A stretch of DNA of 64,000 bases from assembly GCA_035699745.1 (NCBI GenBank), contig DASSPH010000083.1, forward strand, positions 1 to 64,000, written 5' to 3'. This DNA is from Vicinamibacterales bacterium (GTDB taxonomy: Bacteria; Acidobacteriota; Vicinamibacteria; Vicinamibacterales; 2-12-FULL-66-21). The translations under genes were made by a program, and so were the position numbers. Position 1 is the first letter of the stretch; each line of letters opens with the position of its first letter. Of the stretch, positions 1 to 64,000 are shown in pieces. The notes below the pieces were generated by a model. That model saw only the letters and a list, made by a program, of their open reading frames with translations. It was not told the origin of the DNA and did not search any database.

Positions 1-1356
1 CGCAACCCGCTCCCCCGCAATGACGGTCTCCGGCAGCCCCTCGCGCCCCAGCGCCACCGCCGCCGCCACATTCAGGCTGCCCGCGCCCGCCTCGATCAGC
101 CCGGCCCCCTCGACCCGCGAACTCGTCAGCTGCAGCGCCGCCTTCACCTGTGCCGGCGTCAGCCCCGGGTGCGCCTCGAGCACCAGCGCCGCCGCCCCCG
201 ACACCACCGCGGCCGCCATGCTGGTGCCGCTCAACTCGATGTAGTCCGCCCCGCCCCGGCCCGGACGCAGCCGCTCCGGATACGTCGCCGCCAGGAACGA
301 TCCCGCCGCCGACGCCGCCACGATCCGGTTCCCCGGGGCCACCAGTTCGGGCTTCAGCACGCCGTCGAACGCCGTCGGACCCCGCGAGCTGTAGGTCGCC
401 ATCACGTCGTCCGACCGCTGCGCGGTGGCGCGCGTGTTCACCGCCCCCACCGTCAGCACGGCCGGCGTGTGCGCCGGCGAGATGATCCCCCCCACCACCG
501 GACGCCCGTCCTCGGTCTTGCCGAAATTCCCCGCCGCCGCCACCACCAGGATGCCGGCGTCGATCGCACGCTGCGCCGCGCGCGACAGCGGATCGTCCAG
601 ATACGACTCGAACACCGGGTGCCCGAGCGACAGATTGATGACGCGGATGTTGTAGGCGGCGCGGTTCGCCACCGCCCAGTCGATCGCCTCGATGACGTCG
701 TCCGTCGTGCCGGAGCCGTCGGCCCCCAGCACCTTCAGGTTCACCAGCCGGACGCCGGGAGCCATGCCCGACGCGCCGTCCCGATTCCCCTGCGCGATGA
801 TCCCCGCCACGTGGGTGCCGTGTCCGTACGCGTCCGCCGCCGGACCCCGGTCCGCAGTGAAATCCACCGACGCGACCACGCGGCCGCGCAGCGCCGGGTG
901 GTTGCCGATGCCCGAGTCGATCACCGCGATGCCGATGCCGGCCCCGCTGAGACCGCGCAGGTAGCCGAGCCCGCCCCACGTCTGGTCGGCGCCGGTCGCC
1001 GCGGCCGTCACCGCCATCATCCGCGACACCCGCACGTTGCCCGAGATGTGCGGAACGTCGGCATCCTGGCTGAGCGCGTCGATCTGGCCGCCGGTCGCCT
1101 CGAGCACCACCCCTTCGCGCAGCCGCTTCTTCACCGTCGCGCCGTAGCGCGCCGCGATCGCCTCCACGCGATCGTGCGGCACGTCGACGATGATCTCGGT
1201 GGGAGCTTCGATCCGCTGCGCGATCCGATCGGCGAGATCCCTGGACAGTCTCGCGCGGCGAGGCTGGGCCTCGGCGCAAAGAGCCGTAGCGAACAACGCG
1301 GCGGCAACGGCGGCGGCGGCGAACACGCGCGGACGGCGGGCGATTCGAATTGACAT
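1..1356 (-). CDS. Secreted subtilisin-like serine protease (S8 family), 3' end cut by window
   Basis: Secreted endopeptidase of the subtilisin family. The minus-strand frame opens with ATG at 1356 and a signal peptide (about residues 1-30, ending ALCAEA). A propeptide-like stretch follows (about 35-100), then the catalytic triad: Asp147 in AVIDSGIG, His179 in GHGTHVAG and Ser379 in GTSMA. The oxyanion Asn is probably the one in AAAGNFG. 452 codons are visible and the frame runs off the left edge, so the C terminus is unknown. It is a clear paralogue of the protease at 5652 and is transcribed away from the peptide transporter operon at 1643. A long hairpin sits 19 nt before its start. Family assignment is certain; substrate is unknown. 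Confidence 0.93.
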   Translation of the reverse strand, partial: MSIRIARRPRVFAAAAVAAALFATALCAEAQPRRARLSRDLADRIAQRIEAPTEIIVDVPHDRVEAIAARYGATVKKRLREGVVLEATGGQIDALSQDADVPHISGNVRVSRMMAVTAAATGADQTWGGLGYLRGLSGAGIGIAVIDSGIGNHPALRGRVVASVDFTADRGPAADAYGHGTHVAGIIAQGNRDGASGMAPGVRLVNLKVLGADGSGTTDDVIEAIDWAVANRAAYNIRVINLSLGHPVFESYLDDPLSRAAQRAIDAGILVVAAAGNFGKTEDGRPVVGGIISPAHTPAVLTVGAVNTRATAQRSDDVMATYSSRGPTAFDGVLKPELVAPGNRIVAASAAGSFLAATYPERLRPGRGGADYIELSGTSMAAAVVSGAAALVLEAHPGLTPAQVKAALQLTSSRVEGAGLIEAGAGSLNVAAAVALGREGLPETVIAGERVA

Positions 1357-1374
1357 GAGGGAACCCCGGATGCG

Positions 1375-1403
1375 CGCCGTAAGGCACAGGTTGTGCCACG
1401 GCG
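1375..1403 (-). promoter_or_regulatory. Strong hairpin in the 5' leader of the protease gene
   Basis: CGCCGT (1375-1380) pairs with ACGGCG (1398-1403), and GGCACA (1383-1388) pairs with TGTGCC (1392-1397). This gives 12 base pairs around a 3-nt loop with one 2-nt bulge. It ends 19 nt upstream of the ATG at 1356, so it could shield or present the ribosome-binding region of the protease mRNA, or mark a protein-binding palindrome. The structure is seen; the function is inferred. Confidence 0.5.
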
Positions 1404-1465
1404 TCGTGAACGCAGCAGCGAACCGCAATCGGCGCTCGTGACAGAACACGAAAGGACAAAGTGGC

Positions 1466-1641
1466 GCAGCGTGATTGCGTACGCTGCGTGCTTGCGCTAC
1501 CATGCGTTCCGTCCCGCTCAGGGTGTTTCTGTAATTTGAGCCAACGGATTGGCTGCTGAGTCGACAGCCACGACCGGGGTAACCGCTACCCTTCAAAAGC
1601 CCAATAAATCTGCGCAGTGGAGATCGGCCAAGCAATTGGCC
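1466..1641. other. Hairpin-rich divergent intergenic region
   Basis: Between the divergent protease (1356) and binding-protein (1643) genes there are four further perfect stems: GCAGCGT/ACGCTGC (1466-1472 and 1481-1487), TGGCTG/CAGCCA (1550-1555 and 1565-1570), GGGTA/TACCC (1577-1581 and 1587-1591), and GGCCAA/TTGGCC around a GCAA tetraloop (1626-1641). The last ends one base before the GTG at 1643. No known riboswitch class was matched by eye and the transcribed strand is ambiguous. It could be a structured leader or ncRNA, or simply palindromic DNA. Confidence 0.4.
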
Positions 1642-1642
1642 G

Positions 1643-3364
1643 GTGAGTTCAAGAGTGGCCCGACATCTGACCGCCGCGCTCGTCGCGCTCAGCGTGACTG
1701 CCGCCGCCGCGTGCAACCGATCGCCGGCGCCCCCCGCGCCCGCCGCCGCCGGCCCGGTTCGCGGCGGATCGATCACCGCCTCGATTCGCAGCGAGCCGGC
1801 CACGTTCAACCGGTTCGCGCCCAACGGCAACCAGGCCGCCGTCGACGCCGTCACGCGCCTCGTCCACGCTCCGCTCGTGCGCCTCAACCGGGTCACCGGC
1901 GACGTCGAGCCGTGGCTCGCGGAACGCTGGACCACCTCCGCCGACGGGCGCACCATCACCCTGACGCTGCGCGACGGCCTCACCTTCTCCGACGGCGTGC
2001 CGCTCACCGCCGACGACGTGGTGTTCACCTTCGAGGCGATGTACCACCCGAGCACCGCCAGCTCGCTGGCGTCGGGGGTCACCGTCCAGCACAAGCCGCT
2101 GCAGGTCACCGCGTCCGATCCACGCACCGTGATCGTGACGCTGCCGGCCCCCTTCGCGCCCGGCGCGGCGCTCCTCGACAACGTCCCGATTCTCCCGAAA
2201 CACCTGCTGCAGGCCTCGCTCGACGCGCGCGCGTTCGGGCGGGCCTGGGGCACCACCACCCCGCCGGCATCGATGGCCGGCCTCGGTCCGTTCGTCATCA
2301 CCGAGTACGTCACCCGCCAGCGGATCACGTTCGCGCGCAACCCGCACTACTGGCGCAAGGACGCGTCCGGCGCCGCGCTCCCGTACCTCGATCGCATCGT
2401 GATGCAGTTCGTCCCCGGACAGGACGCCGAGATGCTGCGGGTGCAGGCGGGCGAGGTCGACGTGATGGCGGTCGCCGACGTGCGGCCCGAGGACATCGCG
2501 TCCCTCCGCCGGCTTCGCGATCAGGGAACGATTCAGCTGCTCGACGTCGGGCTCAGCGTCGATCCCAATGCGCTGTGGTTCAACCTCACGCCGGGCAACC
2601 GCGCGGTGAAGGCCAAGCCATATCTCGCGCGCGCCGAGTTCCGCCGCGCGATCTCCTACGCCGTCGATCGCGACGCCATCGTCAAGACGGTGTTCCTCGG
2701 CGCCGCCGAGCCGGTGCACGGTCCGATCACCGCGGGAAACAAGACCTGGTACTCCCCGTCCGCGCCGGCCTTCCCTCACGATCCCGCCAGGGCGCGCACG
2801 CTGCTCGCGTCGATCGGCCTGACGGATCGCAACCGCGACGGCATGCTGGACGATGCGAGGGGGGCGCCGGTGCGGTTCTCGATCATCACCCAGGGCGGAC
2901 ACATCCGCGAGCGCACCGCCACGATGATTCAGGAACAGCTGCGGCAGGCCGGCATCGCCGTCGACATCGTCGCGCTGGACCCGCAGTCGATCTTCGGCCG
3001 CTTCGGCGCCGGCGACTACGAGAGCATCTACTACGGCTTCCAGGCGAGCGCGCTCGATCCGGCGATGAACCTGGACATGTGGATGAGCGGCGGATCGGGG
3101 CACGTGTGGAACGTCGGCGCGCCGGAGCCGTGGGAGAAGACGCTCGACGGCGTGATGCTGCGTCAGAGCGCCGCGCCGACGCTCGCCGAGCGCCAGCAGC
3201 TGCTGCTCGAGGCGCAGAAGATCTTCGCCGAGCACCTGCCGCAGATCTATTTCGTCGCGCCGAAGGTGACCGTCGCGCTCAGCCGGCGTGTCGGCGGCGC
3301 CGTTCCCGTGCTGCTGGACCCGAAGGTCCTGTGGAACGCCGAGTCGCTGTTCGTCAAGCCCTAA
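1643..3364 (+). CDS. Peptide-type ABC transporter substrate-binding lipoprotein (SBP family 5)
   Basis: Periplasmic solute receptor of the DppA/OppA/NikA family, 573 aa, a usual length. An N-terminal lipoprotein signal ends in a lipobox with Cys24 (TAAAAC). The SBP_bac_5 body starts around GGSITASIRSEP and contains the family block WTTSADGRTITLTLRDG near residue 95. Two integral permease genes follow directly, so the trio forms an importer for peptides or a similar solute. The GTG at 1643 follows a hairpin with a GCAA loop; a second in-frame GTG at 1655 would still leave a signal peptide. Ligand is unknown; two flanking proteases make oligopeptides the likeliest cargo. Confidence 0.9.
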   Translation: MSSRVARHLTAALVALSVTAAAACNRSPAPPAPAAAGPVRGGSITASIRSEPATFNRFAPNGNQAAVDAVTRLVHAPLVRLNRVTGDVEPWLAERWTTSADGRTITLTLRDGLTFSDGVPLTADDVVFTFEAMYHPSTASSLASGVTVQHKPLQVTASDPRTVIVTLPAPFAPGAALLDNVPILPKHLLQASLDARAFGRAWGTTTPPASMAGLGPFVITEYVTRQRITFARNPHYWRKDASGAALPYLDRIVMQFVPGQDAEMLRVQAGEVDVMAVADVRPEDIASLRRLRDQGTIQLLDVGLSVDPNALWFNLTPGNRAVKAKPYLARAEFRRAISYAVDRDAIVKTVFLGAAEPVHGPITAGNKTWYSPSAPAFPHDPARARTLLASIGLTDRNRDGMLDDARGAPVRFSIITQGGHIRERTATMIQEQLRQAGIAVDIVALDPQSIFGRFGAGDYESIYYGFQASALDPAMNLDMWMSGGSGHVWNVGAPEPWEKTLDGVMLRQSAAPTLAERQQLLLEAQKIFAEHLPQIYFVAPKVTVALSRRVGGAVPVLLDPKVLWNAESLFVKP

Positions 3365-3376
3365 GCCCGCATCGGC

Positions 3377-4309
3377 ATGGCGCCGAAAGACCGACTGGTG
3401 CGATTCCTGCTCCGGCGCGGCGCCGCGGCGCTGATCCTGGTGTTCGCCGTCACGTCCGGCGCGCTGCTGCTCGCGCAGCTCGCGCCGGGGGACTTCGCGT
3501 CACAGATCGGCCGCACTCCCGCGGAGATTGCCGCCGAGCGCGCGCGTCTCGGCCTCGATCGGCCGTTCCTCGAGCGCTACGCCGAGTGGCTGCGCCGCAG
3601 CGCGACGCTCGATCTCGGCGAGTCGTTCCAATACCAGCGTCCGGTCACTGAGCTCGTCGGCGCCGCGGCCCGCAACACCGCCCTCCTGGCGTCCTGCGCC
3701 CTCGTCCTCGCGACGCTGCTGGGGATCCCGTGGGGGGTGATCACCGGCACGCAGCGCGGACTTGCCGCGGCGGCGCTGCGCGCCATGTCGCTGCTGCTGC
3801 TGTCGGTTCCGCCGCTGATCAGCTCGCTGGTGCTGCTGACGGTTGCCGCACGCACCGGATGGCTGCCGGTGTCCGGCATGGGAACGGTCCGCCATCTCAT
3901 CGTGCCGACGCTCGCCCTGGCGCTGCCCATTGCCGCGCTGCTCGAGCGCTTTCAGTCGAGCGCGATGGCGGACTCGATGTCCCGCCCGTCGACCTCCGCC
4001 GCCCGCGCGCGCGGGGTTCCCGAAGCGCGCGTGATCTGGCGGCACGGCTGGCGCCAGTCGCTCGCGCCCGTGCTCGGGATCTACGGCGTCGTCGTCGGAT
4101 CGCTGTTCAGCGGATCGTTCGCCGTCGAATCGGTGACGTCCTGGCCGGGCCTGGGCGCGCTCATGCTGCAGGCGCTGATGTCGCGCGACATGTATCTCGT
4201 CGCCGGCTGCGCCGCGGCGGGCTCGGCGTTCCTCGCCGCCGGCATACTCGCGGCGGATGTGGTCCACGCGGTCGCCGATCCGCGCGTCACGCTCGAGGAC
4301 GCGCGATGA
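3377..4309 (+). CDS. Peptide ABC transporter permease (DppB-type)
   Basis: 310-aa inner-membrane permease of the binding-protein-dependent transport family. It begins with the usual first helix after a basic stretch ([15 protein letters not shown]), then the DppB-type block with APGDFA and the LGLDRPFLERYAEWL region, followed by about five more membrane helices. An EAA-like loop (SAARARGVPEARVIWRHGW) would contact the ATPase. It starts 12 nt after the binding-protein gene and overlaps the next permease gene by ATGA, so the three are co-translated. Confidence 0.9.
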   Translation: MAPKDRLVRFLLRRGAAALILVFAVTSGALLLAQLAPGDFASQIGRTPAEIAAERARLGLDRPFLERYAEWLRRSATLDLGESFQYQRPVTELVGAAARNTALLASCALVLATLLGIPWGVITGTQRGLAAAALRAMSLLLLSVPPLISSLVLLTVAARTGWLPVSGMGTVRHLIVPTLALALPIAALLERFQSSAMADSMSRPSTSAARARGVPEARVIWRHGWRQSLAPVLGIYGVVVGSLFSGSFAVESVTSWPGLGALMLQALMSRDMYLVAGCAAAGSAFLAAGILAADVVHAVADPRVTLEDAR

Positions 4310-5238
4310 GACTGCTGGGATTCCTGGGGCTCCTGGTCCTCGCGGCCCCCGCCCTCGCACCCTACGACGCGTCGCGGCAGTTTCCCGGCTACCAGTACGC
4401 ACCGCCGATGCGGCCGCACCTCGTCGACGCCGACGGCCGCTGGCACGCGCCGTTCGCGTATGCCGTGCGGCTGCAGGATCCGCTCGAGCGGCGCTACACC
4501 GAAGATCGCGCCGCGCGGATCGGCTCGTTCGCCGGATCGGAGCCGTGGTTCCTGCTCGGCAGCGATGCGCTCGGGCGCGACGTGCTGTCGCGCCTTCTCA
4601 TCGGCGCGCGGCTGTCGCTGGGCATCGCGCTCGCCGCGGCGCTGATCTCGCTGGCGCTCGGCGCCGTGGCAGGCGCGGCGGCGGGATACGCCGGCGGATG
4701 GACCGATGCAGTCCTCATGCGCATCGCCGACGGCGTGATGGTCCTGCCGGCCATGTACGTCGTCCTCGCGCTGCGCGGCGCCCTGCCTCTGGTGTTGACG
4801 ACGGGGCAGGTGTTCGGGGCGCTGGTCGCCGTCCTGTCCCTCATCGGGTGGCCCGTTATTGCACGCGGAGTACGCGCAATCCTCGTCGTCGAACGGGGGG
4901 CCGAGTACGCAGAAGCTGCGAGGGCCTGCGGCGCGGGCGCGGCGCGCCTGGTTCTGCGTCACCTGTTGCCCGCGGCGCGCGGGTTTCTCGGCGTCCAGGC
5001 GGCCGTACTGGTGCCGGCGTTCGTGATGGCGGAGGCGACGTTGTCGTTTGTCGGTCTTGGGTTTGCGGCCCCGACGCCGAGCTGGGGGGCGATGTTGAAC
5101 GAGGCGGCCGCGATTCGCGTGGCGGCCGACGCCCCGTGGCTGCTGGCCCCCGCCGGAGCGATCGTCGCCACCGTTTTTGTGATCAACGCCGCCGACGTTT
5201 TTCGTGATCGGCGCAGGGGGGTGCCGAATGTGACCTAA
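4306..5238 (+). CDS. Peptide ABC transporter permease (DppC-type)
   Basis: 310-aa second permease of the importer, with ATG at 4306 overlapping the preceding stop codon (ATGA). Features are an N-terminal helix, a soluble loop of about 70 residues, then GSDALGRDVLSRLLIGARLS, the block typical of DppC/OppC. The EAA loop EAARACGAGAARLVLRHLLP is present near residue 200. No ATP-binding subunit follows: the next 413 bases are non-coding and a protease gene comes after. The transporter must therefore borrow ATPases encoded elsewhere. Confidence 0.9.
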   Translation: MRLLGFLGLLVLAAPALAPYDASRQFPGYQYAPPMRPHLVDADGRWHAPFAYAVRLQDPLERRYTEDRAARIGSFAGSEPWFLLGSDALGRDVLSRLLIGARLSLGIALAAALISLALGAVAGAAAGYAGGWTDAVLMRIADGVMVLPAMYVVLALRGALPLVLTTGQVFGALVAVLSLIGWPVIARGVRAILVVERGAEYAEAARACGAGAARLVLRHLLPAARGFLGVQAAVLVPAFVMAEATLSFVGLGFAAPTPSWGAMLNEAAAIRVAADAPWLLAPAGAIVATVFVINAADVFRDRRRGVPNVT

Positions 5239-5651
5239 GTGACTCAGTGCGAATGACTTATCACCGATGAAACCAGTGTTCAATCTGTGCACGTGTGTGC
5301 CGAGGTGGAACAAACGCCGCTAAGTGTTGGCACCACGGCATTTTGCCTTCGGTCGCCACCCCCAACTCTCGCCGCCGCTGTTCTGGAACGGGCCAACCGC
5401 ACACGACCCGCACGCGCCGCACACACTTGTCACGCGCAGCTATCCTCCTGTAATTCAGCGACTTAGGTCCCGTCACCAGAAGCCCATCCTTACTGGCCTT
5501 CCCCTTGCTCTACTGGACCACGCACTCGTAGCTCTCGAATCACGCGAGGGATCAGGACATGGGGGAGTTCGCGATGGTCTTCGACCGGAGTTGCGGCCAC
5601 AAAGCGGTGTGGGGCTGAGGCGGCAGGGACAAGAGAAGAGGATTCGATACT
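5239..5651 (+). other. 413-bp intergenic region, no recognised gene
   Basis: No convincing reading frame or known RNA was found. A weak sigma70-like pair is TTGTCA (5427-5432) and TAATTC (5451-5456) with an 18-bp spacer, placing a start about 190 nt upstream of the protease gene. A purine-rich AGAGGA near 5637 could serve as the ribosome-binding site for the GTG at 5652. Confidence 0.4.
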
Positions 5652-7784
5652 GTGACTAGGTGGCGATACAAACTGGCAGCGGCGCTTCTGGCGTCGATCT
5701 GCCTTCTCGGGGTCACGGCAGATGCCGCCGCGACACCGGGCTCGTCCGGGAACGGCGGTCATCCCAAGCTCGATAAGAAGCTGAATGACCGGGCCGAGAA
5801 CGCCCCGGGCGGCCTGATGTCGCGCGCCATCGTCGTGTTGTACCCCGGCTGCGACGCGACGAAGACGTACGCGAAGCTCAATGCGCGCAAGGGACGGACG
5901 TTCCGCATCATCAACGCTGATGTCGTGGAAGTCCAGAACTCGCACCTGAAGAAGCTCGCGGACGACCCGTGCGTCAAGGACATGCACTGGGACCGGAAGA
6001 CCGCCGGCTCGCTCAATCGTGCCGCGGTCGTCGAGGGCGCCCGTGCCGTGCAGATGACCTACGGTTACGACGGCGCCGGTGTCGGCGTCGCCGTGGTCGA
6101 TTCGGGCGTTGCGACGTGGCACGACGACCTGACCTACACCGGTTCCAATCCGCTCGTGAAAGTGGTCGGCGGCCAGCGCGTCCGCAAGTTCGTTGACTTC
6201 GTCAACGGGCGGCTGACGTCGTACGACGACAACGGCCACGGCACGCACGTCACCGGGATCATCGCGGGCAACGGCTTCGACACGCTGGGCGCGCGGGCGG
6301 GGATCGCTCCGGCGGCCAACATCGTCAGCCTCAAGGTCCTCGACGATCGGGGCGGCGGCTTCATCAGCAACGTCATCGCGGCCCTGGACTGGATTGCGGC
6401 CAACCGCGTGACCTACAACATCCGCGTCGTCAACCTCTCGGTTGGTGCGGCGGTGACGGAGTCGTATAACAGCGACCCGTTGACGCTTGCGGCCAAGCGC
6501 GTGGTCGATGAGGGTGTGGTGGTCGTCACCGCGGCCGGCAATCTCGGCAAGGACCGCGTCACCGGCAAGACGGTGTACGGCGCGATTACGGCCCCCGGCA
6601 ACGCGCCATGGGTGCTGACGGTCGGTGCCTACAGCCACGAGGGGACGCTGACCCGCAGCGACGACCGGATGGCCGGCTACAGCTCGCGCGGTCCCACGGC
6701 GATCGACTACGCCGCCAAGCCGGATATCGTCGCGACGGGCACCGGGATCGTGTCGCTCTCGGCCCCCGGCAGCCTGCTGTATTCGACCAAGTCGGCCTAC
6801 CTGCTGAAGGGGCTGCTGAGCAGCACCACCCGGCCGTATCTGAGCCTGTCGGGCACCAGCATGGCGTCGCCGGTCGTGGCCGGCGCGGTTGCGCTGATGG
6901 TGCAGGCGAATCCGCAGCTGACGCCGAACCTGGTGAAGGCGATTCTCCAGTACACGGCGCAGAACTACGAGTACGACGCGCTGACGCAGGGGGCCGGCTT
7001 CCTCAATATCAAGGGAGCGGTCGACCTCGCGCGGTTCCTGAAGAACCCGCAGGCCGGCCAGGTGTACCCGAGCAACAAGGCGTGGTCGAAGACGATTCTC
7101 TGGGGCAACCAGAAGCTGAAGAACGGCGTCATCAAGCCCGCGGGCAGCGCTTGGGCCGTCACCACGGTGTGGGGCGCGGCGCGCGACCTCGAGGGCGACA
7201 ACATCGTCTGGGGCACGGTGTGCGGCACGATCGAGTGCGACAACATCGTGTGGGGCACCTCGCTGCTGGATCTCGACAACATCGTGTGGGGCACCTTCGA
7301 TCGCGAGGGTGACAACATCGTGTGGGGGACCATCCGCGAAGGGGACAACATCGTCTGGGGGACGTTCACCGAAGCCGACAACATCGTCTGGGGCACCCGC
7401 TGCGACAACGCGGACTGCGGCGGCCTGGTGTGGGGCGCGAGCGTCGCCGAAGGGGAACTCGACAACATCGTGTGGGGCACCTTCATGGAAGCCGACAACA
7501 TCGTCTGGGGGACCAGCGGTGAGGTCGACAACATCGTGTGGGGCACCTCGAGTGACGAAGACAACACCACGTGGGGCAGCTCGGGCGAAGAGAACACGCT
7601 CTTCGAAGACCCGAACGTCCCGTCCGTGTTCGACGGGTTGATCTTCGACGCGCTGTTCGACGGCAGCGCTCCCGAGCCGGTTACCACCTCGGAACCGGAC
7701 GCACCTCTGGCCACCGAGCCGGAGACTTCGACGACGACGACTGTTCTCGCACCGGTAACCACGATTCTCGGAGGGGGGCTCTAA
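5652..7784 (+). CDS. Secreted subtilisin-like protease with C-terminal DNIVWGT repeats
   Basis: 710-aa exported serine protease. It has a signal peptide (about 1-27) and a propeptide-like segment (about 50-120). The S8 domain has Asp150 (VVDSGVA), His196 (GHGTHVTG) and Ser403 (GTSMASP). From about residue 515 to 645 comes a repeat region with nine exact DNIVWGT copies plus degenerate ones (TILWGN, TTVWGA, GLVWGA, NTTWGS), spaced by acidic or small linkers. The tail is rich in Thr, Pro and Glu. The repeats are not part of the catalytic fold and look like a surface-binding or beta-helical module; their function is unknown. The start is GTG. The stop overlaps the start of an acetyltransferase gene. 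Confidence 0.93.
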   Translation: MTRWRYKLAAALLASICLLGVTADAAATPGSSGNGGHPKLDKKLNDRAENAPGGLMSRAIVVLYPGCDATKTYAKLNARKGRTFRIINADVVEVQNSHLKKLADDPCVKDMHWDRKTAGSLNRAAVVEGARAVQMTYGYDGAGVGVAVVDSGVATWHDDLTYTGSNPLVKVVGGQRVRKFVDFVNGRLTSYDDNGHGTHVTGIIAGNGFDTLGARAGIAPAANIVSLKVLDDRGGGFISNVIAALDWIAANRVTYNIRVVNLSVGAAVTESYNSDPLTLAAKRVVDEGVVVVTAAGNLGKDRVTGKTVYGAITAPGNAPWVLTVGAYSHEGTLTRSDDRMAGYSSRGPTAIDYAAKPDIVATGTGIVSLSAPGSLLYSTKSAYLLKGLLSSTTRPYLSLSGTSMASPVVAGAVALMVQANPQLTPNLVKAILQYTAQNYEYDALTQGAGFLNIKGAVDLARFLKNPQAGQVYPSNKAWSKTILWGNQKLKNGVIKPAGSAWAVTTVWGAARDLEGDNIVWGTVCGTIECDNIVWGTSLLDLDNIVWGTFDREGDNIVWGTIREGDNIVWGTFTEADNIVWGTRCDNADCGGLVWGASVAEGELDNIVWGTFMEADNIVWGTSGEVDNIVWGTSSDEDNTTWGSSGEENTLFEDPNVPSVFDGLIFDALFDGSAPEPVTTSEPDAPLATEPETSTTTTVLAPVTTILGGGL
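7190..7590 (+). repeat. In-frame DNIVWGT coding repeats
   Basis: About 400 bp inside the protease gene encode nine exact DNIVWGT heptapeptides and several decayed units. The spacing between tryptophans varies (about 9 to 17 residues), so this is a short conserved core with variable linkers, unlike a rigid tandem array. Codon use in the core varies (NIV as aac atc gtg or gtc; WGT as tgg ggc acc or tgg ggg acc), which argues for selection on the peptide rather than a recent DNA duplication. Confidence 0.9.
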
Positions 7785-8449
7785 TGACGAAGCTCACACT
7801 CCGCGAGGTGCAGCCGGTGACCTCAACCCGGCCGGCACACGCGGCAACCCGTACTGTTACGACGTCGGACTGGAAGCAGGCGCTTCCGGTGCTGACCGGT
7901 TCGATGGTGACGCTCCGCGAGCTGCGGATCTCGGACGCGGCGTCACTGCTGGCGATGCTCTCGACCGAGGAAGTGGCGCGGTTCATCTCGCCGCCCCCGA
8001 CCACGGTGGAAGGCTTCGAGCGGTTCATCGCGTGGACGCAGCGCGAGCGGGCGGCGGGCAACTACGCCTGCTTCGCGGTGGTGCCCCACGGGATGGACTC
8101 GGCGGTCGGTATCTTCCAGGTGCGGCAGCTGGAGCCCGGTTTCGGCACCGCGGAATGGGGATTCGCGCTCGGCTCGGAGTTCTGGGGCACCGGGCTGTTC
8201 ATGGACGGCGCGCGCATGGTCATCGACTTCGCGTTCGACGTCGTGGGCACGCACCGGCTCGAAGCCCGCGCGGCGGTCCTCAACGGCCGCGGCAACGGCG
8301 CGCTGCGGAAGATCGGCGCGATGCAGGAGGGCATCCTGCGCAAGTCGTTCCTCCGCAACGGCGAGTATCTCGACCAGGCGCTGTGGACCATCCTGGACGA
8401 GGACTGGCGCGCGCAGCGCATCATCTGGGGCGGCGCGCGCGTTCACTGA
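7784..8449 (+). CDS. GNAT-family N-acetyltransferase (RimJ-like)
   Basis: 221-aa cytoplasmic acetyl-CoA-dependent acetyltransferase. The fold is seen as TLRELRISDAASLLAMLS at the start of the domain (about residue 45), AEWGFALGSEFWGTGLFMDGARM (split acetyl-CoA-binding region) and THRLEARAAVLNGRGNGALRKIGA near the end, a layout typical of RimJ/RimL-type enzymes. About 40 unmatched residues precede the domain. The ATG shares a base with the protease stop (TAATG), with a strong GGAGGGGGG ribosome site just before it, so it is coupled to the protease. Its C terminus, RIIWGGARVH, echoes the WG motif of the protease repeats. A perfect terminator follows. The acetylated target is unknown. Confidence 0.85.
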   Translation: MTKLTLREVQPVTSTRPAHAATRTVTTSDWKQALPVLTGSMVTLRELRISDAASLLAMLSTEEVARFISPPPTTVEGFERFIAWTQRERAAGNYACFAVVPHGMDSAVGIFQVRQLEPGFGTAEWGFALGSEFWGTGLFMDGARMVIDFAFDVVGTHRLEARAAVLNGRGNGALRKIGAMQEGILRKSFLRNGEYLDQALWTILDEDWRAQRIIWGGARVH

Positions 8450-8473
8450 ACCGACCGCAAAGCACCCTGCGAG

Positions 8474-8506
8474 CGGGCGCGGCTTCACCGCCGCGCCCGT
8501 TTTTTT
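8474..8506 (+). terminator. Rho-independent terminator after the protease-acetyltransferase operon
   Basis: A perfect 10-bp stem (CGGGCGCGGC with GCCGCGCCCG), six-base loop and a run of seven T. It closes the protease-acetyltransferase transcript 25 nt after its last stop codon. Confidence 0.93.
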
Positions 8507-8572
8507 GCCTCCCGCCGGCCGCTCGCCGCCGGCCGCTTACCGCTCTCCGCGGCGCTGTGGTACGTTTTCGGT

Positions 8573-9448
8573 GTGAACCTGCGTTCTGTGTTCCCGCCGA
8601 TGCCGACGCCGTTCAAGGACGGCGAGGTCGACACCGCGGCCATTCAGTCGAACGTTCGCAAGTGGATCGCCGCCGGCCTCGGCGGGGTCCTGACGGTAGG
8701 GACCAACGGCGAGGCGGCGCTGCTCGAAGACGACGAGGCGGACCGCGTCATCGAAGCGGCGAGGCGGGAGGTGCCGGCCGATCGCGTGCTGCTCGCCGGC
8801 GCCGGGCACGAGTCGACGCGCGCGACGATCGCCGCGGCGCGGCGGGCGGCGGCCGCAGGCGCCGATGCCGTGCTGGTGAAGACTCCGTCCGTCTACCGCG
8901 CCCATGTCGCCGCCGCCGGGCTGATCGCGCACTACACGGCGGTCGCGGATGCCAGTCCGGTTCCCGTCCTCCTCTACAACTTCCCGGCCTCGACCGGCGT
9001 GAACCTTGCTCCCGACACGGTGGCGCAGCTCGCCGCGCATCCCAACATCATCGGCATGAAGGAAACGAGCACGGACGGCGCACAGTTCGCGGATCTCGCG
9101 GCCGCCGTGCCGAGCGGCTTCACCGTGCTCTGCGGCGCGGCGCCGGGCGTCTTCGCCGCGCTCTGCGCCGGCGCCGCCGGGGCGATCATCGCCGTTTCGT
9201 CGCTGCTGCCGTCGGCGTGTCTGGATCTGCTCGCGCACGTGCGCGCCGGCCGGCTCGACGAGGCGCGTGCGCTGCAGCGGCGGATCACCCCGCTCGGCCG
9301 CGCCGTCACGACCGCCTACGGCATTCCCGGTCTGAAGGCGGCGCTCGATCTCTCCGGTTACCGCGGCGGCGAGCCTCGTCCGCCCCTTGCTCCTCTTTCA
9401 GCGGACGCCGTCGAACGGATCCGCGTGCTGCTCCATGGCGCCAACTGA
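8573..9448 (+). CDS. 4-hydroxy-2-oxoglutarate aldolase-like protein (DapA/NAL superfamily)
   Basis: 291-aa class I aldolase of the DHDPS/N-acetylneuraminate lyase superfamily. GTNGEAALL, Tyr135 in LLYNFPASTG and Schiff-base Lys163 in GMKETS are in place. Several blocks recall animal HOGA1 more than DapA: HYTAVADASPVPVLLY, QLAAHPNIIGMK and TTAYGIPGLKAALDLSGYRGG. The expected reaction is then 4-hydroxy-2-oxoglutarate to pyruvate plus glyoxylate. This fits the next gene, an alanine-glyoxylate-type aminotransferase that overlaps it by 14 bp. Start GTG at 8573, with a TACGTT box only 6 nt upstream. DapA activity cannot be excluded. Confidence 0.8.
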   Translation: MNLRSVFPPMPTPFKDGEVDTAAIQSNVRKWIAAGLGGVLTVGTNGEAALLEDDEADRVIEAARREVPADRVLLAGAGHESTRATIAAARRAAAAGADAVLVKTPSVYRAHVAAAGLIAHYTAVADASPVPVLLYNFPASTGVNLAPDTVAQLAAHPNIIGMKETSTDGAQFADLAAAVPSGFTVLCGAAPGVFAALCAGAAGAIIAVSSLLPSACLDLLAHVRAGRLDEARALQRRITPLGRAVTTAYGIPGLKAALDLSGYRGGEPRPPLAPLSADAVERIRVLLHGAN

Positions 9449-10583
9449 ACCCACGTCCGCCAACGCTTCCACCTCCGCTCGCGCCGCGGCGGACCAGACC
9501 GCCGGCAGGCTGCTGCTCGGTCCCGGTCCCAGCCCGGTCGCGCCGCGGGTCATGCACGCCATGCAGCGGCCCGTGCTCAGTCATCTCGATCCCGACATGA
9601 TGGCGATCCTCGACGACATGCGGGCGCGGCTGCGGCGCCTGTTCAAGGCGGACGAGGGCGCCTTCGCATTCGCCGTCTCGGGCACCGGAACCGCGGGGAT
9701 GGAAACGGCGGTCGCGAATCTCGCCAGGCCGGGGGCGCGCGCGATCGCCGTGGTGACCGGCTACTTCGGCGATCGCCTGGCGCAGATGCTCGAGCGCCAT
9801 GGCGCGCAGGTCTCGCGCGTCACCGTCGAGTGGGGGCGGGCCTGCGATCCCGCGCAGCTCGAGCACGCGCTGGCCGGCGGTGCCGACCTGGTGACGATGG
9901 TGCACGCGGAGACGTCGACCGGCGTGCTGAATCCCGTCGCGGAGATGTGCCGCGCCGCCAGGGCGGCCGGCGCGCGCACCATCGTCGACGCGGTGACGTC
10001 GTTCGGCGCGCACCCGGTGGACGCCGCGGCGTGGGGCGCGGACGTCGTCTACAGCTGCTCGCAGAAGGGGCTGGGGGCGCCGTCGGGCCTTGCGCCGGTG
10101 ATGTTCACCGCAGAGGCGATCGCCGGCCTGAAGGCTGCCGGATCGCGTCGATCGTTTTATCTCGACCTCGGGCTGCTGCAGGACTACTGGATCGATCGCA
10201 AGTATCACCACACGATCTCCGCACCGTTGATCCATGCGCTGCACGAGGCGCTCGTCGCGGTCGAGGAGGAAGGGCTCGAGCCGCGGTGGGAGCGGCATCG
10301 CGTCAATCACCTCGCGCTCGTGGACGCGCTCGGATCCATCGGCCTCGAGCTGCTGCCGCCGCCGGCAGAGCGGCTGTGGTCGCTGAACGCGGTGAAGGTG
10401 CCGGAGGGGGTCGACGAAGCGGCCGTGCGCAAAGGGCTGCTGCAGCAGTTCGGCATCGAGATCGGCGCCGGCCTGGGCCCGCTCGCCGGGAAGATCTGGC
10501 GCGTCGGTCTGATGGGATCGGGCTCGACGTCCGCCAACGTATCCATCCTCACGGACGCGCTGCGGACCCTGCTGCGCCGATGA
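9435..10583 (+). CDS. Alanine-glyoxylate / serine-pyruvate type aminotransferase (class V)
   Basis: 382-aa PLP enzyme of aminotransferase class V. It opens with LLLGPGPSPVAPRVM and carries the PLP lysine Lys211 in SQKGLGAPSG. YHHTISAPLIHALHEAL and GGLGPLAGKIWRVGLMG-like blocks (here GAGLGPLAGKIWRVGLMG) match the AGXT family. The expected role is transamination of glyoxylate to glycine with alanine or serine as donor. The ATG at 9435 lies inside the aldolase gene, and the stop overlaps the mtgA start (ATGA), so three genes are coupled. Some relatives are phosphoserine- or purine-linked enzymes, so the substrate is inferred. Confidence 0.85.
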   Translation: MAPTEPTSANASTSARAAADQTAGRLLLGPGPSPVAPRVMHAMQRPVLSHLDPDMMAILDDMRARLRRLFKADEGAFAFAVSGTGTAGMETAVANLARPGARAIAVVTGYFGDRLAQMLERHGAQVSRVTVEWGRACDPAQLEHALAGGADLVTMVHAETSTGVLNPVAEMCRAARAAGARTIVDAVTSFGAHPVDAAAWGADVVYSCSQKGLGAPSGLAPVMFTAEAIAGLKAAGSRRSFYLDLGLLQDYWIDRKYHHTISAPLIHALHEALVAVEEEGLEPRWERHRVNHLALVDALGSIGLELLPPPAERLWSLNAVKVPEGVDEAAVRKGLLQQFGIEIGAGLGPLAGKIWRVGLMGSGSTSANVSILTDALRTLLRR

Positions 10584-11455
10584 AAAAGGGTGCCGTCCGG
10601 GGCTGGCTGCGCCGAGCCGGCCGCGGTGTCCTCATCCTGCTCGCACTCGGGTTTTCGCTCGCGGCCTACGTGTATCTGTCCCTGCCTGACGTGCGCGTGC
10701 TCCGCACGAAGAACCCGACGACCACGGCGTTCATGGAGCTGCGGACGCGGCAGGCGCGCGCCAAGGGGCTGCCTTCGCAGCGCGACCAGCGCTGGGTGCC
10801 CTACGCGCGCATCTCGAACCATCTCAAGCGCGCCGTCATCGTCACCGAGGACAGCGCCTTCTGGAAGCACGAAGGGGTCGACTACGAGCAGCTGCGCGAG
10901 TCGATGGAGGTGAACTGGGAGCGCGGCGAGTTCGCGCGCGGCGCCAGCACCATCACCCAGCAGCTCGCGAAGAACCTGTACCTCTCGCCGTCGAAGAATC
11001 CCCTCCGCAAGCTGCGCGAGCTGATGATCACGCGCCGCCTCGAGGTCGAGCTGACCAAGCAGCGCATCCTCGAGATCTATCTGAACGTGATCGAATGGGG
11101 GGACGGCATCTGGGGGGCGGAGGCGGCGGCGCGGCGGTATTTCCGCAAGTCCGCCGCCGAGTTGAACGCGACGGAATCCGCGCTGCTTGCCGGCGCGATC
11201 GCCAATCCGCACATCATGGACCCGGGCCGGCCCTCGGCCAGGCTCCGCCGCCGCCAGCAGATGATCATGAGAAGGATGGGCGCGGTCACCCCGCCTCCGG
11301 TCACCGCCGAACCCGCGATCCCGGCGGTCCCGAGCTTGGACGCCATTCCCAGCCTGCCGCCGCCCGATGTCGCGGCCCCCTCAGCCCCCCTGACCCTCCC
11401 CGGGACCCCCGTCGCCCCCCCGAAACCCCCCGGCCGGGGAGGACCTGGGCATTAA
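10580..11455 (+). CDS. mtgA: Monofunctional peptidoglycan glycosyltransferase MtgA
   Basis: 291-aa membrane-anchored GT51 enzyme that polymerises lipid II into glycan strands. It has one N-terminal transmembrane helix (about 15-37), then the GT51 blocks: catalytic Glu90 in VTEDSAFWKHEG, GASTITQQLAKNLYLSP, RKLRELMITRRLE and ILEIYLNVIEWGDGIWGAEAAA. A proline-rich tail of about 55 residues after the catalytic domain is unusual for MtgA and may cross the periplasm or bind partners. It shares ATGA with the aminotransferase stop. Confidence 0.92.
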   Translation: MKKGAVRGWLRRAGRGVLILLALGFSLAAYVYLSLPDVRVLRTKNPTTTAFMELRTRQARAKGLPSQRDQRWVPYARISNHLKRAVIVTEDSAFWKHEGVDYEQLRESMEVNWERGEFARGASTITQQLAKNLYLSPSKNPLRKLRELMITRRLEVELTKQRILEIYLNVIEWGDGIWGAEAAARRYFRKSAAELNATESALLAGAIANPHIMDPGRPSARLRRRQQMIMRRMGAVTPPPVTAEPAIPAVPSLDAIPSLPPPDVAAPSAPLTLPGTPVAPPKPPGRGGPGH

Positions 11456-11474
11456 ATCTTTGCTCCTGTTCACC

Positions 11475-11504
11475 TTGACAGCCGTCGGGGGATGTCCGTA
11501 TAGT
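11475..11504 (+). promoter_or_regulatory. Sigma70-type promoter for the metallopeptidase gene
   Basis: TTGACA (11475-11480) and TATAGT (11499-11504) with an 18-bp spacer: the best -35/-10 match seen in the window. It lies just after mtgA and about 80 nt before the next start codon. Confidence 0.75.
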
Positions 11505-11586
11505 CGCATCGTTCCCGTTCCCTAGCAGCCAGCGGCAGGCACGGTTGGACCGGCGCGAGCCGAGGTCCGGCCGGAGTGTGTCGGTG

Positions 11587-12408
11587 ATGATCAATTACAC
11601 AGAGCGCATCACGCGCTTGATGCAGGACGTCGTCGCACGTACTCCCGCGCTCGGTTTCATCGATTTGCGGGAAGTGCTCGTGTTCGGGCGCTTCGGCCGC
11701 CCGGAATCGGAAGGGGCCTTCGCGACCTGCCACTGCTTGACGCTGCCGGAATCCGAACCTGGCTACTACTTCTGGCGCGATCGGGATACGGGCGAGTTGA
11801 CGCGGCGCTCGGAGTGGTTCGTCACCAAGACTCCTGAAGTGCGGCGCCACGGCACCCGCATCAAGTACTTGATCTCCTTCGTGCTGCCGCGATTCTGCGA
11901 GCAGACGCTCGAGCGGTCCTGGAAAGCCGACTTGTACGGCCCGGTCGAGCCGTGGGTGGCGAAGCTCGACACCATCGTCCACGAGCTGTACCACATCGAT
12001 CCCGCGGCCACCGGAATCCGCCAGGTGATGAACGCCGACGGCACGCGCGCGCGCGGCACTCACGCGCCTGAGTTCTACGACAACGTCGCCGCGATGACGA
12101 AGCAGTATCTCGCGTCGAACCCGGACCCGTCGCTGTACGAGTTCCTGGGGTATGACTTCACCGAGCTGCATCGCCGCTATGGCGGCGTGGCGGCAACCAC
12201 CTTCAGGAATTTCCCGTCGTTTCCGCAACGCTACATGGAGCGATGCGCCACGCTGCCGGTCGAGACGGGTGCCGGCGTGAAGATCGAGCCGTTGAAGCGC
12301 CCGGGGCAGCCGCCGCTCTACACCGAGCGCGATCTCCACGTGCGCCAGTTCACCGGCGCGACCGCGCGCCGGATCACAGGATCCGTTTCACTCCAACAAA
12401 GCGCGTAG
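11587..12408 (+). CDS. Putative zinc metallopeptidase (HExxH)
   Basis: 273-aa soluble protein with a zinc-peptidase motif, HELYHID, near residue 135, and a later THAPEFYDNV segment that could give a third ligand. No signal peptide is seen. The layout resembles small putative metallopeptidase families described from phages and bacteria, but I cannot name the family with certainty and the substrate is unknown. The ATG at 11587 is preceded by GGAG; an adjacent in-frame GTG at 11584 is possible. Its 3' end overlaps the convergent NlpC/P60 gene by 35 bp. Confidence 0.7.
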   Translation: MINYTERITRLMQDVVARTPALGFIDLREVLVFGRFGRPESEGAFATCHCLTLPESEPGYYFWRDRDTGELTRRSEWFVTKTPEVRRHGTRIKYLISFVLPRFCEQTLERSWKADLYGPVEPWVAKLDTIVHELYHIDPAATGIRQVMNADGTRARGTHAPEFYDNVAAMTKQYLASNPDPSLYEFLGYDFTELHRRYGGVAATTFRNFPSFPQRYMERCATLPVETGAGVKIEPLKRPGQPPLYTERDLHVRQFTGATARRITGSVSLQQSA

Positions 12409-12958
12409 ACCAGTACGGCGCGCTCAGCCGCTCGACGCGGACTTCGCCGTAGCCGCTCGGCGCGTGGACGAACTCGTCCCCGCCGATCGAAATCCCGACG
12501 TGTGACGCGCCCGAGGTGACGGTCGTGAAGAACACGAGGTCGCCCGGCTCGAGCGAGGACGGTTCGACGTCGCGTCCGGCGCGGAACTGTTCGCTGACCG
12601 TGCGCGGCACGCGCACGCCGTTCTGGCCGAACACGTACTGAACGAATCCGCTGCAATCGAATCCGGTCGGATCGCTGCCGCCGTTGCGGTAGGGGGCGCC
12701 GCGCAGGTTGAGCGCGGTGCCGGTGATGCCGTACGCCGCCGCGCTGCGTCCGCCGAACGTCCCGACCGCTGATGCCGGCGGCGGCACGGGCGCCGATGGC
12801 GATCCGACCGTCGCCGTCGGCGTGGGCGGCGGCGGTGCGGGCGCCGGCGCCGGCGCCCGCGGCGTCGGGAACGGCCGCGGCGTTCCTCCCGTGGTCGCGC
12901 ACGCGGACGTCAGGATCGTCACCGCGATCACAAAACTGCTGCAGAGGGACCGGCTCAT
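12374..12958 (-). CDS. NlpC/P60 family peptidoglycan endopeptidase, lipoprotein
   Basis: 194-aa cell-wall hydrolase cleaving within peptide stems. It has a lipoprotein signal (lipobox around LTSAC, Cys about 20), a proline-rich linker of about 45 residues, then the NlpC/P60 domain. Catalytic Cys is in FDCSGFVQYVF, His in ASHVGISIG, and a third polar residue probably lies in EFVHAPS. PGDLVFF is the usual block between them. It is convergent with the metallopeptidase gene and divergent from the HNH gene. Confidence 0.92.
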   Translation of the reverse strand: MSRSLCSSFVIAVTILTSACATTGGTPRPFPTPRAPAPAPAPPPPTPTATVGSPSAPVPPPASAVGTFGGRSAAAYGITGTALNLRGAPYRNGGSDPTGFDCSGFVQYVFGQNGVRVPRTVSEQFRAGRDVEPSSLEPGDLVFFTTVTSGASHVGISIGGDEFVHAPSGYGEVRVERLSAPYWSTRFVGVKRIL

Positions 12959-12979
12959 CGGGCAGATCGAATTATCGGC

Positions 12980-12985
12980 TAAAAT
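12980..12985 (+). promoter_or_regulatory. -10 box TAAAAT close to the HNH start codon
   Basis: TAAAAT ends 12 nt before the ATG at 12998, so transcription would start only about 6 nt upstream of the start codon. No Shine-Dalgarno sequence fits. No clear -35 box is visible. Confidence 0.5.
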
Positions 12986-12997
12986 AGCGCAGGCTGT

Positions 12998-13534
12998 ATG
13001 GAGCAGACCCTGCTTCTCAACGCCACGTACGAGCCGCTGAAGGTCGTCCACTGGCAGAAGGCGATCACGCTCTGGTGCCAGGGGAAGGTCGAGGTCATCT
13101 CTACGTACGAGCGGGAAGTCCGGTCCGTCTCGTTCAGCTTCAAGATGCCGTCGGTCATCCGGCTGCTCCGCTACATCAAGATCAAGCGGCAGATCGACTA
13201 CGTGCCGTTCTCGCGCGCCAACATCTACGCCCGGGACGAGCACACCTGCCAGTACTGCGCAACGCTGTTGCCCAGTGCGGATTTGACCTTCGATCATGTG
13301 GTGCCGGTCGCCCAGGGCGGCCGAAAAGACTGGGAGAACATCGTCACCTGCTGCATCCCCTGCAACCGCCGCAAGGGCGGCCGGACGCCCGAGCAGGCCG
13401 GCATGCACCTGATTCGCCTGCCCAGACGGCCCGACAAGGCTCCGGCGATCCGCATCACCATCGGCCTGCGCAACGCGCCCGATTCGTGGCGCGATTACTT
13501 CTACTGGAACGTCGAGCTCGACGACGAGAGTTGA
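12998..13534 (+). CDS. HNH endonuclease-domain protein
   Basis: 178-aa protein. Residues about 1-70 form an N-terminal region common to a widespread bacterial HNH family (start MEQTLLLNATYEPLKVV). The HNH domain follows: CQYC, then DLTFDHVVPVAQGG with the catalytic His, NIVTCCIPCNRRKG with the Asn and a second zinc CxxC. It is probably a DNA-binding nuclease; its cellular role is not established. It stands alone, with no methylase or phage genes beside it, so it looks chromosomal rather than mobile. Confidence 0.88.
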   Translation: MEQTLLLNATYEPLKVVHWQKAITLWCQGKVEVISTYEREVRSVSFSFKMPSVIRLLRYIKIKRQIDYVPFSRANIYARDEHTCQYCATLLPSADLTFDHVVPVAQGGRKDWENIVTCCIPCNRRKGGRTPEQAGMHLIRLPRRPDKAPAIRITIGLRNAPDSWRDYFYWNVELDDES

Positions 13535-13535
13535 C

Positions 13536-14567
13536 GTGGGTCCGGTGAACGCCGCGCCGGGTGGACGCGTGACCTCCGTCCACCCGCTGTGGGCGATCGA
13601 GGGGGGCCGCATCACGCTCGAGGGGCAGGGTTTCCTCGTCGACGGCAGCCTGCCGCACGTCCGCGTGGGTCCCGAGCGGGCGCGTCTCGCCTGCGCGTCG
13701 TCTGCGTCTCTGACGGTGATCGTGCCGGCGGGTCTCGAGGGCGGGCAGACCGCCGTGCGCATCGACGAGCTGCCGGGAGAGACGGCGTTCGTGGAAATCG
13801 GCGCGCCGCTGGTCACCGGCGTCCACCACGTCGACAGCCCTGCGTACGATCGGCACGGCAACCTCTACGTCACCTTCAGCGGATCGCGAGGCCAGCAGGC
13901 GCCGGTCGGCATCTTCGTCGTGCGCCCCGACGGCACGCGCGAGCCGTTCGTGACCGACGTGCCGAACCCGACCTCGCTGGCGTTCGGCCCGGACGGCGGG
14001 CTCTACGTCTCGAGCCGGTTCGACGGCAGCGTGTACCGCGTCGAGGCGGACGGACGGGCTTCGATTTACGCCACCGATCTCGGCGTCGCGTGCGGCCTTG
14101 CCTTCGGCCGCGACGGGCGGTTGTACGTCGGCGATCGATCCGGCTCCGTGCTGCGCATCGAACCGGACGGGCGGTCGCAGCTGTTCGCGGCGCTGCCGCC
14201 GAGCGTCGCCGCGTTCCATCTGGCGTTCGGCCCGGACGACCATCTCTATGTCGCCGCGCCCACCTTGAACACGCACGACGCGATCTACCGCATCGCGCCC
14301 GGCGGCACCGTGGAAACGTGGGGCGGGCGCTACGGGCGGCCGCAAGGGATCGCGTTCGATGCCGCCGGTCATCTGTACGTCGTCGACGCGCTGGCCGGGG
14401 CCAGCGCGCTCTATCGGGTCCGCGTCGATGCGCCTGACAGCCCCGAGCTCCTGCTGTCGGGGGGACCGCTGATCGGGCTCGCCTTCGACCCGCACGGCGG
14501 GATCGCGCTCGCGGCGGCCGAGACGGTGTACCGGCTCGCGGTGCGGGTCCGCGGCCTGCTGCCGTAA
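13536..14567 (+). CDS. IPT/TIG plus beta-propeller (SMP-30/NHL-like) protein
   Basis: 343-aa protein. An N-terminal IPT/TIG-like immunoglobulin fold (about 10-90) is followed by a six-bladed-type propeller with repeated units such as LAFGPDGGLYVSSRFDGSVYR, LAFGRDGRLYVGDRSG and IAFDAAGHLYVVDALAG. SMP-30/strictosidine-synthase-like or NHL propellers share this pattern. No signal peptide is visible, so it may be cytoplasmic. It begins one base after the HNH stop with GTG and is probably cotranscribed. Function unknown. Confidence 0.7.
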   Translation: MGPVNAAPGGRVTSVHPLWAIEGGRITLEGQGFLVDGSLPHVRVGPERARLACASSASLTVIVPAGLEGGQTAVRIDELPGETAFVEIGAPLVTGVHHVDSPAYDRHGNLYVTFSGSRGQQAPVGIFVVRPDGTREPFVTDVPNPTSLAFGPDGGLYVSSRFDGSVYRVEADGRASIYATDLGVACGLAFGRDGRLYVGDRSGSVLRIEPDGRSQLFAALPPSVAAFHLAFGPDDHLYVAAPTLNTHDAIYRIAPGGTVETWGGRYGRPQGIAFDAAGHLYVVDALAGASALYRVRVDAPDSPELLLSGGPLIGLAFDPHGGIALAAAETVYRLAVRVRGLLP

Positions 14568-14607
14568 CGGCGCTGTCCCGGCGCGCAGGAGGCCGGCGCG
14601 TCCGGGG

Positions 14608-14613
14608 TAGAAT
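14608..14613 (+). promoter_or_regulatory. -10 box TAGAAT 9 nt before the permease start
   Basis: The 12-mer GGGGTAGAATCC containing this box recurs identically before the lipoprotein gene at 53726. With 9 nt between box and ATG, the transcript would be almost leaderless. Confidence 0.55.
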
Positions 14614-14622
14614 CCGTCGGCA

Positions 14623-16107
14623 ATGAGCCAATTGTTCCGGCGCAAGCCGATCTCCGAACTCATCGTCGCGGAAAGCGGACAAGGGCTGAAGCGGGTGATG
14701 GGGGCCGGCGATCTCATCATGCTGGCCATCGGCGCGGTGATTGGCGCCGGCATCTTTTCCTCCATCGGCACCGCCGCCGCGGGTGAGACCCTGCCGACTG
14801 GTGAGATCGTCCGCTACGGCGCCGGCCCGGCGCTGATCTTCTCTTTCATCCTGCTCGGCGTCGTCTGCGGCCTGGCCGGGCTGTGCTACGCGGAGCTCGC
14901 GTCGATGATCCCGCAGGCGGGCAGCGCCTACGCCTATTCGTACGCGACGCTCGGCGAGCTGATCGCGTGGATCATCGGCTGGGACCTGATCCTCGAGTAC
15001 GCGGTCGGCAACATCGCGGTCGCGATTGCGTGGAGCGGCTATTTCAATTCGCTGCTCTCCGGGTTCGGCATCGTGCTGCCGGAGTGGCTGACCCACGGCT
15101 ACCGCACGGCGCTGCTCAGTTCGAATCCCGAGATCCACGGCCTGCTGCAAACCGCTCCGCGAATCGCCGGCATTCCCGTCCTGCTCAACATTCCGGCGGC
15201 GCTGATCGTGCTCGCCATCACCTGGCTGCTCTACATCGGCGTGCGCGAGAGCACGCGCGCCAACAACGCGATGGTGGCCGTGAAGCTCATCGTGCTGGCG
15301 GTGTTCATCGTCCTGGGCGGGATGCACATCGACACCGCCAACTACACGCCGTTCGCGCCGAATGGATGGCGCGGCATCCATCAGGGGGCGGCGATCGTCT
15401 TCTTCGCGTACATCGGCTTCGACGCGATCTCCACGGCGGCGGAAGAGACGAAGAATCCTCAGCGCAACATGCCGATCGGCATCCTCGGCGGCCTGGCAAT
15501 CTGCACGTTGATCTACGTCATCGTCGGGATCGTGGCCACCGGACTCGTGCCGTACACCGAGCTCAAGGCGGCCGACCCGCTGGCGCGGGCGCTCGAAGTC
15601 GCGGGGCTGCCGATTGCGAGCTGGTTCGTGGCGTTCGGCGCGGTGGTGTCGCTCACCGCGGTGCTGCTCGTCTTTCAGTACGGGCAGCCGCGCATCTTCA
15701 TGGCGATGGCGCGCGACGGCCTGCTGCCGGCATGGGCCTCGAAGATTCATCCCAAGTACCGCACGCCGCACATCACGACCATCGTCACGGGTCTGGTCGT
15801 CGCGTTCGGCAGCCTGTTCATGGACGAGAACGAGATCTACGACCTGACCAACATCGGCACGCTGTCGGCGTTCGCGATCGTGTGCATCGGCGTCCTGGTG
15901 CTGCGCTATACCGACCCGGCTCGACCCCGCCCCTTCCGCGTGCCGTTCGTCTGGGGCGTTGCGCTGGTGGGCGCCCTGGCCTGCCTCTACACGATGAGGG
16001 GGCTGCCGGTCCACGCCTGGGAGCGGTTCGGGATCTGGCTGGCGATCGGCCTCGCGCTCTACTTCGTCTACGGGTATCGCAACAGCCGCCTGAGATCGAG
16101 CGCGTAG
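14623..16107 (+). CDS. Amino-acid permease (APC superfamily, CAT-like)
   Basis: 494-aa integral membrane transporter with about 12 helices. The consensus first helix IMLAIGAVIGAGIFSSIG carries the unwound GxGIF motif. YAELASMIPQAGSAYAYSYATLGELIAWIIGWDLILEYAV and the later FFAYIGFDAISTAAEETKNPQRNMPIGI are hallmarks of cationic-amino-acid/YfnA-type APC carriers (motifs split here for brevity). It probably imports amino acids by proton symport. The start has no Shine-Dalgarno sequence. Confidence 0.9.
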   Translation: MSQLFRRKPISELIVAESGQGLKRVMGAGDLIMLAIGAVIGAGIFSSIGTAAAGETLPTGEIVRYGAGPALIFSFILLGVVCGLAGLCYAELASMIPQAGSAYAYSYATLGELIAWIIGWDLILEYAVGNIAVAIAWSGYFNSLLSGFGIVLPEWLTHGYRTALLSSNPEIHGLLQTAPRIAGIPVLLNIPAALIVLAITWLLYIGVRESTRANNAMVAVKLIVLAVFIVLGGMHIDTANYTPFAPNGWRGIHQGAAIVFFAYIGFDAISTAAEETKNPQRNMPIGILGGLAICTLIYVIVGIVATGLVPYTELKAADPLARALEVAGLPIASWFVAFGAVVSLTAVLLVFQYGQPRIFMAMARDGLLPAWASKIHPKYRTPHITTIVTGLVVAFGSLFMDENEIYDLTNIGTLSAFAIVCIGVLVLRYTDPARPRPFRVPFVWGVALVGALACLYTMRGLPVHAWERFGIWLAIGLALYFVYGYRNSRLRSSA

Positions 16108-16182
16108 TAGAATAGTCCTCCCCAGTACCTCTTCTCTTCTGTCCGAACGACGCCGTGTGGTGTCGAAGAATCAGGAGGTTCG

Positions 16183-18483
16183 ATGAGGTTCGCGTTGGCG
16201 GCTGGTATCGGCGCCGTCCTGGCCGCGCCGGCGGGCGTGCTCGCCGGCCAGCCCACCCCCGCGCACGATCGTTTCTCCGCGCAGCGCGACGCGGCGGCCG
16301 CCCGCAACCCCCTCAGCCCGCGGTTCACCGTTTCGGTCGACGGCAATCGCCGCACGTTCCGCGTCGGCGAGCCCATTTCTCTCGTGCTGATCTACGACGA
16401 CGTGCCCAATCGCCGCGATCCGAGTGGACAGTGCATCCACTCGGCCACTCCGGTTCTGGATCGCACCATCGGCACGCACGATCCGGAGCGCGACCTCCAT
16501 CGCGTGGGCATGGGTGTGCCTGGCGGCATCTGCGGCTGCGTCGAAGGCGGCGTGGTCGAGATGCCGCGGTTCGTCACCGCGGTCGAGTACGACGCGAACG
16601 GCGTGCCTGTGATTACGTCCAGACCGGCGCCGCCGCGGCCGGCCGCGCCGAAGCCGACGCTGCCTCCAGTCACGGTCGCGTACCGGCTCACCGATCATGT
16701 CCGGTTCGACGCGCCCGGGCGCTACCGCTTCTACATCGCCGATCGAGTCGGCGCGGGCGGCCCCGGGGACGGCGCGGCGCTCGTTTCCAACATCATCGAG
16801 ATCGACATTTCTCCGCGCGACATCGCGTGGGAGAACGAAACGCTTCGCCGGGCCATCGAGGTGCTCGACACCTCGGCGAATTCCGAGGAGCGGAGCACGG
16901 CCTTCCGGGCGCTCCAGTCGCTTCCGTCGCGCAAGGCCCTGGACGAGATGGCTCGGCGCGAACTCGCCGGCCTGTTCAGCGCTCGCGATCGCGCCGGAGC
17001 GATCGCCGCGTTGACGCGGCACGTCGACGATCCGGCGCGAGTCGTGTCGGATCAGGCGATCGTGATGCTCGCCGGGCTTCACGCGACTCAGGCGTCCACA
17101 GGCGTCATCTCCGCGGGCGTCAGATACCGGGCGTTGATGAACGCGCGGCAACGGCGGCTGCGCGCCCTGGCCAGCGCCGGCGTGCTGGTCGAGCGACTCA
17201 CGGAGGCGTTTCAGGCTGGCCTGTCGAAAGCGGCGGACCAGGCGGCCGGCAAGCGTGACCTCCTCCGCGTCACCCATGCGCTCGCCGCCTTCCCGGCGGA
17301 AGTCGAGGCGGCGCTGCACCGGCTTTCTCTGCCGGCACGGGAAGCCGTGCTGACGTCGCGCCGCGCCGTTCTTGCCGAGGACGCCCGTTTCGCGCCGATG
17401 CTGGAGCGTCTCGCGCGCAGCGGCAGCGACGCGGCGCTGATCGCCCTCGCTGACGTCGCCCCTTCGCGGGCGCGCCCGATCATTCTGCGCGACCTGCGGT
17501 CGTCCCGCCCGAGGCTGCCTCTCTCCATATCCGGACGTCTGACCGACGACACGCTGCCCGCATTCGACGCGGTCTTTCTCACGCAGCTCGAAACCGCAGA
17601 AGGACGCGACCAGGTCGCCGCAGCGATGGATCGCATCGAACGCTACGGCAGCGCGGCGATTGCCGGGCGGGTGCGGCGGGCGTACACCGCGAGCGTGGAC
17701 GCGCACGAGTGCTCCATCGCGATTCCCGCGCTCGCGTACTTCTTCCGGACCGATCCGGCGTTCGCCGCCGGTGAATTCGACGCCATCCGCCGCGGCACGG
17801 CACCGGCAAGCGAGGGCTGCCGCGCTGAATGGCGCGTGGACCTCGCGTCGCTGATCGCGAAGCGTCGCCCGTCGCCCGCTCTGGACGAAGTGGCCGGCCG
17901 GCTGCTGCTGAGTGACGATGCCGAGGCGGCCGTGAGTGCGGGGGAGATGCTGGCGGAATTCGGCTCCCCCGCGGCCAGGGCCTTGATCTGGCGCGGCCTC
18001 GAGTCGTGGCAGCGCCGCTGGTCCGCGGAGCAGCTGCGCGCGCTCGCGTCGGCCGATCCCTCCACGTGGGAGAGCGTTCTCGAGGAACGCCTCGTCCGCG
18101 CGCTCCACATCGGGAAAGAGTGGAGCCTTCAGGCAGCGGATTACGATCGGCTGGCCGCGGGTTGTCGCCGGTGGGCATGCCGGTACGCCGTCAAGGACCT
18201 TCGTGACGAGGCGGTCTCCTGGATCGACTACCCGCTCATCAGCCGCGCCGACGGCGACCGCCCGTCGAATGGCCGCGAGATCTACACGGTGCGCGGTGTC
18301 GAGGTGCCGCTGACTCACCTGGCCGCGCAGCTGCGATTCTTCCCCCGCGGCACCGCATTCAGCGCCTACCACCACGGCCGGCGGGCGGATGAGCTATGGG
18401 ACGTCGATCTGCTGGCCGGCCACCTGCGGCTCGAGAAGGCCGTCCGCCGCGCCGGAACGTCGCTCGAGGAGCGGCAGCCGTAG
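16183..18483 (+). CDS. Secreted protein of unknown function, HEAT-like helical body
   Basis: 766-aa exported protein with signal peptide (about 1-21). An N-terminal beta-rich region of about 200 residues ([26 protein letters not shown]) looks like an immunoglobulin-type fold with a Cys-rich loop (ICGCVEGG). The rest is a long helical array ([32 protein letters not shown]) suggestive of HEAT or ARM repeats. A strong AGGAGG precedes the ATG by five bases. A TAGAAT box lies at 16108-16113. No catalytic motif is recognised. Confidence 0.6.
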
Positions 18484-18523
18484 TACAATGACTGTTTGGT
18501 TTTTCGCGAAAAAACTGAACAGT
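18484..18523 (+). promoter_or_regulatory. -10 box and palindromic operator candidate before uvrA
   Basis: TACAAT (18484-18489) is followed directly by an imperfect 33-bp palindrome (18491-18523): ACTGTT, 2 nt, GTTTTT, 5 nt, AAAAAC, 2 nt, AACAGT. The operator would cover the transcription start. uvrA is an SOS gene in many bacteria, so a LexA-type repressor is the obvious candidate, but the spacing is not that of the E. coli SOS box. The palindrome ends two bases before the ATG, and there is no Shine-Dalgarno sequence. Confidence 0.6.
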
Positions 18524-18525
18524 AA

Positions 18526-21348
<2,823 letters not shown>

Positions 21349-21351
21349 GGG

Positions 21352-21400
21352 AAAAAGGGGACAGTCCCCATTTCTGTCAAATGGGGACTGTCCCCTTTTT
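21352..21400. repeat. Palindromic GGGGACAGTCCCC element, copy 1, also a terminator candidate
   Basis: Two perfectly complementary 22-base arms (21352-21373 and 21379-21400) around a 5-nt loop. Each arm contains GGGGACAGTCCCC, itself a palindrome around one base, and the outer ends are A5 and T5. It starts three bases after the uvrA stop, so it may also terminate transcription. A second copy lies at 55598-55670. Confidence 0.85.
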
Positions 21401-21617
21401 CAGGGTGGGCTTTTTCAGTGTGGTAAATCAGCCACGGTCTTGAGGCTGGATTCTGTGGCTGGACGGCCACAACAGTGGTGTCGTTCCGGGATCTCCCACC
21501 CGGGCCTAACCTATAAGTATCCGAAAAATCAACAGTTTAGCTGCGGACAGCAGGTCGACCTTGGAGTGGCAGCCGGTTTGCTGAGCTGGGGATGGCGCCC
21601 CCAGCCGTAAAGAGGTC

Positions 21618-22532
21618 ATGATCGCGCAGCGCACCCTTCGTCGTCCTGTCTCCTGCTCCGGAATCGGTCTGCACTCCGGCAACAAGGTCACGCTGTCGCT
21701 GAAACCGGCGCCGGCGGACTTTGGCATCCGATTCCAGCGCGCGGATCTCGGCGGCCTCGAAGTTCCGGCCACCGTTACGCACCTGGGAGGCATTCAGCTC
21801 GCCACCGGCCTCACCCGCGAAGCGGTGTCGGTCGAGACGGTCGAGCACCTGCTCGCGGCGCTGACGGCGCTCGGCATCGACAACGTCATCGTCGAGCTGA
21901 ACAGCCCCGAAGTGCCGATCATGGACGGCAGTGCCGCGCCGTTCGTCTATCTGATCCTGAACGAGGCGGGCGTCAAGAAACTGACGGCGCCGAAGAAGTT
22001 CCTGAAGGTGCTGCGTCCGATCTCCCTGAGCCAGGGGGACAAGCGGATCGCGCTCTATCCCTCGGATCACTTCAAGGTCACCTACAGCATCAGCTTCGAT
22101 CATCCCCTGATCCGGCACCAGTCGCGGACGATGCGGATCACGGAGGAGACGTTCGTCGAGGAGATCGCTCCGGCGCGGACGTTCGGCTTCCTGAAGGAAG
22201 TCGAGATGCTGCGGCAGCGCGGACTGGCGCTCGGCGGCTCGCTCGAGAACGCGATCGTGCTGGGCGAGACCGGCGTGCTGAACAACGCCCTGCGCTTCGA
22301 GGACGAGTTCGTGCGCCACAAGATTCTCGACGCCATCGGCGATCTCTCGCTGGTCGGCTACCCGGTCATCGGCCACCTGGTTGCGCACCGCGCGGGTCAC
22401 GCGCTGCACACGGCGTTCGCCGCGCGGATCCTGGAAGAAATGGATGCGTGGAAGGTCGTCGAGGCGGACGGCGTGTCCGGGGCGGTCGTGCCGGTCCCGG
22501 CGGCCGCCAAGGCGCCACAGCCCGTGGCGTAG
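21618..22532 (+). CDS. lpxC: UDP-3-O-acyl-N-acetylglucosamine deacetylase LpxC
   Basis: 304-aa zinc enzyme for the committed step of lipid A synthesis. Family blocks: GIGLHSGNKVTLSLKPA, zinc His in VETVEHLLAAL, the PEVPIMDGSAAPFV block, ARTFGFLKEVEMLRQRGLALGG (split), KILDAIGDLSLVG with further zinc ligands, and GHLVAHRAGHALH with the catalytic His. It shows the cell makes an LPS-type outer membrane. The 217 bases between the upstream palindrome and ATG contain no recognised feature beyond short GC stems. No other lpx genes are nearby. Confidence 0.97.
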   Translation: MIAQRTLRRPVSCSGIGLHSGNKVTLSLKPAPADFGIRFQRADLGGLEVPATVTHLGGIQLATGLTREAVSVETVEHLLAALTALGIDNVIVELNSPEVPIMDGSAAPFVYLILNEAGVKKLTAPKKFLKVLRPISLSQGDKRIALYPSDHFKVTYSISFDHPLIRHQSRTMRITEETFVEEIAPARTFGFLKEVEMLRQRGLALGGSLENAIVLGETGVLNNALRFEDEFVRHKILDAIGDLSLVGYPVIGHLVAHRAGHALHTAFAARILEEMDAWKVVEADGVSGAVVPVPAAAKAPQPVA

Positions 22533-22534
22533 AC

Positions 22535-22593
22535 GGGTTCAACCGAGTTCTACGGGTTCTACGGGTTCTGCCGCTTCTACAGGTTCGCGGGCG
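22535..22593. repeat. 9-bp tandem repeat between lpxC and the radical SAM gene
   Basis: Imperfect tandem units near ACGGGTTCT fill the gap between the two convergent genes. It belongs to a set of 7-9 bp tandem repeats found at several gene borders here. Confidence 0.7.
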
Positions 22594-22594
22594 G

Positions 22595-23974
22595 CTAGTT
22601 GACCTCCAGGTCTCGAACCGTCGTCCGCGACCCCGACTGCTCGAACCAGTCGATTCCCTCGCTCACCAGATCGAACTTCAATCTGTAGCGGCCGGGTGTC
22701 TCCGGCGCCTTCACGGTGATCGGGATCTCGACGGTCGCGCCCGCCTGCAGGTGGGACGGGAGCCAGGCGCGCTCGTAGTCGCGGTTGAGCAGGGTTCCAT
22801 CCGCGGCGCAGAGCTGCGCGCCAAGGCGGACCAGGCGGCGTCCGTAGGTCGCGGTTGCGGGGAACGGACGGGTCGACAGATTGGTGACCCGGGTGGTGAT
22901 GGCCAGCGGCTCGCCCGCGCGCGCCTTCAGCGGGGCGCCGCCGACGCGATCGAGCCAGGATCCTCGGCCGACCTCGATCGCCGCGCGCGGCGTCGCGCCG
23001 GGGATGGCATTGCCGAGCCCGCTCCGATCCCAGATCTCGTTGGCGATGCGCTCGTACTCGGGCGTGCCGGGGACGAACCGCCGCGAGAACATGTCCTCCG
23101 GGTGATCGGTGATCTCCCAGCTCAAACGATCGACGCCAATCTCGGCCGCCATGGACCTCGCCCGCGTCATCTCGGCGTCGCTGTCGTTGTGCGTGAAGAG
23201 GATGTAGCGCCAGTTGACGAACGGCACGTCGAGGCCGCGCTTCCGTTTCTCGTCGACCAGCGCCGACAGGTTGCGGATCGCCTTGGCGAAGTCGCCGCGC
23301 TGGCGGTACTTCACGTAGCTCTCGGGCGTGGCGCCGTCGATCGAGAAGGTGACTTCGTCGATGCCGGATCGGGCCAGCCGCCGCGCGCCCTCCTCGGTGA
23401 GCGCCAGGCCGTTGGTGCTCGTGTAGAGATACACGTGAGGGAAGCGCGACTTGATGTACTCGACCATGTCGAGCGCGCGCTTGTGGAGGAACGCCTCGCC
23501 GTAGTTGAAGAAGTCGATGCGGCCGAGCGAGGGGCCGGCCTCGTCCACGACCCGGGTGAACAGGTCGTAGTCCAGCATCCCCGCCTGCCGCGTGCGGGTG
23601 ATCCCGGTTTCCGGGGCGCAGCACGATTGATTGCACGAGATGTTACAGGCGGCGGTGCATTCGATGTAGAGCCGGGACGGGAGCAGCCCGACGTCGAGTC
23701 CGCGCCGGGGCGGCGCCTCGTCCTTCTTGAGCGGAAGCTTGAGCGGGCAGTCGCCGCAGAATTTCGATCCGCCGTTGACGAGGTCCCGCCGCAGGCTGGA
23801 GGCACGCTCGCCGGTCCACACCGCGGACACCGACGCCTCCGTCTTCAGATCGCCCAGAACCCGCTTGCCGTAGGGGTCGGCGCAGCCGCAGACCAGCCGG
23901 CCGTCGCACAGGAGCACCATCGTGCTCCACGGCCAGCTGCACGTAAACCGGGTCGCCAGGTAGTTGAGGGACAC
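22595..23974 (-). CDS. Radical SAM protein with N-terminal SPASM-like region and C-terminal beta domain
   Basis: 459 aa. Residues about 10-80 look like a SPASM auxiliary-cluster region (CSWPWSTMVLLCDG, VCGC, later FCGDC). The radical SAM core starts near 100 with ECTAACNISCNQSCC, where the cluster cysteines are spaced CX3CX3CC instead of plain CX3CX2C. FNYGEAFLH and STNGLALT belong to the barrel. The last 120 residues (TRVTNLSTRPFP to LVSEGIDWFEQ) form a beta-sandwich like those ending some polysaccharide-modifying proteins. SPASM usually follows the core, so this order is permuted. The start is GTG directly after the stop of the small gene, so it is coupled to it. Substrate unknown. Confidence 0.8.
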   Translation of the reverse strand: MSLNYLATRFTCSWPWSTMVLLCDGRLVCGCADPYGKRVLGDLKTEASVSAVWTGERASSLRRDLVNGGSKFCGDCPLKLPLKKDEAPPRRGLDVGLLPSRLYIECTAACNISCNQSCCAPETGITRTRQAGMLDYDLFTRVVDEAGPSLGRIDFFNYGEAFLHKRALDMVEYIKSRFPHVYLYTSTNGLALTEEGARRLARSGIDEVTFSIDGATPESYVKYRQRGDFAKAIRNLSALVDEKRKRGLDVPFVNWRYILFTHNDSDAEMTRARSMAAEIGVDRLSWEITDHPEDMFSRRFVPGTPEYERIANEIWDRSGLGNAIPGATPRAAIEVGRGSWLDRVGGAPLKARAGEPLAITTRVTNLSTRPFPATATYGRRLVRLGAQLCAADGTLLNRDYERAWLPSHLQAGATVEIPITVKAPETPGRYRLKFDLVSEGIDWFEQSGSRTTVRDLEVN

Positions 23975-24241
23975 CTACTTCTTGGTGAGCCGCTTGACGT
24001 ACGCCCCGAGCCGCTCGTTCTCGTACGAGACGATGTTCAGGAACAGGCTCTCGGACAGATACTGCCGGCGCTCGTCGTCCGACATCTGCTCGATGATGTG
24101 CTGGATCTCGCGCGCCATGTCCTCGAACGTGGACTGCAGCTGCTGGTTGGCGGAGATCTCCTTGTACAGCGACTCGAGCACCGTCAGCAGATCGCCGTCC
24201 AGCGTCAGCGCCGCGCCGGTGGTCATCTTGATGGTGCGCAT
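23975..24241 (-). CDS. Small helical protein between STAS and radical SAM genes
   Basis: 88-aa acidic protein with no cysteine, no signal peptide and almost entirely helical sequence (LLTVLESLYKEISANQQLQS, MAREIQHIIEQMSDDERRQY). It ends in a basic KRLTKK tail. The ATG follows the STAS stop by one base, and its own stop abuts the radical SAM start, so dosage is tied to both. It may be an adaptor, a regulator or a substrate of the radical SAM enzyme. No family is recognised. Confidence 0.7.
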   Translation of the reverse strand: MRTIKMTTGAALTLDGDLLTVLESLYKEISANQQLQSTFEDMAREIQHIIEQMSDDERRQYLSESLFLNIVSYENERLGAYVKRLTKK

Positions 24242-24242
24242 C

Positions 24243-24584
24243 TCAGGCTCCGAAGCTTTTGACGGCGCTGGGTTCGTCCGGGTGCACCTCGATGAAGTTC
24301 TGGGCCCCGGTCATCGTCAGCATGGTCTCGACGCGCTTCTGCACGCCGGCGAGCTTGAGCGCGCCGCCGGCGGCGCTGGCCTGCCGGTAGAGATCCATCA
24401 GGCAGCCGATGGTCGCGCTGTCGACGTACCCGACCGACGAGAGGTCGACGACCACGCGGCGCTCGCCCGAGGCGATCAGCTTCTGCACCGCCGCGGAGAA
24501 CTCCGACAGCAGCGGATACATGAGGCGTGATTCGCCCACGCGGACGACGGCGATGCCGTTGGCGTGTTCGGTCGTGATGTTCAT
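24243..24584 (-). CDS. STAS-domain protein (anti-sigma factor antagonist-like)
   Basis: 113-aa single STAS domain: the N-terminal strand NITTEHANGIAVVRVGES, then the SpoIIAA-type phosphorylation region VVVDLSSVGYVDSATIGCLMDL with a serine at the usual site. In SpoIIAA/RsbV-type switches such proteins bind an anti-sigma kinase when unphosphorylated. No kinase or phosphatase gene is adjacent. The start overlaps the sigma-factor stop by four bases. Confidence 0.88.
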   Translation of the reverse strand: MNITTEHANGIAVVRVGESRLMYPLLSEFSAAVQKLIASGERRVVVDLSSVGYVDSATIGCLMDLYRQASAAGGALKLAGVQKRVETMLTMTGAQNFIEVHPDEPSAVKSFGA

Positions 24585-25207
24585 CCCACACTCCTCGCGC
24601 CGCGCTTCCGCGGGCGAACCGGCTGCTTGTCCTGCAGCCGCTTCAATTGGTGCGCCAGCTCGATGCGCCCCCGGTTGATACGCGACTTCACGGTCCCCTC
24701 GGGCAGGCCGAGGCGATCCGCGATCTCCTGATACGACAGCTCCTGCAGATCGCGCAGCACCACGGCGGTGCGCAGCGTCACCGGCAGCGTCTCCAGCGCC
24801 TGCCGCAGCTGCGCGCGGAGATCCTGATGCTCGGCCTGCGCGTACGGCCCGCGCTCGCTGGTGGCCGGCTGCAGGTCGGTCGAGTCCACGTCCCGCGCGA
24901 TCGTCTGCCGCTCCTTGCGCACGCTGCGATAATGATCGATGCACAGGTTGCGGCTGATGCTGATGATCCAGGTCTGGAAGTTGGCGCGGCGATCGAACGT
25001 GTTCAGCGCCTTGAAGATCTTCAGGAAGATGTCCTGCGTCAGATCTTCCGCCTCGTCATGCTTGCCGACGAATTTGTAGGCGACGTTGAAGACCTTGCGC
25101 CAGTTCTGCCGCACCACCTGTTCCCAGGCCAGCTGATCGCCGGCCAGGCACTGCTCGATGAGACTGTCGGGCGTGGCGGGCTGCGCAGCCGCGGAATCAG
25201 CAGACAT
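24581..25207 (-). CDS. RNA polymerase sigma factor, ECF/sigma70 family
   Basis: 208-aa sigma factor. Region 2 contains DEAEDLTQDIFLKIFKALNTFD and the -10 recognition FQTWIISISRNLCIDHYR. Region 4 contains LRTAVVLRDLQELSYQEIADRLGLPEGTVKSRINRGR, a helix-turn-helix (motifs abbreviated from longer runs). It is first in a four-gene operon with STAS, the small helical protein and radical SAM genes. It diverges from lysA across only 33 bp. No anti-sigma factor is evident in the operon. Confidence 0.93.
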   Translation of the reverse strand: MSADSAAAQPATPDSLIEQCLAGDQLAWEQVVRQNWRKVFNVAYKFVGKHDEAEDLTQDIFLKIFKALNTFDRRANFQTWIISISRNLCIDHYRSVRKERQTIARDVDSTDLQPATSERGPYAQAEHQDLRAQLRQALETLPVTLRTAVVLRDLQELSYQEIADRLGLPEGTVKSRINRGRIELAHQLKRLQDKQPVRPRKRGARSVG

Positions 25208-25240
25208 GCGTCGTAATCTGGTATCTTACACTCTTTTCCC

Positions 25241-26488
25241 GTGACCGGATTTTACCGTCAGGGCGCCGCGCTGGTGTGCGACGGCGTGCCGCTCGACTCG
25301 ATCGCCGCCACGCACGGGACGCCGCTCTACGTCTACAGCGCCGCGACCATCGCGGAGCGCTATCGCGCCATCGACGAGGCGTTCGCCGGCTATCCGCACA
25401 CCATCCATTACGCCCTCAAGGCGAACTCGACGCTCGCCATCGCCCGACTGCTGCGCGCCCTGGGCAGCCACGCCGACGCGAACTCGGGCGGCGAGATCGA
25501 CGTCGCGCTCCGCGCCGGCTTCCTGCCGCCGCAGATCGTGTTCACCGGCGTCGGCAAGACCGCGGCGGAGCTCGGCCACGCGATCGATCTCGGCGTCCGC
25601 AGCATCAACGTCGAATCGGAAGGAGAGATCGAGCGCATCGAGGCGCTGTCGCGCGCGCGCAAGACGCGCACGCGGATCGCCATCCGGGTGAATCCGGACG
25701 TCGACGCCAGCACCCACCCGCACATCTCGACCGGGTTGAAGACCAACAAGTTCGGCATACCGCTCGATCAGGTGCGCGCGCTCTGCGCCCGCCATCGCGG
25801 CCGGCCGAACATCCAGATCGTCGGTCTCCACGCCCACGTCGGGTCGCAGATCACCAGCGTGGATCCGCTGGCGCGCGCCGCGGCGGCGCTGGTGACGCTC
25901 GCCGGCGAGGTCGCGATCGACGGGACGACGATCGAGCATCTCGACATCGGCGGCGGCCTCGGCGTCTCCTACGACGGCTCTCCGGTGCCCGGCGCGGCCG
26001 ACTACGCGCGCGCGGTGCTGCCCATCGTCCGCGCGTCGGGCCTCGCCATCGTGCTCGAGCCGGGACGCCATATCGTCGCGCCCGCCGGTGCGCTGGTGAC
26101 CCGCGTGGTCGACGTCAAGGAGCGCGGGTCGGCGTCAGACAGCCTGTTCGTCGTCATGGACGCCGGCATGACGGAGCTGATCCGGCCGATGATGTACAAC
26201 GCCTTCCATCGCATCGAGCCGGTCGTCGAGAACGGCGCCCGGCCGGTGACCGCGGACATCGTCGGGCCGCTCTGCGAGAGCAGCGACACGCTCGGCAAGA
26301 ACCGCACGATTCCGCGGCCGGCGGTCGGCGATTTCTACGCGGTCCTCGACACCGGAGCCTATGGCTCGGTGATGGCGTCGAACTACAACCGCCGGCTGCT
26401 GCCCGCGGAAGTCATGGTCGAGAACGGCGAAGTCCGCCTGATCCGCCGCCGCCAGACGCTCGAGGACGTGCTCGCCCTGGAGCTCTGA
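25241..26488 (+). CDS. lysA: Diaminopimelate decarboxylase
   Basis: 415-aa fold-III PLP enzyme converting meso-diaminopimelate to lysine. PLP lysine is in IHYALKANS (about 61). DIGGGLGVSY, EPGRHIVAPAG and GPLCESSD (the catalytic Cys from the neighbouring subunit) are all present. HAHVGSQI is the usual active-site block. The GTG start lies 13 nt after a TATCTT box (25222-25227). tmk follows 18 nt later. Confidence 0.96.
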   Translation: MTGFYRQGAALVCDGVPLDSIAATHGTPLYVYSAATIAERYRAIDEAFAGYPHTIHYALKANSTLAIARLLRALGSHADANSGGEIDVALRAGFLPPQIVFTGVGKTAAELGHAIDLGVRSINVESEGEIERIEALSRARKTRTRIAIRVNPDVDASTHPHISTGLKTNKFGIPLDQVRALCARHRGRPNIQIVGLHAHVGSQITSVDPLARAAAALVTLAGEVAIDGTTIEHLDIGGGLGVSYDGSPVPGAADYARAVLPIVRASGLAIVLEPGRHIVAPAGALVTRVVDVKERGSASDSLFVVMDAGMTELIRPMMYNAFHRIEPVVENGARPVTADIVGPLCESSDTLGKNRTIPRPAVGDFYAVLDTGAYGSVMASNYNRRLLPAEVMVENGEVRLIRRRQTLEDVLALEL

Positions 26489-26506
26489 GGCCCGCAGTCG
26501 ATTCCC

Positions 26507-27118
26507 ATGTCCCAACCCCCGACTCCAGCGGCACCCAAGGGTTTGTTGATCGCGTTCGAAGGACTCGATCAAAGCGGCAAGCAGACGCAGGCCGAAGCGC
26601 TGCAGCAGGCGCTCGAGCACCGCGGACGCACGTGCCTGCTGCTCGATTTCCCTTCGTACGAGACCCGGATCGGGAACGAGATCGAGGCCGGTCTGCACGG
26701 CGGCCGCGATTACGGGCCTGACGTCATGCAGCTGCTCTACGTGGCGAATCGCTACGAGAAGAAACCGCGCATCCAGGCCTCCCTCGCCGAGGGAACCATC
26801 GTGATCTGCGATCGCTACCTGGCCTCGAGCATCGCGTACGGCGAGGCCTTCGGGCTCGACGGCGCGTGGCTGTCCGAGATGCAGAAGTACCTGCCGCCGC
26901 CGGACCTCACGATTCTGCTCGACATCGCGCCGGACACCGCCGCCGGACGGAAGACCAGCAACCGCGACAAGTACGAGCGCGATCTCGCGCTGTTGTCGCG
27001 CGTGCGCGAGAGCTATCGGCGCCAGGCGGCGTCGCCGCGCTGGCTTCGCCTCGACGGCGAGCGTCCGAAGGACGCCGTCGCGGCCGAGGTGTTCGCCGCG
27101 GTCAGCCGCCTGATCTGA
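26507..27118 (+). CDS. tmk: Thymidylate kinase
   Basis: 203-aa P-loop kinase phosphorylating dTMP to dTDP. Walker A FEGLDQSGKQTQ (Q where many have D or G), the dTMP-binding VICDRYLASSIAYGEA with the DRY/F motif, and LLDIAPDTAAGRK before the lid are visible. The lid region is variant, so a related nucleotide kinase cannot be fully excluded. The 3' end overlaps the convergent ComF-type gene by 17 bp. Confidence 0.9.
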   Translation: MSQPPTPAAPKGLLIAFEGLDQSGKQTQAEALQQALEHRGRTCLLLDFPSYETRIGNEIEAGLHGGRDYGPDVMQLLYVANRYEKKPRIQASLAEGTIVICDRYLASSIAYGEAFGLDGAWLSEMQKYLPPPDLTILLDIAPDTAAGRKTSNRDKYERDLALLSRVRESYRRQAASPRWLRLDGERPKDAVAAEVFAAVSRLI

Positions 27119-27809
27119 GCCGCGCCTGCGCCGCCGTCAGCGCGCGCACCTGCCTGGCGCCGGCCGCCAGCAGCGGCGCCGCACACGCGTTGAGCGTCGC
27201 CCCCGTCGTGCACACGTCGTCCACCAGTACGATCACGCGCCCGGCGATCTCGCTGGCCGCGACCGCGAGCGCGAACGCACCGTCCACGTTCGCATGACGT
27301 CGGGCCGCCGGCAGGTCCGCCTGCGCCGTGGTTCGTCGCACGCGGACCAGTCCGTCGATCAGCGGCAGGCCGACGCGCTCTGCCAGCGCGCGCGCCTGGT
27401 TGAATCCGCGCGTCCGCTGCCGTGAGCTGTGGAGAGGAACGGGCACGACGGCATCCGCGCCGTCGAGCACGAGCGAACCGGCGTCGCGCATCCGCGCCGC
27501 CAGCCGGCGCGCGATGGTCGGCCGCGGATCGTACTTGAGCGCGTGGACGACGTCTTTCAGCGTGTCCTGGTAAGGGCCGATCGCCGCGGCGAGGGAAATG
27601 CCCGGAGGGTAGGAGGAACAGCCCAGCGGCGTGACCGGGACGATTGCCGACCAGCATGGATCGCAGACCGGGCCGCGCGTCGGCTCGTCCAGCGGGCGGC
27701 GACAGGCGGCACAGAGCGGCGCCAGTACGATCGCGACCAGGCCGTCGACGGCCCGGCGGCCGATGTCAGCGAGCCGGCTCGTCCGCGATGTCGATGCGCT
27801 CGGCGTCAC
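27102..27809 (-). CDS. ComF-family phosphoribosyltransferase-like protein
   Basis: 235-aa ComF/GntX-type protein. It has an N-terminal zinc finger (CAAC and CDPC, about 34-55) and a type I PRTase domain with the PRPP loop VLVDDVCTTGAT near residue 190. VPVPLHSSRQRTRGFNQA is the family signature. In competent bacteria ComF works in the cytoplasmic DNA-uptake apparatus; elsewhere its role is unclear. dprA is also in this window. The first 44 bp overlap rsfS, so a later start is possible. Confidence 0.88.
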   Translation of the reverse strand: MTPSASTSRTSRLADIGRRAVDGLVAIVLAPLCAACRRPLDEPTRGPVCDPCWSAIVPVTPLGCSSYPPGISLAAAIGPYQDTLKDVVHALKYDPRPTIARRLAARMRDAGSLVLDGADAVVPVPLHSSRQRTRGFNQARALAERVGLPLIDGLVRVRRTTAQADLPAARRHANVDGAFALAVAASEIAGRVIVLVDDVCTTGATLNACAAPLLAAGARQVRALTAAQARLRSGG

Positions 27810-28185
27810 CCCACAGCCGCTCCAGTGAATAGAACTCGCGCGTCTGCGGCGTGAACACGTGCACGATGAAGGTGAAGAAGTCCATCAGCACCCACTCGCC
27901 GCGGTCGTAGCCTTCCACGTGGTTCGGCCGCACCTTCGCGGCACGGAGCGCTTCGTCGATCGCGTCGGCGATCGCGTGCACCTGCCGCGTGTTCTGGCCC
28001 GAGCAGAGCAGGAAGAAATCGGTGAAGGCCGGCGTGTGCCGGAGATCCAGCACGACGACGTCCATCGCCTTCTTGTCGAGGGCGGCCTTCACCGCCTTCG
28101 CAATCTCGCCGGTCAGTTTCCGGCTCCGCGCCGCGCCTGGGGATTTCGCCGTGGTCGTGGAACGCTTTCGTTCAGTCTTGGCCAT
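27766..28185 (-). CDS. rsfS: Ribosomal silencing factor RsfS
   Basis: 139-aa protein that binds ribosomal protein L14 and blocks subunit joining under starvation. The DUF143 core is clear: AMDVVVLDLRHTPAFTDFFL, SGQNTRQVHAIADAI, EGYDRGEWVLMDF and IVHVFTPQTREFYSLERLWGDA (shortened). About 25 basic residues precede the core. It lies directly after nadD in the conserved obg-nadD-rsfS order. Confidence 0.95.
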   Translation of the reverse strand: MAKTERKRSTTTAKSPGAARSRKLTGEIAKAVKAALDKKAMDVVVLDLRHTPAFTDFFLLCSGQNTRQVHAIADAIDEALRAAKVRPNHVEGYDRGEWVLMDFFTFIVHVFTPQTREFYSLERLWGDAERIDIADEPAR

Positions 28186-28190
28186 GCAAT

Positions 28191-28919
28191 TTATCGGCCC
28201 TGGTTGTACAGACGGTGTTGGTGAATGTGGGCTTCGACGAGCGGCGGGACGAGACCGGCGATCGGCTCGCCGCGCTGCAACCGTTCGCGCACGATGGTTG
28301 ACGAAACGTCGGGTGTAACGGCCGGCAATAGATAGATACACGGCGTCGCCGCGGGTTGCGCCGTCGCCGGCCGCATCCGGCCGGCCAGGGCCGGCAAGCG
28401 GGCGGCCAGCGCGTCGACCGAGTGCCCGGGGCGCGTCACCACCACGAAGTTGGCGAGATCCAGCACCTCCGGATAGCGCTTCCAGGTCGCAATCTCCGCG
28501 AAGGCGTCCGCGCCGGTGATGAAGAAGATCTGCGACGGCGTCGCGCCGGCCGCATGCTGCCGCTCGAGCGTGTCCGCCGTATACGACGGACCCTCGGAAC
28601 GCAGCTCGTCGTCGCTCGCTTCGAACCGCGGCATTCCGGCCACCGCGAGACAGGCCATCGCGAACCGATGGAAGGGGGACGCCAGCGGCTGGACGGCGCG
28701 ATGCGGTGGAATGCGCGACGGCAGCACGAGGACGCGTGAGAGATCGAGCGCGTCGCGCGCCGCGGCCGCCGCCGCGAGATGGCCGCAGTGGATGGGATCG
28801 AGGGTGCCGCCGAGGATGCCGATTCGAGGGTCGAGGGGCGAGGGGTGAGGTTCGAGGGGCGAGGTTCGAGGGGCGAGGTGCGAGCCGCGAGGTTCCGATG
28901 CCGGTGTCCCTGGCCGCAT
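28191..28919 (-). CDS. nadD: Nicotinate-nucleotide adenylyltransferase
   Basis: 242-aa NAD biosynthesis enzyme forming deamido-NAD. The nucleotidyltransferase motif GILGGTLDPIHCGHL (about residue 33) and SSTIVRERL near the end are diagnostic. The ATG at 28919 overlaps the obg stop as TGATG, so this start is preferred over an in-frame ATG at 28976 inside obg. Residues about 10-32 (repeats of PR-x-S-P-L-E-P type) are encoded by a 7-bp tandem repeat, not by family-conserved sequence. Confidence 0.92.
   Translation of the reverse strand: MRPGTPASEPRGSHLAPRTSPLEPHPSPLDPRIGILGGTLDPIHCGHLAAAAAARDALDLSRVLVLPSRIPPHRAVQPLASPFHRFAMACLAVAGMPRFEASDDELRSEGPSYTADTLERQHAAGATPSQIFFITGADAFAEIATWKRYPEVLDLANFVVVTRPGHSVDALAARLPALAGRMRPATAQPAATPCIYLLPAVTPDVSSTIVRERLQRGEPIAGLVPPLVEAHIHQHRLYNQGR
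28820..28895. repeat. 7-bp tandem repeat inside the nadD 5' coding region
   Basis: About ten heptamers of the forms GAGGTTC, GAGGGGC and GAGGTGC lie at the obg-nadD junction and are translated into a spacer before the NadD fold. Confidence 0.8.
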
Positions 28920-29986
28920 CAAGCGTCGATCCTCGAGCCTCGATCCTGGTTCTTCGATTCCACCAGCCTCTTCCACGCTGCTTCGAGCAGCAGCGGCAGC
29001 CCCTCGCCGGTCGCCGCAGACACAGCGTAGAGCGGAACGCCGGCGTGCTGCAAATGCGCGCGGAGCCGCTCGAGCCGCGATGGATCGTCCAGCGCGTCGA
29101 TCTTGTTGGCGGCGACCACGACCGGCTTGTCCTGCAGCCGCTCGCCCGCGGCATCGCGGCCGGGAAACATCTGCAGCTCGCGGGTAATCGTCTCGTAGTC
29201 GTCGATCGGATCGCGCCCCGACGCCGACGACACGTCGATCACGTGAATCAAGACCCGCGTCCGCTCCAGATGGCTGAGGAACCGGTGACCGAGGCCGTGC
29301 CCCTCGTGCGCCCCTTCGATCAATCCGGGCACATCGGCGGCGACGAACGAGCGGTCGCCCGAGAGGCCGACGACCCCGAGGTTCGGCGTCAGCGTGGTGA
29401 ACGGATAGTCGGCAATCTTCGGCTTGGCCGCCGAAATCCGCGAGATGATCGTCGACTTGCCGGCGTTGGGGTACCCGACGATCCCGACGTCGGCCAGCAG
29501 CTTGAGCTGCAGCCGGAGGTCCTTTTCCTCGCCGGGCAGTCCCGGCTGCGTCCGCCGGGGAGCGCGATTGGTCGCGGTCGCATAGCGCGCGTTCCCCTGG
29601 CCGCCGAGTCCCCCCTTGGCGATCTCGATCGGCTGCCCTTCGGCGGTGAGGTCCGCAATCAACACGTACTCGCCGCCGTCGCTCCCGGGCCGCTTCTCGT
29701 ACACCTGCGTCCCCACCGGCACCTCGAGGACGATGTCGGCGCCGGACTTGCCGGTGCGGAGCGAGCCTTCGCCCTGCGCGCCGTTCGGCGCCGCGAAGGC
29801 TTTCTGGAACCGGAAATTGAGGAGGGTGTTGAGATTCGCGCGGGCGACGAGATAGACGCTGCCGCCCCTGCCGCCGTCGCCGCCGTCGGGCCCGCCGCGG
29901 GGGACGAATTTCTCGCGGCGAAAGCTCATGGCGCCCTTGCCGCCATGGCCCGCCGCGACGTGAATCTCTACTTCGTCGACAAACAT
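28919..29986 (-). CDS. obg: Obg/CgtA GTPase
   Basis: 355-aa ribosome-assembly GTPase. The glycine-rich Obg fold (FVDEVEIHVAAGHGGKGAMS to GSVYLVARANLNTL) occupies residues 1-158. The G domain has G1 GYPNAGKSTI, G3 DVPGLIEGAHEGHGLGHRFL (shortened motif DVPG), and G4 AANKIDAL. Located after rpmA as in most bacteria. It is probably essential. Confidence 0.97.
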   Translation of the reverse strand: MFVDEVEIHVAAGHGGKGAMSFRREKFVPRGGPDGGDGGRGGSVYLVARANLNTLLNFRFQKAFAAPNGAQGEGSLRTGKSGADIVLEVPVGTQVYEKRPGSDGGEYVLIADLTAEGQPIEIAKGGLGGQGNARYATATNRAPRRTQPGLPGEEKDLRLQLKLLADVGIVGYPNAGKSTIISRISAAKPKIADYPFTTLTPNLGVVGLSGDRSFVAADVPGLIEGAHEGHGLGHRFLSHLERTRVLIHVIDVSSASGRDPIDDYETITRELQMFPGRDAAGERLQDKPVVVAANKIDALDDPSRLERLRAHLQHAGVPLYAVSAATGEGLPLLLEAAWKRLVESKNQDRGSRIDA

Positions 29987-30046
29987 CGTGGGGCGCTGGG
30001 CGCCGCGGCGCGGCGGTTCCTTGCGGTGGAGCCGGGAACCTGCGCC

Positions 30047-30307
30047 TTACTTCGCCAGCGGAACGATCGAGATGACGCGGCCGCGGGCGCCGTGATCGCT
30101 GAACTTGACGGTACCGTCGATCTTCGCAAACAGCGTGTCGTCCTTGCCGAGCCCGACGTTGAGGCCGGGGCGGAAGCGCCGTCCGCGCTGGCGCACGAGG
30201 ATCGATCCGCCGGTCACCACGTTGCCGTCGAAGCGCTTCACGCCAAGGCGCTGCGCGTTGCTGTCGCGCCCGTTTCGTGTACTACCGCCGCCCTTTTTTG
30301 TTGCCAT
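30047..30307 (-). CDS. rpmA: 50S ribosomal protein L27
   Basis: 86-aa ribosomal protein with the family N terminus [20 protein letters not shown], then LGVKRFDG and GSILVRQRG. It contacts the peptidyl transferase centre. No N-terminal cleavage extension of the Firmicutes type is present. It follows rplU by 35 bp. Confidence 0.98.
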
Positions 30308-30342
30308 GATGCCCTTACGCTGACGCGCAGCCGAAGCTGCGG

Positions 30343-30657
30343 CTACAGTTTGATTTCGGTGACGCGCACGCGCGTGAAGGTGCTGCGATGCCCCTTGGTC
30401 CGGCGCATGCCCTTGCGGCGCTTCTTCTTGAAGACGCGGATCTTCGGGCCGCGTGACTCGCCGTCGACCACGCCGACGACCTTCACGTTCGCCACGAACG
30501 GGGAGCCGGCCAGCACTTCGCCGCCGTCCTTCTCGAGGAAGAGGACGCGATCGATACTCACTTCGGTGCCCGGCTCGACGTCCACCCGATCCACTTCAAT
30601 CACGGCGCCCGGCGTCACCTTGACCTGACGGCCGCCGCTCTGGATGATTGCAAACAC
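30343..30657 (-). CDS. rplU: 50S ribosomal protein L21
   Basis: 104-aa ribosomal protein binding 23S rRNA. It starts [17 protein letters not shown] and ends with [16 protein letters not shown], both typical. It leads the minus-strand operon rplU-rpmA-obg-nadD-rsfS-comF-type. The 140 bases upstream hold no clear promoter; a weak TATTCT -10 box can be read near 30695. Confidence 0.98.
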
Positions 30658-30769
30658 CTCTACCGTCCTTTTGCTGGGAGACGCAAAACCCTAGAATACC
30701 AAGAAATCGGCGAATTTGGAAATCCGGTGGGCCGGCCGGCAATCCGGGCGCGGCAGCGCCGGCAACCGT

Positions 30770-30797
30770 CGATGACCCGATCACCCGATGACCCGAT
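30770..30797. repeat. 8-bp tandem repeat upstream of rplU
   Basis: About three and a half units of GATGACCC/GATCACCC lie between rplU and the 3' end of the lipoprotein gene, which ends at 30798. Confidence 0.7.
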
Positions 30798-31655
30798 CTA
30801 CTTCAGGAGGACTCGGGTTCCGCGGATCTTCTGCGCGCTGAGCGTGCTGAGGAACGAGGGCATGATCCGGTCCATCAGCTCGAAATAGGTCGAGAGGGCC
30901 GGCACGCTCTGGTTGTTCGGGTAGAGGATTTCCTCGTGAAAGGTCTCGGAGTAGACGACGGCGCCGGTGCGGCCGTCGATGAAGACGAACCGCGGCTGCA
31001 GGATGAAGCCCTTGCGCTCCATGTAGGTGCGCACCGGGATCACGCTGCGGCGGCCGAACGAGTCGTAGACCTCGCGGTTCTGCATCACGAAGCCGTTGGC
31101 CTGGTGCGGCGTGAAGAGCACCGTGCCGGTGACGATGAGCGGGGTCTGGTATTCCTCGCCGAGCTTCTTCCAGTACGCGGCGTCCGCGAAGATCTTGTCG
31201 TACTTCGCCAGGTCTTTCTCGTTGCGGATGCTCGATTCCGGCCGGCGCGGATCGGCGGGCTTCGGCTCGCCGGCGGGCTTCACCATGTCGGCGGTCGGGA
31301 TCGGTCCGACCGGCATCACGCCGGTGGACGTCGTGGTGATGGTGCGCGCGTCGTCGGCCGATTCGACGGCGGCGATCTCGGCGAGCGGCAGCACCTCTGC
31401 TTCGATCACGCGCAGCGGCGATTTCGAGCGCAGCTGGCTGCGCAGGAGGCGGACCGTCTCGAGATTCGCGTCGACGTCGTCACTGCCGCCGCTGATGAAG
31501 CCGGCGACGAGCACGCGCTGGAACGCGGTGACGTCCATCTTGGGCTGAATGGGCGTCTCGATGGGGATCTCGTAGAAGCCCGCGCAGCCGGCCAGCGCGA
31601 GCGAGCACACGAGGACGAGGCTACTTGTTGCCGCTGCGGCGCTTCGTGCGGTCAT
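30798..31655 (-). CDS. Lipoprotein of unknown function
   Basis: 285-aa exported lipoprotein: hydrophobic signal then lipobox LALAGC (Cys about 24). A Gly-rich segment (VLVAGFISGGSDDVD) and an acidic-basic middle follow, then TPLIVTGTVLFTPHQANGF and GFILQPRFVFIDGRTGAVVYSETF. This pattern (variable summed over paralogue-like strands, ending in a statement of a partner's export) recalls envelope proteins that compute on CsgG-like folds, but I do not recognise a family. The start overlaps the TPR gene by 35 bp, so they form one operon. Confidence 0.7.
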   Translation of the reverse strand: MTARSAAAATSSLVLVCSLALAGCAGFYEIPIETPIQPKMDVTAFQRVLVAGFISGGSDDVDANLETVRLLRSQLRSKSPLRVIEAEVLPLAEIAAVESADDARTITTTSTGVMPVGPIPTADMVKPAGEPKPADPRRPESSIRNEKDLAKYDKIFADAAYWKKLGEEYQTPLIVTGTVLFTPHQANGFVMQNREVYDSFGRRSVIPVRTYMERKGFILQPRFVFIDGRTGAVVYSETFHEEILYPNNQSVPALSTYFELMDRIMPSFLSTLSAQKIRGTRVLLK

Positions 31656-31977
31656 TGATTTCTTTGAAGAGATCGTAGTTCTGCCGGATCATGAGGTTCT
31701 TCGGATCCAGCTCCAGCGCGCGTTCGTACGCCTTCTTCGCCTCCTCGAATTTCCCCTCGTGCTCGTAGGCGATCGCGAGGTTGTTCCAGGCGGCGGCGTA
31801 CGTCGGATCGAGTTCGACCGCCTTCTGCCAGCGGTAGAGCGCTTCGTTCCAGAGATTGTTCTGCGCGACCTTGATGCCGAACTCGACCTGCTGCTTCGAC
31901 TTCCCGCGGTCCTGCGCGGACGCCGCCGCTGGCGCGAAGAGCACGACCACGACTGAGAAAAGAATCAGTCGGCGCAT
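31621..31977 (-). CDS. Secreted TPR-repeat protein
   Basis: 118-aa exported protein. Signal peptide about 1-22 (LFSVVVVLFAPAAASA), then two and a half tetratricopeptide repeats: WNEALYRWQKAVELDPTYAA and FEEAKKAYERALELDPKNL. Such short TPR proteins act as docking scaffolds in envelope complexes. The ATG at 31977 is preferred to an upstream TTG. It overlaps the following lipoprotein gene, its likely partner. Confidence 0.85.
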   Translation of the reverse strand: MRRLILFSVVVVLFAPAAASAQDRGKSKQQVEFGIKVAQNNLWNEALYRWQKAVELDPTYAAAWNNLAIAYEHEGKFEEAKKAYERALELDPKNLMIRQNYDLFKEINDRTKRRSGNK

Positions 31978-32176
31978 GGGATAGGCGGTCAATATACCAG
32001 TTTCCTGTCGGCGTTCACGTCAAACACGCGAGAAATCTCGATGACAGTTCTGAGCAATGCATGTACCAGAGCTCTGCCCGGGGCGCGCCGAGAAATCGGG
32101 CCCAATTACGCCCGTTTTGGTAAGTTCCGACGAGTCTCGTAAGCCGGAGGGGGATCCCCGATGGCACGGAGAGGCC

Positions 32177-32182
32177 TATAAT
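32177..32182 (+). promoter_or_regulatory. Consensus -10 box TATAAT upstream of dprA
   Basis: A perfect TATAAT lies 77 nt before the dprA ATG; no good -35 box is seen. A GGGTCAGGCACC stretch at 32193-32204 just downstream belongs to the palindrome-related sequences described for xerC and the ABC-F gene. Confidence 0.55.
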
Positions 32183-32259
32183 AAGGACACAGGGTCAGGC
32201 ACCGATGCTGCGCGAGCGGCGCCGGAGCCGGCCCTGTTCGCGCGACAGGACCTGTCGCG

Positions 32260-33399
32260 ATGGATCTTCACGCCGCGGTCGCCCTTTCGACGCTCACCGG
32301 TCTCACGCGCGGCCGCGCATTCGCCGTTTACAAGGAACTCATCGAGCAGGCCGGCTCGACGTCGCTCGAAGAGGTGATCGCGTGCGCCGCGCCGGGGGCG
32401 AACGTCGAACGGATCGCCGACGCCGCGCGCGCGCAGGCAACGGCGCTGCTCGACGCGGCGGCGGCCAGCGGCATCGTCGCCGTCCGGAGCGTGGATGAGG
32501 GGTATCCGCCTCTGCTGCGCACGATCGCGGACCCGCCGCCGGTGCTCTGGGGGCGAGGCGACCTCGCGTCACTGACGCGGCCGGGGGTCGCGATCGTCGG
32601 CTCGCGCGCGGCGACGAGCTACGCCCTCGAGGTGGCGGCGCGGCTGGCGGGCGAGCTCGCCGGCCGCGGCGTGCTCGTCGTGTCGGGGCTGGCGCGCGGC
32701 GCGGATGGCGCGGCTCATCGCGGATGCCTGGCGGCAGGCGGCGCGACCGTCGCCGTCCTGGGGAGCGGCCCCGACGTCATCTACCCGCCCGAGCACCGCG
32801 AGCTGTCCGTAAGTATCTGCTGCGGCGGGGCGCTGGTCAGCGAGCACGGGCCCGGCGTGCCGCCCCTGCCGGACCACTTTCCGCTGCGAAACCGGCTGAT
32901 CAGTGGGATCTCGCTTGGCGTGGTGGTCGTCGAAGCGAACGAGAAGAGCGGATCCCTCATCACCGCCCGATACGCGCTGGAGCAGGGCCGGGACGTCATG
33001 GCGGTCCCGGGAAGCGTGCTCGGCGGCCGGAACCGCGGCTCCCACGCGCTGCTGAAAGACGGCGCAAAGGTCGTGGAGACTGCGGACGATATCTTGGAAG
33101 AGCTGGGCTGGTCTCAGCCGTCGTCCGGGTCTGCCCGGACCGCGCCGGAGACGGGGGATCGCCCGGGTCCGGGCGGGCGCGGATCGCGGCTCGACGAGAA
33201 AATTTCCAGTAAATCGCTGAGGGATGAGGATTTACTCCAGAACCTCACCCCCGGGGAATCGTACGACGTCGACGAAATGTCTGCTACGGTGGGATTGGCC
33301 GGTGGCGCGCTGCTGCCCCGGCTGACCCAGTGGGAGATGCAGGGAAGAGTCGTCAAGCTGCCCGGCGGCCGCTACGTGCGGCGCGACGGACGCGGATAG
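32260..33399 (+). CDS. dprA: DNA processing protein DprA
   Basis: 379-aa protein that loads RecA on incoming single-stranded DNA during transformation. An N-terminal SAM-like helical part precedes the Rossmann core VAIVGSRAATSYALEVA and VVSGLARGADGAAHRGCL, then PLPDHFPLRNRLISGIS and SGSLITARYALEQGRDVMAV. A C-terminal winged-helix (DML1-type) follows after a Gly-rich linker (about 290-315). It is first in dprA-topA-trmFO-xerC, the same order as smf-topA-gid-codV of Bacillus. Confidence 0.95.
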   Translation: MDLHAAVALSTLTGLTRGRAFAVYKELIEQAGSTSLEEVIACAAPGANVERIADAARAQATALLDAAAASGIVAVRSVDEGYPPLLRTIADPPPVLWGRGDLASLTRPGVAIVGSRAATSYALEVAARLAGELAGRGVLVVSGLARGADGAAHRGCLAAGGATVAVLGSGPDVIYPPEHRELSVSICCGGALVSEHGPGVPPLPDHFPLRNRLISGISLGVVVVEANEKSGSLITARYALEQGRDVMAVPGSVLGGRNRGSHALLKDGAKVVETADDILEELGWSQPSSGSARTAPETGDRPGPGGRGSRLDEKISSKSLRDEDLLQNLTPGESYDVDEMSATVGLAGGALLPRLTQWEMQGRVVKLPGGRYVRRDGRG

Positions 33400-33407
33400 T
33401 TGGAACT

Positions 33408-35846
33408 ATGGCCAAGTCACTCGTCGTGGTCGAATCGCCCGCCAAGGCGAAGACCATCAACAAATATCTCGGCAAGGACTACAAGGTCGTCGCCTCCATG
33501 GGGCACGTCCGCGACCTGCCCAAGAGCAAGCTCGGCGTGGACGTGGACGAAGGCTTCGAGCCGTCGTACGAGGTCATCGCGTCTCGCAAGAAGGTTCTGA
33601 AGGAGCTCAAGGACGAGGCGAAGAAGTCGAGCGACATCTTCATCGCGACCGACCCCGATCGTGAAGGAGAGGCGATCGGCTGGCATCTGGCGGAGGAGCT
33701 GGGCACCGGCAACCGCAAGAAGATCCGGCGGCTGATGTTCAACGAGATCACCAAGAAGGGGGTGCTCGCCGCGCTCGAGAAGCCGACCGCGATCGACAAG
33801 AAGATGGTGGACGCGCAGCAGGCGCGGCGCGTGCTCGATCGGCTCGTCGGCTACAAGATCAGTCCGCTGCTCTGGGACAAGGTCCGCCGCGGCCTCAGCG
33901 CCGGGCGCGTGCAGTCGGTGGCGCTGAAGCTGGTGTGCGATCGCGAGCGCGAGATCAACGCCTTCGTCCCCGAGGAATACTGGAACATCACGGCGCGGCT
34001 CGCCGCCGCCCTGCCGCCGGAGTTCGATGCCAGGCTCCTGAAGAAGGCGGGCGCCAACATCAAGGTCGGCAGCGAGGCGGAATCGAACGCGGTGCTCGCC
34101 GATCTGAAGTCCGCGCGCTGGATCGTCGATTCGGTGACGACGAAGGAGCGCAGGAAGAGCGCGGTGCCGCCGTTCATCACCAGCAAGCTGCAGCAGGCGT
34201 CGCGCTTTCCGGTGAAGAAGACGATGATGGTCGCGCAGCAGCTCTACGAAGGGGTGGAGCTGCCCGGCGAGGGATCGGTCGGCCTCATCACCTACATGCG
34301 TACCGACTCGACGCGCGTGTCGGAGCAGGCCATCGCCGACGTTCGCGAGTTCATCGGGACGGCGTTCGGCGCCGACTACGTGCCTGAGAAGCCCAACGCG
34401 TACCGGACGAAGTCGGACGCGCAGGACGCGCACGAAGCCATCCGTCCGACGTCGATGCAGTACCATCCCGATGACGTCCGCGCCCAACTGACGCACGATC
34501 AGTACTATCTCTACAAACTGATCTGGAACCGTTTCGTGGCGTCGCAGATGCCGCCGGCGACGTTCGACGACACCACGGTCGACGTCGCTGCCGCGGATTA
34601 CCTGTTCCGCGTCAAGGGCTCCGTCCCCAAGTTCCCCGGCTGGATGGCGGTGTACAGCCAGCCGGTCGCGCCGGCGCCGGACGTCGAGACGGTCGCGCCC
34701 GGCCCGGATGCGAAAACCGCGGAGGACGACGAAGACTCGAGCGTGCTGCCGCCGCTGGCGCAGGGAGACGTGCTCACGCTGCGCGAGCTGAAGCCGGAGC
34801 AGAAGTTCACGCAGCCGCCGCCGCGCTACACCGAAGCCACGCTGGTGAAGGCGCTGGAAGAGAACGGCATCGGCCGGCCGTCGACCTACGCGTCGATCAT
34901 CAGCGTCATCCAGGCGCGCGAGTACGTGAACAAGATCGAAGGCAAGTTCAAGCCGACCTTCCTCGGGCTGATGCTGGTCGAGAAGCTGCTCAGTCCCGCG
35001 TTCGACGACATCCTCGACGTCAACTACACGCGCGAGCTGGAAGAGGATCTCGACAAGATCGAGTCGGGCGAGTCGAACTACGAGAAGACGCTGGCGAGCT
35101 TCTACAAGAAGTTCCAGAAGGATCTGAAGCGCGCCGCGAAGGAGATGGTCAACCTCAAGGAAGGGGTCGAGCCGGATCCGGCGGTCGCGTGCGACAAGTG
35201 CGGCAAGCCGATGGTGATCAAGGCCGGCAAGTTCGGCCTGTTCCTCGCCTGCAGCGGCTATCCCGAGTGCGAGAACACGCGCGAGCTCGAGACGCCGGAA
35301 GCGGGGGCCGAGGGGGAGTCGCTCGAGGAGACCTGTGAGAACTGCGGCAAGCCGATGGCGGTCAAGCGCGGGCGGTTCGGCCAGTTCCTCGCCTGCACCG
35401 GCTATCCCGAGTGCAAGACGACCAGGAAGATCATCGCGACGAAGCAGGGCATCACGGCCGCGAAGCCGGACCAGATCATCGACGAGAAGTGCCCGAAGTG
35501 CGACTCGAACCTGGTGATCAAGCAGGGGCGCTTCGGCGAGTTCACCGCCTGCAGCAGCTATCCGAGCTGCAAGTACGTCAAGCAGAAGACCACCGGCGTG
35601 CTCTGCCCGAAGGACGGCGGCGACATCGTCGAGCGCAAGTCGCGCCGGGGCAAGGTCTTCTTCGGCTGCGCCAACTACCCCGACTGCGACTTCACGCTGT
35701 GGAACCGTCCGGTCGCCGAGAAGTGCCCCGACTGCGGCGCGCCGTTCCTGGTGGAGAAGATCACCAAGAAGCACGGCCGTCAGCTGATCTGCAACAACGA
35801 AGAGTGCAGTTATGCCCGTCAGGCGGAGGAGTTGACGACCGCCTGA
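33408..35846 (+). CDS. topA: DNA topoisomerase I
   Basis: 812-aa type IA topoisomerase relaxing negative supercoils. It has a Toprim domain (SLVVVESPAKAKTI, then TDPDREGEAIGWHL) and the catalytic Tyr296 in GLITYMRTDSTR. The C-terminal third holds five four-cysteine zinc ribbons beginning CDKCG, CENCG, CPKCD, CPKDG and CPDCG. The second CxxC of the fourth is altered to CxxxxG on its first half, so its zinc binding is uncertain. ATG at 33408, eight bases after dprA. Confidence 0.97.
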   Translation: MAKSLVVVESPAKAKTINKYLGKDYKVVASMGHVRDLPKSKLGVDVDEGFEPSYEVIASRKKVLKELKDEAKKSSDIFIATDPDREGEAIGWHLAEELGTGNRKKIRRLMFNEITKKGVLAALEKPTAIDKKMVDAQQARRVLDRLVGYKISPLLWDKVRRGLSAGRVQSVALKLVCDREREINAFVPEEYWNITARLAAALPPEFDARLLKKAGANIKVGSEAESNAVLADLKSARWIVDSVTTKERRKSAVPPFITSKLQQASRFPVKKTMMVAQQLYEGVELPGEGSVGLITYMRTDSTRVSEQAIADVREFIGTAFGADYVPEKPNAYRTKSDAQDAHEAIRPTSMQYHPDDVRAQLTHDQYYLYKLIWNRFVASQMPPATFDDTTVDVAAADYLFRVKGSVPKFPGWMAVYSQPVAPAPDVETVAPGPDAKTAEDDEDSSVLPPLAQGDVLTLRELKPEQKFTQPPPRYTEATLVKALEENGIGRPSTYASIISVIQAREYVNKIEGKFKPTFLGLMLVEKLLSPAFDDILDVNYTRELEEDLDKIESGESNYEKTLASFYKKFQKDLKRAAKEMVNLKEGVEPDPAVACDKCGKPMVIKAGKFGLFLACSGYPECENTRELETPEAGAEGESLEETCENCGKPMAVKRGRFGQFLACTGYPECKTTRKIIATKQGITAAKPDQIIDEKCPKCDSNLVIKQGRFGEFTACSSYPSCKYVKQKTTGVLCPKDGGDIVERKSRRGKVFFGCANYPDCDFTLWNRPVAEKCPDCGAPFLVEKITKKHGRQLICNNEECSYARQAEELTTA

Positions 35847-35885
35847 CGGCCGTCAACTCCCAACGGAGCTGCTACCGTGGAGTTG

Positions 35886-35956
35886 GGCGCCTTGTGTTTT
35901 GGGCGTTTTGGGCGTTGGGCGTTGATTGGGAATTGGGAGTTGGGACTTGGGAATTG
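35886..35956. repeat. 7-9 bp tandem repeat between topA and trmFO
   Basis: Units first of TTTTGGGCG, then TTGGGAA/TTGGGAG/TTGGGAC in 7-bp register. The 3' part can be translated as the N-terminal extension of TrmFO. Confidence 0.85.
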
Positions 35957-37368
35957 ACAGCCGCCGCAGCCGCCGCATCACTATCATAGGCGGCGGTCTG
36001 GCGGGTTCCGAAGCCGCCTGGCAGGCTGCCGCGCGCGGCGTCCACGTCGTTCTGCACGAGATGCGGCCGGTCAAGCCGACGGCGGTGCACAAGACCGACG
36101 GCCTGGCCGAGCTCGTCTGCTCCAACTCCTTCCGCGGAGACAAGCTGGACAATGCCGTCGGCCTTCTCAAGGAAGAGATGCGCCGGCTCGGCTCGCTGAT
36201 CATGCGCTGCGCCGACGAGGCGCGTGTCCCGGCTGGCGCGGCGCTGGCGGTCGATCGCGACGTGTTCTCGTCGCGCGTGACCGAGGCGATCGGATCGCAT
36301 CCCCTGATCTCGATTCGTCGCGGCGAGGTCCAGGCGATTCCATCATCCGGCGATGGTCCCGTGATCCTCGCCACCGGTCCGCTCACATCCGACGCGCTGT
36401 CCGCCGAGATCGCGGCGCTGGTCGGATCGAAGCATCTGTATTTCTACGACGCGATCAGTCCGATTGTCTCGGGTGAGTCCATCGACCGCGCGAAGATCTA
36501 TCGCGCGTCGCGCTGGAACAGGAGCCTTCGAAGCGATCGGCAGATCCCGGGTCCTTCCGATCAACCCGGTTGTTCGATCGACGACGGCGAAGGGGACTAC
36601 CTGAACTGCCCCTTCACGAAAGAGGAATACGAAGCCTTCTACGCCGCCCTGATGGCCGCCGAGAAGACCGCGCTGCACGACTTCGACAAGCCGGCCTTTT
36701 TCGAGGGCTGCCTGCCGATCGAAGTGATGGCGGCGCGCGGCGTCGATACGCTGCGGTTCGGACCGATGAAACCGGTCGGGCTGCCGGATCCACGGACCGG
36801 ACGCGAGCCGTACGCCGTGGTGCAGTTGCGGCAGGACAACCTTGCCGGCGATCACTTCAGCCTGGTCGGCTTCCAGACGCAGATGAAGTGGGGCGAACAG
36901 GCGCGCGTGCTGAGGATGATTCCGGGCCTGGAGAACGCCGAGTTCGTCCGCTTCGGGATGATCCACCGCAACACCTACGTGAACGCGCCGACGGTGCTGC
37001 GCCAGACCTGGCAGACGCGCATGCGCCCGGACCTGTTCTTCGCCGGACAGATGTCGGGCGTGGAGGGGTACGTCGAATCCGCGGCGTCGGGCCTGATTGC
37101 CGGCCGGAACGCGGCGGCGCTGGCGCTCGGCGAAGGGCCGTCCGTGCCGCCGCGCACGACGGCTATCGGCGCGCTGGCCTATTACGCCGCCCACGCGGAT
37201 CCGAAACATTACGTACCGTCGAACATCGCGTTCGGCCTGATCCCGCCGCTCGAGCAGCGGGTGAAGAGCAAGAAGGACCGCAACGTGGCGCTGTCCGATC
37301 GCGCCCTGAAGGATCTGGCGGAGTGGTTAGAGAGCACCTCAAAGCCTTTCTCGAGCATCTCCGGCTGA
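35926..37368 (+). CDS. trmFO: Methylenetetrahydrofolate-tRNA-(uracil-5)-methyltransferase TrmFO
   Basis: Up to 480 aa; folate- and FAD-dependent enzyme making T54 in tRNA. FAD motif [16 protein letters not shown], then [40 protein letters not shown] and [19 protein letters not shown]. Residues about 203-228 ([10 protein letters not shown] to DDGEG) look longer than usual. The first 17 residues come from a 7-bp tandem repeat and are probably not part of the real protein; a start nearer 35950 (TTG) is possible. Its 3' end overlaps xerC by 46 bp. Confidence 0.94.
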
Positions 37369-38240
37369 ACGAGAACGCCTCGGCGCACACGGTGCGCGCC
37401 TACGACAGCGATCTCACGCAGTACCTCGCCTTCCTGGCGGCGCACACCGGCTGCCGCGTCTCGGAGCTGGTGCCGGAGCACCTGGATCATCTGGGCGCGC
37501 GGGCGTGGCTCGGCGATCTGCACACGCGCGGCAACAGCAAGTCGTCGGCGGCACGGAAGCTGTCGGCGGTGCGCGCGTTCGGCCGCTATCTGCGCCGCGA
37601 AGGGCTGCTCGAGGGAGATCCCGCGTCGCTGGTCGGCACGCCGAAGCGGGAGCAGCGGATTCCGAACCATCTCGCGGTCGACGAGATGGCCAGGCTGCTC
37701 GAGATGCCGGACACGTCGCAGCCGCTCGGCCGCCGCGACAAGGCGATCCTGGAGCTGTTCTACGCCTCAGGGCTGCGGCTGAGCGAGCTGGTGGGGCTGG
37801 ACCTGGAGGACGTGAACCTCTCGGGCCGCGTGGTCCGCGTCCTCGGCAAGGGGCGCAAGGAGCGCATCGTCCCGTTCAACCGGACGACGGCGGAAGCCCT
37901 CCGGACCTGGCTTGCCGACCGTGAAGGGGTCAGACCCGGGTCTGGCTCCAAACGGCGGGCCCGCGAGCCGCTGTTCCTGAACTATCAGGGGGGGCGGCTC
38001 TCCACGCGCAGCGTGGACAAGCTCGTGCGGCGATATGTGGCCGCCTGCAGCACGCGCTACGGCATCAGCCCGCACGCGCTGCGGCATTCGTTCGCGACGC
38101 ACCTGCTGGAAGCCGGGGCCGATCTGCGGGCGATTCAGGAGCTGCTCGGCCACGCGCAGCTCAGTACCACGCAGCGCTACACGCACGTCAACGCGGCGCA
38201 GCTGATTGAGACCTACAGAAAGGCGCACCCGAAGGCGTAG
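37323..38240 (+). CDS. xerC: Tyrosine recombinase XerC/XerD
   Basis: 305-aa site-specific recombinase resolving chromosome dimers at dif. The N-terminal SAM-like domain is followed by the catalytic residues Arg in SGLRLSEL, Lys in GKGRKER, His/Arg in [13 protein letters not shown], His in LLGHAQLS and Tyr in TTQRYTH. A 12-residue insertion [12 protein letters not shown] between ADRE and REPLFLN is encoded by a palindromic element. GTG at 37323 chosen because the frame then opens with the normal [16 protein letters not shown]. Its place after trmFO supports XerC rather than XerD. Confidence 0.93.
37926..37949. repeat. Palindromic element inside xerC
   Basis: GGGTCAGACCCGGGTCTGGC contains nested inverted repeats (GGGTC/GACCC; CAGACCCGGGTCTG is a perfect 14-bp palindrome at 37930-37943). 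It adds about 12 codons in frame between conserved XerC blocks. Confidence 0.75.
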
Positions 38241-38243
38241 AAC

Positions 38244-38338
38244 TTGGAAATTTGGAAATTTGGAAATGTGGGAATTTGGAAATGTGGAAAGCAAAAATTA
38301 GATTTCCAAATTTCCAGATTTCCAGATTTCCAAATTCC
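38244..38338. terminator. Octamer repeats forming a long hairpin, bidirectional terminator candidate
   Basis: Six units near TTTGGAAA (38244-38289) face about five units near ATTTCCAG (38301-38338), giving an imperfect stem of about 38 bp between the convergent xerC and response-regulator genes. It is AT-rich in a GC-rich region. It is a tandem repeat that may also stop transcription from both sides. Confidence 0.7.
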
Positions 38339-39732
38339 TACGCGACGTCGACCATGCGGCGGCCGCGCGGGTACTCGATCGCGAGCGTCTTGATCTTGTA
38401 GTTCATCACGCGCGGGCTGATTGACAGCAGCTCCGCGGCGTCCTTCTGCACCCAGTTGGACATCTTCAGCGCCTCGATCAGCGCCTGGCGCTCGATCTCC
38501 TCGAGCGCGATGCCGGTGGGCGGGATCTTCACGACCGGGCTGCTCTCGCCCGACTGGGTGGAGGTCGACAGCTCGCCCAGCCGCAGATCCGAGCTGGTCA
38601 CCTGCGAGCCCTCGCAGAGGAGCACGGCGCGCTCGATCGAGTTCTCGAGCTCGCGGATGTTGCCGGGCCAGTTGTAGCGCATCAGCAGCTTCAGCGCATC
38701 GGGCGAGACGCCGTCGACGCGCTTCTTCAGCTCGCTCGCGAAGCGGCGCAGGAAGAACGTGGCCAGCGCCCCGATGTCGTCCTTGCGCTCGCGCAGCGGC
38801 GGCATCTCGATCGAGACGACGTTCAGGCGGTAATAGAGATCCTCGCGGAACTGGCCGTTGGCGACCATCTGCGGCAGGTTGCGGTTGGTCGCGGTGATGA
38901 CGCGGACGTCGCAGCGCAGCGTGCGGGTGCCGCCGAGGCGCTCGAACTCGTGCTCCTGCAGCACGCGCAGGATCTTGGCCTGCGTGTTGGCGCTCATGTC
39001 GCCGACTTCGTCGAGGAACAGCGTTCCGCCGTCCGCCTGCTCGAAGCGGCCGACGCGCTGCTTGTCGGCGCCGGTGAACGCCCCCTTTTCGTGCCCGAAC
39101 AACTCCGACTCGAGGAGATTCTCCTGCAGCGCGGCGCAATTGACCTTGACGAAGTTGCGCGCCGCGCGCAGCGAATTGTGGTGGATGGCGCCGGCGATCA
39201 GCTCTTTGCCGGTGCCCGTCTCGCCGCGAATCAGACAGGTCGTGTTGCTCTTGGCGACCTTCTTGACGATGGCCAGCACCGACTGCAGCGCGCCGCTGGC
39301 GCCGATGATGCGATCGAAGTCGTAGATGTCCTGCTGGGTGTGGCGGAGGTACTCGATCTCGTGCTTCAGGCGGCGGTGCTCGAGGGCCTTCTCGACCTTG
39401 AGCTCCATCTCCTCGATCTCGAACGGCTTCTGCACGTAGTCGAACGCGCCGATCTTCATCGCCTCGACGGCGGTGTGGACGGACCCGAACGCGGTCATCA
39501 GGATCACCGCGCTGGTCGGATGCAGCGCCTTGGCGGTGCGCAGCACGTCCATGCCGTCGCTGCCGCCCATCTTCAGGTCGCTGAGCACCACGTCGTACTG
39601 CCCTTCGTGGAGCTTCTCGATGGCAACGTTGCCGTTGGGGGCCTCGTCCACGTCGTGCCGCGCGTCGGAGAGCGCGCGGACGATCCCCCTTCTCAGCGAA
39701 TCGTGGTCATCTGCAACAAGAATCCGTCCCAT
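38338..39732 (-). CDS. NtrC-family sigma54-dependent response regulator
   Basis: 464-aa transcription activator. Receiver domain (1-120, phospho-Asp in DVVLSDLKMGG), AAA+ domain with Walker A GETGTGKE, sigma54-contact loop GAFTGADK and Walker B GGTLFLDEVGDM. The C-terminal HTH of Fis type is in NWVQKDAAELLSISPRVMNYKIK (abridged). It pairs with the kinase gene 14 bp upstream. Targets and signal are unknown; no sigma54 promoter was recognised here. Confidence 0.95.
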   Translation of the reverse strand: MGRILVADDHDSLRRGIVRALSDARHDVDEAPNGNVAIEKLHEGQYDVVLSDLKMGGSDGMDVLRTAKALHPTSAVILMTAFGSVHTAVEAMKIGAFDYVQKPFEIEEMELKVEKALEHRRLKHEIEYLRHTQQDIYDFDRIIGASGALQSVLAIVKKVAKSNTTCLIRGETGTGKELIAGAIHHNSLRAARNFVKVNCAALQENLLESELFGHEKGAFTGADKQRVGRFEQADGGTLFLDEVGDMSANTQAKILRVLQEHEFERLGGTRTLRCDVRVITATNRNLPQMVANGQFREDLYYRLNVVSIEMPPLRERKDDIGALATFFLRRFASELKKRVDGVSPDALKLLMRYNWPGNIRELENSIERAVLLCEGSQVTSSDLRLGELSTSTQSGESSPVVKIPPTGIALEEIERQALIEALKMSNWVQKDAAELLSISPRVMNYKIKTLAIEYPRGRRMVDVA

Positions 39733-39746
39733 AACATCCTCTTTGA

Positions 39747-40931
39747 CTAGCCGAACAGCTGCTGTTGGTTGCGCACCGGCAACGTGACGCGGAACACCGT
39801 GCCGCCGCCGGGGCGCCCCCCGACGTCGATGCGCCCGTCGTGCGCGTCGACGATCTTGCGGACGATGGCCAGGCCCAGGCCCGAGCCCTGGGGCTTGGTG
39901 GTGAAGAACGGGCTGAAGATCCGATCGATCACTTCCGCCGGGATACCGGGCCCGTTGTCGCTGATGGTGATCAGAATCGTCGGGCCGGTCGCCTGCTCGG
40001 CCGCGGTCGCCGTCTCGTCGTCGGCATCCACCGCCGTGGCGGCGATCTCGATCGCGCCGGAGCCGTCCATCGCCTCGAACGCGTTGGTCAGCAGGTTCGT
40101 GAAAATCTGTCGGAGCTGGTGCGGATCCCCCTGGATCGGACGCAGCGCTTCGGGGAGATCGACGCGGACCTCGACCTGCCCCTTCAGCGGATGACTGTCC
40201 GCGATCGCGATCGCGTCACGGATCACGTCGGTGACGGCAATCTCCTCGACCTGCAGGCGGATCGGCCGGACGAAGGCGAGCACCTCCTGGACGATCACGT
40301 TCGCCATCTTCGCCTCCTTGATGATGTCGGCGAGGATGTTCTGCGCGTCGGGCGACTCGGGCAGCTGCCGTTTGAGAATGCCGGCCATGACCTCGATGCC
40401 GGCAAGCGGGTTCTTCACTTCGTGCGCGATCGCCGCCGCCATCTCCCCCAGCGCGGCGAGGCGGTCGCGCAGGCGCTCGCGCTCCTCGAGCTGTTCGACG
40501 CGCGTCAGGTCCTTGAAGAACAGCGTCGCGCCCGCGTCCCGGCCGCGCGCGTCCTTCACGTGCGAGAGCGTGTAGCCGAGCACCTTCTCGCTGTTGCGGA
40601 GGCGCAGCTCGGCGCGGTTGGGCAGGTGCGACAGCTCGAACGCCCCCGCCAGGATGCGGACGACGTCGGGGGCGTCCTTGAGGACCTCCGCATACTGCCG
40701 GCCGATGTCGGCGGGGCTCGGCCGCAGCCCCAGCGTCCGGTAGGCGATGTCGTTCATGACGGCCACACGTCCGTCCGTCGTAATGGCGATAACACCATTC
40801 CTCAGGTTCCAGACCATGTCGCGGTAGAACCCGTCCGGAACGACCCCGGACTCCGCCAGCGGCTCCGTCTGGTCCGGCCGGCCCGCCTTGGCTTTGCGTG
40901 TACGCGCAGTACGGCCAGGCTTGGCAGTCAT
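39747..40931 (-). CDS. Cytoplasmic PAS sensor histidine kinase (NtrB-like)
   Basis: 394-aa soluble kinase, cognate partner of the adjacent NtrC-type regulator. A basic N terminus (about 1-25) leads to a PAS domain (about 40-145), HisKA with phospho-His in AIAHEVKNPLAGIEV, and HATPase_c with N box NLLTNAFEAM, G1 DNGPGIP and G2 GSGLGLAIV. There are no membrane helices. ATG at 40931 selected; in-frame starts at 40946 and 40961 exist. Confidence 0.93.
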   Translation of the reverse strand: MTAKPGRTARTRKAKAGRPDQTEPLAESGVVPDGFYRDMVWNLRNGVIAITTDGRVAVMNDIAYRTLGLRPSPADIGRQYAEVLKDAPDVVRILAGAFELSHLPNRAELRLRNSEKVLGYTLSHVKDARGRDAGATLFFKDLTRVEQLEERERLRDRLAALGEMAAAIAHEVKNPLAGIEVMAGILKRQLPESPDAQNILADIIKEAKMANVIVQEVLAFVRPIRLQVEEIAVTDVIRDAIAIADSHPLKGQVEVRVDLPEALRPIQGDPHQLRQIFTNLLTNAFEAMDGSGAIEIAATAVDADDETATAAEQATGPTILITISDNGPGIPAEVIDRIFSPFFTTKPQGSGLGLAIVRKIVDAHDGRIDVGGRPGGGTVFRVTLPVRNQQQLFG

Positions 40932-41050
40932 GTCGGATGCCAGCATTGTAATGATGCGCACAGGGCAAACGACGTGCCCCGCTATTTATTAGGAATATCG
41001 AGCATTTCGCCGCTTTTGACAGTCCGCTCAGCGACGAAATTGGACGCCGA

Positions 41051-43267
41051 TTACACTTCTGTCTCTGCCTGAAGCGTTTCCCACTTGTGCATCAAGTCGC
41101 CGACCTCCCACATCAGAGCCTGATGGCGGTCGATGACCGGCTTGGCGGCCTCGTGGTTCTCGTAGAAGCCGGGCTCGGACATCCGGGCTTCGAGCTCCCG
41201 GACTTCAGCCTCAGCCTTCCCAATCCGCGCCTCGAGGTCCTGGATGCGGCGGTTGCGGGCGTCGGCTTCCTTTTTTTGGCGCCTGGCGTCGGCGTCGGCC
41301 CTCTTCTTTTCCTCGTACGAGGGCTGCGGCCGCGCCCCTGCGGCGGCGGGCACCCCGGCCGTCCCGGGTGCCAGGTCTGCGTTTGGCTGCTTCCCGGTGC
41401 CAGGCACCGGCCCGTGCTGTTTCCCAGACCTGGCACCTGCCTCCTGCACGTTCCCAGACCTGGCGCGCGCGTCGGGGCTGTTCGCAGACCAGGCACCCGC
41501 CTCCCGCCCGTTCGCAGACCTGGCACCCGCCTCCTGCCCGTTCGCAGACCTGACCCCCGGATCCCGGCGGGTTGCAGACCTGGCACCGGGGTCGGGGGCG
41601 GCCGCAGACCTGGCACCCGGGGGGGCCGCCGGCCGCTGTGTCTTGCTCCACAGCCACTCTTCGTAGTTCCCCGGATAGACCACCGCGTCCCCGCGGCCGA
41701 TATCGACCACCTTCGTCGCCAGCTTGTCGACGAAATAGCGGTCGTGCGAGACGAAGATCAGCGTGCCGCCGAAGTCCTCGAGCGCTTCGAGCAGCACGTC
41801 CTTCGAGTCCAGATCGAGATGGTTGGTCGGCTCGTCGAGCAGCAGCGTGTTGGCCGGAATCAGCAGCATCCGCGCCACCGCCAGCCGCGTCCGCTCGCCG
41901 CCCGACAGCACGCGCACCGGCTTGTCGATGTCGTCCCCCGAGAACAGGAAGCCGCCGAGGATGTTGCGCACGTGCGGCATCATCTGGATCGGCGCGCTTC
42001 CCGCCAGCGTTTCGTACACGGTCTTCGTCGGATCCAGCTTCGCCGCTTCGTCCTGCGCGAAGTACTGCATCACCACCTGGTGACCCTCGGTCCGGGTTCC
42101 CGCGTCCGGCGCCTCGACGCCTGAGAGCATCCGCATCAGCGTCGACTTGCCGACGCCGTTGGGCCCGATCAGCGCGATCCGGTCGCCCCGCTCGATGTGC
42201 AGGTTGACGTCGTCGAAGACCCGCGTCGCGCCGTACGCCTTGCGCACGTGCTTCAGCTCCAGCACCATCCGGCCGCTCTTCTGCGTCTGCGGAAAGTGGA
42301 AGCGGACCCGCTTCCGCTCCGGCGGAATCTCGATGCGGACGACCTTGTCGAGCATCTTGATCCGGCTCTGCACCTGCGACGCCTTGGTCGCCTGGTAGCG
42401 GAAGCGGTTGATGAACGCCTGCATCCGCTCGATCTCGTCGTCCTGATCGCGCTTCATCTGGCGCAGGCGCTCCATGCGCGCGTCGCGCTCCTTCAGATAC
42501 GCCGAGTAGTTGCCGACGTAGTCGGTGAGCGTCCGCATCCCGATCTCCGTGATGCGCGTGACGACGGCGTCGAGGAAGAAGCGGTCGTGCGACACGAGGA
42601 TGACGGCGTGCGGATAGTCGGTCAGGTACTCCTCGAGCCAGTTGCGCGCGTCGAGATCGAGGTGGTTGGTCGGCTCGTCGAGCAGGAGCAGGCCGGGGCG
42701 GCCGAGGAGCAGCCGCGCCAGCGCGATGCGCATCTGCCAGCCGCCGGAGAACGTCTCGGTCCGCTTCTCGAGGTCGGCGTCGGAGAACCCGAGACCGCGC
42801 AGCACCGTCGTGACCTTCAGGTCGATGGTGTAGCCGTCGCTGCGCCGGAACGCCTCCTGCAGCTCGGCGTAGCGCGAGAGCATCTGCTCGTGATCCTCGT
42901 GCGGCGTGGAATCGTCGCCGAGCCGATCCTCGAGCGCGGCGATCTCCGCTTTCATGTCGAGCAGGGGCTTGAAGGCGAGGCTGGCCTCTTCGCGGAGCGT
43001 GCGGCCGCTGTAGGCGAGGCCGTCCTGCGGCAGATAGCCGATGGTGAGCCCCGCCGGCTTGACGATCAGACCGGCGTCCGGTTCGTCGATCCCGGCGAGC
43101 ATCTTCAACAGCGTCGTCTTGCCGGCGCCGTTGGGCCCGCTCAACCCGACCCGTTCGCGGTCGTCGATCTGCCACGTCACGTTGTCGAGCAGTACGCGGT
43201 CGCCGAAGGATTTCGAAAGAGAGGAAAGTTGAATCACGGGAACGGCAGGTGACGGCGCCAGGCGCAC
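41051..43267 (-). CDS. ABC-F ATPase with decapeptide-repeat linker
   Basis: 738-aa ribosome-associated ABC-F protein (Uup/EttA group). ABC1: Walker A GPNGAGKTTLL, signature ETFSGGWQMRIALARLLL. ABC2: GPNGVGKSTLM and RVLSGGERTRLAVARMLL. After ABC2 (about residue 535) come eight or so copies of a ten-residue unit with core GARSA (PGARSAAAPD, PGARSATRRD, AGARSANGRE). A C-terminal coiled coil follows (ARIGKAEAEVRELEARM). The linker is far longer than normal for the family. GTG start at 43267, 12 nt after a TAAACT box. Confidence 0.93.
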   Translation of the reverse strand: MRLAPSPAVPVIQLSSLSKSFGDRVLLDNVTWQIDDRERVGLSGPNGAGKTTLLKMLAGIDEPDAGLIVKPAGLTIGYLPQDGLAYSGRTLREEASLAFKPLLDMKAEIAALEDRLGDDSTPHEDHEQMLSRYAELQEAFRRSDGYTIDLKVTTVLRGLGFSDADLEKRTETFSGGWQMRIALARLLLGRPGLLLLDEPTNHLDLDARNWLEEYLTDYPHAVILVSHDRFFLDAVVTRITEIGMRTLTDYVGNYSAYLKERDARMERLRQMKRDQDDEIERMQAFINRFRYQATKASQVQSRIKMLDKVVRIEIPPERKRVRFHFPQTQKSGRMVLELKHVRKAYGATRVFDDVNLHIERGDRIALIGPNGVGKSTLMRMLSGVEAPDAGTRTEGHQVVMQYFAQDEAAKLDPTKTVYETLAGSAPIQMMPHVRNILGGFLFSGDDIDKPVRVLSGGERTRLAVARMLLIPANTLLLDEPTNHLDLDSKDVLLEALEDFGGTLIFVSHDRYFVDKLATKVVDIGRGDAVVYPGNYEEWLWSKTQRPAAPPGARSAAAPDPGARSATRRDPGVRSANGQEAGARSANGREAGAWSANSPDARARSGNVQEAGARSGKQHGPVPGTGKQPNADLAPGTAGVPAAAGARPQPSYEEKKRADADARRQKKEADARNRRIQDLEARIGKAEAEVRELEARMSEPGFYENHEAAKPVIDRHQALMWEVGDLMHKWETLQAETEV
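41396..41640. repeat. 30-bp tandem repeat with GGTGCCAGGCACC-type palindromes in the ABC-F gene
   Basis: About eight 30-bp units sharing GCAGACCTGGCACC on the plus strand. At one end is the perfect palindrome GGTGCCAGGCACC (41396-41408). The period is a multiple of three, so the frame is kept and encodes decapeptides. Sequence is related to the GGGTCAGACCC element in xerC. Confidence 0.8.
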
Positions 43268-43279
43268 GTCACATGTGCC

Positions 43280-43285
43280 AGTTTA
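43280..43285 (-). promoter_or_regulatory. -10 box TAAACT before the ABC-F start
   Basis: On the minus strand TAAACT lies 12 nt before the GTG at 43267, the same distance as TAAAAT before the HNH gene. It supports a very short mRNA leader. Confidence 0.4.
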
Positions 43286-43409
43286 GCGCACGCCGCCCAC
43301 GCGCTGACAGCGGCGCCTCGCGGTCCACGATGGCCGGTCTCAGCCGTTAATGCCGCCGCCTGTCGGGCCTTGTCGCTTCGAGTCGCTCCGTTCGGTGTCG
43401 CTCGAGGCC

Positions 43410-43438
43410 TTGGATCCGCGCCGGCACGCTTTTAGGAT
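43410..43438 (+). promoter_or_regulatory. Promoter for the small secreted protein gene
   Basis: TTGGAT (43410-43415), a 17-bp spacer, then TAGGAT (43433-43438), 11 nt before the ATG at 43450. Transcription would begin about 5 nt before the start codon. Confidence 0.55.
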
Positions 43439-43449
43439 TGCCGCACCCC

Positions 43450-43926
43450 ATGCGCTCACGGCTCCTCCTCGTGGTGCTGCCGCTCGCGATCTGTGCGCGC
43501 ACCGCCGGCGCGGAGGACGTCAAGTCGGCGAACGTGACCATCAACGTGAACCTGGCGGCGCGCACCTCCTTGAAGGTGTCGAGCCGCATCCTGCAGTTCG
43601 ACGTCACGGAGGCGGGCGCAACGGCGACTGCCTCGCTGGAGTTCACGGCGGGCGCGCGCATGCCCGCGGGATCGGACGTCGTGCTCAGTGTCGAACCGGT
43701 GAGGCCGCTCGAGGGGCCCGGCGGCGCGGCGGACGTCGCATCCGATCTGAGCTTCAGCGGCGAAGGACAGGGCATGCTCGCCGGATCGATCGACGCCGCA
43801 CAGAGCACCGTCGTGGGACGCTGGCAGGGCAGCGGGCTGCGAGCGGGACGGGTGATCTTCAGGCTGCGCGCCGGCGCCGCCGGCATCTACGCGCTGCCGG
43901 TGCGCATGGTGCTGAGCACTCCCTAG
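43450..43926 (+). CDS. Small secreted beta protein, fourth subunit-like protein of the fimbria-like locus
   Basis: 158-aa exported protein. Signal peptide about 1-22, then alternating hydrophobic strands (VTINVNLAARTSLKVSSRILQF) and a C-terminal strand ending VRMVLSTP. This resembles the ends YTLTAP, YTLSAP and FTLSAP of the three subunit-like proteins encoded on the other strand (47310-48829). It is convergent to that operon and overlaps the barrel gene by four bases. It is probably part of the same envelope structure; no enzyme motif is present. Confidence 0.65.
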   Translation: MRSRLLLVVLPLAICARTAGAEDVKSANVTINVNLAARTSLKVSSRILQFDVTEAGATATASLEFTAGARMPAGSDVVLSVEPVRPLEGPGGAADVASDLSFSGEGQGMLAGSIDAAQSTVVGRWQGSGLRAGRVIFRLRAGAAGIYALPVRMVLSTP

Positions 43927-46529
43927 CGGGCGCGCGTAATCCACATCTTCAATCCGAGCTGGCTCTCGAGCCGCGACACGACCCGCTGTGCGGAGGTGCG
44001 CGACTCGTACTTCCCGACGCGGACGCGATAGAGCGCGTCCGCCATTCCGCCTGCCGGCTCGACCAGATACGCCTCGAAGCCGACGCGCTTCAGCTCCTGC
44101 AGCAGTTCGCGCGCGTTCGCCGCGTCGCTCATCGCCGCGACCTGGATGGTGTAGATCGCGAAGGATGGCAGAGCGGACGCCGCCGGCGCGCGCGAACCGA
44201 CCGGGCGCGCCGCACCCGGCAGCGGCGCCGGCGATCGCGCGGCTGCCGCCGACGCCGGCGGCGGCGTGTTGCCCGGACGCGACGGAAACACCTTGCGCAC
44301 CTCGGGACGCTTCTCGATCGTGACCAGGAACACGATGTCGACCTGCGGCGTGTCGCGCGTCACCTCCAGCGTTCGTCCGTTCGCGCCGACGATCGCGGAT
44401 CCCTCGGGCAGCGACTCCTTCAGCAGCTCGATGCGGTGCTCGCCGGCGCGGACCGCGTCGAAGCGGAACTGCCCCTTGCGCACCAGCTCGGAGCGCTGCC
44501 CGCCGTCGAGCACCAGCACGGCGTTGTCGACGGAGGGATCCCCGGCATCGATCTGGCCGTTCCGGTTGGCGTCCTCGAAGACGTACCCCCGAATCGCGCC
44601 CAGCGGCAGCAGTCCGAACGCGACGCGCCGGCTCTCGCCGCGCGAAACCTCGAGCGCGACGTCGGTGCCGGCGGGAGCGTCGAAATCCACCGGCAGCGCA
44701 TTCAGATCCAGGCGCACCTGATGCGCCCCGCTGGGGACGTTGAGGAACGTGAACTGCCCGTCGCGTCCGGTCGTCACCGCGGACAGCGTTCCGAGCAGCA
44801 CGGGAATTCCCGCCAGCACGTTCTCGCCCGGGTCCGGCTGCCCGTTGGCGTTCCAGTCCGCGAAGACGCTGCCCGACACCGTGCCGGTGCCGCGTCCTGC
44901 CCGCGCCATCGTGCCGCTCTCGCTCGCCACGCGTACGGCTCCGGTCGCGATCGAATGGACGACGCGGAGCGTGGAGCGGGTGAGCCAGGCGTTGGATTCG
45001 CCGGGCAGGCCGATGGGCGCGCGATCGGCGTAGACGTTGAGACCGATCGTCGTCTGGGTGGTGAGCTGGCCGTTGAGGCCGACGCTCACCGCTTCGCGCG
45101 GGACCAGCATGCCGGTGGTGAATTCGCGGTTCCGGCTCGTCGTCCCTTCCACGCGGACCCAGAGTCCGGGCCTGAACAGCTGCTGCTGCCCGCCGGCGGT
45201 GAACTGCACGTACGATCCGCCGCCGCCGGTCGCGAGCCGGTTCCTGCTCAACATCGCCAGTCCGAAGAGCTGCGTCTCGCGAGTGAGGTTCAGGAAGAAC
45301 TGCCCCGTGGTGTCTTCCTGATCGTAGGTCGAGGCGGTGAACACCGAATCCACGCTTTCGCGGCGGCTGTAGCGCGCGAACGCGGTGAGCGGTCCGATGC
45401 CCGTCTGCAGCTCCGCGGTCCTGCTGCCGGTGTCGCTCGTCGAGGCGAACAGCGAGGCCGGCGACTGCGGGATCGGCGGCCGGGCGACGCGGCCGCCGTC
45501 CTCGATGCGGAGCGACAGCAGCGACCGGCCGGCGATGCGCAGCCGTATGCCGCCGAAGTGCCGCTGCGTTTCGGCGATCGGTCGATCCAGCGCGGTGCCG
45601 GTCGGCGCGATGTTGGTATCGAGCTGCTCCCATCCGCCGAACACGCGGACGCGATCGAACAGCTCGTACTCGCCGGCCGAGAAGATGCCGCTGCGGTCGT
45701 GCAGCGACGCATTCAGCACCGGCAGATCGCCGGGGGAATAGCGCGACGCGTTGACCTGGACCCAGCCTCGCGCGATGAGCACGTGCGCGCCGGCGAGGTA
45801 CGAGTAGTCGTGGACGGCGGCCGCGGCGCCGGTGGCGCGGTAGCGGACGTATCCGGCGTCGCCGATCAGGTGGAACGACGGCGTCACCACGAAGCGGACG
45901 CCGCCGCCCGCCTGATCGCTGGCGTCGATGGTTCGCGGGAACTCGCCGAGGTCGCGCGTGCGGACCCGCGAGCCGCGGGCGAGCAGCTGGACGCGCGGCG
46001 TCGCCTGATAGGCCAGGCGGGCGAGACCCACGGTCTGGCCGAGCGCGTCCGGATCCGTACCGAAGATGTTGCGCCACGCCGTCGAGCGGCCGCCGGCGAT
46101 CTGCAGCGACAGCGTCTTCGATCGGCCGCTGACGGCGCCGCCGGTGAACGTGATCGCCGGCGCCGCGAGATTGGTGAAGTGGTAATCGACCAGCGACGGC
46201 GGCGTGTAGAGGTCGCCTCCCTCGAACGTCCAGGCGACGCCGCGGGCGCGGGCATCGCGCAGCGCGAACCAGCTGCGACCGAGGTGGAGATCGTCGCCGC
46301 GGCGCGAGGCGCGCAGCTCCAGCTGGAGCTGGCCGAACCGGCGTCCGGGCTGCGTCCACAGCGCGCCGAAGTCCGGCTCGAGGCGCCGCTCGGCCAGCCG
46401 CCGCTGCGGATGCCCCTGGACGATCTGCGTGTCGGTGGAGATCTGCAGCGAGCCCTGCTGCGCCGCCGCGGTCGCCGACGCGGCGAGGATCACCGCCGCG
46501 GAGCACGCGGGGATCGCGGATCCGCGCAC
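43923..46529 (-). CDS. Outer-membrane barrel-like protein with SdrD-like repeats and C-terminal SPOR domain
   Basis: 868 aa. Signal peptide (GSAIPACSAAVILAASATAAA), then about 500 residues of alternating strands typical of an outer-membrane barrel (GGGVRFVVTPSFHLIGDAGY, GLWVRVEGTTSRNREFTTGM). Two calcium-type SdrD_B-like domains follow (GSVFADWNANGQPDPGE about 551; GYVFEDANRNGQIDAGD about 648), a Pro-rich linker, and a SPOR domain (about 792-866, FAIYTIQVAAMSDAANA). SPOR binds bare septal glycan. It stands where an usher gene would be, last after the chaperone, but no canonical usher plug is recognised. GTG at 46529 preferred; an upstream GTG at 46559 overlaps the chaperone. Confidence 0.8.
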   Translation of the reverse strand: MRGSAIPACSAAVILAASATAAAQQGSLQISTDTQIVQGHPQRRLAERRLEPDFGALWTQPGRRFGQLQLELRASRRGDDLHLGRSWFALRDARARGVAWTFEGGDLYTPPSLVDYHFTNLAAPAITFTGGAVSGRSKTLSLQIAGGRSTAWRNIFGTDPDALGQTVGLARLAYQATPRVQLLARGSRVRTRDLGEFPRTIDASDQAGGGVRFVVTPSFHLIGDAGYVRYRATGAAAAVHDYSYLAGAHVLIARGWVQVNASRYSPGDLPVLNASLHDRSGIFSAGEYELFDRVRVFGGWEQLDTNIAPTGTALDRPIAETQRHFGGIRLRIAGRSLLSLRIEDGGRVARPPIPQSPASLFASTSDTGSRTAELQTGIGPLTAFARYSRRESVDSVFTASTYDQEDTTGQFFLNLTRETQLFGLAMLSRNRLATGGGGSYVQFTAGGQQQLFRPGLWVRVEGTTSRNREFTTGMLVPREAVSVGLNGQLTTQTTIGLNVYADRAPIGLPGESNAWLTRSTLRVVHSIATGAVRVASESGTMARAGRGTGTVSGSVFADWNANGQPDPGENVLAGIPVLLGTLSAVTTGRDGQFTFLNVPSGAHQVRLDLNALPVDFDAPAGTDVALEVSRGESRRVAFGLLPLGAIRGYVFEDANRNGQIDAGDPSVDNAVLVLDGGQRSELVRKGQFRFDAVRAGEHRIELLKESLPEGSAIVGANGRTLEVTRDTPQVDIVFLVTIEKRPEVRKVFPSRPGNTPPPASAAAARSPAPLPGAARPVGSRAPAASALPSFAIYTIQVAAMSDAANARELLQELKRVGFEAYLVEPAGGMADALYRVRVGKYESRTSAQRVVSRLESQLGLKMWITRAR

Positions 46530-46533
46530 GCGG

Positions 46534-47370
46534 CTACGACACCTTGAGCGTGGTCTCACCCACGATCAGCGCCGGCAGCCCGACGTCGATCTTGATCTCG
46601 ACGCGATACTCGCCGGGCGGCGGCTTCGGTTTGTCGGGATTGAACGCCGGAATCGCGACTTCGCGCTCGGACTCGGGCAGCAGCGGCACGTCGGGCACGG
46701 TGGTCTGTCCGATCACCGCGTTCGTCCTGTCGTACATCGTCAGCGTGCCGCGGGTCCGCACGGTGCGCTGCCCGGCGTTCTTCAGGATGGCGATGATCTG
46801 CGTCGGCTGATCCGGCAGCGCGCGCGTGCGCAGGTCGGTGAGCTCCACTGCGGCCGGGGGCTCGCCGACGTTGGCGTAGATCAGCGTGGCGATGCGGCTG
46901 CGGAAGGCGACCTCGCGCGGCTTCGGGATCGGCGACGCGTTCACCGGACTGAACTCGAACAGCACGCTGGTGCGATAGCCCGCCGGGGACACGCCGGCCG
47001 GGACGCTGAGCGTGAACCGCACGGCGGCCTCCTTGCCGGCGTCGACGACGATCTCGGGAGGCGCGACGCGCATCCAGCCGGACGCCGAGTACTTCGGATC
47101 GGCGGCGCCGACGAACTGCGGCGAGCCGTCGCGCGAGAGGTGCCAGTCGGAGATGACGGCGCGAACGCGGACCGCGTCCTTGCCGGTGTTGCTGACGGTG
47201 ATCGACTGGGTGGTGATGCCGCCTGGCGCCGCCTTCAATTCGAGGCGGAGCGGCGTGACTTCGACGGAGGTCTGCGCCGCGGCCGGCACGCTCACCGCGA
47301 GCGCCGCGATCAGGGCGCCGAGAGCGTGAAGACGAGCGTCTGCGTGTAGTTGCCTGCGCTGTAGGTCCAT
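46534..47370 (-). CDS. Periplasmic fimbrial-type chaperone (PapD-like)
   Basis: 278-aa exported protein. Signal peptide within 1-33 (ALIAALAVSVPAAAQ). Two immunoglobulin-like domains: VEVTPLRLELKAAPGG with TQSITVSNTGKDAVRVRAVISDW is the donor-strand half, and the second is PPAAVELTDLRTRALPD to VEIKIDVGLPALIVGETTLKV. In chaperone-usher systems such proteins cap subunits by donor-strand complementation. The ATG lies 61 bp inside the subunit-3 gene, and there is no later usual start codon, so translation is tightly coupled. Confidence 0.8.
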   Translation of the reverse strand: MDLQRRQLHADARLHALGALIAALAVSVPAAAQTSVEVTPLRLELKAAPGGITTQSITVSNTGKDAVRVRAVISDWHLSRDGSPQFVGAADPKYSASGWMRVAPPEIVVDAGKEAAVRFTLSVPAGVSPAGYRTSVLFEFSPVNASPIPKPREVAFRSRIATLIYANVGEPPAAVELTDLRTRALPDQPTQIIAILKNAGQRTVRTRGTLTMYDRTNAVIGQTTVPDVPLLPESEREVAIPAFNPDKPKPPPGEYRVEIKIDVGLPALIVGETTLKVS

Positions 47371-47795
47371 GAATTGGCCAATCGAAATGTCACCGACCCG
47401 TTCGCGGCCGGATTGACGTTGCCGGAGCCCGATGCCAGCCGCTGCGCTACGGTCTTGCTCAGCGTGCCGTTCTGATAGGGAGGCGCCGGCGTCGCGGTCC
47501 ACGACACGTTCGTGATATCGACCGTTGCCGGCCCGGCGATTAGGTCCCCGCCCGCCAGCACCGTCAGCATCCACGCGCCGCCGTTCTGCCGCACGCGGAC
47601 GCTGACGACCACGGGCGCCGCCGCCACCGTCGGACTCACGTCGGGATCCGCCGACGCGAAGGTGATCGAGGCCGGCGAAATGGAGAGATCGAGCTGCGGG
47701 TTGCTGCCGCCGCCGCGTCCTTGCGCGAGCGCGGTGCCGGAGGGAAGCGCCGCGAAGGCCGCGGCAAGCGCGAGGCAGCGTGCCCGGCGGGTCAT
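47310..47795 (-). CDS. Subunit-like small secreted beta protein 3
   Basis: 161 aa with signal peptide (about 1-25, GTALA-Q). It shares with proteins 1 and 2 the blocks ITFASADPD, VSWTATP, SWTYSAGNYTQTL and the end FTLSAP. A Gly-rich stretch follows the signal. The C-terminal pattern (GxYTxTLxFTL) is reminiscent of spore-coat-U/archaic fimbrial pilins. It shares ATGA with the preceding gene. Confidence 0.75.
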   Translation of the reverse strand: MTRRARCLALAAAFAALPSGTALAQGRGGGSNPQLDLSISPASITFASADPDVSPTVAAAPVVVSVRVRQNGGAWMLTVLAGGDLIAGPATVDITNVSWTATPAPPYQNGTLSKTVAQRLASGSGNVNPAANGSVTFRLANSWTYSAGNYTQTLVFTLSAP

Positions 47796-48292
47796 GGGGC
47801 GCTCAGCGTGTAGAGCAGTGACACGGTGTAGGTGCCGGTCGGGTGGGTCCAGAGATTGCGGAAGTACAGCTGCTGGCTGCCGCTGCGGACGCCCGATCCC
47901 GTCCACGTCGCCAGCGTCACCGGAGCCTGCGTGCTCAGCGTACCGGCGACGAATCCGGCGCCGGTCGCAGTCCAGGTGATGTTCGCGGCGGGGATGACGT
48001 TGACCCCGGATCGCAGATCGTCCGCCGCCTGCAGCGTGAGCACGACCTGCATGCCGGGCGTCGCCCGGGACTTCGCCGTAATCAGAATCGGACCGCCCGC
48101 CGTGGGAATCTGCGGAATGGCGTCGGGATCCGCGTCGGGGAACGAGGCGCTCGCCGTCGAGAGATTCAGCTTCGCGATGGTGCCGACGTTCGCCGAGAGT
48201 GTCGCGGTCGCGGCCTGGGCAGACGCACGCGCGGCGGGCGCGGCGGCCGACCAGGCCATGACGGCAGCGAGCAAGCGGCGTGAAAGGACCAT
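47792..48292 (-). CDS. Subunit-like small secreted beta protein 2
   Basis: 166 aa with signal peptide (about 1-25, ARASA-Q). Conserved blocks SASFPDADPD, ITWTATGAGFVAGTLST and LWTHPTGTYTVSLLYTLSAP align over the full length with protein 1. No cysteine is present, unlike most classical pilins, so it must fold without a disulfide. Starts 36 bp after protein 1 and overlaps protein 3 by four bases. Confidence 0.78.
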   Translation of the reverse strand: MVLSRRLLAAVMAWSAAAPAARASAQAATATLSANVGTIAKLNLSTASASFPDADPDAIPQIPTAGGPILITAKSRATPGMQVVLTLQAADDLRSGVNVIPAANITWTATGAGFVAGTLSTQAPVTLATWTGSGVRSGSQQLYFRNLWTHPTGTYTVSLLYTLSAP

Positions 48293-48328
48293 CGGCGGAC
48301 CGGCTCGAGAACCCGGCCCGCTTATCGG

Positions 48329-48829
48329 CTACGGCGCGGTCAGCGTGTAGGTGATCGTCGCGGTGTACGTGCCGGTCGCGTAGTTCCACGAGTTCACCAG
48401 ACGATAGGTCTGCTGGCCCGTGTAGTTGCCGCCGCCGGTGTACGACGCCAGCGTCACCGCGCTCGTCGCCATCGTCCCGGCGACGAAGTTGGTGCCGGTC
48501 GCGGTCCACGTGAGGTTGTTGATGCCGATCGTGGCGCTGCCGTTGTCGAGATCGCCGCCCGACTGCACCGTCAGCGACACCGTCGACGCCGCCGCCGTGC
48601 GCGCCTTGACGTCGACCGAGAGCGCGCTGGTCGCCGTCAGCAGCGGGGTGACGTCAGGATCGGCGTCGTTGAAGGTCACGCTGGCCGCGCCGAGCGTCAG
48701 CTTCGCCTTCGCGTTGACGTTCGCGGTCACGGTGACCGAGCCGGTCGCCGTGGCCTGCGCGAACGCCGGGGTTGAACACAGCGCAAGTGCCGCCGCCGCG
48801 AGAACGCCGCTCCACACTGCCTTCTTCAT
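48329..48829 (-). CDS. Subunit-like small secreted beta protein 1
   Basis: 166 aa with signal peptide (MKKAVWSGVLAAAALALC, cleaved about residue 24). Mature blocks: VTVTANVNAKAKLTLG, SVTFNDADPD, LTWTATGTNFVAGTMAT, NSWNYATGTYTATITYTL. It has GGAG eight bases before the chosen ATG, so 48829 is preferred to 48841. First gene of the operon and probably the most expressed, as expected for a major subunit. Confidence 0.8.
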   Translation of the reverse strand: MKKAVWSGVLAAAALALCSTPAFAQATATGSVTVTANVNAKAKLTLGAASVTFNDADPDVTPLLTATSALSVDVKARTAAASTVSLTVQSGGDLDNGSATIGINNLTWTATGTNFVAGTMATSAVTLASYTGGGNYTGQQTYRLVNSWNYATGTYTATITYTLTAP

Positions 48830-48983
48830 GACTCGCTCCATCGCTGCCGGATTGATTCGCCGCCTGGCGTTCGACCCACCGGTCCAGATCCGCACGCCGG
48901 AATCGCCACTGCCGCCCGATCCGGACCGCCGGGAGCTCGCCGTTCCGGATCAACCGGTAAATCGTCCGAGGCGGGGTATTCAA
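48654..48983 (-). pseudogene. Degenerate MerR/excisionase-type HTH gene upstream of the subunit operon
   Basis: The minus frame encodes VLGYLNTPPRTIYRLIRNG, then ELPAVRIGRQWRFRRADLDRWVERQ, an HTH_17-type DNA-binding domain nearly identical in plan to the N terminus of the regulator at 49170. The frame lacks an ATG or GTG upstream of the domain (only TTG at 48983; the nearest ATG near 49020 is followed by a stop in its frame) and has no stop for 175 bp inside the subunit-1 gene. It is either a decayed copy or an unusually translated regulator. Confidence 0.55.
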
Positions 48984-49035
48984 ATAGCCAAGGACCCCGA
49001 GAACGCCTTCACCGCTGCATGAACTGTTCGTTATT

Positions 49036-49101
49036 GTCGTTCAAACGACTACCACAGACGTCTTTAAAAGAACTTTATACGACAACAACGACCACAAACG
49101 T
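49036..49101. promoter_or_regulatory. Operator-like inverted and direct repeats upstream of the fimbria-like operon
   Basis: GTCGTTCAAACGAC (49036-49049) is a perfect 6-2-6 palindrome. AACGACTACCACA (49044-49056) recurs as AACGACCACAAACG near 49087-49100, and ACGACAACAACGAC overlaps it. The region is AT-rich next to GC-rich genes and lies between the two HTH genes. It is a good candidate binding site for the HTH-receiver regulator. Confidence 0.55.
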
Positions 49102-49169
49102 AGCTCCACTGTAGCCGCCTGTCAAGCGGGTCGTCAGGAGAGTGTGAAAAAGCGGGAAATTCCGGGCAG

Positions 49170-49760
49170 TTACTCGCCCAGCGCCTTGGCGGCGGCGGCG
49201 AGTACCCGGGGAACGCGGAACGGCTTGGTCAGATAGCCGGAGACCCCGAGGTTGACCGCTTCGATCGCGCTTGCTTCGTTCGAGAAGCCGGTGATGATGA
49301 TGACCGGCAGGTCCGCCTTCAAGCGGCGCGCCTCACGGATCACGGTCAACCCGTCGACCCCCGGCATCTTCAGGTCGGTGATCAGCAGATCGTAGGGGAT
49401 CATTCGCAGGCGATCGAGCGCCGCGCGGCCGTCGGGCGCGAGATCGACGTCGTACTCCGCGAGGGCGAGCGTTTTCGACAGCAGATCGCGGATCGTCGCC
49501 TCGTCGTCCACCACCAGGACGCGGGGGCGTCCGACGCCGGCCGCCGCCGTCCGTGCCGGCGCCGACACGGGCGCGGAGCGGCCGCCGCGCGGCCGCTGGC
49601 TTTCGAGCCATGCGTCGATGTCCCGTTTCCGGAAGCGCCACTGACGCCCCACGCGAATCGCCGGGATCTTTCCTGCTTTGATGAGGCGATAGACCGTCCG
49701 GAGGTTGACCTGGAGGTACTCGAGTACCTCTTCGGTCGTCAGGAAGCTTTCATCGATCAT
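49170..49760 (-). CDS. HTH (excisionase-type) and receiver-domain fusion regulator
   Basis: 196 aa. An N-terminal HTH_17 domain (FLTTEEVLEYLQVNLRTVYR to VGRQWRFRKRDIDAWLE, residues 5-55), a short Pro/Ala linker, then a receiver domain (about 77-195) with the acidic pair in VLVVDDE, phospho-Asp in LLITDLKMP and Lys in GYLTKPFR. DNA binding first and receiver second is the reverse of the common order. The kinase gene 26 bp upstream is the likely partner. It probably controls the neighbouring subunit operon. Confidence 0.88.
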   Translation of the reverse strand: MIDESFLTTEEVLEYLQVNLRTVYRLIKAGKIPAIRVGRQWRFRKRDIDAWLESQRPRGGRSAPVSAPARTAAAGVGRPRVLVVDDEATIRDLLSKTLALAEYDVDLAPDGRAALDRLRMIPYDLLITDLKMPGVDGLTVIREARRLKADLPVIIITGFSNEASAIEAVNLGVSGYLTKPFRVPRVLAAAAKALGE

Positions 49761-49786
49761 GGTCGGGCTGACCTGATGTCACTCTA

Positions 49787-51328
49787 TCACCCTTCAGCGG
49801 CGGGCAGCTCGATCCGGAACACCGCGCCCCCGTCCGGCGCGTTCGTCGCCGCGATCGTGCCGTCGTGCTCGTGGACGATGCCGTAGGTGATGGCGAGACC
49901 CAGGCCGGTGCCCTGCCCGACTTCCTTCGTGGTGAAGAACGGATCGAAGATCCGCGGCAGCGCTTCCTCGGCGATCCCCGGTCCGCTGTCCTGCACCGTG
50001 ACGGCGACGGTGTCCGGCGTTCGCCCCGCCGACGTGGTCACGCGAATGCGCCGTTCCGGGGCGCCGCGCACGGCGTGTTCGGCGTTCAGCAGGATGTTCA
50101 CGAGCGCCTGCTGCAGGAGCATCGCATCGACGTTGACCGGCCGCAGTCTCGGCCCCTTCTCGCGCTCCACCTGAACGCCGCCGCGCTGCAGCTGCACCGC
50201 GCAGCTCGCGATCGCTCTCGTCACGACGCGATCGAGCGGGACCCGATGCCGATCCATGCGGTGCGATCCGGTGAAGACCAGCAGGTTGTGCACGATCTTC
50301 GCCGCCCGTTCCGCTTCCTGGTAGATCTGCTTCAGCTCGCGCCGCACCGGCCGCGCCGCCTCGGTCATGTCGATCAGCAGCTCGAGATGCCCCAGCACGC
50401 CCTGCAGCGGGTTGTTCATCTCGTGCGCGATGCCGGCGACGAACTGCCCGAGGGACGCCAGCTTGGCCGACTGCGCCAGCCGCTCGCGCAGCGCCGCGCG
50501 CTCCGCTTCGAGGCGGGTCTGTCGCGTGATGTCGCGCGCGACCAGCACGCGTCCGTGGGTGGTGCCGTCTTCCCGCGTGAGCGGCGTCGCCGTCAGCAGG
50601 AAGGTCCCGTTCAGCCGGTCGTCGTCTACGCGCCGCTGCGCCGGCGTGGTGGCGTCGTGCGGATCCGGGCAGGCGACGTAAGCGAGCGTGTCGGCGCTCA
50701 CCAGGTGGGCGAGGTTCTGCCCGATCAGCTGCTGGCGCGTCGCGCCGACGCGCGACGCGAACGCATCGTTGGTCTGGACGATGCGCATGCCGAGGTCGAC
50801 GACGGCGACGAGATCGACGAGCGAGTTGAACGTGTCTTCGAGCAGCCGGCGCTGCAGGAGGATGTCCTCGAGCAGCTGCACGTTCTCGATGCCGACCGAC
50901 AGCTGCCGCGCGAGCTCGTGGGTGAAATCGACCAGCCCGTCGTCTTCGGGTGCGCCCGGCGGCGGCGTGATGATCAGCGCGCCCAGGGCGCGGCGCCAGC
51001 CCCGGAGCGGCGCCACCAGGCGGGGTCCGCGCACGGCGGTGCGTTCGAGGCGAAGCGCCTCGGCGGCCTCGTGGGACGCGGCGTCGGCCGCGACCTGGAG
51101 GCCGGGTTCGCGGCCGCCGGCGGAGGCGGCCAGCGTGAGGCGCCTGGCGCGGCGGTCGTGCAGCCAGATTTCGACCCCGGCGGCGCCGAGGGCGTCGCGG
51201 ACCTCCGGCGCCAGCGTCTCGAGCGCGGGCGTAAGTCGATGATTGACAGCCACTTGCCTGGAAAACTGCAGCAGCAGATCGCGCAGGCGCTGGTGGGTCC
51301 GGACCTCGCGTTCGAGGCGTGAGATCAT
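49787..51328 (-). CDS. GAF-PAS sensor histidine kinase
   Basis: 513-aa soluble kinase without membrane helices. GAF domain (about 20-165), PAS domain (about 175-280, [20 protein letters not shown]), HisKA with His in [17 protein letters not shown], and HATPase_c with [21 protein letters not shown] and [13 protein letters not shown]. It is paired with the HTH-receiver gene that follows. ATG at 51328 is preferred to an upstream TTG encoded by a 7-bp tandem repeat. Confidence 0.9.
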
Positions 51329-51344
51329 AAAGGTCGGGTTCCTC

Positions 51345-51379
51345 AAGCCTAAAGCCAAACGCGTAAAGCCAAAAGAGCA
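51345..51379. repeat. 7-bp tandem repeat between kinase and sigma-factor genes
   Basis: Units near AAGCCTA/AAGCCAA in 7-bp register fill the gap between the divergent kinase (51328) and sigma (51420) genes. Confidence 0.65.
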
Positions 51380-51419
51380 ACCCTCCGGTCTAATTCACAG
51401 AGAAGAGAGCTCCTTCGGG

Positions 51420-51998
51420 ATGGCATCGACCGACGAAGAACTGGTCGCCCGATCACAGGGTGGCGACCTGGAAAGCTTCAACCAGCTCGTGGTGCGCTGG
51501 GAGCGGCCGATCTATGCCCTCGCGTATCGGACGATCGGGCGCGAAGAAGATGCCCGCGACGTCTGTCAGGAGACGTTTCTCCGGGCGTTCCGCGCCCTGA
51601 AAGGGTTCAAAGGCCAGGCGAAGTTCTCGTCCTGGCTGTATCGCATCACGCTGAACCTGTGCCGCGACTGGATCCGCCGCGAGCGGCGGCAGCCGGTGGC
51701 GCAGGCGCCCGAAGGCGTGGACCTGATCGAGCTGGCGTCGGAGCAGACGCCGACCGAGACGATCGAGGAGCTGGTCGCGCGGCACGAGATCGGTCAAGCT
51801 GTCGCGCGCGCGATGGCGGAGCTGCCCGAAGAGCAGCGGACCGCGATCATCCTGAAGGAATACCACGGCCTGACGTTCCAGGAGATCGCCGACATGCTCG
51901 ATTGTCCGCTGAGCACGGTGAAGACGCGCCTGTATCAGGGACTCAGCGTGCTGCGGCGTCAGCTGGATCGCGAAGGTGTTGGACGCAATCATGTGTGA
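51420..51998 (+). CDS. ECF RNA polymerase sigma factor
   Basis: 192-aa ECF sigma factor. Region 2: FNQLVVRWERPIYALAYRTI and EEDARDVCQETFLRAFRAL, then WLYRITLNLCRDWIRRERR. Region 4: ELPEEQRTAIILKEYHGLTF with QEIADMLDCPLSTVKTRLYQG. It is cotranscribed with its anti-sigma factor, whose ATG overlaps the sigma stop region by eight bases. RpoE/SigW-type stress control is likely. Confidence 0.95.
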   Translation: MASTDEELVARSQGGDLESFNQLVVRWERPIYALAYRTIGREEDARDVCQETFLRAFRALKGFKGQAKFSSWLYRITLNLCRDWIRRERRQPVAQAPEGVDLIELASEQTPTETIEELVARHEIGQAVARAMAELPEEQRTAIILKEYHGLTFQEIADMLDCPLSTVKTRLYQGLSVLRRQLDREGVGRNHV

Positions 51999-52755
51999 CA
52001 AAGAGCGACTCGTTTCCTATCTCTACGACGACCTGGCGGATGCGGAGCGCGCGGCGTTCGAGCGCCACGTCCGCGACTGCGGCGAGTGCCGCGCCGAGTT
52101 GAACGCGCTGCGCGGCGTGCGCGCCGACCTCATTTCCTGGTCGCCGCCGCAGCCCGACTTCGGCTTCCGCGTCGTCCGCGAGCCGAAAGTGCTGCCGATG
52201 CGCCCGTCGTGGCGCGCGCGATGGACGCCGGCCGCGGGGCTGGCCGCCGCCGCGGTGCTCGTGCTGGCGATCGCGTCGGCGATCGCACGCGTCGAGATCA
52301 GCAGCGGTCCGCAGGGCTTCACCGTGCGGACCGGCTGGAGCGCGGCGCCCGGCGCACCCGAACGCCCGCAAGCGGCGCGTCGCGACGTGCCGCTGCCCGC
52401 GTCGGCCGCGGCGGGGGATGCCGCGCTGATCGAGTCGCTGGATCGGCGGCTGCGCGCGCTCGAAACGGCGGTGCGGGAACCGGGTCTCGTCCGCAACGCG
52501 TCGCTCTCGGCGCGCTCGCGCGACTGGGACGCGGAGATCATCCGCCGCGTGCGCGAGATGCTGGCGCAGAGCGAGAGCCGGCAGCAGGGCGAGCTGGCGC
52601 TCCGCATCGCCCAGGTGCTCCGCGACGTCGACGCGCAGCGGGTGGAAGATCTGAAGCGGATTCAACAGGGGCTGCGCTCGGTGGAGGCCACGGTCAATGC
52701 CGAAGCCGCGGGACATCGCGAGGTGACGAACTACATCCTCGCGAGGCAGAGGTAA
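51991..52755 (+). CDS. Zinc-finger anti-sigma factor, membrane-bound
   Basis: 254 aa. The N-terminal zf-HC2 domain has HVRDCGECRAEL near residue 28. One transmembrane helix follows (GLAAAAVLVLAIASAI, about 82-100). The periplasmic part of about 150 residues is helical with a coiled-coil look (LIESLDRRLRALETAVREP, DVDAQRVEDLKRIQQGLRSV). It should hold the preceding sigma factor at the membrane until a signal triggers release. The start MCDKERL at 51991 overlaps the sigma gene. Confidence 0.9.
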   Translation: MCDKERLVSYLYDDLADAERAAFERHVRDCGECRAELNALRGVRADLISWSPPQPDFGFRVVREPKVLPMRPSWRARWTPAAGLAAAAVLVLAIASAIARVEISSGPQGFTVRTGWSAAPGAPERPQAARRDVPLPASAAAGDAALIESLDRRLRALETAVREPGLVRNASLSARSRDWDAEIIRRVREMLAQSESRQQGELALRIAQVLRDVDAQRVEDLKRIQQGLRSVEATVNAEAAGHREVTNYILARQR

Positions 52756-52759
52756 CGTC

Positions 52760-53686
52760 ATGAGATACGCACTTGCGGTTCTGTTCGCGGGGACCTTCGC
52801 GTCCGGTCCTGTGCTGGCCCAGGCGCCCGCGCCGCCGGCATCGCCGGCGGACCCCCCGGCCGCGGCGCAGCCTCAGGCCGCCGCCGTGCCCGCCCCGCCG
52901 GCCGCCGCGGCCGTCCCCCGCGCCGATTCGCGGCGCGACGAAGTTCGCGCGATGGAAGTCTTCCTGCTCCAGGCGTTGCGCACCGGCGCGCAGGATCTCG
53001 CGAAGCAGCTGCGGGTGATCGATCCGACGAGCGCGTTCGTCACCGGCACCGGCCGCGCGCGCGGATTCGTCCTCGACGGCTACGGTGTTTTCTTCGACGT
53101 CGACGTGCCGGAGATGCGGCAGAGCGTGGTCTGGTCGGCGCAGATGCTCGATCTCGAGCAGCAGCGGCAGTCGCTGACGCGGTTCCTGAGCACGGCGCCG
53201 CCCGAGGATCCGCGTCGCAAGATCGCCGAAACGAACCTGCGGGCGATCGAACGGCTCATGGGCGGGCCGGCCGGCAACGCCCTCGTGCCCAACCCGACGG
53301 CGAACGCCGAGCTGGCGCAAGGCCGGGTGGCGGCAACGTCCGTGGCGCCAGTGGCCGAGGGGGTGATCGCCACCCCGGCGGCGCAGCCCGCGGTCCCGCC
53401 GGGGCCCGTCGCGCTCCAGCAGCGCGACCCCGACGAGCTCTACACGGAATCGGTGAAGCGGGCGTTGATCGATGTGATGCTGCGCCACGGCCACCTGGTC
53501 AAGATTGCCGACGATGAATGGCTGACGGTGGCGGCCAGCGACAGCGACGGTCCGCAGCCGTCCGGGCAGCTCGACGATCGATCGCGGATCCTGCTCAGCA
53601 TCCGCGGCAGCGACCTCTCCGCCTTCCGGGCGGGGAGGCTCACCCGTGAAGAAGTGCAGAAGAAGGTGGTGGTGAGGGAATTCTAG
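52760..53686 (+). CDS. Secreted protein of unknown function in the sigma operon
   Basis: 308-aa exported protein. Signal peptide about 1-20, then a Pro/Ala-rich linker (about 22-52). A folded region follows (VRAMEVFLLQALRTGAQDLA, ARGFVLDGYGVFFDVDVPEM), then a second linker and a final domain (LYTESVKRALIDVMLRHG, SRILLSIRGSDLSAF). Four bases separate it from the anti-sigma gene, so it may be the signal sensor or an effector of that sigma pathway. No family recognised. Confidence 0.7.
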   Translation: MRYALAVLFAGTFASGPVLAQAPAPPASPADPPAAAQPQAAAVPAPPAAAAVPRADSRRDEVRAMEVFLLQALRTGAQDLAKQLRVIDPTSAFVTGTGRARGFVLDGYGVFFDVDVPEMRQSVVWSAQMLDLEQQRQSLTRFLSTAPPEDPRRKIAETNLRAIERLMGGPAGNALVPNPTANAELAQGRVAATSVAPVAEGVIATPAAQPAVPPGPVALQQRDPDELYTESVKRALIDVMLRHGHLVKIADDEWLTVAASDSDGPQPSGQLDDRSRILLSIRGSDLSAFRAGRLTREEVQKKVVVREF

Positions 53687-53712
53687 TTCCCGCCGGGCGC
53701 CCTCGGGCGGGG

Positions 53713-53718
53713 TAGAAT
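53713..53718 (+). promoter_or_regulatory. -10 box TAGAAT 7 nt before the lipoprotein start
   Basis: Sits in the 12-mer GGGGTAGAATCC, identical to that before the permease gene at 14623. With only 7 nt to the ATG, the mRNA would be leaderless. Confidence 0.6.
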
Positions 53719-53725
53719 CCCTCAC

Positions 53726-54238
53726 ATGCGCACACTGGCGTCGGCGGCCGTCCTGGCCCTGCTGGTCTCGTCGGCAGGCTGCTCGCCGCCGGTGGATCTC
53801 AAGCAGGCGCTTCAGGTCACCGACGTCACGTCGGGCTATTTCGACGTCGGCGTGGTCGAGGGCAAGAACAAGCTCGTACCGAGCGTCAGTTTCAAGCTGA
53901 AGAAATCCGTCGACGACAGCCTGCGGCCGCTGTCCGTCAACGTCTCGTTCAAGCAGCTGCCCCAGGCCGGCACCGCGGTTCCTCCCGGATCGCCCACGGA
54001 GAACGACTGGGACGAGGTGTTCCTGCAGAGCGTCCCGTTCGAGGGGAATCAAACCGCCCTGCTCACGTTCAAGGCGAAGAACGGCTACACCGGCGATCCG
54101 CCGCAGACGCGCGCCGACATGCTGAAGAACCGCTACTTTCAGGACGTGCGCGTGCATGTCTTCGCCAAACACAGCGCCTCGCAGTGGGTGGAGATTGCCA
54201 CCTTCGACATTCCGCGGCAGCTCCTCCTGGCCCACTAG
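53726..54238 (+). CDS. Lipoprotein of unknown function
   Basis: 170-aa lipoprotein with lipobox SSAGC (Cys about 19). The mature part is beta-rich (VTDVTSGYFDVGVVEGKNKL, LSVNVSFKQLPQAG). It contains no enzyme motif. The amino-acid permease start abuts its stop codon, so they share a transcript. Confidence 0.75.
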   Translation: MRTLASAAVLALLVSSAGCSPPVDLKQALQVTDVTSGYFDVGVVEGKNKLVPSVSFKLKKSVDDSLRPLSVNVSFKQLPQAGTAVPPGSPTENDWDEVFLQSVPFEGNQTALLTFKAKNGYTGDPPQTRADMLKNRYFQDVRVHVFAKHSASQWVEIATFDIPRQLLLAH

Positions 54239-55591
54239 GTGATCGATCCCATTCCAGCGCCGCCGCCGTCCGCGGCTGGCGTCGACGTCACGCTGGAGCG
54301 GCGCCTCGGCCCGCTCGACGCCGCCGCCATCGTCGTGTCGAACGTCATCGGCGGGGGCATTTTCTTCGTCCCGATCATCGTCGCGCAGATGGTGCCGCAC
54401 CCGGGGTGGATGCTCGGGCTGTGGCTCGCCGGCGGCCTGCTGGCGTTCGTCGGCGCGATGGCGTTCGCCGAGCTGGCGGCGGTGCGGCCGCACGCGGGCG
54501 GCGAGTACGTCTATCTGCGCGACGCCTACGGTCCGCTCGCGGCCTTTCTCACCGGGTGGACGTCGTTCATCGCCGGCTTTTCCGGCGCGATTGCCGCCAG
54601 CGCGATCGCGCTCGCCGATTACGTCACCCGCTTCGTGCCTGCCGCGGCGAGCGCCGAGAAATTCATCGCCGTATCGGCGATCGCCATCCTGACGCTGATT
54701 CACGTGCGCGGGCTCGGTCCGGGGCGTCTCGTGCAGAACCTGCTCGCGGGATTGAAGGTGACGGCGATTCTGCTGATCATCGCCTTCGGCTTCGCGATTG
54801 GAAACGGCGACGCGGCGAATCTGTCGGCGGTGGCGGGCGAGGCGCGGCCGATGCCCTGGCTGCTCGCGCTGGTGCCGGTGATGTTCAGCTACTCGGGATG
54901 GAACGCCGCCGCGTATGTCGCCGAAGAGGTGCGCAATCCGTCGCGCAACGTTCCGCTCGCGCTCGGGCTGGGGACGGCGGCGGTGATCGTCCTGTATCTG
55001 GCGTTGAACGCGCTGTATCTGTTCGCGCTGCCGATCAGCGAGCTCGCCGCGGTCGGCGGCGGACGCCTGATGGATACGGTGGCGGAGCGGCTGTTCGGCT
55101 TTGCGACGGGCAATCTTCTCGCCGTGTTCACCATCATCAGTCTGGCGGCGAGCATCAGCGCGATGGTGCTGGCCGGCCCGCGCGTGTACTTCGCGATGGC
55201 GCGCGACGGAATTTTCGTCCGCGCCGCCGGCCGGGTGCACCCGCGCTTCCACACCCCGGCGACGGCCATCGTCGCGCAGGCGGTGTGGAGCTGCGTCCTC
55301 GTGCTGTCGGGGACGCTGTCGCAGCTGGTGAACTACACCGGCTTCGCGGTGGTGCTGTTCGCCGGCATCGCGGTGAGCGCGCTGTTCCCGCTGCGCCGCC
55401 GGCGCGGCGGCGCGGCGCGTCCGTTCTCCGCGTTCGGCTATCCGTGGGCGCCGGCGATCTTCGTCCTGGCCAGCGCGCTGATGGTCGGCAACGCCTTCTG
55501 GCGCGAGCCGATCCCGACCACGGTCGGCGCCGGCCTGATCGCGCTCGGCATCCCCGTCTACTTCGCGTTCCGCACCGCCCGTCGTCCCTGA
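54239..55591 (+). CDS. APC-family amino-acid permease
   Basis: 450-aa membrane transporter with 11 or 12 helices. GGGIFFVPIIVAQM contains the GxGIF-like motif of the first helix, and FAELAAVRPHAGGEYVYLRD is the consensus second block. FSYSGWNAAAYVAEEVRNPS is the family motif around helix 6. Closest in look to LAT/serine-threonine-type exchangers of the APC group. GTG start directly after the lipoprotein stop. Substrate unknown. Confidence 0.88.
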   Translation: MIDPIPAPPPSAAGVDVTLERRLGPLDAAAIVVSNVIGGGIFFVPIIVAQMVPHPGWMLGLWLAGGLLAFVGAMAFAELAAVRPHAGGEYVYLRDAYGPLAAFLTGWTSFIAGFSGAIAASAIALADYVTRFVPAAASAEKFIAVSAIAILTLIHVRGLGPGRLVQNLLAGLKVTAILLIIAFGFAIGNGDAANLSAVAGEARPMPWLLALVPVMFSYSGWNAAAYVAEEVRNPSRNVPLALGLGTAAVIVLYLALNALYLFALPISELAAVGGGRLMDTVAERLFGFATGNLLAVFTIISLAASISAMVLAGPRVYFAMARDGIFVRAAGRVHPRFHTPATAIVAQAVWSCVLVLSGTLSQLVNYTGFAVVLFAGIAVSALFPLRRRRGGAARPFSAFGYPWAPAIFVLASALMVGNAFWREPIPTTVGAGLIALGIPVYFAFRTARRP

Positions 55592-55597
55592 CCCCGC

Positions 55598-55670
55598 GAA
55601 AAGGGGACAGTCCCCGTTTTCAGGCCGGGATTATCGGGGCCTGGCGGAAACGGGGACTGTCCCCTTTTTC
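55598..55670. repeat. Palindromic GGGGACAGTCCCC element, copy 2
   Basis: Outer arms AAAAGGGGACAGTCCCC and GGGGACTGTCCCCTTTT enclose an inner stem CAGGCC/GGCCTG (55621-55626, 55638-55643). It lies between the convergent permease and membrane-protein genes, and its right arm supplies the last 12 codons and the stop of the gene at 55631. Copy 1 is at 21352-21400; the loop region differs, so the arms are the conserved part. Confidence 0.85.
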
Positions 55671-56056
55671 GGGGAACGCAGCAATGCGGCGAGGGTCAGG
55701 ACGGCGAGCAGGCCGTCACTCGCGGCGAACAGCAGGAACGATGCGGGGGACCCGCGGAAGAAATAATCGAGCAGGAAGGCGGCGGAGCCCGCGCCCTTCA
55801 GCAGCGGCCCCATCACCCACAGATACCATCGCGCGTGGACCGGATCGCGGTACGGGAAGTAGTAGCCGATGCCGACGGCGACGAGGAAGAGACCGTTCAG
55901 GTCGGAGAAGATCGGCGGCTGCGCCGGTGAGACGCCGAACAGCGACGCCATGCGGTCCGCGGCGAGCAGCAGGAAAAGGCCGACCCCGCCGTCGTAGATC
56001 CCGGAGATCGCCGCAATCGCGCGGACAAAAGAAAAGCGGTGAGCCTCGTTCGTCAC
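55631..56056 (-). CDS. Small integral membrane protein
   Basis: About 141 aa with four membrane helices (FVRAIAAISGIYDGGVGLFL, GLFLVAVGIGYYFPY, WVMGPLLKGAGSAAFLLDYF, LLAVLTLAALLR). No known domain. The C-terminal KKGTVPVSARPR is encoded by the palindromic repeat and is probably not original. GTG at 56056 preferred over a TTG at 56071. Confidence 0.65.
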   Translation of the reverse strand: MTNEAHRFSFVRAIAAISGIYDGGVGLFLLLAADRMASLFGVSPAQPPIFSDLNGLFLVAVGIGYYFPYRDPVHARWYLWVMGPLLKGAGSAAFLLDYFFRGSPASFLLFAASDGLLAVLTLAALLRSPKKGTVPVSARPR

Positions 56057-56075
56057 CGGCTCACCGCTCAATCAG

Positions 56076-56104
56076 CAATCGCCAATCCTCGATCGGCAAT
56101 CGGA
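56076..56104. repeat. 7-bp tandem repeat between the membrane-protein and PEGA genes
   Basis: About four 7-bp units near AATCGCC/AATCGGC lie directly after the PEGA gene stop. Confidence 0.65.
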
Positions 56105-56105
56105 G

Positions 56106-57200
56106 TTACTGAATCTTCTTCAACTCTCCCTGGAACGTGACGGTCTGGTCCGGCGTGATCAGCACGTCGAACTCGGCGGTCTCGTAGCCCTCGGCGCGGA
56201 CCTCCACCTTGTGGCGGCCGCCGTTCAGCGCGAGCTTCTGGAACGCGCCGTCGAACTCGTCGACGAGGCCGACGAAGAAGCCGTCGACGTAGACCTTGGC
56301 GTTCCGCGGCTTGACCTTCAGCTTCAGATGACCCTGGTCGCGGGTGTTGTAAATCCCGGACGAATAGCCGCCGGACCCGGCATACCCCGAGTAGTACGGA
56401 TCCCACGGATCGCCGAAGTACGGGTTCCAGCCGAAGCCCGAATACAGCCCGTAGCCGAGCCCGAAGCTGTACGGATAGTAGTAGTTGTAGTAGGACCCGG
56501 GATAGCCGTACCCGTAGCCGTAGAAGTACGGATCGTAGTAGCGGCCGCGGTACGAGCCATCACGGACGGGCGGAGGACCGGTGCGCTCGACGGCAACGCC
56601 GGTGACCGGCCGATCGCCGCGCGGACGGCTCCAGTTGGGAACTTCGCGCTCCCCCGCGGTGTTGTTCGCGTTCGACTCGGTCGGCGTGGGCGCGTTGCGC
56701 GTCCGGCCGCCGTTGTTGTTGCCGACGCCGCTCGCGTCACGTCCGCCGCTGGCACCCGAGCCGCGTGGCACCGCGCGCTCACCCGATCCACCCGATCCAC
56801 CCGAACCGGCGGAACCCGCCGGACGCGGTCTCGCCTGTCCGTCGCCGCTCGCGCTCGTGGCCGCCCAGCCGGCGAACTCGGTGCGCCGAGCCGGCGCCGT
56901 CGTCCGCACGCTGCGCTCGCCGAAGCTGACGTTGGGTGAGGTCGCCGAGACGCCCGATGGCGAGCTGAACGACGCGCCTCCGCCGGAGCTGGCGCCGCCG
57001 CCCCCGCCGCCGGTCGCGACGCCGCCGCCTCCGCCGCCGCTGGAGGCGTTGCCGCTGTTACCCGCACCACCGCCGCCCGCCCGGTCGCCACCACCCGCCG
57101 AGGGGGATCCGCCCTCTCTCGGGCTCTGCGCCAGCGCCGGCGGCACGGCAACCGCAAACGCCGCGAGCACGACTGCGAGGCTGTAATTGCGAACCTTCAT
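56106..57200 (-). CDS. Secreted Gly- and Tyr-rich protein with C-terminal PEGA domain
   Basis: 364-aa exported protein with signal peptide (about 1-24) and strong GGAGGAG ribosome site. Residues about 30-150 are Gly/Ser-rich with poly-Gly runs. Residues about 215-290 are rich in Tyr, Gly and Pro ([20 protein letters not shown]). The last 75 residues are a PEGA domain ([34 protein letters not shown]). PEGA domains are found on surface-associated proteins. The low-complexity middle suggests a flexible, possibly adhesive or scaffold part of the envelope. Confidence 0.8.
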
Positions 57201-57428
57201 AATGCGCTCCTCCACGCGGCAAGACCTGCCAGTGCGATTCCGATTGTGCAACAGATCTGCCACCTCCGGAGCGCAGAAACACAGGCTTTTTTTCGAGCCC
57301 CTCCGGCCGGCTGTCCTGCCGGGAGTGCACGACCGTCCCCTCTGATAGACTCCGTACCCGGGGGGGCAAACCCCCGTCGGGCAAAGAGAAACGGGCAAAA
57401 TGGTGCCCCGCCCGAAGAGCCTCAGCTG

Positions 57429-57956
57429 ATGTTTCACGCAACCACAGTTCTGGCCGTCCGGCACAACGGCCAGTCGGTCATGGCCAGCGACGGCCAGGTC
57501 ACGTTCGGCGAAACCGTCGTCAAGCAGCGCGCCCGCAAGATCCGGCGGCTCTACAACGAGCGCATTCTGGCCGGATTCGCCGGATCCGCGGCGGATTCGT
57601 TCGCCCTCTTCGCGCGGTTCGAAGCCAAGCTGGAGCAGTACCGCGGCAATCTCGAACGGTCCGCCGTGGAGCTGGCCAAGGACTGGCGGAGCGACCGCAT
57701 CCTCCGCCGCCTGGAGGCGATGCTCGTCGTCATGGACGCGCAGGCCACGTATTTACTATCAGGCAATGGCGACCTGATCGAGCCCGACGACGGCATCGTC
57801 GCGATTGGATCGGGCGGCGCGTATGCGCTCGCCGCCGCCAAGGCGCTCGCCGCGCACACGACGCTCGACGCCCGCGGCATCGCGGAACAGGCCATGCACA
57901 TCGCCGCGGAGATCTGTATCTACTCCAACGATTCACTGACCGTCGAAGTCCTGTAA
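57429..57956 (+). CDS. hslV: ATP-dependent protease subunit HslV
   Basis: 175-aa threonine peptidase forming the double hexamer of HslUV. The MFHA leader is removed to expose Thr5 in [25 protein letters not shown] and the [17 protein letters not shown] block are typical. The 5' leader carries a GGGGG-CAAA-CCCCC hairpin (about 57360-57375) after a TAGACT box (57345-57350). hslU follows 9 bp later. Confidence 0.97.
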
Positions 57957-57965
57957 GCCCCCGTT

Positions 57966-59348
57966 ATGCCGATCTACCTTCCGGAGACCACCAGCTCCAC
58001 GATCCAGTCGCTCACGCCGCGGCAGATCGTCGCCGAGCTCGACAAATACGTCGTCGGGCAGCACCAGGCCAAGCGCGCCGTGGCGATCGCGCTGCGCAAC
58101 CGCATGCGCCGGCGCAAGCTGCCGGCGGAAATGGCCGCCGAGGTCGCGCCGAAGAACATCCTCATGATCGGTCCGACCGGCGTCGGCAAGACCGAGATCG
58201 CCCGCCGCCTCGCGAAGCTGGCGCAGTCGCCGTTCCTGAAGATCGAGGCGTCGAAGTTCACCGAGGTCGGCTACGTCGGCCGCGACGTCGAATCGATGAT
58301 CCGCGACCTCACCGAGATCGCCGTGGACCTGGTGCGCGAGGAGCGCACCGCGGACGTGCGCGAGAAGGCGCGGCAGGCGGCGGAGGAGCGGGTGCTCGAT
58401 CTGCTGTTGCCGCCGCTGCCGGCGTCGTCCGAGTACGACGACAACGCGGCGTCGGTGCGCGAGCAGGCCCAGCGCACGCGCGAGAAGCTGCGCGAGCAGC
58501 TCCGCGACGGGCGGCTGGATCACAAACACCTCGAGATCGAGGTCCGCGACAAGTCGTTCCCCTCGTTCGAGATCATCCAGGGCGGATCGGTCGAGGAAGT
58601 GGACATCAACGTCAAGGACATGCTGCCCGGGCTGTTCCAGGGACGCACGCGCAAGCGCCGGGTGCCGGTGCCCGAGGCGCTCGACACGCTGCGGCAGGAA
58701 GAGGAGCAGAAGCTGATCGACATGGACAGCGTCGCGCGCGCCGCGGTCGAGCGCGTGCAGGAAGCGGGGATCATCTTCATCGACGAGATCGACAAGGTCG
58801 CCGGGCGCGAGGGGGGACACGGTCCCGACGTCAGCCGCGAAGGCGTGCAGCGCGACATCCTGCCGATCGTCGAGGGGACGACGGTGAACACCAAGTACGG
58901 AATGGTGAAGACGGACCACATCCTCTTCATCGCCGCGGGCGCCTTCCACGTGTCGAAGCCGTCGGACCTGATTCCGGAGCTGCAGGGGCGGTTCCCGATC
59001 CGCGTCGAGCTCGAGCCGCTCGGGCGTCAGGACTTCGTGCGGATCCTCACCGAGCCCAAGAACGCGCTGGTGCGTCAGTACATGGCGCTGCTCGGCACCG
59101 AAGGGGTGACGCTGCAGTTCACGCCCGACGCGATCGAGCGCCTCGCCGACGTGGCGACGATGGTGAACGAGCGCACCGAGAACATCGGCGCCCGCCGTCT
59201 GCACACGGTCATGGAGAAGCTGCTCGACGTGGTCTCGTTCGACGCCCCGGATCTCGAAGAGAAGTCGCTGACGATCGACACCGCGTACGTGGACCGGATG
59301 CTCAGCGAGATCGCGCGCAACGAAGATCTCTCGCGCTACATCCTCTGA
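57966..59348 (+). CDS. hslU: HslUV unfoldase HslU
   Basis: 460-aa AAA+ unfoldase. Walker [18 protein letters not shown], Walker [16 protein letters not shown] and the sensor-2 block [16 protein letters not shown]. The I-domain lies at about 110-240. The C-terminal RYIL is the tail that docks in HslV pockets. It passes unfolded substrates to HslV. Confidence 0.98.
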
Positions 59349-59350
59349 CG

Positions 59351-60667
59351 ATGCAGGACGGACGCTGGAAGCCGGGAGCCGGGAGCTGGACGCTGGAAGC
59401 CGGAAGCCGGAAGCTGGAAGCCGCGCCGCGCTGGACGCGGCTTGTCGTCCTTTCCATCTTCCTCCTTCCGCTTGCCGCAGTCGGTTGCGGCAAGAAGGGG
59501 CCGCCGCTGGCGCCGCTCAGTCCGGCGCCGGAAGCGCCGCAAGCGGTCGCCGCGCGGCGTCTCGGCGACACCGTCTACATCCAGCTCACGGTTCCGGCGA
59601 AGCACGTCAGCGGCAGCGGACCGTACTCGGTCGATCACCTCGAGGTGTACGCGGCGACGATCGCCGGCGGCGCGGCGGCGCCGCCGAACCGCGAGCTGCT
59701 CAAGCCCGCCTTCCTGATCGCCAAGCTTCCGATCCGGAAACCTGTCGATCCCGACGCGGAGGAGCCGGACACCCCGGCGGCGCAGAAGCTGCCCGCGCCC
59801 GGCGAAGTGACGACGTTCGTGGAGGCGCTGACTCCCGCGCTGCTCGAGCCGCAGCAGATCTGGAAGCCCGCGGCGGAGCCGCCGGCGCCTGCGACGCCGC
59901 CGCCGCCGAGCCCGACCGCCGCGCCGGCGCCGGTCGCTGCGGCTGCGCCGCCCGCGCCCGCGGTCCTGACCCGGATCTACACGATACGCGGCGTGGCGGC
60001 GAACGGCAGCAGGGGAGCGCCGTCGGCGCGAGTCACCGTCCCCCTGCTGGCCGCGCCTGCGCCGCCGCGTCCCGGCGCGACCAGTTTCGATCAGGCCTCG
60101 GTGACGATTGCGTGGGCGCCGCCGGCGGCTGCGTCGGACGAGGCGCCCGGCGTGAGCTACAACGTGTATCCGGTCACCGCGCCGCCGCCGGCGGGGACGC
60201 CGCCGTCCGCGCCTCCGCCGCTCAACGACAAGCCGCTCGAGACGACCTCCTACACGCACGCCGGCGCAACCGCGGGTCAGGAACAGTGCTTCGTCGTCCG
60301 CAGCGTCGCCGCCGTCGGGACGGCGTCGATCGAGAGCGAGCCGTCGCCGCCGATCTGCGTCACGCCCGCGGACACGTTCCCGCCGAAGGCGCCGACCGGC
60401 CTCGCCGCGGTGTCCGGTCCGGGCGCGATCAATCTGATCTGGGACGCGAACACGGAGGGGGATCTCGCCGGGTACGTGGTCTTGCGCGGTGAGGCATCGG
60501 GTGACACACTGCAGCCGCTGACGCCGCAGCCGATTCGCGAGACCCGCTACGTCGATCGCGCCGTGCAGCCCGGGGTCACGTATGTCTACGCCGTCGTCGC
60601 GGTCGATCAGGCGCCCTCGGCGAACCGCAGCGCGATGTCGAACAGGGTGCAGGAAACCGCGAGATGA
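59351..60667 (+). CDS. Lipoprotein with fibronectin type III-like domains
   Basis: 438-aa exported lipoprotein with lipobox LAAVGC (Cys about 46) in an N terminus of which the first 22 residues are encoded by 7-bp tandem repeats. There are at least two fibronectin-III-like domains: SFDQASVTIAWAPPAAASDE about 245, and KAPTGLAAVSGPGAINLIWD with DLAGYVVLRGEASGDTLQPL about 345-415. Pro/Ala-rich linkers separate them. Fn3 parts often bind sugars or proteins at the surface. The stop overlaps the next gene by ATGA. Confidence 0.78.
   Translation: MQDGRWKPGAGSWTLEAGSRKLEAAPRWTRLVVLSIFLLPLAAVGCGKKGPPLAPLSPAPEAPQAVAARRLGDTVYIQLTVPAKHVSGSGPYSVDHLEVYAATIAGGAAAPPNRELLKPAFLIAKLPIRKPVDPDAEEPDTPAAQKLPAPGEVTTFVEALTPALLEPQQIWKPAAEPPAPATPPPPSPTAAPAPVAAAAPPAPAVLTRIYTIRGVAANGSRGAPSARVTVPLLAAPAPPRPGATSFDQASVTIAWAPPAAASDEAPGVSYNVYPVTAPPPAGTPPSAPPPLNDKPLETTSYTHAGATAGQEQCFVVRSVAAVGTASIESEPSPPICVTPADTFPPKAPTGLAAVSGPGAINLIWDANTEGDLAGYVVLRGEASGDTLQPLTPQPIRETRYVDRAVQPGVTYVYAVVAVDQAPSANRSAMSNRVQETAR
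59366..59421. repeat. 7-bp tandem repeat in the 5' end of the Fn3 lipoprotein gene
   Basis: Eight units of the forms GGAAGCC, GGGAGCC, GGAAGCT in strict 7-bp register, translated in the lipoprotein leader. Confidence 0.85.
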
Positions 60668-61431
60668 GGAAGTTCTACCGGATCGAACACAAGGGCACTG
60701 CGCGCCACGCCGTCGAGGAGGGAGGCGCGTGGCGTCTGCTCGACGGCGACCTCTTCGGCGCCTGTCGCGCGGGGGAGGAGATTGCGCCGCCGCACCGCCT
60801 GCTCGCGCCGGTGCTGCCGTCGAAGATGGTGTGCATCGGGCTGAACTACAAGGATCACGCCGCGGAGCAGAACAAGCCGCTGCCGGCCTCGCCGCTGATG
60901 TTCATCAAGCCGTCCACCTCGGCGATCGGGCCGGGTGAGTCGATCGTGATTCCGCCGGACATCGGCCGCGTCGATCACGAGGCGGAGGTCGGCGTCGTCA
61001 TCGGCCGCCGGGCGCGGCACGTGAAGGAGGCGGACGCGCGCGATTACGTGCTCGGACTGACCTGCTTCAACGACGTGACGGCGCGCGAGCTGCAGCAGAA
61101 AGGGGCGCAGTACACGCACGCCAAGGGATTCGACACCTTTGCCGCGCTCGGACCGTGCGTGGCCGAGGTCGATTACCGCGTCCCCGGCGGCGTGGGCGTG
61201 CAGGGATGGGTCAATGGCGAGAAGCGGCAGGATTCGTCGACCGCGCAGCTGGTGTTCTCGATCGACTACCTCGTCGCCTACATCACCAGGGTGATGACGC
61301 TGCTGCCCGGAGACATCATCGCCACCGGCACGCCGTCGGGCATCGGGCCGCTGCGCCCGGGAGATCGCGTCACCATCAAGGTCGCGGGCGTCGGCGAGCT
61401 GACGAACGCAGTTACGGGGGAACAGCCATGA
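60664..61431 (+). CDS. Fumarylacetoacetase-family hydrolase
   Basis: 255-aa FAH-superfamily enzyme. The core begins at [17 protein letters not shown], with metal ligands in [11 protein letters not shown], then [22 protein letters not shown] and the C-terminal [13 protein letters not shown] block. Family members hydrolyse or decarboxylate 2-oxo acids (acylpyruvases, oxaloacetate decarboxylases). Substrate is not predictable here. It overlaps the transaldolase gene by ATGA. Confidence 0.92.
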
Positions 61432-62087
61432 AGATCTTCATCGATTCCGGGAACCTCAAGGACATCGAAAAGCTGGTGCCGCTCGGCATCATCGACGGCA
61501 TCACCACCAACCCGTCCCTGCTCGCGAAGGAGTCGGGGGACTATCGCGAGATCCTGAAGCGGATCTGCCAGCTGGTGAAGGGGCCGACCAGCGCCGAGGT
61601 GGTCGAGACCGAGGCGCAGGCCATGTTCAAGCAGGGGCGCGACCTCGCGAAGATCGACGACTGGATCGTCGTGAAGGTGCCGCTGACGCGCGACGGCATC
61701 CAGGCCTGCAAGGCGCTGTCGAGCGACGGCATCAAGGTCAACGTCACGCTGTGCTTCTCGCCGGCGCAGGCGCTGCTTGCCGCCAAGGTCGGCGCCACCT
61801 ACATCAGCCCGTTCGTCGGCCGGCTGGACGACGTCTCCACGCCCGGCATGGATCTGATTCGCGACATTGTCGAGATCTACCGGCACTACGACTTCGCCAC
61901 CGAGGTGCTGGTCGCGAGCACCCGCAGCCCGATGCACATCGTCGAAGCGGCGCGCCTCGGCGCCGACATCTGCACCTGCCCGCCGGCGGTGATCGATGCG
62001 CTCTTCAACCATCCGCTGACCGACGTCGGGCTGAAGAAGTTCCTCGCCGACTGGGAAAAGGCGTACGGCGCGGGGGCTGCCAGGTAG
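61428..62087 (+). CDS. Transaldolase-like protein (TAL/FSA family)
   Basis: 219-aa short transaldolase or fructose-6-phosphate aldolase type. [30 protein letters not shown], Schiff-base Lys in [11 protein letters not shown] (about 85), [16 protein letters not shown] and [10 protein letters not shown] are all present. Activity as transaldolase (pentose phosphate pathway) is likely; FSA-type aldolase is an alternative. Adjacent to pccB-type gene without a gap. Confidence 0.95.
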
Positions 62088-63632
62088 GTGGATCCGGTCA
62101 GGCATCTCGAGGACCTCGAGCGCCGCGCGGAGCTTGGCGGCGGTGAGGCGCGGCTCCGCAAGCAGCACGAATCAGGCAAGCTGACGGCGCGCGAGCGGAT
62201 CGATCTGCTGTTCGATCCCGGCACGTTCGAGGAAACCGACAAGCTGGTCACGCACCGCTGCCGCGACTTCGGCATGGACGATGCGCCGGCCATTCCCGGC
62301 GACGGCGTGATCACCGGGGCGGGACGGATCGACGGCCGGCCGGTCTACGCCTTCGCGCAGGACTTCACGGTGTTCGGCGGGTCGCTCTCCGAGACCAACG
62401 CCGCGAAGATCGTGAAGACGATGGATCTCGCGATGAAGATGGGGGCGCCGATCGTCGGGCTGAACGATTCCGGCGGGGCGCGCATCCAGGAGGGGGTGCT
62501 GTCGCTCGGCGGCTATGCCGACATCTTCCTGCGCAACACGCTGGCGTCCGGCGTGGTGCCGCAGATCTCCGCGATCATGGGGCCGTGCGCCGGCGGCGCG
62601 GTCTATTCGCCGGCGATCACCGACTTCAACGTCATGGTCGACGGCACGAGCTACATGTTCGTGACCGGGCCGGACGTGATCAAGACGGTGACGCACGAAG
62701 AGGTGACCAAGGATCAGCTCGGCGGCGCGATGACCCACAACGCGACCAGCGGCGTGGCGCATTTCGCCGTGCCGGACGACCGCGCCTGTCTGCGGCTGAT
62801 CCGCGAGCTGCTGTCGTACCTGCCGGGCAACAACCTCGACGAGCCGCCGCGGCTCGAGACCACCGACCCGAGCGATCGCGAAGACGAGGCGCTCGACCGG
62901 CTCGTGCCCGCCTCGCCGAACCAGCCCTACGACATGCTCGACCTGATTCACGCCGTCGCCGACGAGGGGGCGTTCCTCGAGGTGCACCGGCACTACGCGA
63001 AGAACATCATCGTCGGCTTTGCCCGGCTGGGCGGCCGGCCGGCGGGGATCGTCGCCAATCAGCCGGCGCATCTCGCCGGCACGCTCGACATCGACGCGTC
63101 GGTCAAGGCGGCCCGTTTCGTGCGGTTCTGCGACGCGTTCAACATCCCGCTGGTGACCTTCGAGGACGTGCCCGGCTTCCTGCCCGGGACGGTGCAGGAG
63201 TTCGGCGGCATCATCCGCCACGGCGCGAAGCTGCTCTACGCATTCGCCGAGGCCACGGTGCCGAAGCTGACGGTCATCACGCGCAAGGCCTACGGCGGCG
63301 CGTACTGCGTGATGTCCAGCAAGCACATTCGCACGGACGTGAACTTCGCCTGGCCCGGCGCCGAGATCGCGGTGATGGGGCCCGAGGGCGCGGTCAACAT
63401 CCTCTACAAGCGCGAGCTCGAGAAAGCCGCCGATCCCGCCGCCGCGCGGGCCGAGCGCATCGCGGAGTTCCGGGAGAAGTTCGCCAACCCGTACGTGGCC
63501 GCGGCGCGCGGCTTCGTCGACGAAGTGATCCGCCCGCGCCAGACCCGCGCGAAGCTGATCGCCGCCCTCGCCCGCCTCGAAACCAAGCGCGATCGCAACC
63601 CCCCGAAGAAACACGGGAACATTCCGCTGTAA
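62088..63632 (+). CDS. Acyl-CoA carboxylase carboxyltransferase beta subunit (propionyl-CoA type)
   Basis: 514-aa carboxyltransferase moving CO2 from biotin to propionyl- or acetyl-CoA. Crotonase-fold blocks: [30 protein letters not shown], then [14 protein letters not shown] with the second-half motif, and [18 protein letters not shown] start right after the transaldolase stop. A biotin-carboxylase gene begins 65 bp downstream and should encode the partner. Confidence 0.95.
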
Positions 63633-63676
63633 TCGGGTGATCGGGCGATCGGACCTCGAACCTCGAACCCCGCGCC
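63633..63676. repeat. 7-8 bp tandem repeat after the carboxyltransferase gene
   Basis: Units near GGTGATC, then CCTCGAA/CCTCGAAC in about 7-bp register between the two carboxylase genes. Confidence 0.65.
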
Positions 63677-63684
63677 TGACCGAT

Positions 63685-63690
63685 TACAAT
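63685..63690 (+). promoter_or_regulatory. -10 box TACAAT 7 nt before the biotin carboxylase start
   Basis: TACAAT is followed by 7 nt and GTG at 63698. This is the same short spacing as at 53713 and implies a leaderless mRNA starting inside an operon gap. Confidence 0.55.
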
Positions 63691-63697
63691 TGACGTC

Positions 63698-64000
63698 GTG
63701 AAGGTGCTCGTCGCCAATCGGGGGGAGATCGCTGTACGCGTGATCCGCGCCTGCCGCGAGCTCGGCATCCCGACCGTCGCCGTCTACTCCGACTGCGATC
63801 GCGGTGCGCGGCACGTGCGCGACGCGGATCAGGCCGTGCACATCGGCGCCAGCCAGGCGGCCGAGAGCTATCTGAACATCGCGAAACTGATCGACGCCGC
63901 GCAGCAGACCGGCGCCGACGCCGTGCACCCGGGCTACGGCTTCCTCGCCGAGAACGCCGCGTTCGCGCGCGCGTGCGCTGCCGCGGGACTCGCCTTCATC
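63698..64000 (+). CDS. Biotin carboxylase subunit, partial
   Basis: Only the first 101 codons are in the window. [34 protein letters not shown] and [20 protein letters not shown] are diagnostic of biotin carboxylase (AccC or PccA). GTG at 63698. It should pair with the upstream carboxyltransferase; whether the gene also encodes the biotin carrier domain cannot be seen. Confidence 0.93.

Follow-up and report, generated by a model that had tools for sequence, protein, structure and literature searches.

A gene cluster of a soil-type bacterium of the Vicinamibacterales probably encodes a fibre that is built by donor-strand exchange and exported through an usher-like barrel with no plug. The cluster lies in the 64,000-nucleotide stretch of contig DASSPH010000083.1 that was analyzed, referred to here as the window. 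The proposal rests on gene content, conservation, chaperone homology and predicted folds, from which we infer polymerization, secretion through the barrel, the order of the subunits and the role of the SPOR domain. A literature search, which was short on subscription journals, turned up no description of a system like this one from Acidobacteriota.

The locus and its subunits

The genes stand where the sequence-only reading had placed them, all on the minus strand except the convergent fourth paralogue (Table 1). The ATG of subunit 3 overlaps the stop codon of subunit 2 (ATGA), the chaperone gene starts inside the subunit 3 gene, and the fourth paralogue and the barrel gene overlap by 4 bases. 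The barrel protein would have 878 aa if started at GTG 46559.

Table 1. Features of the fibre locus and the regulatory genes next to it, in window coordinates.
Feature	Position	Strand	Remarks
Fourth subunit paralogue	43438..43926	+	N-terminal extension; convergent with the barrel gene
Usher-like outer-membrane protein, whole gene	43923..46529	-	868 aa from GTG 46529
SPOR domain	43938..44153	-	Optional C-terminal appendage; Pfam PF05036
Two C-terminal Ig-like (SdrD_B/CarboxypepD_reg) domains	44316..44888	-	Pfam SdrD_B E 7e-12; occupy the place of the usher CTDs
Beta-barrel region	44931..46460	-	From the strand list of the AlphaFold model; begins right after the signal peptide
Chaperone	46534..47370	-	Periplasmic, two Ig domains; PapD superfamily, WxLIP/CsuC-like
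Subunit 3	47310..47795	-	Paralogue without the alternating-hydrophobic N-terminal extension; invariant Wx[LI]; candidate tip or first subunit
Subunit 2	47792..48292	-	Paralogue of subunit 1; N-terminal extension present
Subunit 1	48329..48829 (alternative ATG 48841)	-	Signal peptide, N-terminal extension, predicted pilin-like Ig domain
Small HTH_17 reading frame	48654..48983	-	Pfam PF12728 E 4e-17; lies immediately 5' of subunit 1 and overlaps it
Response regulator	49170..49760	-	HTH_17, then receiver domain (Pfam); candidate regulator of the operon
Histidine kinase	49787..51358	-	GAF, PAS, HisKA and HATPase (Pfam); likely partner of the response regulator

Each of the six orthologous loci has the response regulator conserved ahead of the operon (6/6), and the histidine kinase adjoins it in L022-L025. 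Reading frames similar to the small HTH_17 frame occupy the equivalent position in L025 and L026.

Three tightly linked, related secreted proteins had been recognized earlier, and their kinship is borne out by blastp: subunit 1 is 47% identical to subunit 2 (E 1e-35) and 40% to subunit 3 (E 5e-24), and subunits 2 and 3 share 35% (E 4e-14). The convergent protein, also described as similar, is indeed a paralogue (27% to subunit 1, E 9e-10). At the level of sequence, chance is far exceeded and cannot account for this paralogy. The blocks that had been listed as common to the three do recur, but less uniformly than claimed: FVAGT and the exact TWTATG are found in only two of the three subunits (subunit 3 has YQNGT and SWTATP), subunit 2 has LWTHPTGTYT instead of SWxYxxGxYT, and subunit 1 ends in TLTAP rather than xTLSAP.

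A pilin-like fold is predicted with confidence for subunit 1. Its AlphaFold model (pLDDT 93.8) is a pilin-like Ig domain whose best structural matches are the pilins and fibre subunits CfaB, CfaE, CsuA/B, FimG, PapA and TLP-1a. The N-terminal residues 1-16 form no strand in the model; this extension, QATATGSVTVTANVNA, is a candidate donor strand. Alignments indicate that no orthologue of the subunit 3 class has such an extension, as expected for a tip subunit, and Wx[LI] is invariant across the class. Members of the class occur in each of the seven order-level loci (46-67% identity), and several distant operons have one too. Subunit 2 has orthologues in L021-L023 (54-61%), and a fourth-paralogue gene stands beside the barrel in five of the seven orthologous loci.

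Family models were of little help with the subunits. Pfam and NCBIfam scans assigned them to no family. Among 24 and 20 aligned subunits there was no match to the fimbrial, SCPU or DUF4402 Pfam models. The same aligned sets had no match to the WxL model PF13731, which elsewhere in the genome had only a sub-threshold match. Nothing useful came of searching the PDB sequences with profiles of the subunits.

The expectation that the genes would be co-conserved in other Acidobacteriota held. Among 60 relatives, the seven genomes that have a full-length barrel are also the seven that have a full-length chaperone, and a large reading frame scored by the barrel profile lies beside or near the chaperone in 28 of the 28 loci examined outside the window. 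Loci of chaperone, barrel and subunits recur across the phylum. Pfam ushers were found in 9 of 297 sampled Acidobacteriota genomes vs. 35 of 297 with homologous chaperone loci; searches based on PF00577 therefore miss such systems.

The barrel and its appendages

The barrel is the only candidate exporter, and its overall predicted architecture is usher-like. The AlphaFold model, built from six sequences (pLDDT 75.5), has about 26 strands followed by two Ig-like C-terminal domains, a prediction of moderate confidence. With the whole-length protein, Foldseek finds FimD first and then PapC (E about 1e-16), with a TM-score of only about 0.4. The usher family model PF00577, against which the barrel had been proposed for comparison, matched neither the barrel nor anything in the whole genome. 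In hhalign the barrel region aligned to ushers at E 0.2, no better than to BtuB, FhuA, LptD or the reversed controls. In the model the periplasmic N-terminal domain with which ushers recruit chaperone-subunit complexes is absent, the first barrel strand starting at mature residue 3. The plug, which ushers carry between strands 6 and 7, also appears to be missing (moderate confidence): only 3 residues connect strand 6 (103-113) to strand 7 (117-129), and no plug-sized insertion is seen elsewhere in the predicted barrel.

The earlier reading offered a SPOR protein or a distant usher as the export channel. The second choice is plausible, but the barrel itself has no significant sequence similarity to ushers. 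As to the first, the domain itself is real (PF05036, E 1.3e-13, 51.5 bits, against a cut-off of 21). It is confined to the C-terminal 75 or so residues, behind the barrel and the two SdrD_B/CarboxypepD-like domains. Three of the seven orthologues have it (those of the window, L021 and L022), at least two (L024 and L026) and probably three lack it, and it is separately present on barrels in other clades. SPOR thus does not define the exporter; judged from these distributions, it is an add-on to the barrel.

Could the barrel descend from the usher family and have lost its N-terminal domain and plug, in an otherwise true but diverged chaperone-usher system? We give this somewhat less than an even chance. 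The profile of the C-terminal Ig-like region matches the C-terminal end of an Acidobacteriota usher that is itself recognized by PF00577 (E 1e-4, against 0.37 for the best reversed control), a module homologous in the two proteins, and the chaperone profile reaches the PapD_N chaperone belonging to that usher. A GD hairpin on barrel strands 5 and 6 resembles a FimD hairpin, a likeness that is suggestive, not significant. On the other hand, the barrel itself carries no significant sequence signal, about 26 strands are predicted rather than 24, and SdrD_B-like domains are common among unrelated proteins. The question is one of ancestry, and usher descent is compatible with a fibre made by donor-strand exchange.

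The chaperone and the case for other readings

The chaperone had been called PapD-like, and profile comparisons agree. Its profile matches the solved EfmWxLIP1 (E 1.2e-5) across both domains, and also CsuC (E 0.014). The clean test is hhalign against seven classical chaperones of E. coli K-12, which gave E 3e-5 over 200 columns and both domains (reversed control 0.28); another hhalign comparison, with a probability of 99, is partly circular because its target set included loci found with the query profile. On this evidence the chaperone belongs to the PapD superfamily. The non-classical signature and carboxylate anchors have been reported: an invariant Pro (59 in CsuC, 60 in EcpB), Arg89, and Arg174/148 (PMC4654587). 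In the alignment, P102 of the window chaperone falls on EcpB Pro60, R131 on Arg89 and R203 on Arg148 (residues counted from window position 47364). The archaic/alternative anchor residues are thus kept in the window chaperone, as far as alignment tells. P102 and R203 are invariant in 14 family members; in the distant loci L042-L048 a His takes the place of R131.

The closest relative by sequence is one that the sequence-only reading did not have: the WxLIP proteins of Gram-positive WxL clusters. At E up to 1, PF06030 (WxLIP_PGBD) is matched by 12 of the 14 family members (best 3e-6), PapD_N by five and PF11797 (HBD) by four, the window chaperone being in none of these groups. In sequence the chaperone family links Gram-positive WxLIP proteins with Gram-negative pilus chaperones.

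These matches give some footing to a reading without fibre or export, which we consider unlikely: the locus would correspond, in a diderm, to the WxL/WxLIP cluster of Gram-positives, with the chaperone-like protein permanently holding the subunits in an envelope complex on peptidoglycan that the barrel and SPOR tie to both outer membrane and cell wall. That EfmWxLIP1, and not a pilus chaperone, is the best PDB sequence relative would fit, as would the preponderance of PF06030 matches, the invariant Wx[LI] of the subunit 3 class and the SPOR domain, SPOR domains being peptidoglycan binders. But the subunits have no PF13731 match and their folds are nearest to pilins, no wall or membrane anchor is recognized on the chaperone, several orthologues have no SPOR, and the chaperone matches CsuC and classical chaperones as well. 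Multiple subunit genes with N-terminal extensions also suit polymerization better.

It is quite improbable that the barrel serves as a general porin or an anchor and has no part in export, with the subunits released or kept in the periplasm: the barrel alone aligns best (VIA) with the 26-strand porin MtrB (Z 19.9; PapC Z 15), but ushers come first in the whole-length Foldseek search, chaperone and barrel are closely linked in all loci examined, and no multihaem cytochrome is seen among the neighboring genes. For this last reason an MtrB-like electron conduit was rejected.

Several observations do count against the fibre. By sequence, the subunits fall outside the pilin, SCPU, DUF4402 and WxL Pfam models. 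The barrel lacks significant sequence similarity to ushers, reaches a TM-score of only about 0.4 with FimD, and taken alone aligns best to MtrB; it has no usher N-terminal domain or plug to account for recruitment and gating, and R131 is histidine in L042-L048.

A putative assembly pathway and its relatives

In the donor-strand-exchange reading that we favor, the subunits would cross the inner membrane by means of their signal peptides, as their sequences suggest. The two-domain chaperone would then hold each subunit at its conserved C-terminus and supply the strand that the subunit's Ig fold lacks, which we infer from homology, the predicted pilin fold and the anchor residues. At the outer membrane this chaperone strand would give way to the N-terminal extension of the subunit that follows, and a linear fibre would therefore grow outward through the usher-like barrel. 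Subunit 3, having no extension, would come first or sit at the tip; subunits 1 and 2 and the convergent paralogue would make up the shaft or its end. Since the barrel has no recruiting N-terminal domain or plug, recruitment would fall to the two Ig-like domains at its C-terminus. In the proteins that have one, the SPOR domain would tie the assembly to peptidoglycan.

If a fibre is really exported without N-terminal domain or plug, it shows which usher parts are dispensable, and usher gating and recruitment become testable. More tentatively, and less likely than not, the locus may represent a separate, chaperone-dependent fibre pathway of Acidobacteriota, with an ungated barrel lacking N-terminal domain and plug and a chaperone that stands between the WxLIP proteins of Gram-positives and the pilus chaperones of Gram-negatives; WxL clusters would then share one strand-donating ancestor with chaperone-usher pili.

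Among known systems, the archaic/alternative chaperone-usher pili (Csu, ECP, CFA/I) likewise have several small pilin-like subunits in one operon, a non-classical two-domain chaperone with conserved Pro and Arg anchors, and an outer-membrane barrel bearing C-terminal Ig-like domains. The window differs in its barrel, which has no PF00577 match, usher N-terminal domain or plug and about 26 predicted strands, and in its subunits, which lie outside the SCPU, DUF4402 and fimbrial Pfam models. With the WxL/WxLIP clusters of Bacilli (DUF916-DUF3324) it shares a chaperone that matches EfmWxLIP1 over both domains and small Ig-like partner proteins in tandem; strand donation is predicted there also, AlphaFold complexes placing a WxLIP strand in the gap of the WxL sandwich (PMC10599100). 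Unlike those clusters, the window belongs to a diderm host with an outer-membrane barrel, its subunits have no PF13731 match, and its locus has no large WxL protein, LPxTG or membrane anchor. The usher-like Acidobacteriota loci L092, L094 and L095 are related through a chaperone found by the profile of the window family and through homologous C-terminal domains on the barrel, with SPOR repeats in L092. Their barrels, unlike the window's, have an N-terminal domain and a plug-like segment (read from sequence), and L092 and L094 have DUF4402 subunits. Finally, TLP-1a and TLP-1b (PDB 9ikj, 9ikk), pond-water filaments of the CryoSeek work, have a longer protomer (236 aa). In VIA-align, TLP-1a is what subunit 1 matches best (Z 9.2, 138 residues, 19% identity), a likeness of structure only, because PDB searches with the subunit profiles found no sequence-level match to TLP-1. 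If the locus does represent a separate pathway, systems of this kind might also make some of the orphan filaments known from the environment, TLP-1 for example.

Gene content and conservation

The full gene set described in the sequence-only reading is present in the window (see table). The sequence motifs that it ascribed to the subunits were also found, some of them exact in just two of the three. Subunits 1 to 3 are strongly paralogous (pairwise blastp E values of 1e-35, 5e-24 and 4e-14), and the convergent fourth paralogue matches subunit 1 at 9e-10.

Coordinates of the locus and of neighbouring features in the window
Feature	Position	Strand	Remark
Subunit 1	48329-48829	minus	
Subunit 2	47792-48292	minus	3' of subunit 1
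Subunit 3	47310-47795	minus	start overlaps subunit 2 stop (ATGA)
Chaperone	46534-47370	minus	starts inside subunit 3
Barrel	43923-46529	minus	868 aa
Fourth paralogue	43438-43926	plus	convergent; overlaps end of barrel gene
Small HTH_17 frame	48654-48983	minus	excisionase-type; between response regulator and subunit 1
Response regulator	49170-49760	minus	HTH_17 precedes receiver domain, which is unusual
ECF-type sigma factor and zf-HC2 anti-sigma gene	51243-52755	plus	divergent from kinase
ABC-F ATPase gene, 30-bp tandem repeat	41421-41619		6.6 copies; encodes GARSAN-type repeats between second ABC and C-terminal domains

The genes are conserved together: full-length barrel matches occur in seven genomes, the window's counted (60 relatives searched), and full-length chaperone matches in the same seven, with four weak matches besides (149 relatives). 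In the orthologous loci the regulator is followed by three to four subunits, then by the chaperone and the barrel; the convergent paralogue is usually there as well, and most loci have a kinase ahead of the regulator. One subunit lies 3' of the chaperone in L024, and in L026 an additional subunit separates the subunit 3 class from the chaperone. The HTH_17-receiver regulator is kept upstream in all six orthologous loci; the sigma/anti-sigma pair adjoins four of them. The small HTH_17 frame, which lacks an ATG start in the window and extends over the 5' end of subunit 1, has counterparts at L025:5250-5501 and L026:5102-5428. These frames resemble the HTH_17 domain of the neighbouring response regulator.

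Across 297 Acidobacteriota genomes, the barrel profile revealed more operons with subunits, chaperone and barrel in the neighbourhood. The chaperone profile matches 35 of these genomes and the usher model PF00577 nine; a PF00577 scan of the window's own genome gave no match. Locus L097, matched by both, has a clear PapD_N chaperone and a clear usher barrel. Outside the window, a large barrel-profile ORF lies downstream of the chaperone in 27 of 28 loci examined, at most about 1.1 kb away and mostly directly adjacent, and upstream in the other.

Chaperone and subunits

Judged by its sequence, the chaperone belongs to the chaperone-usher chaperone superfamily, and the earlier PapD-like assignment holds. 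The window member alone has no good family match in a Pfam scan. A 14-member profile matches EfmWxLIP1 (9i25, 9i1y; E 1.2e-5, both domains covered) and CsuC (E 0.014), and hhalign against seven classical chaperones of E. coli K-12 reaches E 3e-5 across 200 columns (0.28 with the reversed control). PF06030 (WxLIP_PGBD) is matched by 12 members and PapD_N by five, with E values up to 1 and the window member in neither set. Pro59 and Arg89 of CsuC align in HMMER to P102 and R131 (numbered from window 47364). Although EcpB itself matches weakly (E 0.02), its anchors Pro60, Arg89 and Arg148 are in register with P102, R131 and R203. These residues are the signature of archaic and alternative chaperones, the arginines having been tested by mutation (PMC4654587). 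All 14 members keep P102 and R203, and the most distant ones have His in place of R131.

The 24 aligned subunits share a common fold, and none matches the Pfam pilin, SCPU, DUF4402 or WxL models. In the AlphaFold model of subunit 1 (pLDDT 93.8), mature residues 1-16 (QATATGSVTVTANVNA) are strandless. Its Foldseek scores are modest (best E 2.7e-4), the top matches being CfaB, the pilin domain of PapG, FimG and CsuA/B. VIA-align puts TLP-1a/b (Z 9.2) ahead of CfaE (8.6) and CsuA/B (7.4); taken singly, Z values between 7 and 9 might come from a shared Ig arrangement, and the weight lies in how the matches concentrate in fibre subunits. By VIA-align, the solved structure nearest to subunit 1 (48332-48757, minus) is TLP-1a/b, a pond-water filament whose genes are not known to have been identified.

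No member of the subunit 3 class in the order has the alternating-hydrophobic extension, which this class is also missing in several distant operons; its Wx[LI] motif is invariant within the order. A subunit able to accept a strand but not to donate one would presumably sit first, at the tip.

Barrel and SPOR domain

The barrel model (pLDDT 75.5, built from six sequences) has about 26 strands from mature residue 3 on, followed by two Ig-like domains. Foldseek with the whole length ranks FimD and PapC first (E about 1e-16, TM-scores near 0.4); VIA-align with the barrel alone puts the 26-strand MtrB on top (Z 19.9 vs about 15 for PapC). The model has neither the usher N-terminal domain nor the plug, three residues linking predicted strands 6 and 7. 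PF00577 does not match, and hhalign profile comparison gave no significant sequence kinship between the barrel region and ushers. The C-terminal module shares homology with the equivalent region of a PF00577-positive Acidobacteriota usher (E 1e-4; best reversed control 0.37). Sequence reading places plug-like segments in related barrels elsewhere in the phylum, those of L087, L090, L092, L094 and L095. The usher-like barrels L050:5255-8410 and L085:3292-5838 carry an N-terminal domain resembling Cu_amine_oxidN1, which may do the work that the N-terminal domain does in ushers.

The SPOR protein or a distant usher had been proposed as the export channel. The SPOR domain occurs in the window barrel and two orthologues, is absent in L024 and L026 and unseen in L025; the L023 barrel is cut by the contig end, where the SPOR region is missing. 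It is found again on the more distant L050 and L092 barrels, and seems to have been added to usher-like barrels more than once. Being patchy among orthologues and recurrent elsewhere, SPOR is an appendage, not the exporter. The L092 protein (L092:2152-6087, 1312 aa), with its plug-like segment, has four SPOR domains and adjoins DUF4402 pilins and a PapD_N chaperone.

Proposed assembly

The simplest account is a donor-strand-exchange fibre that is assembled with a chaperone and has an usher-like barrel without a plug as its way out. The chaperone would assist subunits toward assembly, as its homology and anchor residues suggest. Donor-strand exchange would then link the subunits, a logic drawn from the predicted fold, the extension-less class and the published prediction of a gap in WxL being filled by a WxLIP strand (PMC10599100). 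The fibre would leave the cell through the barrel. Since this barrel fails three tests that define ushers, we do not file it as one; the likeness to chaperone-usher systems lies in the proposed mode of working and in a chaperone of the same superfamily.
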